A stretch of DNA of 35,560 bases from Saprospiraceae bacterium (GTDB lineage: Bacteria; Bacteroidota; Bacteroidia; Chitinophagales; Saprospiraceae). The DNA lies in assembly GCA_020631455.1 (NCBI GenBank), contig JAHDHF010000012.1:1-35560 (forward strand), read 5' to 3'. The notes beneath the pieces were generated by a model. It did not search any database. It worked only from the letters and a program-made list of their open reading frames with translations, and was not told the origin of the DNA. A program made the position numbers and the translations under genes. This document shows positions 1 through 35,560 of this stretch, one piece after another (position 1 is the first letter of the stretch; every line of letters begins with the position of its first letter).

Positions 1-58
1 GTCAAAAAACGCATAAGCAATTCAGATTGTATTCGTGAAAATACTCAAAAAATAATTT

Positions 59-190
59 GGGGCATCCGCTGCTGCGCAGCGGCGGGCTATGCGCAGTACG
101 GTAGCCTAGCTTCCATACAAGAGAGCCACACGACTTGTATGGCTCTCTTGTATGGAATCCGCCCTTCGGGCGCTGCTCCTATCCCTATGC
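59..190 (+). repeat. Intergenic hairpin repeat copy R1 (subfamily B1)
   Basis: Starts with GGGGCATCC, then a short stem (CCGCTG/CAGCGG), the conserved GCGGGCTATGCGCAGTACG block, a large hairpin and the end block CTATCCCTATG. It shares its central block with the copies at 15364 and 17501. It lies just beyond the 3' end of the minus-strand surface-protein gene, so it may close that transcription unit. Confidence 0.85.
111..157. terminator. Large perfect hairpin inside R1
   Basis: Arms at 111-128 and 140-157 are 18 bp of perfect complement (TTCCATACAAGAGAGCCA and its reverse complement) around an 11-nt loop. It sits about 60 nt past the stop codon of the surface-protein gene. There is no clear T-run, so intrinsic termination is uncertain; mRNA 3'-end protection is another possibility. 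Confidence 0.45.
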
Positions 191-215
191 CGAGCCGCAA
201 CGTTTATGAAATCGT

Positions 216-3170
216 TTATTGTTTAACTACTCTAAAGACCGCGTATTCACCCTCAGCTGACGTAATTCGAATAAAGTAAACTCCTGATGGTTGCTCTATT
301 GAGTACGTCGTTGATTGAAGGTTTTGATATTTCTGTGAGTTGACTTGCTGCCCCATTACATTAAATGTCTCGATTTGGATATTTTGATATGTATCGCCTA
401 AATCAATAGTAAACACACCATCATTTGGATTTGGGTACAAACTGAAGTCATGGCTGCTTGTCGAAAAACTTTCTATGCTTGTAATGACATTGACCATATC
501 ATCTACTGTATGCATACTTGTGTTTGTGATGATCGGAGCATTAAAATCAAAATAGATAGCAGCACTGTTATTAAGCTCTGTTCCGTTAGGGAGTCCAGGA
601 ACTTGATCGACTTTAAAGACACAGAATCCATTACTTGCAGGCTCGTTGGTTGTACTATCTGGGAGCAATATGTTATTAAAGGTCCACTCTAAGACTCGCG
701 GCCCATAAATACGAAACTCGTAGTCATGGCTCGACACACCTGGCTGCACAGAAAAGATATCAAAGTCTGTCGAGAGCGTATCTCTGATCACAACTGTAAA
801 CGCAGTATCCGTACCAGTATTTTGGAATCGAATCCTGTATTCGAGCTGCTGCCCCGGAAGGATTAAATTATCATTTGAAATACCGAGTGGAAATCCAGTT
901 TTATCATTTGGATCATAACTGCCTGTGACGACATCACAATAGATATCACGAATTGGATCGGCATCATCGTGAGCAAAATTATTGATCAACGAATTGCTTG
1001 TTGCTGTACCACAATTTTCGACCGTTCCATTTGGATTTGAATTACCTGGATGATTAGGATGCTGATCGACTTGTAGATGCCAAGACTCTCCTTGACTTGG
1101 GAATGAGAAAATCACCGTTTCTTGACCAAGTAGCATCACAGAGTCAAGTAAAAAGAAATTGCCATCGACATAAACGATGACTGGACTGTAACAAGTCATA
1201 TCTCCATCACCAAGATCTCCTGTATTAGTTACTTCAAAAACTGCCGTGTCTCCTTGACAATAGCTTTTAACACTTAGGCTCGATTTATCCCATTCGCCAT
1301 CACAAGATGACATAAACGGTGGCAAAGGATTTGGGATAGAATCAAGCACACAATCAGGCACTGGATAAAGGTCAGCTTGCATACAAAGCCCTTGCCCGAG
1401 CTGAGCGTTGCAGCTCAATGTTGTACTAAATTGAAAGTTTACGCACTGTCCAGGATTAAGTGTCCCGACATCAACTTGATACATACTATTACCGATATCG
1501 ATATATGGCAGACTTGAGTTGTCGATGGAAATCATCGTGTCGAGCTCAACGATTACATACGCGCTATTCAGTGCGCCTGTACCGTTGTTTGTATTGCAGG
1601 CTTGTACATAGACTGTTTGATTACTAAAACACGGCCGCATAAACGGCATATTGATACTCACATCTGGCTCAGCACATGGATACAACGAATACAAGCCAAA
1701 TGAAGGAGCTGCAGTTAATGAGTCTGGATTAGTTACAACAAATGACTGCGTAATTGGGCAATTTGTCGTCCAAGTACCTGAAGTGTCTATAGTGATTGTG
1801 TACGTACCAGCTGCTAAAGAATCAACATACCATGAACCCGTAGATGTAGTTTCGACAATGATGTTTCCAGGCTGAATGATAGCTTTTCGATTTGAAATGC
1901 CAAATTCATTTATATCAGACGCGCAGTTTTGATTGAGATCATTATACAATACTCCGTATACACCTTTCAGTTTGAAAACTCTTACATGACCCGCGTTTAA
2001 TAAACTATTATCATTGTATACAGCACCGACAGCAACAATATCCCCATCAGCGCTTATGCTTACTGAGAAGCCACTTTGATCGCCTGCTCCTTCACCATCA
2101 ATATCTTGCCCAAGCTGAATCCAAGAGTTGCCATCCCATCTGTAGATACGAGCATGACCAGAATTAACCCCATTTCCATCGTTGTTTCGAGCACCGACAA
2201 CTAAAGTGTTTCCATCCGCACTTAAACTTATAGATTCAGCACTTTTATCCGATGTTGCTTCCCCATCGATATCTAGCCCACGTTGTGCCCAATTAACTCC
2301 GTCCCAAGCGTAGATTGCTACATAACCAAAATTTCTGGGAGCTCCAACTGCAACAGTGTTCCCGTTACCATTTAAGCTCACGGACCAGCCACTATTATCA
2401 TGTATAACATCTCCGTCGATATCTAACCCTCTCTGCATCCAACTAACTCCGTTCCAAGTATATACTCTGACGTGACCAGTTTTTAATCCGTTTCCATCGT
2501 TCCAAGCAGCACCAATAGCTACTACGTTCCCGTCGTCGCTTAAGCTTACAGATCGGCCACTTTGATCGTCTATTGCTTCCCCATCAATATCTAACCCACG
2601 CTGAATCCAATTAACTCCATCCCAAGCGTAGATTCGCACATGGCCGGAATTATTTCCATTTCCATCGTTCCAAAGAGCACCGATAGCTACGGTGTTTCCA
2701 TCAGCACTAAGACTTGCCACTCCACTCTTATCTTCTGTTGCTTCCCCATCGATATCTAGCCCACGCTGAATCCAATTAACTCCATCCCAAGAATATACTC
2801 TGACGTGACCAGCTCTATATCCATTACCTTCGTTCCAAGGAGAACCGATAGCGACTGTGTTCCCATCGGAGCTAATACTTACTGATGAACCACTTTCATC
2901 TCCTATTGCTTCACCATCAATATCTTGACCGCGTTGAATCCATGCAACTCCATCCCACTCATAAACACGAACATGACCAGAAAGAGAGCCACTTCCATCA
3001 TTTTCTGGTGCCCCAATAGCTACGACACTTCCGTCCTCATTTAAACTTACAGAAGAACCACTTAGATCCCCCGGATTCTCTCCGTCTATGTCCTGTCCGA
3101 GCTGTATTTGGGCTGAGAGTATTGAGAGAGAGAATAGAAATGATAGAGAGATGAGTAGATACTTTTTCAT
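216..3170 (-). CDS. T9SS-exported surface protein with seven propeller-like repeats
   Basis: A 984-residue secreted protein of unknown ligand. Residues 1-20 form a signal peptide ending SAQ. Residues about 22-406 hold seven tandem units of about 56 residues, each running from a (Q/R)G-DIDGE block through a VAIGA block and a GHVRVY block to WDGVxW, resembling FG-GAP-type beta-propeller blades. A SdrD/Cna-B-like domain follows (GVLYNDLNQN onward), then a long region with paired cysteines, a DUF11/DUF7619-like domain beginning GSYDPNDKTG, and from about residue 910 a type IX sorting domain (LYPNPNDGVF, then SGVYFIRI). It would cross the outer membrane by T9SS and be attached or released at the surface. 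Unit 5 lacks about six residues and unit 3 one. A TATATTTG box lies 28 bases upstream of the start. The architecture is clear; the biological role (adhesion or gliding is possible) is not. Confidence 0.9.
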   Translation of the reverse strand: MKKYLLISLSFLFSLSILSAQIQLGQDIDGENPGDLSGSSVSLNEDGSVVAIGAPENDGSGSLSGHVRVYEWDGVAWIQRGQDIDGEAIGDESGSSVSISSDGNTVAIGSPWNEGNGYRAGHVRVYSWDGVNWIQRGLDIDGEATEDKSGVASLSADGNTVAIGALWNDGNGNNSGHVRIYAWDGVNWIQRGLDIDGEAIDDQSGRSVSLSDDGNVVAIGAAWNDGNGLKTGHVRVYTWNGVSWMQRGLDIDGDVIHDNSGWSVSLNGNGNTVAVGAPRNFGYVAIYAWDGVNWAQRGLDIDGEATSDKSAESISLSADGNTLVVGARNNDGNGVNSGHARIYRWDGNSWIQLGQDIDGEGAGDQSGFSVSISADGDIVAVGAVYNDNSLLNAGHVRVFKLKGVYGVLYNDLNQNCASDINEFGISNRKAIIQPGNIIVETTSTGSWYVDSLAAGTYTITIDTSGTWTTNCPITQSFVVTNPDSLTAAPSFGLYSLYPCAEPDVSINMPFMRPCFSNQTVYVQACNTNNGTGALNSAYVIVELDTMISIDNSSLPYIDIGNSMYQVDVGTLNPGQCVNFQFSTTLSCNAQLGQGLCMQADLYPVPDCVLDSIPNPLPPFMSSCDGEWDKSSLSVKSYCQGDTAVFEVTNTGDLGDGDMTCYSPVIVYVDGNFFLLDSVMLLGQETVIFSFPSQGESWHLQVDQHPNHPGNSNPNGTVENCGTATSNSLINNFAHDDADPIRDIYCDVVTGSYDPNDKTGFPLGISNDNLILPGQQLEYRIRFQNTGTDTAFTVVIRDTLSTDFDIFSVQPGVSSHDYEFRIYGPRVLEWTFNNILLPDSTTNEPASNGFCVFKVDQVPGLPNGTELNNSAAIYFDFNAPIITNTSMHTVDDMVNVITSIESFSTSSHDFSLYPNPNDGVFTIDLGDTYQNIQIETFNVMGQQVNSQKYQNLQSTTYSIEQPSGVYFIRITSAEGEYAVFRVVKQ

Positions 3171-3197
3171 GATGGGTTGGGTTTTAACGGTCTACAA

Positions 3198-3205
3198 CAA
3201 ATATA
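3198..3205 (-). promoter_or_regulatory. -7 box TATATTTG for the surface-protein gene
   Basis: Read on the minus strand this is TATATTTG, an exact match to the Bacteroidota -7 element TAnnTTTG, ending 27 nt before the ATG. No good TTTG -33 element was found at the expected spacing. The same octamer precedes two other minus-strand genes here (11067, 17444). Confidence 0.5.
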
Positions 3206-3313
3206 AAAAAAACTCACGTAATAAATCGTAAATGTTGTTTTGTTTATATGTGCGAGGTTGTATAAAGTGAATTACGAAAATAATTACCATTTGTTGCAGC
3301 TTAATAATCGACT

Positions 3314-3451
3314 CGGACAAGCGCTGTGCAGCAGTAGCCGTCCCGACTTCTCAGGAGGAAAGGCTAGACTCAGCTTTGCTGAGGCCGAACTAACAGTGAG
3401 CTGCGAAACATAGCGACCCGAAATGAGCGAAGCGAATGCAGGGATGGCCCA
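3314..3451 (-). repeat. Intergenic hairpin repeat copy R2 (subfamily A)
   Basis: Read on the minus strand it starts GGGCCATCC, passes GGTCGCTATG and ends GCGCTTGTCC, matching the copies at 6463, 11202, 22937 and 31833. It carries the accessory stem motif CCTGAGAAGTCGGGA also seen in R10. It sits between two divergent genes, so unlike most copies it is not at a gene's 3' end. Confidence 0.8.
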
Positions 3452-3590
3452 TAAAACTCTTGTTCAGAACGATCATCGCCCAAGACATTGTGATGACGCT
3501 TTGTCCAAAGAAATCGAGCATTGATAGAAATAGATCATCAAGATGTAAAATCTGTCTCAACTTGGCAGCCATAAATGCGTTGTTAGGATT

Positions 3591-5036
3591 ATGGTACAGG
3601 CAAAATTGGCTCGAGGAGCGGGTGTGATGATAGCAGTGATATTGAGTTTGGCGCTGATGTCGAGTGCTCAATCTCAAGGAAAACTCTGGACGCTTGAAGA
3701 GTGTATCGTCTATGCTCAGCAGAATAGCTTGCTTGTGCAGCAGTCAGATATCTCTGTCGATCAGCAAAAACTCACTGAGCGGCAGGCCAAGCTCTCGCGC
3801 TATCCGAGCGTCAATGCTTCTGGCAGTTATTCGATCAATTTTGGTCGGACGATCGACCCGACGACCAACTCATTTCAGTCGCAGCAAGTACAAGCAAACA
3901 CGTTTGGATTACAAGCTGGCGCACTCGTATACAATGGCGGCCGAATCAATAAGTCGATCAAGCAAAGTAAGATGAATGTCATGGCTGCTGAGTACGATAA
4001 GCAGCAGGCAATACAAGATCTTTCGCTGACGGTCGCGCGCAATTATCTCAACGTACTACTCGCTGAAGAACAATACAACGCTTCTGTCGCACAACGCGAG
4101 CAAACGCTTCGTCAAGTCGAGCAAACCGAAAAATTGATCGCAGCGGGTTCTGTGCCGCGTAATGCGATACTCGATATCGAAGCACAAGTTGCGCTCGACG
4201 AGCAGCAGCTCGTCGGGGCTAGCAATGCTATTGATATGGCGTATTTGCAACTCAAACTCTCTATGAATCTCGATCCAAGTGAAGAGATGAGTATCGCCAA
4301 GCCGCCATCAGAACTTCCCGTCGGCACAACAAATGGCTACATCATGGAAGATCTGTATGCGAGATCGGTGGCAGATCAGCCAGAAATCGAAGCAGCTCGC
4401 GTACGCAAAGAGGCGGCGAATATCGGTGTCGGCATCGCGAAGACGCAACGCTATCCGAGTTTGACGGCCTTCGGAAATCTTCAAACCAACTATTCAAATC
4501 TTGCTCAGCGCGTCTCGTCGTTTGTCCCGACAATCATCGAACAAGAAGTTTTCATAGGCGGCTCGCCAGTAACATTTGGATCTGAGCAAGACATTCCAAT
4601 CCTCGAAAAGACGCCGTACATCGATCAAATCACAGACAACTTTGGTCAATCGCTTGGCTTGTCTTTACAGATTCCGATTTTTAATAATGGCCAGACTCAG
4701 TCAGCTATCGAGCGAGCAGAGCTCGGTGTCATCAGTGCCGAACTCGCCGAAGAGCAGTTGCTCAACCAACTCAAATCTGAAGTCATGATCGCTCTCGCAG
4801 ATGCCCGAGCTGCCGAAAAAACATATCTCGCTAATCAAAAGACCGTCGCTTCGCTCGAAGCATCTTTTGAAAACAATTCGAAGCGCTATGTACTTGGTAT
4901 GATCAATACACTTGAGTACACGCGCCTCAAAAACCAAGTGGACAACGCTCGCATCTCAGCGATCACAAGCAAGTACGATTACCTCTTCAAGCTCAAAATC
5001 CTTGATTTCTACCAAGGGAAAGTCATTCGCCTCTAA
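3591..5036 (+). CDS. TolC-family outer-membrane efflux protein
   Basis: At 481 residues it has normal TolC/OEP length. These proteins trimerise into an outer-membrane channel with a long periplasmic alpha-helical tunnel that joins a membrane-fusion protein. A signal peptide is present; the mature protein begins near QGKLWTLEECI, the usual TolC N-terminal motif (LTLEEAI-like). Two homologous coiled-coil halves are visible, with NxGRTIDPTTNSF-type barrel sequence in the first and IFNNGQ in the second. The 13th residue is also Met (3627), giving a tighter signal peptide (MIAVILSLALMSSAQSQG), and that start is at least as likely. The downstream HlyD-type gene follows after 41 bases, which implies one operon. 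No ABC, RND or MFS pump gene is adjacent, so substrate is unknown. Confidence 0.9.
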   Translation: MVQAKLARGAGVMIAVILSLALMSSAQSQGKLWTLEECIVYAQQNSLLVQQSDISVDQQKLTERQAKLSRYPSVNASGSYSINFGRTIDPTTNSFQSQQVQANTFGLQAGALVYNGGRINKSIKQSKMNVMAAEYDKQQAIQDLSLTVARNYLNVLLAEEQYNASVAQREQTLRQVEQTEKLIAAGSVPRNAILDIEAQVALDEQQLVGASNAIDMAYLQLKLSMNLDPSEEMSIAKPPSELPVGTTNGYIMEDLYARSVADQPEIEAARVRKEAANIGVGIAKTQRYPSLTAFGNLQTNYSNLAQRVSSFVPTIIEQEVFIGGSPVTFGSEQDIPILEKTPYIDQITDNFGQSLGLSLQIPIFNNGQTQSAIERAELGVISAELAEEQLLNQLKSEVMIALADARAAEKTYLANQKTVASLEASFENNSKRYVLGMINTLEYTRLKNQVDNARISAITSKYDYLFKLKILDFYQGKVIRL

Positions 5037-5077
5037 GTACAAACCTCATCGAAACCTCACAAAGAATCAAATTCATC

Positions 5078-6445
5078 ATGCAAATTGGAATAAAACATAT
5101 CGTAGGACTTGCGCTAGGGAGCTGCATTTTGCTCGCCAGCTGTGGCGGTAGCGAATCCCTTCGTGTTGCTGTAGAAGACGTCGATGTCCGCTCGATCACA
5201 GAAACAGTCGATGGAAGCGGCAAGATTTATCCCGAGACAGAAGTTAAAATTAGCTCTGACGTCTCAGGTGAGATCGTCGAGCTGCTCGTAGCTGAGGGTG
5301 ATAGTATCAAAGCTGGTCAACTGCTACTCAAAGTTCGTCCTGATACGTATGTCAGTGCTGTCGAGCGTGCCAATGCAGTCGTCAGCGCGGGCAAAGCTCA
5401 AGCAGCCACTTCGCAATCGCAGATCGCGCAAGTCGAAGCGCAAATCTCACAACTCAAAGCATCGCTCGGGCAAGTTCAAGCACAATTTGACAATGCGAAA
5501 GTGACTTATGAGCGCAGCCGCACGCTCCATGCCGAAGGCGTCATAGCTGACGTTGAGCTTGAGCAAGCAGAAGTTGCATACCGCACAGCTGAGTCGAGTG
5601 TCCAAGCAGCCAAAGCAAATATCAAAGGCGTAGAAGCCAGCCTCGAAGCAGCACGCCAAGGCGCAAATGCAGCCCAATTTAATGTCAATAGTGCACAAGC
5701 CACAGCCAACGAAGCCCGCGAAAACCTCTCGCGTACAGAAGTCTATGCGCCGACATCAGGTATCATCTCGATGCTCAATGTCAAGCAAGGCGAGCGCGTC
5801 GTCGGTACAGGTATGATGGGCGGTACAGAGTTGCTTCGTATCGCAGATCTGACGCGCATGGAAGTCCAAGTCGACATCAGCGAAAACGAGATTGTGCGCG
5901 TGAGCGTAGGCGACAAAGTCGATATCGAAGTCGATGCATACCTCGACAGCATGTTTACAGGTACAGTGACAAAAATCTCAAACTCGACTGGAGCAGCAGG
6001 AGCAGCGGCACTCGTTAGCAATGATCAAGTCGCCAATTACACTGTCAATATCCGCATTGATGCCGAGAGCTACAAAGGCTTGATGGGCAAAGGCAAGATG
6101 CCATTCCGCCCGATGATGTCCGCTTCAGTTTCGATCAAGACACGCACAGTTAAAGACGTCCTTTCTGTGCCGATCCAAGCCGTGACTACTCGCGAAAAAG
6201 AAGATGCAGAGCCAGAAGACGATCTTCTCGAAGTCGTCTTTGTCGTACAAGGCGACTCAGTTGTGCAGCGCGAAGTCAAGAGCGGCCTCCAAGACGAGAA
6301 TAACATCCAAATCGTCAGCGGTATCAAGAAAGACGAGCGCGTCGTGATCGAGCCCTACACAGCAATCTCGACCAAGCTAGAGCAAGGCAAAACCGTCGAA
6401 GTCGTCACCAAAGACGAGCTCTTTAACAAGAGTGGTCGCCGATAA
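5078..6445 (+). CDS. HlyD/RND-type periplasmic adaptor lipoprotein
   Basis: A 455-residue membrane-fusion protein that would bridge an inner-membrane pump to the TolC-like channel encoded just upstream. The N-terminus is a lipoprotein signal with lipobox LASC (Cys22). A biotinyl-lipoyl half-domain near residues 50-80 contains VSGEIVELLVAEGD. A long Ala/Gln/Glu-rich coiled-coil hairpin (about residues 100-215) follows, then the second lipoyl half (YAPTSGIISMLNVKQGE), a beta-barrel domain and a C-terminal membrane-proximal domain (SVPIQAVTTRE). In MacA and related adaptors the next gene is usually the MacB-type permease. Here the operon ends in repeat R3 and then meets a convergent gene, so the pump must be encoded elsewhere. 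Confidence 0.9.
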   Translation: MQIGIKHIVGLALGSCILLASCGGSESLRVAVEDVDVRSITETVDGSGKIYPETEVKISSDVSGEIVELLVAEGDSIKAGQLLLKVRPDTYVSAVERANAVVSAGKAQAATSQSQIAQVEAQISQLKASLGQVQAQFDNAKVTYERSRTLHAEGVIADVELEQAEVAYRTAESSVQAAKANIKGVEASLEAARQGANAAQFNVNSAQATANEARENLSRTEVYAPTSGIISMLNVKQGERVVGTGMMGGTELLRIADLTRMEVQVDISENEIVRVSVGDKVDIEVDAYLDSMFTGTVTKISNSTGAAGAAALVSNDQVANYTVNIRIDAESYKGLMGKGKMPFRPMMSASVSIKTRTVKDVLSVPIQAVTTREKEDAEPEDDLLEVVFVVQGDSVVQREVKSGLQDENNIQIVSGIKKDERVVIEPYTAISTKLEQGKTVEVVTKDELFNKSGRR

Positions 6446-6462
6446 ATTTTGAAAAAGATTGT

Positions 6463-6610
6463 GGGCCATCCCAACAGAAAACGCTCGTGATTTTCACGAG
6501 CGTTTTCTGTTGGGTCGCTATGCTACGTGGCTCGCTGATCGCTCGGCCGCTCCTTGAGCTTCACTCTTCGTCGCGTCTGGCTGCAGCCACCACTTCGCAG
6601 CGCTTGTCCA
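6463..6610 (+). repeat. Intergenic hairpin repeat copy R3 (subfamily A)
   Basis: Edges are GGGCCATC and GCGCTTGTCCA, with the internal GGTCGCTATGCTACGTGGC and CTCGGCCGCTCC blocks of subfamily A. It fills the gap between the convergent HlyD-type and OmpA-type genes, ending 10 bases from the latter's stop codon. Confidence 0.85.
6470..6514. terminator. 21-bp perfect hairpin in R3, bidirectional terminator candidate
   Basis: Arms 6470-6490 and 6494-6514 are a perfect 21-bp complement with a three-base TTT loop. It contains AAAACG/CGTTTT tracts and lies between two convergent genes, the expected place for a terminator working in both directions. Its sequence is unrelated to the hairpins of the other copies. 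Confidence 0.6.
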
Positions 6611-6619
6611 AGAGGCTGC

Positions 6620-7687
6620 TTACTCCTTGATTACATCAAGGACCTCATCAACATTTGGCGTGAGGATGATTTCCGTACGGCGATTGAGTGCTTTTCCAGC
6701 AGCAGATTCATTGGTTGCAATTGGATAATACTCGCCACGGCCGCTTGAGATGAGTTTCTTCGGGTCGACACCATTTCCTTCGAGTACTTTAATGATCGCA
6801 AGCGAGCGATCAGTGCTGAGTTTCCAGTTTGCTTCTGCATCGCCATCAGAGTCAGTGTGACCTTCTACAGTGATTGTCATATCTGGATTGCGCTTGAGTA
6901 CTTCAGCGAGTTTGACGAGTGCGTTGCGACCAGAGGCGTCCAAGTAGCTACTTCCAGTCTTAAAAAGCAGCTCTTGACTCAGGGAGATATAGACGCGACC
7001 ATTGCGGCGCTCGACATTGAGATCATCTGCATTCATCCCGACAAAAGCCGACTTGACACGCTCGCGGAGTGAATTCAGTTTTTGATCACGTGCAGCGATT
7101 GCGGCTTCCAGTTCTTTGACCCGAGCTTCGCGAGCGACCACTTGCATTTCAAGTTGCTTGACACTTTGCTCACGCGCGGCAAGGTCACCTTCGAGGCTAG
7201 AGACTGTGCCGCTTTGCTGATCGTATTGCGCTTGGAGTCGTGCGAGGTTGTCTTCTTTGGCTTTGACGGACATTTCGAGTGCGAGGAGATCTGCTTCGCG
7301 CTTGTTGAGTTCGATGGCTTTTTCATTGAGTTCGCGTTGGAGCATTGCTTTTTCATCGGTTGCACTTGTGACTTCAGACTTGCTCATTTCGAGCATTCGA
7401 TCGTATCGTGCCATAAGATCACGATTCGTTTTGTCGAGGCGATCATAAGCAGCTTGCATTTCGACAAGTTCTTTTTTTGTTTGATCAAGCTCTTTGACAC
7501 GCAGAGCGCGTTCTTCTTCGAGTTGGAGTTTGGCTGCTGTCGTGGCTTCGAGTGTTGTATTGCACTCAGAATAATCAGACTGAAGGCTGGATTCTGACTG
7601 TTTGATGCGATCGTACTTGCGCTGTGAGACGCAACTCGTCATGATCACACAGAATAAAAGAAAAGCAGAAAAGAATATCGGACGCAT
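6620..7687 (-). CDS. OmpA-family peptidoglycan-binding lipoprotein with coiled coil
   Basis: A 355-residue protein. The lipobox MTSC (Cys19) predicts lipid attachment to a membrane. Residues about 25-215 are a highly charged, heptad-like coiled coil rich in Glu, Lys, Leu and Ala. The C-terminal 110 residues are an OmpA/MotB domain (LFKTGSSYLDASGRNAL, VEGHTDSDG and NRRTEIIL), which binds diaminopimelate in peptidoglycan. The long coil would hold the peptidoglycan-binding domain away from the membrane, as in Pal-like or YiaD-like anchors. It is transcribed alone and converges on the HlyD-type gene across repeat R3. Upstream, AAGCTTTG (7715-7722) is a 7/8 match to the -7 box. Family assignment is firm; its exact partner is unknown. 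Confidence 0.92.
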   Translation of the reverse strand: MRPIFFSAFLLFCVIMTSCVSQRKYDRIKQSESSLQSDYSECNTTLEATTAAKLQLEEERALRVKELDQTKKELVEMQAAYDRLDKTNRDLMARYDRMLEMSKSEVTSATDEKAMLQRELNEKAIELNKREADLLALEMSVKAKEDNLARLQAQYDQQSGTVSSLEGDLAAREQSVKQLEMQVVAREARVKELEAAIAARDQKLNSLRERVKSAFVGMNADDLNVERRNGRVYISLSQELLFKTGSSYLDASGRNALVKLAEVLKRNPDMTITVEGHTDSDGDAEANWKLSTDRSLAIIKVLEGNGVDPKKLISSGRGEYYPIATNESAAGKALNRRTEIILTPNVDEVLDVIKE

Positions 7688-7784
7688 AATTTCTCGTTGG
7701 TTCTAATTGGAGCTCAAAGCTTCAACCAATATCCGATATATACACGAAAAAAAACAGGATACTTTCACTTTCGATCGGTACCCT

Positions 7785-7801
7785 GCATAACCCCAAAAAA
7801 A
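7785..7801 (+). repeat. Direct repeat GCATAACCCCAAAAAAA, copy 1
   Basis: An exact 17-base match to 7971-7987, 186 bases downstream, in the same orientation. It could be a regulator-binding site pair, a duplication scar or part of a larger repeat not otherwise represented in this window. Confidence 0.7.
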
Positions 7802-7970
7802 CAATCTTGATTGCGGCTCAATTAAACCGCATTATTACTTCGTAATTGTGCTTTTGTGACGGAGTAAAATCAAAGGGTCACACTTTTAGCATTTTTTTTT
7901 GATTTCTTTTTATGGATTTGCCATAACCTTGGTGTCATTGTTTGTGTGCACACACAAATTGGCTCCCATT

Positions 7971-7987
7971 GCATAACCCCAAAAAAA
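7971..7987 (+). repeat. Direct repeat GCATAACCCCAAAAAAA, copy 2
   Basis: Second exact copy; it ends six bases before the preferred start codon of the small charged protein, so it may overlap that gene's ribosome-entry region. Confidence 0.7.
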
Positions 7988-7993
7988 TGCTTT

Positions 7994-8185
7994 ATGCCAA
8001 AGAAAACAGCGTATTTATTTAAGAAATTAGCTGCAATAGAACAGATTAAAACACCAAAAGGCCTTCGCAAACTCGGCAAAGCCATCTTTGGCTCTCGCTA
8101 CAAGGATGAGCTAAGCGAATGCGAAGATGACGAACCAAAAGATGAGTCTGACTCTGATCGAGCGAAGGATACGGACTCGGCGTAG
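7994..8185 (+). CDS. Small charged hypothetical protein
   Basis: A 63-residue protein from the ATG at 7994 (an upstream ATG at 7946 in the same frame would give 79 residues). The N-terminal 40 residues are basic (MPKKTAYLFKKLAAI then KGLRKLGKAIFGSRYKDEL) and the C-terminal 20 are strongly acidic (ECEDDEPKDESDSD). No family is recognised. The basic/acidic split recalls small nucleic-acid-binding or chaperone-like proteins, but that is only a resemblance. The stop codon TAG is formed at the edge of repeat R4 (TAGGGATGG), so the natural C-terminus may have been altered. Coding status is moderately likely from codon pattern and charge structure. Confidence 0.45.
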   Translation: MPKKTAYLFKKLAAIEQIKTPKGLRKLGKAIFGSRYKDELSECEDDEPKDESDSDRAKDTDSA

Positions 8186-8294
8186 GGATGGTAAGGGGCG
8201 CGAAGCGCTCACGAACGTGAGTGAGTGATGAGCGAATAGCGAAACCCTGGATCAGCCCGCCGCGACTGAATCTTGATGAAGGAGCGGACGCCCA
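8184..8294 (-). repeat. Intergenic hairpin repeat copy R4 (subfamily C)
   Basis: On the minus strand it matches copy R9 (18531) through the blocks GGGTTTCGCTATTCGCTC, GTGAGCGC and GCGCCCCTTACCATC. Its right edge on the plus strand lies about 45 bases before trmB. Confidence 0.8.
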
Positions 8295-8324
8295 AATCAA
8301 CATCATTTTTCTGCTTGTGAGATG

Positions 8325-8332
8325 TAAGTTTG
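8325..8332 (+). promoter_or_regulatory. -7 box TAAGTTTG for trmB; nearly leaderless transcript
   Basis: Exact TAnnTTTG match whose final G is only 7 nt before the trmB ATG. Transcription would start at or within a few bases of the start codon, giving a leaderless or near-leaderless mRNA. Confidence 0.5.
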
Positions 8333-8339
8333 TAGGCGA

Positions 8340-9044
8340 ATGGCAGCAAAGAAAAAACTCCTCAAATTTGCGGCGCTTGCGACTTTTGAGAATGTCTACG
8401 AAAACTTAAATGTCCAAGATCCGAAGATCAATCATCTCGGAGCGGTCGTGGAGCGGCGCGGCAATTGGGGGCGCGAGCATTTTGGCAATGACAATCCGAT
8501 TGTACTTGAGCTTGCTTGCGGCGGCGGCGAATATACCTGTGCGCTTGCAGCGCGAGATCCAGACCGCAATTATATCGGTATCGACCTCAAGGGCAATCGC
8601 ATCTGGAAGGGCGCGACACTCGCTCAGCGCGAAGGTTTGAAAAATGCTGCTTTTTTGCGGACTCGAATTGAACAGATTGATTTGTTTTTTGCGCCTGGAG
8701 AGATTGAGCAAATCTGGATTACATTTCCTGATCCGTATCTACGGCCGAGTAAAGCACGCAAACGCTTGACATCACCGCGATTCTTGAAAATTTACTATCA
8801 GATACTGCAAGAAGGTGGTCTTGTACATCTCAAAACGGATTCGCCGCAGCTCTATGAGTATACGCTCGAAACTGCTGCTGAGCAACCTGTCGACTTGCTG
8901 TATCACGATGACAATATTTATAGTAAGCCTTTGCCGCATCCTGCGCTCGACATCAAAACGTACTACGAAGGCATGCATCTCGCAGATGGTCGTTTGATTA
9001 AATATGTGCAGATGCGCATCACTGATTTGCCCAAACATCCTTGA
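8340..9044 (+). CDS. trmB: tRNA (guanine-N7-)-methyltransferase TrmB
   Basis: A 234-residue enzyme that transfers methyl from S-adenosylmethionine to N7 of G46 in the variable loop of tRNAs. The SAM-binding motif ELACGGGEYT lies near residue 60, followed by the acidic loop YIGIDLKGNRIWKGA. The family signature ITFPDPYLRPSKARKR lies near residues 130-145. The N-terminus (about residues 1-45) matches the extension common in Bacteroidota members. Its stop codon overlaps the next gene's ATG by one base (TGATG), indicating translational coupling. The start is fixed by the -7 box immediately upstream. Assignment is firm. Confidence 0.95.
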   Translation: MAAKKKLLKFAALATFENVYENLNVQDPKINHLGAVVERRGNWGREHFGNDNPIVLELACGGGEYTCALAARDPDRNYIGIDLKGNRIWKGATLAQREGLKNAAFLRTRIEQIDLFFAPGEIEQIWITFPDPYLRPSKARKRLTSPRFLKIYYQILQEGGLVHLKTDSPQLYEYTLETAAEQPVDLLYHDDNIYSKPLPHPALDIKTYYEGMHLADGRLIKYVQMRITDLPKHP

Positions 9045-10291
9045 TGAATACTTTGCGCACTTGGCTGAGCCGCTATCACGCTACGATTGCTTTTTGGGCA
9101 TTGGTCGTGTTATTGGTCTCTTTGGTGTATAGCAAATTTTTGTTGAGCGTGTGCATGTTTGCGTTGTTGATTCCAGCCTTGCTCCGTATTGATGTGAGGG
9201 CTCGCATGAACGAATGGCTCACGCAGCGCAAATATGTGGCTCTGTTATTTCCGTTATTGGCTGTTTTGATAAGCGGCTTGTGGTCATCTGACACATCGCT
9301 CTGGCTTGAGCGAATGCGCATCATGTTGCCGCTTGCTGGACTTGGTTTTGCTTTTTCGGCGATGCCCAAACTCGCCTTTTGGCGGCTGCACATGATTTGG
9401 TTTTTCTTCCTGTTTGTGATGGCTGTTTCGATCAGTCTTGTACTTGGCAATTACGCATTCAATATGGTCGAGATACAAGATATGATGCGGCGTGGGCAGC
9501 CGATGCCTGTGCCCAAGATCAGTCATATTCGATTTAGTCTGCTTTGTGTGACTGCGGCAATCGGAGGAGTCGATTTGATTCGTCAAGGCGCATTTCCGAA
9601 GCGGCGATGGCTCAAAACACTTGTTTGGATTTGTACGATTATCCTGATCGTTGGGCTGCATATCTTGAGTGTGCGCAGTGGTTTGCTTGCCTTGTATGTG
9701 AGCCTATTTGGTTATGCTGTGATGACTGCTTGGGTCGATCGCAAATTTGTGTTGCTTGGTATCGTAGCTCTTGGTTGTACCCTTGCGCCGATGGCTGCCT
9801 ATCAGCTCCCGAGCGTTCGCCAAAAAGTTGATTATACGCTTTGGGATCTCAAAATGTATCGCGAAGGCAATATCTCAGAATACAGCGATGCTCGCCGCTG
9901 GGTAAGCCTTGGTCTCGGACTTGAGCTTGGCAAATCTTCGCCGCTACTCGGAGTAGGCGCAGGCGATGTCAAGCCCGAGCTCAAAAAGCTCTACGCGGCT
10001 CGTTATCCAGATCAGCCAGTTTTGCTGCCGCACAATCAGTATATCTACACCTTTGCGGCGATGGGTGCACTTGGCGTCGTTGCGCTACTGGCTTTGATCG
10101 TTGCACTTATCTGGACTGGCATCAGGCACAAGCATCCACTCTTGATCGCTATTACGCTGATGTTTGTGAGCTCGATGCTCGTCGAGACAACTCTAGAGAC
10201 AGCCGTCGGTATGGCGGCCTTTCTTGTACCGCTGCTTATAGCGTTTCTCTATCTTGATCGCTTCAATGCTCGACAGTCACAAGAAGAGTAA
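9044..10291 (+). CDS. O-antigen ligase-like polytopic membrane protein
   Basis: A 415-residue inner-membrane protein from the ATG at 9044, which overlaps the trmB stop; a TTG three bases earlier is also in frame but less likely. About ten or more hydrophobic segments span most of the length. A large periplasmic-loop region near residues 260-330 includes LLGVGAGD and PHNQYIYTFAAMG, the features of the Wzy_C/O-antigen ligase family, which join or polymerise lipid-linked glycans outside the inner membrane. No glycosyltransferase or other polysaccharide gene is adjacent, so it is not part of a visible O-antigen locus. Coupling to trmB seems a matter of operon arrangement, not shared function. Confidence 0.8.
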   Translation: MNTLRTWLSRYHATIAFWALVVLLVSLVYSKFLLSVCMFALLIPALLRIDVRARMNEWLTQRKYVALLFPLLAVLISGLWSSDTSLWLERMRIMLPLAGLGFAFSAMPKLAFWRLHMIWFFFLFVMAVSISLVLGNYAFNMVEIQDMMRRGQPMPVPKISHIRFSLLCVTAAIGGVDLIRQGAFPKRRWLKTLVWICTIILIVGLHILSVRSGLLALYVSLFGYAVMTAWVDRKFVLLGIVALGCTLAPMAAYQLPSVRQKVDYTLWDLKMYREGNISEYSDARRWVSLGLGLELGKSSPLLGVGAGDVKPELKKLYAARYPDQPVLLPHNQYIYTFAAMGALGVVALLALIVALIWTGIRHKHPLLIAITLMFVSSMLVETTLETAVGMAAFLVPLLIAFLYLDRFNARQSQEE

Positions 10292-10303
10292 GAATGATTT
10301 TTA

Positions 10304-10401
10304 GGGGCATCCGCTCATGTTATGAGCGGCGGGCTATCCGGCACTCTCAGCCTTCTCACGTTGTTCGCAGGCTGTTCAGACAACGCCTTCTATCCCTATG
10401 C
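10304..10401 (+). repeat. Intergenic hairpin repeat copy R5 (subfamily B2)
   Basis: Starts GGGGCATCCGC, has stem CCGCTCATGTTATGAGCGG, and ends CTATCCCTATG. From 10325 to 10400 it is identical base for base to 11117-11192 in copy R6a, and both are in the same orientation around a single gene. Confidence 0.9.
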
Positions 10402-10422
10402 CTTTGTGTATTTCCTCATTTT

Positions 10423-10998
10423 TTATGGTACATATACTTTGTTGTAGAATTTTCTTAATGAATTTTGAGTCAAAAAGAAAAGACCACTTTCGACGTCATC
10501 ATTTGCTGATGATTCCATCTCCACTTTGTAATTAAGACCTTCAGGGATGTCTTGCCAAGGATAAAGTCGCTTACATATGTAAATATTGTCACCAGATTCG
10601 AGGGACAGTAAAACCCAGACACAAAGCTTATTCGATAAGTTTTTTTTATACGCTGTACCTGTTTTGAATACTTGGGCTCCATAACTATAATTCCACCATA
10701 TACTTTTATCCACCACTTTGCTGCTTGTTTTGAGGTTGGAGTGATTAATGGTGACTTCATCTAAATCGATTCCTTCCAGCTTAATGTACCCGAAGTGCTT
10801 GATGAAATAATAAAAAACAAAAACTATGTATAGACAACAACTCGTCAATATGATCAATTGTCCAGAGAAGGATTGTAGATACTGGTGGATATTTCCTTTA
10901 AATAAAAATACAAAATAGCCGAAATAGACACAGATTAACATGAAAGCAATTTCAAGAAAAATTATTCTCGGATGATTTGTAACTCTAATTTTAGCCAT
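10423..10998 (-). CDS. A+T-rich orphan membrane protein
   Basis: A 191-residue protein of no recognised family. Two hydrophobic segments (about residues 11-33 and 45-66) make a hairpin in the membrane; residues 70-191 are soluble, with aromatic-rich stretches (KSIWWNYSYG, KRLYPWQDIPEG). The overall plan resembles small Bacteroidota proteins with two transmembrane helices followed by a PH-like domain, but no motif proves this. A sampled 120-base stretch (10561-10680) is about 37% G+C, clearly lower than the neighbouring trmB and ligase genes. The gene is transcribed alone from its own TATATTTG box and is bracketed by direct repeats R5 and R6a, which suggests acquisition or movement as a one-gene cassette. 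Confidence 0.75.
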   Translation of the reverse strand: MAKIRVTNHPRIIFLEIAFMLICVYFGYFVFLFKGNIHQYLQSFSGQLIILTSCCLYIVFVFYYFIKHFGYIKLEGIDLDEVTINHSNLKTSSKVVDKSIWWNYSYGAQVFKTGTAYKKNLSNKLCVWVLLSLESGDNIYICKRLYPWQDIPEGLNYKVEMESSANDDVESGLFFLTQNSLRKFYNKVYVP

Positions 10999-11066
10999 TG
11001 ATTTTTCTAGAATTGATTAAAGTTTTTTAATAAAAAAAAGTCGAGTTCGATCACCTTTTAGAATAG

Positions 11067-11074
11067 CAAATATA
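11067..11074 (-). promoter_or_regulatory. -7 box TATATTTG for the orphan membrane protein
   Basis: Minus-strand TATATTTG, identical to the boxes at 3198 and 17444. It lies 68 bases before the start codon. It is on the gene side of R6a, inside the bracketed segment, so the promoter would travel with the gene. Confidence 0.5.
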
Positions 11075-11089
11075 CATGTTAAAAATATA

Positions 11090-11192
11090 GGCATCTACTG
11101 CTGCATTACATTTGGCAGCGGCGGGCTATCCGGCACTCTCAGCCTTCTCACGTTGTTCGCAGGCTGTTCAGACAACGCCTTCTATCCCTATG
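11090..11192 (+). repeat. Intergenic hairpin repeat copy R6a (subfamily B2)
   Basis: Shares 76 identical bases (11117-11192) with R5. The stem at its left end differs in sequence (CTGCTGCATTACATTTGGCAGCGG versus the CCGCTC stem of R5), so the conserved arm and the variable hairpin have different histories. Confidence 0.9.
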
Positions 11193-11201
11193 ACGAGCAG
11201 C

Positions 11202-11334
11202 TTGGACAAGCGCTGCGAAGTGGTAGCCGCAGGCTAGACGCGACGTAGAGCAAAGCTCTAGGAGCGGCCGAGCAAGCAGTGAGCCACGCAGCATAGCGAC
11301 CCGTAGCGAGCGCAGCGAGCAAAGGGATGGCCCA
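11202..11334 (-). repeat. Intergenic hairpin repeat copy R6b (subfamily A)
   Basis: On the minus strand it starts GGGCCATCCC, continues GGGTCGCTATGCTGCGTGGC and ends GCGCTTGTCCAA. It lies nine bases from R6a in opposite orientation, the only back-to-back pair in the window. Confidence 0.85.
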
Positions 11335-11422
11335 TCATTTCTCAAATAATAAAAGATCACCTTCTATCAGAAATACTTGAAAAAAGGGCGCTCGGGTGCA
11401 TGACAAGTGTCGGCTTTTCGCT

Positions 11423-11430
11423 TACCTTTG
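11423..11430 (+). promoter_or_regulatory. -7 box TACCTTTG upstream of ppiD
   Basis: Exact TAnnTTTG match. The resulting leader would be about 115 nt, long for this window, and begins with a possible seven-codon peptide (ATG at 11432). A closer promoter cannot be excluded. Confidence 0.4.
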
Positions 11431-11468
11431 CATGAATTTTTCAACACCGTTTTGAGATGCGACAAAAT

Positions 11469-11492
11469 GCCTTAATTATACCTACTTAAGGC
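11469..11492. promoter_or_regulatory. Inverted repeat in the ppiD leader
   Basis: GCCTTAA and TTAAGGC are separated by 10 nt within the predicted leader. It could be an operator or a small RNA hairpin; nothing else supports either. Confidence 0.25.
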
Positions 11493-11548
11493 GTTGATAA
11501 TGAAGCACTTAAAACATTTCACGGCGTAAAAGCACAGACTCGATACAG

Positions 11549-13690
11549 ATGGCACTCATAGGTACGATTAGAAAAAATACGTGGATTTTGGTGGGAATGC
11601 TTGGCTTTGGCCTTGTAGCACTCGTCATCATGTTTGCGATTAATGACTCAAATATCAATTTGTTTGGTAATCCAAATGCGATGGGAACAATCGCTGGTGA
11701 GCCAATCGACGCGCAGGCGTTCAACCAAAAAACACAGGACTTGTATGGCGGTCAAGGCGACTTTCTTGCGAATCGCGAAAACATGTGGAACTACTACGTG
11801 CAGCAAGTACTCGTAGAGAAGGAAGCTGCCAAAATTGGTCTTGCTGTAGGCGATGATGAGCTCAATGAGTTGCAATTTGGTTCTGACAATATGATCAGCC
11901 CGATCATCCGTCAGCGCTTCAGCGATCCAAATACGCGTCAGCTTGATCGTCAGCGTCTCGAAAGTATCCGCGGAGCTATCCAGAGCCAAACACTTGAAGC
12001 GCAAGACATCAAATATTGGAGACAGCAGGAAGAGCTCGTCGAATTGACATCGCTTCAATCTAAGATGGATGCACTCGTCACGAAAGCTGTCTACACGCCA
12101 ACATGGATGGCTGAGCAAACGTATCAAGATCAAAATCAACGTGTCGATTTTGATTATGTTCTTGTACCATTTGATCAAATCGACGATGCTGGTATAGAAG
12201 TGACTGATGCTGACATCAGCTCGTATATCAATGCAAATAAAGCGGCATTCACAAATGAACAACCGACTCGTAGCGTTGAGTACATCACATTTTCTGTGAG
12301 CCCAACAGGTCGTGACTCGATGCAGCTTCGCAATGAAGTGCGCAGCATGATCGCTGATCTCAGATCAAATGATAATGACAGTTTGTTTGCTGTTCAAAAT
12401 GGTGGAGCTGCAGATGCAAAATACTTTACAAGAGATGAGCTTCGAAGTCACCCAATGCGCGATACATTGTTTGATGTGTCAGCAGGTTCTGTCTTTGGCC
12501 CTTATATAGATGGTAATACATACAAGGCTGTTAAAGTCATGGATTATCGTACAGTGGCTGATAGTGTAAAGTCACGTCATATTCTCCGCCCGCTTGACAA
12601 GACAAGTCAAGAAGCATTTAACAATTCATACTTTGCAGAAAAGGCTCGTCTCGACAGCTTAATCATTGAGCTGGAAGCTGGTCGTGCTGTTTTTGATACA
12701 CTAGCGGCACAACTTGGCACTGATGGTACTCGCTCTACTGGTGGTGACCTCGGGTACGCAGGTCAAGGTGGTATGGTCAAACCATTCAATGACTTAATTT
12801 TCTTCCAAGCTGAAAAAGGAGAATACTATACTGTCTTAACTGAGTTTGGTTTGCACCTCGTACAGGTTACTGGCACAAAAGGAGCAAGCCAAGGTGTTCG
12901 CCTCGCAGATATTTCAAAACTCATTGTACCAAGCGAAACAACTGAGGATAGCATTCGCAACCTCGCACAGGATTTTATCGATGATGCATATGCTGCAAAT
13001 CAGACACTCCGCGAAGCTGCTATTGCTGCAAATATGAATGTGCAAACATCACCTGGATTTGAGCGCAATGATTATAACGTACAAGGTATCGGTACTGGTC
13101 AAACATCACGCGACCTTGTCCGCTGGGCATACGGAGAAGATGGTGATGTCTCAGTAGGCGATATCGCGCCTGAAGTTTATGCGTACGCATCAACTGTTGG
13201 TTATTACACTGACAAATTTGTTGTTTCAGGTCTAGCGTCTATCCGTCCAAAAGGACTTGCCAAAGCTGCAAATGTCAAGAATGATGTTATGCCGCTTGTC
13301 AAGAATGAAAAGAAAGCTGAAAAACTCGCATCAGTAAAGCGTGATTCGCTTGCAGGTATTGCATCTCAGTATGATGAAGCGAGCGTACAATCTGTACAAG
13401 GGGCAGCATTCGCCGCTCCAAATGCATTTGTACCAGGTCTTGGAGCAGAGCCTAAAGTCCTTGCAGCAGTATTCAGTACAAAGCAAGGTGAAATCTCTGA
13501 GCCAATCGTTGGAAACAGTGGAATCTACTTTGTCAAGCCGACATACTTGCCTGCTGCTCCAGCTGCACCAAATGCTGCTGACAATAAAAAATCAATGACA
13601 CAACAAACTCGTGGTGGCATGTCAGGATTGCTTTACAATGCAATGCGTAAAGCCGCTGATATTGATGACGCTCGCCACAAATTCTTCTAG
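11549..13690 (+). CDS. ppiD: PpiD/SurA-type peptidylprolyl isomerase, membrane anchored
   Basis: A 713-residue periplasmic folding factor. Residues about 12-32 are a single N-terminal transmembrane helix (WILVGMLGFGLVALVIMFAI), so it is an inner-membrane-anchored protein facing the periplasm. A SurA-N-like chaperone region covers about 45-290. A parvulin (PpiC) rotamase domain lies near residues 345-450 and includes SRHILRP, GGDLGYAGQGGMV and TEFGLHLVQVTG. A second, degenerate parvulin-like segment near 600-670 contains GEISEPIVGNSGIYFVKP. Length and order fit the Bacteroidota form, which is longer than E. coli PpiD. It likely assists outer-membrane and exported proteins such as the barrels encoded nearby. 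It is followed by a strong terminator, so it is monocistronic. Confidence 0.92.
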   Translation: MALIGTIRKNTWILVGMLGFGLVALVIMFAINDSNINLFGNPNAMGTIAGEPIDAQAFNQKTQDLYGGQGDFLANRENMWNYYVQQVLVEKEAAKIGLAVGDDELNELQFGSDNMISPIIRQRFSDPNTRQLDRQRLESIRGAIQSQTLEAQDIKYWRQQEELVELTSLQSKMDALVTKAVYTPTWMAEQTYQDQNQRVDFDYVLVPFDQIDDAGIEVTDADISSYINANKAAFTNEQPTRSVEYITFSVSPTGRDSMQLRNEVRSMIADLRSNDNDSLFAVQNGGAADAKYFTRDELRSHPMRDTLFDVSAGSVFGPYIDGNTYKAVKVMDYRTVADSVKSRHILRPLDKTSQEAFNNSYFAEKARLDSLIIELEAGRAVFDTLAAQLGTDGTRSTGGDLGYAGQGGMVKPFNDLIFFQAEKGEYYTVLTEFGLHLVQVTGTKGASQGVRLADISKLIVPSETTEDSIRNLAQDFIDDAYAANQTLREAAIAANMNVQTSPGFERNDYNVQGIGTGQTSRDLVRWAYGEDGDVSVGDIAPEVYAYASTVGYYTDKFVVSGLASIRPKGLAKAANVKNDVMPLVKNEKKAEKLASVKRDSLAGIASQYDEASVQSVQGAAFAAPNAFVPGLGAEPKVLAAVFSTKQGEISEPIVGNSGIYFVKPTYLPAAPAAPNAADNKKSMTQQTRGGMSGLLYNAMRKAADIDDARHKFF

Positions 13691-13711
13691 ACAAGAGTCG
13701 AGCTGATTCAG

Positions 13712-13749
13712 AAACGTCTCATGTGATTTTTCGCATGAGACGTTTTTTT
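13712..13749 (+). terminator. Rho-independent terminator after ppiD
   Basis: Arms AAACGTCTCATG (13712-13723) and CATGAGACGTTT (13734-13745) with a 10-nt loop, followed by a continuing T-run. It is not part of a repeat copy, which shows that the genome also uses ordinary terminators. Confidence 0.85.
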
Positions 13750-13796
13750 ATTTGCAATTGCAGAATTGATTATTCATTTTCGACGTTAGAAAAGAT

Positions 13797-14315
13797 ATGA
13801 GCAGCCAACCATTAGTCAATCGCGTCGCGCAGAGCAGTCTCGTTACAATTAACTTAGAAGACTATTTTCCGCAAGAGCCTATAGTCGAATTAGATATTTC
13901 TGAATATCTTTTTCAAGGACTCATTCTGCGAGAAAAAGATTTTCGACTTGCCATGAAAGATCACGACTGGTCGCAATATCAAGATGTCAATTTAACAGTC
14001 CATTGTTCAGCAGATGCAATCATACCGACTTGGGCGTATATGCTTATCGCGACACTAGCACAGCCGTTTGCATCTTTTGTTTTTTGCGGTACACAAAAAG
14101 AGTACATCACTGCACATTACCTGAGGATTCTAGAAAAATCAATCGATATCGATGCCCTCCACGACAAGCGAATCGTGATCAAAGGCTGTAGCAATAAGCC
14201 AGTGCCAGCTTCTGCTTATGTAGAGCTTGCGCGTTTGCTCAGACCTATGGCGAAAAATATTATGTACGGTGAGCCCTGTTCGACTGTGCCGATTTTCAAA
14301 AAACCACGTCAATAA
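13797..14315 (+). CDS. DUF2480 family protein
   Basis: A 172-residue cytoplasmic protein without signal peptide or membrane segment, of normal length for DUF2480, a family found mainly in Bacteroidota and of unknown function. Family-typical stretches are visible: LVNRVAQSSLVTINLEDY near the start, LREKDFRLAMKDHDWSQY, CSADAIIPTWAYML in the middle and a conserved end (KGCSNKPVPASAYVEL and LMYGEPCSTVPIFKK-like). The closing GEPCSTVPxFKK segment with a conserved Cys is the most characteristic part. It lies between ppiD and the lytic transglycosylase, 33 bases before the latter, so the two may be cotranscribed. Confidence 0.9.
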   Translation: MSSQPLVNRVAQSSLVTINLEDYFPQEPIVELDISEYLFQGLILREKDFRLAMKDHDWSQYQDVNLTVHCSADAIIPTWAYMLIATLAQPFASFVFCGTQKEYITAHYLRILEKSIDIDALHDKRIVIKGCSNKPVPASAYVELARLLRPMAKNIMYGEPCSTVPIFKKPRQ

Positions 14316-14322
14316 TTTATTA

Positions 14323-14341
14323 GCTTCATTTTTTAATAGAA
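14323..14341 (+). promoter_or_regulatory. Start-proximal motif GCTTCATTTTTTAATAGAA
   Basis: An 18-of-19 match to 34921-34939, ahead of the thioredoxin-like gene. It ends 7 nt before the GTG start of the transglycosylase. It could be a translation-initiation element or promoter part; a partial version lies ahead of asd. Confidence 0.4.
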
Positions 14342-14348
14342 AGATTTC

Positions 14349-15293
14349 GTGAATATTAAATATACCACTGCCGCCGTTTTAGTTTTTGTAGCACTTTTTG
14401 CTATTGTTCTTTCATATTATGCAGGCGGTGAGTCCATCGCGCCAGTTGTTTCGACTCTCGCCGCCGACACACCCGAAAAACAGCAAGAAAATCCAACAAC
14501 GGCAACAAGCAATATCACGATGCCTTCGGTGCCAGACTATCTCGAGTTTGCAGGAGAGCGCGTTCCACTTGATGATCGCGATGTCTTAGAGCGACTCGAG
14601 CGCGAGATCCTTGTCAATACATATTGGCAAAGCAATATGATGCTGCTATTAAAAAACTCAACCAGATATTTCCCAGAGATAGAGCGCATCCTAGCCGAGG
14701 AAAATGTGCCCGATGACTTTAAATATCTCGTCGTCGCAGAAAGCGCATTTCGTAATGTCAAATCTCCAGCAGGGGCGAGCGGCTTTTGGCAGTTTATGCC
14801 TGCCACAGGCAAGCAGTATGGCCTCGTCGTAGCAGAAGATATCGACGAGCGATATAACCTCGAAAAAGCAACTCGCGCCGCCTGCCAATACCTCAAGAAA
14901 AGTAAAGCCAAACAAGGCTCATGGTCGCTAGCGGCAGCAGCATACAACGCTGGAGGCAGACGCATATCCGATGCCCGCGAAGAGCAGCTCGTCAGCAGCT
15001 ACCACGACCTGTATCTCAACACAGAGACCTCACGCTACCTCTTTCGCATCCTCGCCTTCAAAGTCATTATGCCACGCTATCGCGAATACGGTTTTCAGCT
15101 CGACGGCAATGACTTCTACCCACCGAGAGACAATTATCGCACAGAATCCGTCAGCACCGATATGAACTGGGCCAAATTTGCTAAGTCGCGCGGTACCACG
15201 TACAAGCAACTCCGCATCTACAATCCTTGGATACGCCGCATCGAGCACAAGAATCGCAGCGGCCGCACATATACAGTCCGTATTCCGCAATAA
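14349..15293 (+). CDS. Lytic transglycosylase (MltD/SLT-like) with C-terminal LysM-like region
   Basis: A 314-residue envelope enzyme that would cleave the MurNAc-GlcNAc bond of peptidoglycan, leaving a 1,6-anhydro end. An N-terminal hydrophobic segment (about residues 8-24) is a signal or anchor. The SLT domain spans about 100-225: the catalytic Glu131 is in VVAESAF, followed by SPAGASGFWQFMP, ATGKQYGL and AAAYNAGG, the family's usual motifs. The C-terminus (WAKFAKSRGTTYKQLRIYNPW) looks like one LysM-type glycan-binding unit. The start is GTG; no ATG in frame gives an intact signal segment. Repeat R7 follows after about 70 bases. Confidence 0.92.
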   Translation: MNIKYTTAAVLVFVALFAIVLSYYAGGESIAPVVSTLAADTPEKQQENPTTATSNITMPSVPDYLEFAGERVPLDDRDVLERLEREILVNTYWQSNMMLLLKNSTRYFPEIERILAEENVPDDFKYLVVAESAFRNVKSPAGASGFWQFMPATGKQYGLVVAEDIDERYNLEKATRAACQYLKKSKAKQGSWSLAAAAYNAGGRRISDAREEQLVSSYHDLYLNTETSRYLFRILAFKVIMPRYREYGFQLDGNDFYPPRDNYRTESVSTDMNWAKFAKSRGTTYKQLRIYNPWIRRIEHKNRSGRTYTVRIPQ

Positions 15294-15363
15294 TTTCGAG
15301 CCGACATAATCTGAGATTCGATACAAGTTTGTACATTCAGATTGTGGAGCATAAAACAAACAA

Positions 15364-15480
15364 TGGGCTGCCCCTCATGACAGACAAGCTGTCATTCAGG
15401 TCGGGCTGTCCGCAGTACGGTAACCTAGCCGCTCCCTTCGGTCGCGTCCACTCGCTGCGCTCGTGCTGCTTCCATCCCTC
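15364..15480 (+). repeat. Intergenic hairpin repeat copy R7 (subfamily B1)
   Basis: Starts GGGCTGCCCC, carries a stem ATGACAG/CTGTCAT (15377-15395), then the block GGTCGGGCTGTCCGCAGTACG shared with R8, and ends GCTGCTTCCATCCCTC. An open frame that starts inside it at 15463 continues into the next gene, but that start is not the natural one. Confidence 0.85.
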
Positions 15481-15501
15481 ATCCAGAGCTGCCCTCTACT
15501 C

Positions 15502-16365
15502 ATGAACAAGCGGCAATGGATTTACATCGTCGAAAAAACACGACGCCAAGAGAAAATCGGCATCATGCACGAGCCCAAAAATGGGCATTTTCTTATCCAT
15601 TACGCAGGCAAGCCCGTCCAAGCAGCCAAAGACGTACTCGATACACGCGAGTTTCGTTTTTTTATCGACGATGAGCTCTGCATTATCCGCGCCGAAAAAG
15701 ACAAAAAAGACAACTGGGATTATATCCTATCCTTTGATCATAAAGTCGATACACCACTGAATACCGCACGCAAGAAGCTCGAACGTAAACATCTAGTCCA
15801 ATCAATAGCAGCCTTTTCAGGGATAGCATTCTTACTTGTTTTGATTTTAGGAATAGGTTATACAGTCAACTTTTATTACGATAAGGAATCACTCAAAGAG
15901 AACGGCTATGTAACAATTGCTACTATCGTGAGTACACCGCAATCAACTCCTGGGGCAAGGAAATGCGAATATGTGTATCAAATTACGTCCATGTATAGTT
16001 TAGAAGGCAGCATATCATGTAGCTCACTCAAAGCAATTACAGATGCAAATGGTACGGGATTACCAATCTCTGTAGGTGATACATATTACATGAAGTATGA
16101 CATTACAGAATACACAAATCATCAGGTCTTTTTTGATCAGCCCACAGCGGAGACTCTGACACAACTCAAACTAAAAACAAGAAACCGCTTGACTCAACTT
16201 GATCGCAGCATTACAATGCAGCAAGCTGGCTGTATTGTCGATCAAGCCCATAGGCTATATGGGATGCAAGGACTAGCGGACATATTTTTTTCTCAGACGA
16301 TTTCAAGTATCAATAAAACGTCTGATGTCAAGTTTATAAACGAATTGATCAATAGCTGCCAATAA
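15502..16365 (+). CDS. Hypothetical one-TM protein
   Basis: A 287-residue protein starting MNKRQWIYIVEKTRR; 13 additional codons upstream derive from repeat R7 and were excluded. Residues 1-95 are cytoplasmic-looking and charged (FLIHYAGKPVQAAKDVL, then RFFIDDELCIIRAEKDKKD). One transmembrane helix lies near 100-123 (IAAFSGIAFLLVLILGIGYT). The outer half contains a DUF3592-like pattern (YVTIATIVSTPQSTPGARKC followed by SVGDTYYMKYD), with several cysteines. No family is recognised with confidence. The first third is richer in G+C than the remainder, which could reflect a mixed origin. It converges on the barrel gene, separated by a hairpin. Confidence 0.75.
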   Translation: MNKRQWIYIVEKTRRQEKIGIMHEPKNGHFLIHYAGKPVQAAKDVLDTREFRFFIDDELCIIRAEKDKKDNWDYILSFDHKVDTPLNTARKKLERKHLVQSIAAFSGIAFLLVLILGIGYTVNFYYDKESLKENGYVTIATIVSTPQSTPGARKCEYVYQITSMYSLEGSISCSSLKAITDANGTGLPISVGDTYYMKYDITEYTNHQVFFDQPTAETLTQLKLKTRNRLTQLDRSITMQQAGCIVDQAHRLYGMQGLADIFFSQTISSINKTSDVKFINELINSCQ

Positions 16366-16398
16366 AAAACGAGCTGCTTACATGAAGTAAACAGCTCG
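16363..16398 (-). terminator. Terminator for the minus-strand barrel gene
   Basis: On the minus strand arms CGAGCTGTTTAC and GTAAGCAGCTCG (16387-16398 and 16370-16381) pair through one U-G wobble, followed by six Ts. On the plus strand the wobble becomes an A-C mismatch and there is no T-run, so it is tuned for the minus direction. Confidence 0.8.
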
Positions 16399-16433
16399 CT
16401 TCAAAGTATCCAAAAGGATACAATCATTAGGTA

Positions 16434-17399
16434 TTATTCATCACCTGAGTCACGGCCAAATGTAGCACGTACTCCGATCGTCAAACCAAAAGCATTGAAG
16501 TTGCCATCCTCACGAAGAGCACGTGTAGGAGTATCAGCAGATGTACCTACTGCAGATGCTGGTAGCATTGTGCCATCTGGAAGTGTAAGCATAACTGTAC
16601 CTGCTTCAGTTATGTAAGCAGCTTCTTCAGCGGCGTTGATTTCATCTACATACTCGATGAATTGGCTCGCGCCACCAAGAGTCAAAAGACCAATGACATC
16701 ATTTTCACCATTTGCATCATTGACATTAGCACGAGTAACCTCAAGTGTGTTGCGCTGTACACGAAGACCAGTGTAGAATACTTCACCAAAAAGATCAAGT
16801 TTGTCGCTGAGCTTGTAGCTTACACCTGCAGCTGCTCTAAATCCAACCGCGAATTTTCCTTTGATTGTAGATTCTACTTCAAATTCAGTCGCAGTAGGGA
16901 GAAGTGAAGGAATTAATGAACTTACAATAGCAACATCATCAGCGTAGCGATCTCCGTGTGATTGTCCAGCTACAGGTAACACAATACCAAAGCGAGCATA
17001 AGGGCTGATATCGCCACCACCTTGTACGACAAGCGAAGGAATAACTCTAAACTGGCGCGTGTATGCTTCAGTGTAGTACTCTCCTTTTGGGCTTGTAAAT
17101 TCTTCAACTTTTACTTTTGAACCATACAAATACTCGAGACCAAGCTCAAATCCTACGTGGTCATTAAACATATATCCACCAGCTGCACCGATGTGTAGAC
17201 CTGGTCCAGTTGATCCATAAATGTTTTTTTGATCAGTAACATCATAGACTGCATCGAGTGTTGTACTGACACCCAATACATCGCCATTTGCGCCCATGCC
17301 ATAGCCTACGCCAAGACGAGCAAAACCATACTGAGCGTATGCTTGTGTACCTGCGAGTGCGACGATCGCAAAAGCAAGGATCATTTTCGTTAATTTCAT
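16434..17399 (-). CDS. Outer-membrane beta-barrel protein
   Basis: A 321-residue protein with a clear signal peptide (cleavage after AYA, near residue 22) and the alternating hydrophobic/aromatic strands of an OmpW/OMP_b-brl-like barrel: LGVGYGMGANGDV, HIGAAGGYMFNDHVGFELGL, SPYARFGIVLP, KFAVGFRAAAGVSYKL and a C-terminal strand LTIGVRATFG. A long acidic loop (about residues 225-295, containing NVNDANGEND and EINAAEEAAY) would be extracellular. The final residues DSGDE are unusual, because BAM substrates more often end in an aromatic residue. It is transcribed alone from a well-formed promoter and ends at a dedicated terminator, so it is probably well expressed. No substrate is apparent. Confidence 0.88.
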   Translation of the reverse strand: MKLTKMILAFAIVALAGTQAYAQYGFARLGVGYGMGANGDVLGVSTTLDAVYDVTDQKNIYGSTGPGLHIGAAGGYMFNDHVGFELGLEYLYGSKVKVEEFTSPKGEYYTEAYTRQFRVIPSLVVQGGGDISPYARFGIVLPVAGQSHGDRYADDVAIVSSLIPSLLPTATEFEVESTIKGKFAVGFRAAAGVSYKLSDKLDLFGEVFYTGLRVQRNTLEVTRANVNDANGENDVIGLLTLGGASQFIEYVDEINAAEEAAYITEAGTVMLTLPDGTMLPASAVGTSADTPTRALREDGNFNAFGLTIGVRATFGRDSGDE

Positions 17400-17443
17400 A
17401 AGAACGAGTTTTAAAGAGATAAGGGTTTAGAAAAAATGAATGC

Positions 17444-17475
17444 CAAATATACTGTTAATTGACACGCCGCGTCAA
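17444..17475 (-). promoter_or_regulatory. Bacteroidota-type promoter of the barrel gene
   Basis: On the minus strand TTG (17473-17475), 21 bases, then TATATTTG (17444-17451). This is the best pair of -33 and -7 elements in the window. The leader would be about 40 nt. Confidence 0.6.
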
Positions 17476-17500
17476 GCGCAAAAACTGTGCAGCTTTTTAG

Positions 17501-17624
17501 CGGCTGAGGGATAGAAGCAGCGCGAGCTTGCGAGCGGACGCCGAGCGTAGTGTAGGCGGCTAGCTTAGCGTACTGCGGATAGCCCGACGCGACATAAGCG
17601 TAGCGATATGGCGCGGCAGCCCCA
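17501..17624 (-). repeat. Intergenic hairpin repeat copy R8 (subfamily B1)
   Basis: On the minus strand it starts TGGGGCTGCC, continues GTCGGGCTATCCGCAGTACG and ends CTATCCCTCAGCCG. The last 14 bases are identical to the edge of R14 (33357-33370). It lies between two divergent genes, and its left edge touches the -7 box of the flavin reductase-like gene. Confidence 0.85.
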
Positions 17625-17630
17625 TATTTG
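17623..17630 (+). promoter_or_regulatory. Probable -7 box CATATTTG; leaderless start
   Basis: A 7-of-8 match to TAnnTTTG overlapping the edge of R8, with the final G four bases before the ATG at 17635. The geometry equals that of lysS, so the mRNA may be leaderless or begin at the ATG at 17653. Confidence 0.35.
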
Positions 17631-17634
17631 TACC

Positions 17635-18516
17635 ATGAAGAAAACTCATGCTATGCGCACGATCACTCCTGGTGAAATCCCAACTCGTGATCTCCATCAA
17701 TTTTTGCTTGGTTGTGTTGCTCCGCGACCAATAGCTTTTGTCAGTACAATTGACGAAGATGGTCGCGAAAATGTCGCACCATATAGCTTCTTTAATGCAT
17801 TTAGTAGCAATCCGCCGATTGTGGTGTTTAGCAGCAATCGCCGTGTGGTCGATAACACAACGAAAGACACGCTCGCCAATATCCAATCGGGCAAAGAATG
17901 TGTCATCAATGTCGTCAATCATGCCATCGTGCAGCAGATGGCTGTGGCGAGCATTCAATACGATCATGAGACGAGTGAGTTTACCAAAAGCGGCTTGACG
18001 CCGCTTGCTTCAGACATCGTCAAGCCGCCACGTGTGGCCGAGTCACCAGCGCATCTTGAGTGCCAAGTCGATGAAGTAATTACGCTTGGCGAGCACGGTG
18101 GTGCAGGTCACTTGATCATCTGCAAAGTAGTCAAACTGCATGTCGCCGAAGACGTTATCGACAGCGAAGGTCGTGTCGATCCACACAAGATTGATCTCGT
18201 GGGCAGAATGGGGCGCGCCTTTTACACGCGCGCGAGTGGAGATGCGATTTTTACATTGTTTCAGCCCGTGACAAAGCTCGCCATCGGCTTCGATCAGCTT
18301 CCTAAGCACGTGCAAGAGAGCACAATCTTGACTGGCAATCAACTTGGCAAATTGGCAGGATTACATGAGCCGCCGACTGAAAAGCATCTTTTAGTCGCTG
18401 CCAAAAGTGCAGCTGATTTTCTAAATCTTGAGTCCGCACACCAAGCAGCAGCTACACTCATCGACGCCAATCAAGCCGAAGAAGCACTCGCGCTTTTGAT
18501 TGCATTTAAGTCTTAG
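17635..18516 (+). CDS. Flavin reductase-like (FMN-binding split barrel) protein
   Basis: A 293-residue cytoplasmic protein. The first 200 residues form a flavin-reductase-like FMN-binding split barrel: the motif CVAPRPIAFVSTIDEDGRENVAPYSFF is recognisable in two parts (VAPRPIAFVST, then NVAPYSFF), followed by NPPIVVFSSN and KDTLANIQSGKECVINVV. Such proteins bind FMN and reduce it with NAD(P)H or act as related oxidoreductases. The last 90 residues are helical and not clearly part of the domain. Translation could start at 17635 or at 17653 (MRTITPGEIPTRDLHQFLLG), where family members usually begin; an earlier in-frame ATG at 17608 lies within repeat R8 and is rejected. It is a single-gene unit between R8 and R9. 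Substrate is unknown. Confidence 0.85.
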   Translation: MKKTHAMRTITPGEIPTRDLHQFLLGCVAPRPIAFVSTIDEDGRENVAPYSFFNAFSSNPPIVVFSSNRRVVDNTTKDTLANIQSGKECVINVVNHAIVQQMAVASIQYDHETSEFTKSGLTPLASDIVKPPRVAESPAHLECQVDEVITLGEHGGAGHLIICKVVKLHVAEDVIDSEGRVDPHKIDLVGRMGRAFYTRASGDAIFTLFQPVTKLAIGFDQLPKHVQESTILTGNQLGKLAGLHEPPTEKHLLVAAKSAADFLNLESAHQAAATLIDANQAEEALALLIAFKS

Positions 18517-18530
18517 ATGAATATTTTTTT

Positions 18531-18643
18531 GGGCCATGCTGCTGCGCAGCACCGCGCTGATTCAGGGTTTCGCTATTCGCTCATCACTCGCAAGCTCGTG
18601 AGCGCTCCATTTCATTGCGCGCCCCTTACCATCGCTTGTCCAA
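18531..18643 (+). repeat. Intergenic hairpin repeat copy R9 (subfamily C)
   Basis: Edges GGGCCATGCT and CGCTTGTCCA; contains TGCTGCGCAGCA and the GGGTTTCGCTATTCGCTC block shared with R4. It follows the flavin reductase-like gene after about 15 bases. Confidence 0.85.
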
Positions 18644-18693
18644 ATCATTTGTCAAGTAGCCGACGAATCAAATCAGTATTAATTGTTTGCGCA

Positions 18694-18701
18694 TAGCTTT
18701 G
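18694..18701 (+). promoter_or_regulatory. -7 box TAGCTTTG for the DUF5686 gene
   Basis: Exact TAnnTTTG match, giving a leader of roughly 35-40 nt to the ATG at 18744. Because the box overlaps the longer in-frame TTG start (18687), it argues that the shorter start is the real one. Confidence 0.5.
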
Positions 18702-18743
18702 ATTGGCACATTGTATGCAATTACTAGAAGCAATCTTCCCCAC

Positions 18744-21245
18744 ATGAGATTACTTCAATTATTCTTTGCTGGTTTTTTTGCATGTTTTGTATTAAACTTG
18801 AGTGCTCAGCAGCAAACAATCGTGCGCGGAATCGTTACAGATGGTGAGGCTGAGATCAAAGAGCCGCTTGCATTTGCTAATGTCTTTTTCACAGGCACAA
18901 GCAATGGCGTCACGACCGATCTTGACGGTAGTTTTCTGCTCATTACAGACGACCTGACGCTAGACAGTATCACAGGCAATTATCTCGGCTATGCAGACAA
19001 GCACTTCACAATCAAGCCTGGACAGGACCAGACCATCAATTTTGAACTCGCACCAGCCAGCAATGATCTTCAAGAAATTGTCGTCGTAGCGAAGCGTCCT
19101 AAAAAAGATACAGCAGCCATCACACTCTATCGCAACATCGTACGCAACAAGAAATACAATCGCTCTGATAGCTACGACCAGTACAGCTACGAGCAATACA
19201 CAAAGACAGAGTTTGATATTTTTAATGTCGGAGATGCTTTTCAAAAACGAAGAATTTTAAAGCCATTCGATTTTGTCTTTGATAATGTCGATACAACAGC
19301 TGAAGGGCAGACTTATCTTCCGACACTCCTCCGAGAGCAGATGAATCGAGTCTATCACCGCAGCGATCCCAAGCGCAAAACTGTCCAGACTTTAGATGCA
19401 GAGCAATTCAGCGGCATCGACGATGTCAATCTATCAGGACTCGTTGACTTTGCTTTTGATGACATCAACCTTTACAATAATGTCATTTTACTTGGGGGTC
19501 AGTATCCAGCCTTGAGTCCATTTGCCAATGGAGCTTTGATCAGCTATCGATATTTTCTGGCAGACAGCATGGCGATCGGTGACAAATGGTGCTACAAACT
19601 CGAGTTTGCGCCCAAACGAAAAGGCGATCTTGCCTTCACTGGTTTTGCTTGGATTCATGATTCCACATTCGCGCTAGTCGAGGTCGAGGTCGCACTTGAC
19701 ACACGCGCCAATATCAATTACGTCCAAGCACTCAACCTTCGTCAATCATACTCTCGCCACAAAGATCAATACTGGTTTAAGACAGGAGAGCAATTCTCTG
19801 TTCGCCTTGGTGTGACTAAGAGCAAAAAGCTGATCAACGCACGAGTACTACGGACAGCATCTCGAAACAAAATCACTATCAACGAGCCGATACCAGATAG
19901 CATATTCAATGGCGATACCTATGTGATCGACAAAGAAGCTTATGAACGTGATCCGAGCTATTGGATTGTCAGTCGTCACATGCCGCTGACCATGAAGGAA
20001 GCTCAGATTTACAAAATGGTCGATCAAGTGCAAGAGACGAAAGCTTACAAGCGCTATCGCTATGCCATTCACTCAGCGGGCACAGGACACTTTCGAGCAG
20101 GTCCAGTTGAGTTTGGTCCATTCCTTAATGCATTTAGCTGGAATGCACTCGAAGGCAACCGCTTCCGCATCGGTGGCCGCACCAACCGTAAGATGTTCAG
20201 AGATAAGTTTGATATCAATGGCTATCTCGCTTACGGCACCAAAGACAAACTCTTAAAATATCATGCAAGCGGTCGCTTCCACCTGAAGCGCCCGAATCGC
20301 AAGTGGCACATGGTCGGCTTGAGTTATACGTATGATTGGAGCGATTACAACAATCGTAGCGCATATATCACTCATGATCATATCATAGGTGCGCTTATGC
20401 GTCGCACACCACTTGATAACCTCTTCTTGCAGCGATCAGCTTATCTGTTTTACGAAAAAGAATGGATCAGAGGTTTTACTACGAATCTTACTGGACTTCA
20501 CAAGTCAGTTTATTCGTGGCCTGAAAGCTTTGTTTTTGAAACAACAGGTGGCGACACAACTGCCACAGCTGACAATCGTATCACAACCCTCGAGCTCGGT
20601 GCAGGTTTTAGCTGGAGTGTTGGACAAAAATTTATGGAGCGCGGTTTTGAGCGTGTCGAGCTCACGATGTCAGCACCATCTTTAACTGCTAATTATAAGT
20701 TTACACCCAAAGGATGGCTCGGCAGCGATGTCAGCTACCATACTGTTGGTGTCGGATTGCGTCAAGAAATCAGACACAGACTTGGGCGCACCGATTATGA
20801 GATCAGTGCGGGTAAAATAATAGGCGATGTGCCGTTGCCATTCCTTAAGTATCATAAAGGCAATGAAAATTTCTTCTACAATCGGCATCTATTCAATATG
20901 ATGCAAGATTTTGAATACGTCTCAGACGAGTGGGTCGAATTTTCAATTCGTCATCGCTTTGGTGGCAAGCTCTTTAATCTTGTGCCAGGTGTCAGCCGCC
21001 TCAAGATGCGCAGTATGGTCTATTTCAAAGGTGTAACTGGACGCGTCAGTCCTCAGAATGCTGCTTTCTTACAAGATCCAGAGCAAAGACTTACACAAGT
21101 CGACAATTGGTATGGCGAGGTAGGAGTTGGTGTCGAAAATATCGCTAAGCTGCTCCGCTTGTATTTTGTATGGCGAGTCACGCAACGAGATGACCCAGAC
21201 GTTCAAAAATTTGGTGTCAAATTCTATATCTCTCCATCCTTTTAG
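18744..21245 (+). CDS. Carboxypeptidase-regulatory-like plus DUF5686 outer-membrane protein
   Basis: An 833-residue protein. The chosen ATG gives a signal peptide ending LSAQ ([22 protein letters not shown]); the TTG at 18687 would bury it. Residues about 25-110 are a carboxypeptidase D regulatory-like domain ([24 protein letters not shown]), the N-terminal module also found in TonB-dependent receptors. The remainder is DUF5686, starting with [18 protein letters not shown] and including a region of long amphipathic strands. The last 350 residues look like an outer-membrane barrel and end [11 protein letters not shown], with the terminal Phe expected of a BAM substrate. Function is unknown across the family. 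No TonB box or plug domain is seen. It is followed by lysS. Confidence 0.88.
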
Positions 21246-21352
21246 ATGACTCAGCTAGGAGTTTTCTTGCTCTTGTTTGTTATACTCTAGACAGTCGGAT
21301 TGACGCAACAAGACAAGCTCAAAACAGCCACAATAATCACTTCAAGTCGCAG

Positions 21353-21360
21353 TACTTTTG
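21353..21360 (+). promoter_or_regulatory. -7 box TACTTTTG for lysS; leaderless start
   Basis: Exact TAnnTTTG match with only four bases between its final G and the ATG at 21365. Transcription would begin at about the A of the start codon. Confidence 0.5.
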
Positions 21361-21364
21361 CGGC

Positions 21365-22921
21365 ATGACACAACAGCTTTCAGAGCAAGAAATTGTACGC
21401 CGCGAAGCACTCGCAGCAATTCGAGAACTCGGTATCGATCCATATCCAGCACAAGCGTTTGATGTGAGCCATCATGCAGCCGATCTGCATCGTGATTTTG
21501 ATGGCACCGAAGGTACCTTTACAGAAGTGAGCCTCGCGGGGCGAATCATGTCGCGTCGCGTGATGGGCAAAGCATCATTTGCAGAGCTTCAAGACAGCTC
21601 AGGACGCATGCAGATTTATGTTTCGCGTGATGATATTTGCCCAGACGAAAACAAAGACCTTTACAATAAACTCTTTAAGAAGCTGCTCGATATCGGCGAT
21701 TTTGTCGGTGTCAAAGGCTATATGTTTACGACCAAGCTCGGCGAGAAAACACTTCGTGTCGAGGAGTTTACATTTTTGAGTAAAAGCTTGCGTCCGCTGC
21801 CGATCGTCAAGCGCGTCACCAACGAAGAAACTGGTGAAGAAGAAATCCATGACGCCTTCACAGATCCCGAATTGCGCTATCGCCGTCGCTACGTCGATCT
21901 TGTCGTCAATCCACAAGTGCGCGACATCTTCATCACACGTAGCAAAGTGATGACCGCGATGCGCCAGTACTTCAATGCACAAGGTTGGCTCGAAGTCGAA
22001 ACACCAATCCTGCAGCCGATACATGGCGGGGCAGCCGCGCGTCCATTTATGACGCATCACAATACGCTCGATACAGATTTGTATATGCGTATCGCCAATG
22101 AGTTGTACCTCAAGCGATTGATCGTCGGCGGCTATGATGGCGTCTACGAGTTTGGCAAGATGTTCCGCAACGAAGGCATGGATCGCACGCACAATCCGGA
22201 GTTTACGGCGATGGAGATTTATGTCGCCTACAAGGATTATGAGTGGATGATGACGATGGTCGAGAAAATGCTCGAACAAGTCGTCACCGAAGTCACTGGC
22301 GGCTCAGTCGTCGAGTACAGCGGCAATCAAATTGACTTCTCAGGGCCATATGATCGCTTGACGATGCTCGAAAGCATCGAAAAATATACAGGTACAGATC
22401 TACGCGGTAAGTCCGAAGATGAAGTGCGCGCTTTCTGTAAGTCGCAGCACATCGAAGTCGACAACTCAATGGGACTCGGCAAGCTGATTGACGAAATCTT
22501 TGGCGAAAAAGTCGAAGCCAATCTCATCCAGCCTACTTATATCACTGATTATCCGATTGAGATGACGCCGCTTGCTAAGAAGCATCGTAGCGAAGACGGT
22601 CTCGTCGAGCGCTTCGAGCTTTTTGTCAATGGAAAGGAAATCGCCAATGCCTACTCCGAGCTCAACGATCCAATCGATCAGCGCGAGCGCTTCGAAGATC
22701 AGCTCAAACTTGCTGAGCGCGGCGATGATGAAGCCATGGTTCTTGACGAAGATTTCTTACGCGCTCTTGAGTACGGCATGCCTCCTACGAGCGGGCTCGG
22801 TATCGGTATTGATCGCCTCGTGATGCTCATCACAGGCCAGCACTCGATCCAAGAAGTGCTCTTCTTCCCCCAGATGAAGCCCGAAGTCAAGCAAGGAACA
22901 ACTTCTGCAGACGAAGAATAA
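21365..22921 (+). CDS. lysS: Lysyl-tRNA synthetase, class II
   Basis: A 518-residue cytoplasmic enzyme that charges tRNA-Lys with lysine using ATP. The N-terminal OB-fold anticodon-binding domain (about residues 55-150) contains [18 protein letters not shown] and [11 protein letters not shown]. The class II catalytic core follows with motif 1 near [15 protein letters not shown], motif 2 around [20 protein letters not shown], and motif 3 [12 protein letters not shown] near the end. The length is normal. An acidic tail (TTSADEE) follows the domain. It has its own -7 box immediately ahead of the start codon and ends in repeat R10. Assignment is firm. Confidence 0.97.
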
Positions 22922-22936
22922 TTGCTTCATTTTTAT

Positions 22937-23124
22937 GGGCCATCAGGAGCCGCATTTTTCTAGTGAAAAATGCGGCTCCTGTCGCTATGTTACGTGGCTC
23001 GCTGCAACCCTGAGTAGTCGGGGTTCGCTCGGCTGCTGCGCTCCCCCTGAGAATTCGGGGTACGCTTGCATCTGGCTATCCCTCCTGAGAAGTCGGGACG
23101 CCACCACTTCACAGCGCTTGTCCA
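22937..23124 (+). repeat. Intergenic hairpin repeat copy R10 (subfamily A, expanded)
   Basis: Edges GGGCCATC and GCGCTTGTCCA with GTCGCTATGTTACGTGGC inside. Three accessory stems interrupt the usual body: 23006-23025 (AACCC/GGGTT), 23044-23060 (CCCC/GGGG) and 23079-23098 (TCCC/GGGA), each with a TGAG-to-TCGGG core. This explains the extra length of about 50 bases over R3. Confidence 0.85.
22945..22980. terminator. 16-bp perfect hairpin in R10 after lysS
   Basis: Arms AGGAGCCGCATTTTTC (22945-22960) and its complement (22965-22980) with loop TAGT, starting about 24 bases past the lysS stop. The upper stem is A/T tracts and the base G+C rich. Confidence 0.55.
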
Positions 23125-23275
23125 TCTCATCGTGTGAGCTGCATTCACAGACCAAAATGCAATATTTTTTTGTTTGTGTTTAGATTTTACTCATTTGCAG
23201 TACAAGAGCGCACACGCAAAGCCGAGCCAACTCGTATATTCACACGACAAACGAAACGCTAACTGAATACACATT

Positions 23276-25084
23276 ATGGAATTTTCTCGCCTCTTTGATA
23301 TTTTCCCATATCAACAAAAGAACAACCCTCAAGAAAAAAGTCTAGGACATCGCGTCGGCAATGACTGGGTTTATTATTCATCTGACGAAGTAATGAGCAT
23401 CGCCAATTCGGTTAGTCTTGGCTTACTCAAGCTCGGTGTCAAACCAGGCGACAAGATCGCCGTCATTAGCTACAAGAATCGTCCAGAGTGGAATATGATG
23501 GATGTCGGCATGGGACAGATCGGAGCGATCAACGTTCCAGTTTATCCGACGATCAGCCCATCAGAGTACGAGTACATTTTCAATGATGCAGGCATTTCAT
23601 ACTGCTTTGTGAGTATGGATGGAGCAGGCGACCTACTTTCTAAAGTGCGCGCCATCAAAGACAAAGTCCCTACGCTCAAAGAGATTTACACATTTGATCG
23701 AGTGCCAGATGCGCCATATTGGGAAGACATCTTCGAGGGCGGCGACATGAAAGAAGTCGAAGAAATCATGGCGGGCATCAAGCCAGAAGATCTTGCGACA
23801 ATCATTTATACATCAGGTACGACAGGCAATCCAAAAGGTGTTATGTTGTCTCACAACAACATCGTCAGCAATGTCAAAGCCGTTTTTGATCACATTCCAC
23901 TTGGTGGCGGCGATATAGCCTTGAGCTTTTTGCCACTCTGCCACATTTTCGAGCGCACGGTGACCTATTGCTACATCTCCAAAGGTGTCAATATCACGTA
24001 TACTGGTACAGACAACCTCGGTGGAGAGACAGGCGACCTTGCTACAGTCAAGCCTCACTTCTTCACGACAGTGCCGCGCCTTCTTGAGAAAGTCTACGAG
24101 AAAATCTACAACAAAGGACTTGCTCTGACAGGATTGAAGAAGAAGCTCTTCTTCTGGGCGCTTTCGCTGACAGATGACTACAAGTACGATGCAGTCCGCA
24201 ATGGCTTTAAATACAAAGTCGCCGACAAGCTCATCTTTAGCAAGTGGCGCGAAGCACTTGGTGGCAACATCAAAGGAATCTTTACAGGCGCAGCAGCCTG
24301 CCCCGCCAAGATGGCAAAAGTCTTCTCTGCAGCCGGAGTTCCGATTCGCGAAGGCTATGGATTGACAGAGACAAGCCCAGCACTCGCGATCAATCGCTAC
24401 ACGCCTTATGACGCAATGCTTGGCACGGTTGGGCTTCCGCTACCAGGAGTCGACATCATGATTGATGAGAGCGATCCAAACTTCCCAGAAGGCGAAGGCG
24501 AAATCCTCGCCAAGGGTCCAAATATCATGATGGGCTACTACAACAAGCCAGATGCAACAGCAGCAGTCTTCTCCGAGCGTGATGGAGTGACGTGGTTTCA
24601 CACAGGAGATGTCGGGCGTATTCTACCAGGCAAAGACGGTCGCCAATTTGTCAAAATCACTGACCGCAAGAAAGAACTTCTCAAGACATCAGGTGGTAAA
24701 TACGTCGCACCGCAGCCGATTGAGAGCCTCTTCAAGGAAGATTTCTTGATCGAGCAAATGATGGTCGTCGGTGAAAAGCGCAAGTTTGTATCAGCGCTCA
24801 TCGTACCAGCAGAAGAAGCACTCAAAGACTATTGCAAGCACAGTGATATTGACTTTACGACGATGGCAGCCGCTTGCAAAGACGAAAGAGTAATCGCACA
24901 CTTCCAAAGCATTATTGACGGACTCAATCCTAAGTTTAGCAAAATTGAGCAGATCAAGAAGTTTGTCCTCGTGCCAGACAATTGGGATGTCTCCACTGGA
25001 GAGCTGACGCCTACGATGAAGCTCAAGCGTCGCGTTATCCGCGAAAACTATGATTCTATTATCGAAGAGATTTATAATGTTTAA
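23276..25084 (+). CDS. Long-chain fatty acid-CoA ligase (AMP-binding, FadD15-like)
   Basis: A 602-residue enzyme of the ANL superfamily that would activate long-chain fatty acids to acyl-CoA through an acyl-AMP. The phosphate-binding motif IIYTSGTTGNPKGVM lies near residues 176-190, the adenine-binding motif GYGLTETSPA near 360, and TGDVGR with TDRKKELLKTSGGKYVAPQP near 440-480, including the hinge and the conserved Lys-bearing region. The N-terminus has no signal peptide. Length fits the long-chain form found in actinobacteria and Bacteroidota rather than E. coli FadD. A two-TM small protein starts two bases after its stop, so they form an operon. Substrate chain length is inferred from family only. 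Confidence 0.92.
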   Translation: MEFSRLFDIFPYQQKNNPQEKSLGHRVGNDWVYYSSDEVMSIANSVSLGLLKLGVKPGDKIAVISYKNRPEWNMMDVGMGQIGAINVPVYPTISPSEYEYIFNDAGISYCFVSMDGAGDLLSKVRAIKDKVPTLKEIYTFDRVPDAPYWEDIFEGGDMKEVEEIMAGIKPEDLATIIYTSGTTGNPKGVMLSHNNIVSNVKAVFDHIPLGGGDIALSFLPLCHIFERTVTYCYISKGVNITYTGTDNLGGETGDLATVKPHFFTTVPRLLEKVYEKIYNKGLALTGLKKKLFFWALSLTDDYKYDAVRNGFKYKVADKLIFSKWREALGGNIKGIFTGAAACPAKMAKVFSAAGVPIREGYGLTETSPALAINRYTPYDAMLGTVGLPLPGVDIMIDESDPNFPEGEGEILAKGPNIMMGYYNKPDATAAVFSERDGVTWFHTGDVGRILPGKDGRQFVKITDRKKELLKTSGGKYVAPQPIESLFKEDFLIEQMMVVGEKRKFVSALIVPAEEALKDYCKHSDIDFTTMAAACKDERVIAHFQSIIDGLNPKFSKIEQIKKFVLVPDNWDVSTGELTPTMKLKRRVIRENYDSIIEEIYNV

Positions 25085-25086
25085 GA

Positions 25087-25329
25087 ATGCATCTTGATCT
25101 CGATACCACTTTTGGTCGCGTGATGCTTTTTGTCATGTTGTTCTTCCTAAATCTAGGTGCGGGCTATCTCATAAGCGGTATTTCAAATCTATTCGGAGCT
25201 TGGTCGCCAGATTCATTTCTCTGGGTTTTGGGTATGAATTTATTTATCACACTTGGGATGTATCCGATGATGCTTCTCATCAATAAAGCCGTACAGCAAG
25301 ACAAAAAGCGTATCAAAAAGGCGAATTAA
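25087..25329 (+). CDS. Small two-TM membrane protein
   Basis: An 80-residue protein with two transmembrane helices (about residues 12-34 and 42-64) and a basic tail (QQDKKRIKKAN) that would stay in the cytoplasm. No family is recognised. It starts two bases after the acyl-CoA ligase stop codon and must be cotranscribed, probably by translational coupling, so a role at the membrane near fatty acid uptake is conceivable but unproven. Repeat R11 follows. Confidence 0.75.
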   Translation: MHLDLDTTFGRVMLFVMLFFLNLGAGYLISGISNLFGAWSPDSFLWVLGMNLFITLGMYPMMLLINKAVQQDKKRIKKAN

Positions 25330-25340
25330 TTCACGATAGT

Positions 25341-25486
25341 GGGCCATGCTGCTTGCGCAGCACCGGGCTGTGCCGCAGCTCGCTGATCGCTCGGCCATTT
25401 CAAAAGCGACTTGAAGAAATTCAAGTCGCTTTTTTATGTCTACTTCCTCCCTGTGGTCGGTCGCACTGCTTACCATCCCTTGTCCA
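25341..25486 (+). repeat. Intergenic hairpin repeat copy R11 (mosaic)
   Basis: Starts GGGCCATGCTG like R9, continues GGGCTGTGCCGCAGCTCGCT like R12/R14 and ends TTACCATCCCTTGTCCA, combining end blocks of two subfamilies. A full rho-independent terminator interrupts it after CTCGGCC. Confidence 0.85.
25402..25435 (+). terminator. Rho-independent terminator embedded in R11
   Basis: AAAAGCGACTTGAA (25402-25415), GAAA tetraloop, then the exact complement (25420-25433) and further Ts. It is a textbook terminator located within the body of a repeat copy, and not at the usual hairpin position. Confidence 0.85.
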
Positions 25487-25588
25487 AAAAAAAATGTATT
25501 TTTTAAAGGCTTATTTTAATAGAAAACGATCTCATCATGCGTAGTGGCATTCTCGTACAAAAAGAAAACTGTCAAGACGATTAGCTGC

Positions 25589-25596
25589 TATCTTTG
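25589..25596 (+). promoter_or_regulatory. -7 box TATCTTTG for asd
   Basis: Exact TAnnTTTG match, leader about 27 nt. The leader contains TTTTTAATAATAGAA, close to the start-proximal motif at 14323 and 34921. Confidence 0.55.
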
Positions 25597-25628
25597 CGTT
25601 CTATTTTTAATAATAGAATTACGATAAA

Positions 25629-26627
25629 ATGAAAATTGCAATAGTAGGTGTCACAGGACTTGTCGGTCATACGATGATTGAAGTACTTGAGAAAAGCAAC
25701 CTTCATGTATCAGAGTTGATTCCTGTTGCATCGGCGCGATCAGTAGGCAAAGAGATTCAATTTGATGGTCGTGCTTGGACAGTCGTTTCTATGCAAGATG
25801 CGATCGAGAGGCAGCCTGACATTGCATTGTTTAGTGCCGGCGGAGGCGTGAGTCGAGAGTTTGCGCCGCAATTTGCTGCTGTCGGTACGACGGTGATTGA
25901 TAATAGTTCTGCATGGCGGATGGAGGAAGATGTCAAGCTCGTCGTGCCAGAAGTCAATGGCGATATGCTTGATGGCACTGAGCGAATCATCGCCAATCCG
26001 AACTGCTCGACGATACAAATGGTCGTCGCGCTTAAGCCGCTCCATGATGCTTACAGAATAGAGCGACTCGTCATCAGCACATATCAATCGCCATCTGGTA
26101 CTGGGCAAGATGCTGTCAAACAATATGACGAAGAGCGAAACGGCGAAACAGCCAGCAGCCCTGTCTATCCGCATCCAATACACGGCAATTGCATTCCGCA
26201 TTGTGATGTCTTTGTAGAAGATGGCTACACGCGAGAAGAAATGAAGCTCGTATATGAAACGCGCAAAATCATGGGCGACGACTCGCTCAGAATTACGGCT
26301 ACTGCTGTGCGCGTGCCATCACTCGGCGGCCATAGCGAATCTGTCAATGTTCGGTTTGAGCAGCCGTATCATCTTGATGAGCTGAAGCAGCTCCTCGTAG
26401 AAGCAGATGGCGTGACGGTACTTGATAATCCTGCTCAAAATGTGTATCCGACGCCACTGGCTGCTCATCAACTCGATGATGTTTTTGTAGGAAGAATACG
26501 CCGTGATTTCAGCGAAGAGAATGCAGTCAATCTCTGGATCGTCTCTGATAATCTGCGGAAAGGAGCTGCTACAAATGCGGTGCAAATAGCTGAAATCGTA
26601 GCTGTAAAACAAGCAGCTCTGGCATAG
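25629..26627 (+). CDS. asd: Aspartate-semialdehyde dehydrogenase
   Basis: A 332-residue NADPH-dependent enzyme converting aspartyl phosphate to aspartate semialdehyde, the branch point for lysine/diaminopimelate, methionine and threonine. The nucleotide-binding motif GVTGLVG is at residues 7-13, and the catalytic Cys126 is in NPNCSTIQM. Further family motifs are QSPSGTGQDAV, IHGNCIPHCD and the late VPSLGGHSESVNVRF with the substrate-binding His. Length is typical. The stop codon TAG coincides with the first bases of repeat R12 (TAGGGATGG), but the C-terminus (TNAVQIAEIVAVKQAAL) looks family-like and complete. Monocistronic with its own promoter. Confidence 0.96.
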   Translation: MKIAIVGVTGLVGHTMIEVLEKSNLHVSELIPVASARSVGKEIQFDGRAWTVVSMQDAIERQPDIALFSAGGGVSREFAPQFAAVGTTVIDNSSAWRMEEDVKLVVPEVNGDMLDGTERIIANPNCSTIQMVVALKPLHDAYRIERLVISTYQSPSGTGQDAVKQYDEERNGETASSPVYPHPIHGNCIPHCDVFVEDGYTREEMKLVYETRKIMGDDSLRITATAVRVPSLGGHSESVNVRFEQPYHLDELKQLLVEADGVTVLDNPAQNVYPTPLAAHQLDDVFVGRIRRDFSEENAVNLWIVSDNLRKGAATNAVQIAEIVAVKQAALA

Positions 26628-26757
26628 GGATGGTAGGCAGGCCCGACTAGTCGGGAGATGCAAGGCGGAGCCGCAGCAGCCGAGCGAATAGCGAGCTGCC
26701 GCACAGCCCGCCGACTCATGAATCCTGAATTCTCAGGTGAATGAGGCGGATGCCCCT
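26626..26757 (-). repeat. Intergenic hairpin repeat copy R12 (subfamily B3)
   Basis: Minus-strand copy: starts GGGGCATCCGC, contains an imperfect CTCAT/ATGAG stem, then GCGGGCTGTGCGGCAGCTCG and ends ACCATCCCTA. It closely resembles R14 over about 85 bases, including CCCGACTAGTCGGG at 26642-26655. It supplies the asd stop codon and an in-frame ATG upstream of the next gene. Confidence 0.85.
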
Positions 26758-26806
26758 CATTTTCAGTGTTTTTGTTAATGCAATCGTTTGGGACGTCGTA
26801 CTTTCG

Positions 26807-27808
26807 ATGGGTAAAGTTGCCCCCGTTTTGCTCCAGTTGTTTAAATCGATGCAGCCTTTGGCGTTTTTGCTCTTGCCTCTGTATGCGGTAGGACTGCATG
26901 TGCATGGTTTTTTGTATCCGTTAGCGGCTGAAACAAATGGCGGATGGTTATATGATAGTCTGCGAGTGGGTGAGTGGTCTCCTTGGTGGATCTCGCCCTT
27001 AGTGACTTTGATTTGTGTCTGTGGTGTCGCGTTTGTCTTGGTTGCGTTGTGCTCAGAATTTCGAATTACGCGTCGTCCGACTGTTTTGCCTGGGCTTGGA
27101 TTTATTTTGCTCACGGCGGCTTCGCCAAAGTTGTTGGCTTTGACACCGAGCTTGTTTGTGGTTGCGCTTTTGTTGTTGATCATCCGTTCGGTTTTTTCGA
27201 CTATCAGAAATCAACATGTACGCGGCTCGATGTATGCTTCGGGTCTTTGGAGTGGCATTTCTATTTTGCTTTTGCCGCATTTAGTGGTTTTGCCGCTTGT
27301 TTTATTGCTTGCGATTCCACGATTGCGACGGTTGCTTTCTCGTGAGATTTTGATTTTCTGTGTAGGAGTTCTTGTTCCGTTTTGGCTGCTTTGGGTGTAT
27401 TTCGTTTGGTGTGACCAGCCGATGGGTTTAGTCGATATTTTTAGTCCGCTTTATCAGTTCTCTATACCGAGCGATTTGTTTGAATTGAAGAAGCTTCTTC
27501 CTTTCGGAATTTTTGGGGCTGCTTTTGTTTTTGTGATCACTATGTATGGTCAAATGGGTACGAAGCGCGAAATGGCTGAACGTAAGCAACTTGATTGGTT
27601 CTTAATTGTCTTCGTGGGTTTGATCGGTATGCTTTTCCTTGGCTCTGTCGGTCGAGTTGATCTACTTTTTATTCTTGCTTTACCTCTAGGAGTTCTCTTG
27701 GGTGAAGCATTTTCAACTATTAAAAATGCTGCAATGGCAGAAGTAGTGCATCTTGTCTTTTTATTTGCTGTTGTATTTTCTCAGTACTCAGATTTGTTGC
27801 TGTTGTAA
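26807..27808 (+). CDS. DUF6427-like polytopic membrane protein
   Basis: A 333-residue inner-membrane protein from the ATG at 26807 (MGKVAPVLLQLFKSMQP). The open frame reaches back to ATGs at 26741 and 26750, but those lie in repeat R12 and would add 19-22 residues of repeat-derived sequence. About nine to ten hydrophobic segments cover almost all of the protein, with basic loops (RLRRLL; KREMAERKQ). The pattern resembles DUF6427, a Bacteroidota membrane family of unknown function that is often near purQ-like or housekeeping genes; the assignment rests on overall look. Twenty-one bases separate it from purQ, so the two may be cotranscribed. Confidence 0.65.
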   Translation: MGKVAPVLLQLFKSMQPLAFLLLPLYAVGLHVHGFLYPLAAETNGGWLYDSLRVGEWSPWWISPLVTLICVCGVAFVLVALCSEFRITRRPTVLPGLGFILLTAASPKLLALTPSLFVVALLLLIIRSVFSTIRNQHVRGSMYASGLWSGISILLLPHLVVLPLVLLLAIPRLRRLLSREILIFCVGVLVPFWLLWVYFVWCDQPMGLVDIFSPLYQFSIPSDLFELKKLLPFGIFGAAFVFVITMYGQMGTKREMAERKQLDWFLIVFVGLIGMLFLGSVGRVDLLFILALPLGVLLGEAFSTIKNAAMAEVVHLVFLFAVVFSQYSDLLLL

Positions 27809-27829
27809 CTTAGCTGACTCAATAATTAA

Positions 27830-28522
27830 ATGTCTATGATACGTTGTGGTGTAGTCACGTTTCCTGGTTCTAATTGTGATGATGATATGTTGCATGTCGT
27901 CAGCGAAGTCATGGGTCAAGAGGCGGTGCGCCTTTGGCATAAAGAAACATCGCTTCATGATGTCGATTGTGTTTTGCTGCCAGGCGGATTTTCGTATGGA
28001 GATTATTTGAGAGCAGGAGCAATTGCGCAAATGTCTCCTGTGATGAATTCTGTTAAAGGATTTGCGGCACAAGGTGGCTATGTACTTGGTATTTGCAATG
28101 GCTTTCAAATCTTGTGTGAGTCAGGTTTATTGCCAGGCGCATTACTGCGAAATGCATCTCAAAAATTCATCTGCAAGAATGTCGACCTCGAAGTTGTGAC
28201 TTCAAATTCTGCCTTGACAAGCAATCTAAATCAAGGTGATGTTGTGATGATTCCGATAGCTCATGCAGAAGGCCGTTTTCATGCTGATGCTGAGACACTC
28301 GCTCGACTACAAGCCAATGATCAGATCATTTTTAGATATTCAGACAACCCGAATGGATCGCTTGACTCGATCGCAGGCATCTGCAACGAAGGCCGTAATG
28401 TCTACGGCATGATGCCGCATCCAGAACGTGCTGCTGAAGAACTCCTCGGCAATACAGATGGCAAAGCACTCTTTGTGAGTTTTTTACAAAGCGTTAAAGA
28501 AGCGACACAATCTGCTGTTTAA
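27830..28522 (+). CDS. purQ: Phosphoribosylformylglycinamidine synthase subunit I (glutaminase)
   Basis: A 230-residue class I glutamine amidotransferase that supplies ammonia for the fourth step of purine synthesis, as the separate PurQ subunit of the PurS/PurQ/PurL complex. The N-terminus CGVVTFPGSNCDDD and LPGGFSYGDYLRAGA are hallmark motifs. The catalytic Cys89 lies in GICNGFQIL, and the His197/Glu199 pair in MPHPERA. Length is normal for the stand-alone subunit. Met3 (27836) is an alternative start. purL and purS are not in the window. Assignment is firm. Confidence 0.96.
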   Translation: MSMIRCGVVTFPGSNCDDDMLHVVSEVMGQEAVRLWHKETSLHDVDCVLLPGGFSYGDYLRAGAIAQMSPVMNSVKGFAAQGGYVLGICNGFQILCESGLLPGALLRNASQKFICKNVDLEVVTSNSALTSNLNQGDVVMIPIAHAEGRFHADAETLARLQANDQIIFRYSDNPNGSLDSIAGICNEGRNVYGMMPHPERAAEELLGNTDGKALFVSFLQSVKEATQSAV

Positions 28523-28594
28523 CCACGCTTTAAGAGCAAACAAGCACAATTTTCGCTCATCTTCGATATTCCTCCTGACCTAAATTCTTCCCTT

Positions 28595-29041
28595 ATGATT
28601 CGTTTCTCAGTTCTTTTCGGTTTTCTCATGTTTGCTTCTGCTGTTTTTGCGCAGCAAGATTCACCTGTCTCATGGTCATTTGATGCCAAAGCGCAAGACG
28701 CAAATACATACATTGTGACATTTACAGCTTCTGTAAGTAAAGGTTGGGGCATCTACTCTAAAGACATGGAAGCTGGCGGCCCGATCCCAACTTCATTTAT
28801 GTTTGACGATGATTCAGCTGTTCGAGTTGATGGAGACATGATTGAAAAAGGTGATCGAAAAATCATTTTCGATGAGCTTTTTGAAATGGAAGTCAACAAG
28901 TTATTCGGTACAGTTACCTATCAGCAAACAGTAAACGCAAAACCTGGCTCTACGCTCAAAGGGTATCTCGAGTTCATGACTTGTGATGACAAGCGATGCT
29001 TGCCGCCGACGACGGTTGATTTTGCGATTGCACTCAAATAA
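28595..29041 (+). CDS. Stand-alone DsbD N-terminal-domain protein
   Basis: A 148-residue secreted protein: signal peptide MIRFSVLFGFLMFASAVFA with cleavage before QQDSP, then a single nDsbD-like immunoglobulin-fold domain. The conserved elements are KGWGIYSKDMEAGGPIPTSF and TCDDKRCLPP with Cys130 and Cys135, spaced as in the two nDsbD units of the next gene. In classical DsbD this domain passes electrons from the membrane part to periplasmic partners. As a free domain it might be a soluble electron carrier served by the DsbD encoded 38 bases downstream; that is an inference from the operon. Confidence 0.85.
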   Translation: MIRFSVLFGFLMFASAVFAQQDSPVSWSFDAKAQDANTYIVTFTASVSKGWGIYSKDMEAGGPIPTSFMFDDDSAVRVDGDMIEKGDRKIIFDELFEMEVNKLFGTVTYQQTVNAKPGSTLKGYLEFMTCDDKRCLPPTTVDFAIALK

Positions 29042-29079
29042 CAATGTCAACACAACACTCCACCATCTAATCTTTTTCA

Positions 29080-31815
29080 ATGCGTTACGTCTTTGGCTTT
29101 CTCGTACTGTTTAGCTTTTTACTAGCAAACCCAAATCAAATAACTGCTCAGAGCGATCCAGTCAAATGGTCGTTTTCACTGACGCATGATGGTGGCGAAG
29201 ACTTTACTCTCGAAGGCAAAGCGAACATCAAAGATGGCTGGTATACCTATTCGCAGTTTACAGAAGAAGGCGGACCTGTACCTACTAATCTTGGATTCGA
29301 AGGTGATAAAGGACATTACAAAGTCGTCGGTAAAGCAAAAGAATGCTGCAAGCCGATCGAAGGTATGTCTGACATCTTTGGTGTCAATGTGATCAAATTC
29401 AAAAAATCATTTACGCTCACGCAAAAACTCAAGATCAGCGATCCGAGTAAACCGATCGAAGGCTATATCGAAAGCATGGCATGTGATGCAAGCAGCTGCT
29501 TGCCGCCGACATTCCACGAATTTAAAATTACGCCGAGTAGCGTGATGACAGGAGGAGCAAGTGCTTCAACAGATGAACCTAAAGCCGACGAAATACCAGC
29601 TGTAGAAGAGCCTAAAAGTGAACCTGTAGAAACAACTACACAAGAAGAGGATAAAACGAAAAGCAAAGGATTGACATTTGATGTCAATCCAAGTGATACG
29701 CGCACGCAGACAGACATTAAGCCAGCTGACAAGCCTAAACAAGAAGATAAACCTATTGCTAAAGAATCTGATGATTCGGAAGAAGAAGAAATTTCTGAAA
29801 GCAACTATCCAGTCATGTGGACGGTCGAAGCCAAACAAGTCAAAGACAAAACATTTGACCTTGTCTACACAGGCAAGATCCGAAAAGGCTGGAAAACGTA
29901 TTCTGCATTTACTCCAGATGACGGAGGGCCGTTACCGACGATCTTGTTTTTTGATGGTGACGAAGATTCCTATACACTCGAAGGCAAAATCAAAGAAACT
30001 GGGAATATTACAAAAGCATATAGCAAGCTCTTTGATGCTGAAGTTGTCAAAGTAGAACCGGGTAAACCTTATACAATTACACAGCGAGTCACCTTTAAAG
30101 ACATTTCAAAACCAGTAACAGTTGGAGTCGAGTTTCAAGTATGTGACAAAGAAAAGTGCCTGCCTCCAAAGCCTGTCGATTTCAAACTTGACTTGAGTAA
30201 AGGAAATGCAAGTTCATCAGTAGCAGATGACGGTCGCGATGCTGATGGGAGCATGAATGCCAACACCAACTTAACTGGTGATGCAGCATTCGGAAAAGGA
30301 ACACCAATAGAGTATAATTTTGATCGACAATTTATCGATAATTCATGCTCAGCAGGCGGCGAACTTGCAGTCAAAGAGAAAAGCTATTGGTTGATTTTTG
30401 CCCTTGGTTTTGGAGGCGGATTATTAGCATTATTGACGCCTTGTGTCTTTCCGATGATTCCGCTTACAGTAAGCTTCTTTACCAAAGGCAGCGAAAACCG
30501 CGCAAAAGGAATACGAAACGCATTATTGTATGGTGGTAGTATCATTCTGATTTATACAATTATTGGGTCTTTAATTACAGGATTACTCGGAGCAGATGCA
30601 CTCAATGTGATGTCCACAAACATGTGGTTTAATCTGCTTTTCTTCGCTATATTTTTAATATTTGCGTTTTCATTTTTTGGGTTTTATGATATTACGCTTC
30701 CAAGTAGTTGGAGTAATAAAACTGATAGACTTTCAAATAAAGGCGGATTAATTGGTATTTTCTTTATGGCATTTACACTCAGTATTGTGTCATTCAGTTG
30801 TACAGGGCCAATTATCGGTACACTTCTCGTCGAGGCTGCTACAGGAGCAGGAGATGCGACAATTTTAGGTCGTATACCAGTCAAACCAATTGTCGGAATG
30901 CTTGGGTTTTCTATTGCACTTGCATTGCCATTTACGTTATTCGCTTTATTTCCGAGTTGGCTTAATTCACTTCCAAAATCTGGCGGCTGGCTCAATAGCG
31001 TCAAAGTTGTCCTCGGATTTTTAGAAGTTGCACTTGCATTTAAATTCTTAAGCGTAGCTGATTTAACTCAACGTTGGGGCTTCCTCAAATACGAATTATT
31101 TATCGGCATTTGGATTGCAGTATTTCTTGGATTAGCCGCTTATTTATTTGGCCTCATTAAATTCCCGCATGATTCACCACTCAAAAAATTAAGTATTCCG
31201 CGGTTTGCACTCGGATTATTTTCAGTTGGATTTGCAGGATACTTAGCGACAACATTTATGTACAACGAGAAATTAAATTCATTCTCGCCGCTTGCAGCAA
31301 TGTCTGGGCTTGCACCACCTGTTGGTTATAGTTGGACATATCCATCAAAGTGTCCTAATAATTTTAGTTGCTATAAAAACTTTTTTGAAGGAGTAGAATA
31401 TGCAAATGAAAATAAACTACCGATATTATTAGACTTTACAGGACACGGCTGCGAAAACTGTCGCCGAATGGAAGAAAACGTCTGGAGTAAAGAACCAGTC
31501 TGGAGTACAATTAATGACAACTTTGTTCTCGTCTCATTGTATGTTGATGAGCGGACAGATTTGACCGAGTTTTATACATCAGTGCGTGACCAAAAAATGC
31601 GTAACGTCGGTAATATGTGGAGTGATTTCCAAATTGTACATTTTAATAAAATATCGCAGCCATATTATGTGCTAGTCAGTTATGATGGTACTATTCTCAA
31701 TAAGCCGCGCGCGTACAAGCCAGCGAGTGTCGAGTCATTCAAAGATTTTCTTGATTGCGGTTTGACGACATTCGAAGAACTCGAAAGCAAGAAAGCAATC
31801 GGAGAAGTCCGATAA
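29080..31815 (+). CDS. dsbD: DsbD-type thiol:disulfide interchange protein with two N-domains
   Basis: A 911-residue protein that moves reducing power from cytoplasmic thioredoxin to the periplasm. After a signal peptide come two nDsbD domains (about residues 25-150 and 245-370) with cysteine pairs 135/140 and 355/360 in CDxxxCLPP motifs, joined by an acidic Glu/Lys-rich linker (155-240). The membrane domain (about 435-720) has the pair Cys455 (LTPCVFPM) and Cys574 (SFSCTGP), and the C-terminal thioredoxin-like domain holds Cys791/Cys794 in GCENCRR. All catalytic cysteines are present. Usual DsbD is about 570-700 residues with one N-domain, so the duplication makes this one large. It follows the stand-alone N-domain gene by 38 bases and ends before R13. 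Confidence 0.93.
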   Translation: MRYVFGFLVLFSFLLANPNQITAQSDPVKWSFSLTHDGGEDFTLEGKANIKDGWYTYSQFTEEGGPVPTNLGFEGDKGHYKVVGKAKECCKPIEGMSDIFGVNVIKFKKSFTLTQKLKISDPSKPIEGYIESMACDASSCLPPTFHEFKITPSSVMTGGASASTDEPKADEIPAVEEPKSEPVETTTQEEDKTKSKGLTFDVNPSDTRTQTDIKPADKPKQEDKPIAKESDDSEEEEISESNYPVMWTVEAKQVKDKTFDLVYTGKIRKGWKTYSAFTPDDGGPLPTILFFDGDEDSYTLEGKIKETGNITKAYSKLFDAEVVKVEPGKPYTITQRVTFKDISKPVTVGVEFQVCDKEKCLPPKPVDFKLDLSKGNASSSVADDGRDADGSMNANTNLTGDAAFGKGTPIEYNFDRQFIDNSCSAGGELAVKEKSYWLIFALGFGGGLLALLTPCVFPMIPLTVSFFTKGSENRAKGIRNALLYGGSIILIYTIIGSLITGLLGADALNVMSTNMWFNLLFFAIFLIFAFSFFGFYDITLPSSWSNKTDRLSNKGGLIGIFFMAFTLSIVSFSCTGPIIGTLLVEAATGAGDATILGRIPVKPIVGMLGFSIALALPFTLFALFPSWLNSLPKSGGWLNSVKVVLGFLEVALAFKFLSVADLTQRWGFLKYELFIGIWIAVFLGLAAYLFGLIKFPHDSPLKKLSIPRFALGLFSVGFAGYLATTFMYNEKLNSFSPLAAMSGLAPPVGYSWTYPSKCPNNFSCYKNFFEGVEYANENKLPILLDFTGHGCENCRRMEENVWSKEPVWSTINDNFVLVSLYVDERTDLTEFYTSVRDQKMRNVGNMWSDFQIVHFNKISQPYYVLVSYDGTILNKPRAYKPASVESFKDFLDCGLTTFEELESKKAIGEVR

Positions 31816-31832
31816 ACGAAGTATTATTTTTC

Positions 31833-31963
31833 TGCCACATCAGCAGCTGCATTTTTTAATTAAAAAATGCGGCTGCTGTCGCTATGCTCCGTGGCTCGCT
31901 GTTCGCTCGGCCGCTTCACTGCGTTCGCGTCTGGCTGCGCCACCACTGCGCAGCGCTTGTGGA
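31833..31963 (+). repeat. Intergenic hairpin repeat copy R13 (subfamily A)
   Basis: Left edge TGCCACATC is a diverged GGGCCATC; then a stem, GTCGCTATGCTCCGTGGCTCGCTG, CTCGGCCGCTTC and the end GCGCTTGTGGA. It follows the dsbD stop after 17 bases. Confidence 0.85.
31842..31877. terminator. 17-bp hairpin in R13 after dsbD
   Basis: Arms 31842-31858 and 31861-31877 pair over 17 positions with one U-G wobble. The stem resembles R10 in plan (G+C base, six-A/T upper stem) yet differs in sequence. It starts about 27 bases after the dsbD stop. Confidence 0.55.
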
Positions 31964-31973
31964 TTTTTGTCCG

Positions 31974-31981
31974 TATTATTG
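31974..31981 (+). promoter_or_regulatory. Possible -7 box TATTATTG ahead of the methyltransferase
   Basis: A 7-of-8 match to TAnnTTTG, ending 7 nt before the ATG at 31989 and starting 10 bases after the R13 edge. Weak on its own; it fits the short-leader pattern seen at trmB and lysS. Confidence 0.3.
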
Positions 31982-31988
31982 AATACGC

Positions 31989-32663
31989 ATGAATCCCGAC
32001 ATCAAAACATACTACGATAATCTAGCAGCCGAGTACGACAAAGACCGCTTCGATAATTCCTACGGTCAATACATTCATACACAAGAAATAGAAATCCTCA
32101 ATTCATTTTTTATAAATAGAAAAGATGAACGCGTCCTAGATCTTGCCTGCGGTACAGGCCGCTTGACACACTACGCGACAGACGGACTCGACGTCAGCCC
32201 AAATATGATCGCCGAAGCAAAGCAAAAACATCCAAATAAAGTTTTTTCAATAGCAAGCGCCGATCAGCAGCCGTTTAATACAAAGTCATTTGATGTTGTG
32301 TATTCATTTCATGCATTTATGCATTTTGATCAAGTATTTACAGAACGCGTATTTCAAGAAGTATATCGTGTACTAAAGCCTGGCGGCGTATTTATCTTTG
32401 ATATTCCTTCGAGAGCGCGACGAGACTTGATTAATTATAAATCTAAAAATTGGCATGGCTCACAAGGATTTACCGCGCATGATATAAAGCAGCTCTTTGG
32501 CGATCAATTTATAATAAAACGAAGTGTAGGAATCGCGATGTTTCCTATTCATCGATTGCCAATTTGGAGTCGCTCGTTTTTGAGAAAAATTGATTCACTC
32601 TTGTGTCGCACACCACTTAACGAATATGCTTCGTACAATGTTTTTTTCCTTATTAAAAAATGA
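31989..32663 (+). CDS. Class I SAM-dependent methyltransferase
   Basis: A 224-residue cytoplasmic enzyme with the Methyltransf_11/25-type fold. Motif I is VLDLACGTGRLT near residues 49-60, the acidic end of strand 2 is GLDVSPNMI, motif II-like SFDVVYSFHAFMHF lies near residue 100 and the EVYRVLKPGGVFIFD strand follows. The C-terminal 60 residues are basic and aromatic. The substrate is not evident; relatives methylate small molecules, quinones or lipids. It overlaps the VanW-like gene by four bases (ATGA), so the two are translationally coupled and probably act on related steps, perhaps at the envelope. Confidence 0.85.
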   Translation: MNPDIKTYYDNLAAEYDKDRFDNSYGQYIHTQEIEILNSFFINRKDERVLDLACGTGRLTHYATDGLDVSPNMIAEAKQKHPNKVFSIASADQQPFNTKSFDVVYSFHAFMHFDQVFTERVFQEVYRVLKPGGVFIFDIPSRARRDLINYKSKNWHGSQGFTAHDIKQLFGDQFIIKRSVGIAMFPIHRLPIWSRSFLRKIDSLLCRTPLNEYASYNVFFLIKK

Positions 32664-33370
32664 GATTGAAAAATCTCATACCAGCTTCACTTCGCCTGAG
32701 CTATAAAGTCTGGCAGCGAAAACGCGCCGATAAACAATCTGGACTTCTTGAGAAATTAGCTCAACAGAAAACGCAGCAAACAAGTTTTACGCATACACAT
32801 AAATTGCAGCAGCCTATCCGTAAATCATATCTCTACGAAAACAAAGTTCATAATATCAGAGTGGCAGCTGCACAAATCAATCAAGTCATCATCAAGCCAC
32901 ATGAGGTCTTTTCATTTTGGAATATTCTCGGCGCACCAACAAAAGAAAATAACTATAAAGTCGGCAGAAATATCATTAATGGTAAACTCGTCGAAGATGT
33001 CGGCGGCGGCTTATGTCAAGTATCTGGAATACTGTATTATTTGTCATTGCAATGCGGCTTGACGATCCTAGAGCGGCACAATCACTCAAAAGATATTTAC
33101 ACAGAAGAAGAACGCTTCACTCCACTTGGATCAGATGCGACAATTGTATTTGGATATAAAGACCTTCGCATTCAAAATCCATTTTCTTTTTCTATTCAAT
33201 TTCAATTTATTGTAGAAGATGATTCGGTAGAATTAATTCTCAAAAGTGAGCATCCAATTGAGCGGCATAGCATTGAATTTATTCGACACAACGAAAATGA
33301 TGTAATACAAGTAGACGGATTTATTGAAAAGGAAAAAGTAAATGAATCGATTTATTCGGCTGAGGGATAG
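32660..33370 (+). CDS. VanW-like protein with repeat-derived C-terminus
   Basis: A 236-residue protein of the VanW family, named for a glycopeptide-resistance accessory gene but widespread and of unknown biochemical function. The family core is clear: AAAQINQVIIKPHEVFSFW, the GGGLCQVSG motif near residues 115-123 and ERHNHSKD. There is no clear signal peptide; the N-terminus is basic. The last codons (Ser-Ala-Glu-Gly-stop) come from the edge of repeat R14, which has the same 14 bases as R8, so the original C-terminus has probably been lost or replaced. The protein is somewhat short for the family. It is coupled to the methyltransferase. The nearby M15 peptidase does not by itself make a resistance locus. 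Confidence 0.82.
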   Translation: MRLKNLIPASLRLSYKVWQRKRADKQSGLLEKLAQQKTQQTSFTHTHKLQQPIRKSYLYENKVHNIRVAAAQINQVIIKPHEVFSFWNILGAPTKENNYKVGRNIINGKLVEDVGGGLCQVSGILYYLSLQCGLTILERHNHSKDIYTEEERFTPLGSDATIVFGYKDLRIQNPFSFSIQFQFIVEDDSVELILKSEHPIERHSIEFIRHNENDVIQVDGFIEKEKVNESIYSAEG

Positions 33371-33512
33371 TAGGCAGTCCCGATTTATCGGGAGATGCGA
33401 GGCGCAGCCGAAGCAGCCGAGCGAATAGCGAGCTGCCGCATAGCCCGACCCAAAATAAAAAACCTCCTAGAAGTAATTTCTAGGAGGTTTTTTTAATGAA
33501 GGGGCAGCCCCA
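33357..33512 (-). repeat. Intergenic hairpin repeat copy R14 (subfamily B3)
   Basis: Minus-strand copy starting TGGGGCTGCCCC, with a bidirectional terminator at the hairpin position, then GGGTCGGGCTATGCGG, the accessory stem CCCGATAAATCGGG and the end CTATCCCTCAGCCG. Its plus-strand left edge overlaps the last codons of the VanW-like gene. It closely matches R12 over about 85 bases. Confidence 0.88.
33457..33494. terminator. Bidirectional terminator inside R14
   Basis: AAAAAACCTCCTAGAA and TTCTAGGAGGTTTTTT flank a five-base loop, with T-runs in both directions. It separates the convergent VanW-like and DUF1232 genes and occupies the variable-hairpin slot of the repeat. Confidence 0.9.
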
Positions 33513-33517
33513 AATTA

Positions 33518-33979
33518 TCATTCTTCTATCTGAAGAATTGTTTCAGGCTCTTGTAGAGCTTCAGCATGTTCCCATTCTCTAAAGGCGCTGAGCTCGTCAT
33601 TGATAGTATTGAGGAGCCAAGCGACGAGCGTCGCATCATCTAGGATACCGATGATCGGCAGGATGTCTGGGATGATGTCCCAGAGCGTGACGAAATAAAT
33701 AATCGCCGCAAGGGAGAGAATGATATTCTTTTTTGAGATGCCTTTGTATTGACCGCGTACAGCGGCGAAGACCATGCGGATCACTGCGCGAAACTTGACC
33801 CACATATCATCGACAAATTCGAAGACATTATCGTAGGCTTTGACTTTGCTTGCGCCTTTTTCGAGGAGGCGAAGCGCCATCGCTGGCTTGCGCAAAAGCG
33901 AACTCGCCTTGCCAGCATAACGACCGAAGCGACCTGTTTTGGCTATTTTACTGCCTGTAGATGTTGCAATTTTACTCAT
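33518..33979 (-). CDS. DUF1232 (YkvA-like) membrane-associated protein
   Basis: A 153-residue protein from the ATG at 33977-33979; an in-frame ATG 42 bases upstream (34021) would add 14 residues and is possible. The C-terminal half carries DUF1232 (about residues 82-121) with the diagnostic hydrophobic stretch YFVTLWDIIPDILPIIG followed by LDDATLVAWLL. The N-terminus is basic, and helices in the middle are amphipathic. The family's function is unknown; members are thought to be small membrane proteins. It is convergent with the VanW-like gene and divergent from the M15 peptidase gene, with which it would share an 80-base promoter region. A near-match -7 box (TACTATTG) lies on the minus strand in that gap. 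Confidence 0.8.
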   Translation of the reverse strand: MSKIATSTGSKIAKTGRFGRYAGKASSLLRKPAMALRLLEKGASKVKAYDNVFEFVDDMWVKFRAVIRMVFAAVRGQYKGISKKNIILSLAAIIYFVTLWDIIPDILPIIGILDDATLVAWLLNTINDELSAFREWEHAEALQEPETILQIEE

Positions 33980-34058
33980 AGATGGCGCCAATGCGCATTT
34001 GATGTACCGAGATGAACGCAATAGTACAAAAGAAAGTTTTTTGATCGATCTTGCAGCT

Positions 34059-34913
34059 ATGAAATGTCTTGTTAAAGGAATGCTCGGATTTTGTATGCTG
34101 ATAGCTGCTATCGGCTGCTCGTCTCCTGATGCTCAAGAAATCATCACAGCAACTGCTCCTCAATCAGATAGCTCAAAAGCGACCGCCGTAGCGCTACAAT
34201 CTCAAGAAGAACCCAAAGACACAACATCAGCGATGATTACCAAAGACGATCTCCTCGGCAATGTCAATCCGCAATCAGATGAGCGCTTTGTCAAGATGGC
34301 GGCGGCACATTCGAGTGGAGCAATGTTCTTGCGCAAAGAGACGAATGAGGCCTTCGCGAAAATGCACGAAGCAGCCAAAGCAGACGGCATTTCGCTCAAA
34401 GTTATTTCTGCTACGCGACCTTTCGCTCACCAAAAGCGCATCTGGGAAGGCAAGTGGACAGGCGCACGCAAATCAAATGGTCGCAATCTCGCAGCTCTGA
34501 ATCTGCCGCCAGTAGAGCGCGCACTTGATATTTTGCAGTGGAGCTCAATGCCTGGCACATCGCGCCATCACTGGGGTACAGATATCGACATCAATGATCT
34601 TAATAATTCGTACTTCGAAGAGACAGACAAAGGCAAAAAAGAATATGCATGGCTTACAGCTCATGCCGCCGAATACGGATTTTGTCAGCCATATTCGCCC
34701 AAGACCAACGAAGCGGGCGACACGATCCGTACTGGCTACAACGAAGAAAAATGGCATTGGAGCTATCGCCCAATCAGCGATGCCTACACGCTCCGATACA
34801 AGGAGATGCTCTCCAACGCAGACATCACAGGATTTAAAGGTTCGGAGACTGCCGAACAAATTGACGTCGTCAACAATTATGTATTAGGAATACGTGGCGG
34901 CTGCTCACACTAA
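34059..34913 (+). CDS. M15-family D-alanyl-D-alanine carboxypeptidase, lipoprotein
   Basis: A 284-residue VanY/DacB-like zinc peptidase that would trim the terminal D-Ala of peptidoglycan stems. The ATG at 34059 gives a lipoprotein signal with lipobox AIGC (Cys20); 40 codons upstream in frame lack any such function. A Ser/Thr-rich linker (about 22-70) precedes the catalytic domain. Zinc ligands are visible: His170 and Asp177 in SRHHWGTDIDI, and the Glu230-Lys-Trp-His233 motif near the end. RPFAHQKRIW is the substrate-binding loop typical of the family. The thioredoxin-like gene follows after 30 bases. Assignment to M15B is firm; the physiological role is inferred. Confidence 0.92.
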   Translation: MKCLVKGMLGFCMLIAAIGCSSPDAQEIITATAPQSDSSKATAVALQSQEEPKDTTSAMITKDDLLGNVNPQSDERFVKMAAAHSSGAMFLRKETNEAFAKMHEAAKADGISLKVISATRPFAHQKRIWEGKWTGARKSNGRNLAALNLPPVERALDILQWSSMPGTSRHHWGTDIDINDLNNSYFEETDKGKKEYAWLTAHAAEYGFCQPYSPKTNEAGDTIRTGYNEEKWHWSYRPISDAYTLRYKEMLSNADITGFKGSETAEQIDVVNNYVLGIRGGCSH

Positions 34914-34920
34914 TTTAATT

Positions 34921-34939
34921 GCTTCAATTTTTAATAGAA
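34921..34939 (+). promoter_or_regulatory. Start-proximal motif GCTTCAATTTTTAATAGAA
   Basis: Differs at one position from 14323-14341 and ends four bases before the ATG at 34944. It lies in the 30-base gap after the M15 gene, so if it is a promoter the downstream gene can be expressed alone; otherwise it is a ribosome-entry element. Confidence 0.4.
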
Positions 34940-34943
34940 TACT

Positions 34944-35501
34944 ATGGCTCTTACAGAAAGCAACATGATCACACTTGGCTCGCCAGCAGCCGATTTTTCA
35001 CTTCCAGATACAGTGAGTGACAAGACGCTTTCGCTCGCAGACATCAAAGGCGACAAAGCGACGGTTATTATATTTAGTTGCAATCATTGTCCGTTTGTGA
35101 TTCATGTCAATAATGAGCTCGTCCGCATCGCCAATGATTATCAAAACAAAGGCGTTGGCTTTGTCGCGATCAGCAGCAATGACGTCGAGAATTACCCGCA
35201 AGACGCGCCCGACAAGATGAAAGTACTCGCAGCAGAAGTCGGCTATCCATTCCCGTATCTCTACGACGAGACTCAAGAGGTTGCCAAAGCTTACGATGCT
35301 GCTTGCACACCTGATTTTTATCTCTATGATGCAGATCTCAAGCTCGCCTATCGCGGTCGTCTTGATGCTTCGCGCCCAGGCAATGATCATCCAAATAATG
35401 GTGCAGATATGCGCGCTGCCATTGACGCAGTCCTAGCAGGTACAGCCGTCACAGACAAGCAATACCCGAGCGCAGGCTGCAATATCAAATGGAAAAAATA
35501 A
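34944..35501 (+). CDS. Thioredoxin-like (AhpC/TSA-redoxin) protein
   Basis: A 185-residue cytoplasmic protein, without signal peptide, of the redoxin branch of the thioredoxin superfamily. The N-terminal LGSPAADFSLPD and IIFSCNHCPFVIHVNNEL identify the fold; the active site is Cys46-Asn-His-Cys49. The cis-Pro loop CTPDFYLYD and the late YPSAGCNIKWK, with a third conserved cysteine, match the thioredoxin-family proteins with a CNHCP motif that are common in Bacteroidota. It probably acts in peroxide or thiol reduction, but partners are unknown. Met8 (34965) is an alternative start. It is the last gene before R15. Confidence 0.88.
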   Translation: MALTESNMITLGSPAADFSLPDTVSDKTLSLADIKGDKATVIIFSCNHCPFVIHVNNELVRIANDYQNKGVGFVAISSNDVENYPQDAPDKMKVLAAEVGYPFPYLYDETQEVAKAYDAACTPDFYLYDADLKLAYRGRLDASRPGNDHPNNGADMRAAIDAVLAGTAVTDKQYPSAGCNIKWKK

Positions 35502-35513
35502 TGAATTGATTTT

Positions 35514-35560
35514 GGGCCATCCGCGCCTACGGCGCGGTCGCTATGCTGCGTGGCTCGCTG
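35514..35560 (+). repeat. Intergenic hairpin repeat copy R15 (subfamily A), cut by window end
   Basis: GGGCCATC followed by the seven-bp stem CCGCGCC-TAC-GGCGCGG (35521-35537), then GTCGCTATGCTGCGTGGC as in R3, R6b, R10 and R13. The remaining half lies outside the window. Confidence 0.85.

Follow-up and report, generated by a model that had tools for sequence, protein, structure and literature searches.

Exact repeats on both sides of an orphan gene

Why do two repeats on either side of an A+T-rich orphan gene match letter for letter, and does the match mark a mobile cassette? The locus lies in a 35,560-nt stretch of a Saprospiraceae draft genome (2.9 Mb, 323 contigs, 94.3% complete), contig C186 in our numbering; this whole stretch is referred to here as the window. 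The two blocks found by a repeat search are in direct orientation, identical at 76 of 76 positions and 792 nt apart (Table 1). Between them is a single ORF of at least 100 aa. An earlier note on this DNA had described one unrecognised gene with its own -7 box, well below its neighbours in G+C, and each of these points was borne out. The predicted protein has no match in Pfam, NCBIfam, PHROGs or PADLOC up to E 1. Its gene has a G+C of 0.335, against 0.376 to 0.515 for the 24 other window ORFs measured. Upstream of it the motif TATATTTG was read by eye on the minus strand, which we take to be a Bacteroidota -7 box from the consensus TAnnTTTG; no clear -33 box was seen by eye. The repeat family was likewise said to be otherwise diverged, and this holds: 144 of the 146 copies (two short ones were left out) form 10,296 pairs, which are on average 78.5% identical.

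Table 1. Features of the orphan gene locus, in window coordinates
Feature	Position	Strand	Remarks
Left identical block, core of module A	10325-10400	+	76 nt, repeat search
Right identical block	11117-11192	+	76 nt, repeat search
Left module A copy	10304-10402	+	Intact; core to 10400
Left copy, P1	10306-10310 / 10398-10402	+	Outer stem, GGCAT / ATGCC
Left copy, P2	10311-10329	+	Hairpin
Right module A copy	11090-11194	+	Core intact
Right copy, P1			Mismatched outer stem, GGCAT / ATGAC
Right copy, P2	11098-11104 / 11115-11121		Altered, CTGCTGC / GCAGCGG
Module B, second interspersed repeat	11202-11334	+	Continues from right module A copy
Orphan gene	10423-10998	-	191 aa, ORF call
TATATTTG box	11067-11074	-	Matches -7 consensus, read by eye

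The repeats belong to an interspersed family

Both blocks lie within copies of a longer element, module A. It is roughly 85-150 nt long and has several arms: an outer stem (P1), a variable hairpin (P2) and a core with a stem (P3) and a hairpin (P4). Most copies start with GGGGC(TG/AT)CC, followed by the variable P2, and end with (CA/AT)GCC. The conserved core reads GGGCT(A/G)T.CGGCACTCTC, then the P4 hairpin, then GTTC(A/G)(A/G)ACAA...(T/C)ATCCCT. The O-antigen ligase gene and the orphan gene converge on the left window copy, whose outer stem and P2 extend partly beyond the identical block. Upstream of ppiD, the right copy forms an A-B composite with module B. Elsewhere in the window, on the minus strand, two elements at 26621-26710 and 33358-33447 (88% alike) represent a sister form of module A with the core CGGCAGCTCGC replacing CGGCACTCTC. 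Inside module A the P2 arm can be a long hairpin with runs of A and T, resembling a two-way intrinsic terminator, as at loci L020, L026, L039 and L051.

Copies across the genome were found by BLAST and then with a covariance model built from 20 copies. At least 146 were recovered at E 0.01 or better. They come from 150 candidates scored out of 1367 first-look places, and the true number may be higher. A module B start motif lies within 330 nt of 71 of the 146 A copies when one mismatch is allowed. By crude ORF calling, 7 of the 146 are inside an ORF of at least 100 aa, which describes a family of many short palindromic extragenic copies. The same crude calling gave a gene context for 124 copies (22 left out): the flanking genes converge at 37 copies, diverge at 17 and run in tandem at 70.

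Arm sharing was counted in 114 parsed copies, with 32 dropped, the right window copy among them. P4 is identical in 91 pairs and P2 in 19, and none of the 6,441 pairs has both arms identical. About 0.3 pairs sharing both would be expected if the arms were independent, so P2 and P4 appear to be without linkage. Since none of the 91 P4-sharing pairs also shares P2, a common P4 with a different P2 is the usual pattern in this genome.

Covariation supports a fold

Covariation supports P3 and P4 strongly and P1 moderately. The fold of the left window copy was used as the structure and tested on 20 aligned copies with 500 shuffles. In P3/P4, 91.0% of cells pair (shuffled mean 81.3%), and both sides have changed in 28 cells (shuffled mean 7.5); 0 of 500 shuffles were as high in either measure. 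Seven pairs carry a change on both sides, compared with 4.4 after shuffling (10/500 as high). The number of further pair types, 10 against 8.9, is not unusual (155/500 as high). When partners are shifted by 1-3 columns, pairing drops to 38-55%. Pairing is lost at three outer P4 pairs in 6-9 of the 20 copies. Across the genome, 79 copies have A-T at the variable P3 pair and 46 have G-C; in 1 copy the two letters do not pair. In P1 two positions vary, and they complement each other in 115 of 124 copies (shuffled mean 100.6, maximum 106); six of the nine misfits are script misreadings of the core.

RNAalifold was run on the first alignment, of 15 copies with the P1 arms out of register. It returned only 8 pairs, accounting for some of P4 and for one local hairpin at GGGCT, and predicted neither P1 nor P3. 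Folding energies of single sequences give a less clear picture: of six evaluated, module B included, two score below z -2, and the window copies are unremarkable, at z -0.88 and +0.44. Module A presumably acts as folded RNA or single-stranded DNA.

The window pair is private and local, and its identity has a parallel

Chance is excluded for an exact match of 76 nt. Such identity is not unique within the module A family. Among 10,585 copy pairs 76 nt is the longest exact match, and it is reached both by the window pair and by an unlinked pair (C309/C145), whose P2 hairpins and flanks differ too, as they do in the window. Over the whole 79-nt core, another pair (C171/C106, 98.7%) is more alike than the window pair (97.5%), and several others equal it. 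A match of at least 97% somewhere was found for 11 of the 146 copies, both window copies counted, so that full identity is rarer than a common P4. The median copy has a best match elsewhere of 94.8%.

The two window copies are each other's best match, and no other copy found matches either by more than 80%. They are also the closest-spaced of 49 neighbour pairs, and their core variant is private, being absent from the other 144 copies. A private core together with the closest spacing points to local copying or gene conversion. The second-closest pair (C289:9073 and C289:10633; L045, L041) is inverted, 1,560 nt apart and 93.8% alike, and it encloses two ORFs of usual G+C. Close copies can thus be alike with no A+T-rich orphan between them. 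As a class, neighbouring copies resemble each other no more than random pairs do (mean 0.781 vs 0.785), and the case for local copying therefore comes from these two close pairs.

The orphan gene has a patchy family

A single-sequence structure model of low confidence (mean pLDDT 47.2) predicts two N-terminal hydrophobic helices followed by a beta-rich part. The best Foldseek hit of this model, at E 0.27, is meaningless, and a profile search of PDB sequences gave 0 matches up to E 1. A PH-like fold (two helices, strands and a C-terminal helix) was considered and is not claimed. A Pfam scan of 15 family members gave only single-member matches at E 0.047 or worse. Members have hydrophobic N-terminal stretches, judged by eye, and a W...N...L.PWQ..P..W.Y signature; they are probably small membrane proteins.

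Profile searches place the gene family in 14 of 398 genomes of the taxonomic family, our own included, a patchy distribution. With the single sequence, the orphan was found in 1 of 60 relatives (its own genome) and in 3 of 396 genomes of the order, of which one belongs to a different family. Among 395 genomes sampled from the phylum, it was found at E 0.0001 in its own genome only. The relatives (L221-L233, L083) appear as lone family members among unlike neighbours in different genera. Three of the four genomes of one genus (g34) have what seems to be the same neighbour gene (L229, L230 and L232, not L223), which suggests vertical descent there. In all four genomes where both could be located (G077, G094, G155, G213), the orphan relative and ppiD are on different contigs. 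Together with the patchy family, this indicates that the orphan was probably not always here, although with draft contigs it is suggestive only.

Searches for the arrangement around the gene, or for the gene in mobile DNA, were negative. After its own, the closest PpiD among 199 family genomes is 44% identical, and neither the ligase gene nor trmB was seen beside ppiD at 32 relative loci with flanks of up to 1.5 kb. A tblastn search of the orphan against plasmids gave no match. A pattern made from it returned one stretch in viral contigs, not a relative, and 19 stretches in a genome contig collection, where close relatives only are detectable and none was a relative.

Composition and flanking repeats do not mark a cassette

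Low G+C could be read as a sign of foreign origin. The GC3 of the orphan is 0.35, a value that 34% of 433 sampled ORFs do not exceed; these ORFs, of at least 120 aa, were crudely called on sampled loci, and the orphan itself is counted. In overall G+C, 27 of the 433 are at or below the orphan. As GC3 is ordinary, codon positions one and two account for most of the low G+C, which therefore reflects amino-acid composition. The relatives behave similarly: at 10 of 14 loci the gene is about three points or more below its flanks, and at 4 it is not lower. The window gene has a gap of 13 points, exceeded by only one of the 14 relatives. Ordinary GC3 and A+T-rich relatives therefore rule out low G+C as evidence of transfer.

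The bracketing repeats do not follow the gene either. Around the genes of all 14 relatives the longest exact direct repeat is 0-12 nt, two of these loci having less than 70 nt on one side. Brackets of this kind are thus not a property of the orphan gene.

Origin of the identical cores

We give a slightly better than even chance to a REP-like element having been copied or converted locally around an accessory gene already in place. The brackets are two copies of a REP-like structured interspersed element with a replaceable P2 and a conserved core containing P4. Their cores would have been made identical by gene conversion between the two neighbours or by the element hopping over a short range, and the P2 hairpins and outer stems would have stayed or become different, as in other P4-sharing pairs. 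The orphan would be an accessory gene, probably for a membrane-bound protein, that happens to lie between the copies. The exact match, the family, its covariation, the private core and the close spacing are observed; the direction of copying and its mechanism we infer. That local copying or conversion explains the data in the fewest steps, with a cassette possible and not needed, we consider marginally the more probable view. Against local copying, the one Y1 transposase-like gene found has no module A signature in its locus, and full identity is rarer than a common P4. A conversion tract of just the 76-nt core between diverged copies would be short for homologous recombination, and this counts against conversion. 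Of the recent event proposed in the earlier note, the part that stands is the one linking the two copies, as mutual best matches and the closest pair; the cassette signs, composition and the repeats as judged around relatives, do not.

A broader reading falls somewhat short of an even chance. Module A may be an uncatalogued structured element with a multi-arm fold, found throughout the class Bacteroidia, with a fixed core and freely exchangeable P2 and P4. Copying by whatever route would renew P2, and the window pair would be a fresh copying event that could carry or bracket a gene.

Entry of the gene, its promoter and one A module as a unit, on a circle or a fragment, is unlikely, if far from negligible. 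Homologous recombination into a resident A-B element would then leave two hybrid copies with the same core, between which the segment could loop out. With its single ORF and -7 box, the bracketed segment does resemble a complete transcription unit, and the closest A pair is the very one enclosing the orphan. The patchy gene family (14 of 398, own genome included), the separation of relative and ppiD in four of four genomes and a G+C gap larger than in 13 of the 14 relatives all fit such an arrival. However, the ordinary GC3 and the lack of exact direct repeats longer than 12 nt around any of the 14 relatives' genes weigh against it, and an incoming copy would need to carry the same private core variant, which was not found among the 144 other copies.

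Two independent insertions from one source copy that the assembly or the scored list lacks are improbable. Near-identical cores do occur at unlinked places elsewhere, and a source could have been missed in a genome that is 94.3% complete in 323 contigs, with 150 candidates scored against 1367 in the first look, but two hits 792 nt apart would be needed, of a type unseen among the other 144 copies. An assembly artefact, in which a short-read assembler joined or looped contigs through the 76-nt repeat, is very improbable: the genome is a draft of 323 contigs and six module A hits begin within 60 nt of a contig start, but a single contig resolves both copies, all four flanking sequences differ, and no other copy with the same core was found.

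Module A in other genomes and in databases

Module A hits were found in 19 of 150 genomes of the family, our own included, at E 0.01 or better. In the class, 16 of 385 genomes have hits at E 0.001 or better; 13 of these are outside the family, at 28-36 bits, and the weakest could be chance. Sixteen hits inspected by eye mostly keep the order of outer stem, hairpin, GGGCT core and ATCC(C/T)T, and their outer-stem letters differ. A search of named genomes for an exact 18-nt core motif gave 18 stretches. Fourteen carry the label Saprospiraceae; the remaining four records have single exact matches, in Saccharospirillum, Methylobacter, Acidobacteria and Solibacteraceae (L129, L131, L137, L140). Outside Bacteroidota-labelled records the motif may reflect chance, contamination or transfer. 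Viral contigs gave 0 exact matches to the core motif.

Rfam 15 gave 0 matches at the gathering score for the window and 12 loci, and nothing relevant for positions 10200-11500 at E up to 10. Flavo-1 RNA (RF01705), a candidate structured RNA of Bacteroidetes (PMC2864571), was considered as an identity for module A and dropped for want of a match in Rfam 15. Literature searches by sequence string returned only unrelated papers among the matches listed, and searches by topic turned up papers on RAYTs. Judged by these literature searches and Rfam, module A appears to be unreported.

Relation to known systems

REP elements and their composites (BIMEs) are short and palindromic, present in more than 100 mostly intergenic copies per genome and often arranged as two-module composites; they are commoner at converging than at diverging gene ends. 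Module A shares the high number of mostly intergenic copies, the two-module composites and the excess of converging over diverging ends. It differs in size, since a REP is a single palindrome of 20-40 bp and module A spans roughly 85-150 nt with several arms. REPs also go with a TnpA_REP transposase (RAYT), whereas no RAYT is tied to module A here. REP/RAYT systems are reportedly associated with a GTAG or CGTC tag, named in the title of one paper.

Integron cassettes with attC sites likewise hold one gene between similar, imperfectly palindromic repeats, and the window resembles them in this respect. Unlike integron cassettes, module A is dispersed genome-wide rather than arrayed, and the identity extends over the entire core, not up to a single crossover site.

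Only one Y1_Tnp transposase-like gene was found in this genome of 94.3% completeness (L052, contig C126). A cognate TnpA_REP flanked by module A was not found; the 3.3-kb locus of the Y1 gene has no module A signature. A B-start motif lies at the edge of that locus, and an A copy is about 4 kb away on the same contig. The motifs of the Y1 gene, DHIH, WQ and YIQNQ, are like those given for subclass 1.2 in one study, and not NHxH and YIHxNP (PMC6006769). According to the same study, TnpA_REP genes of subclass 2.6 (RAYT group 5), mostly from Bacteroidetes, are flanked by atypical structures with copies elsewhere in the genome (PMC6006769). Compared by description only, module A may be of the same kind as these structures.

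Long identity between such repeats is by itself not evidence of a mobile cassette, and the gene inside the bracket probably belongs to the ordinary accessory DNA. Module A is the finding of greater interest: it is present at more than 100 places in one genome, and other families of the class have hits as well. Should its copies truly exchange arms, they would form a natural series for following how bacterial non-coding elements spread and keep their folding.

Two other sets of repeats occur in the window. Four copies of a unit of about 300 nt, 60-75% alike to the reference, lie at 1903-3021 in a 984-aa ORF (216-3170). A 58-nt direct repeat, 74% alike, is found at 28953-29010 and 29453-29510, in two neighbouring ORFs.
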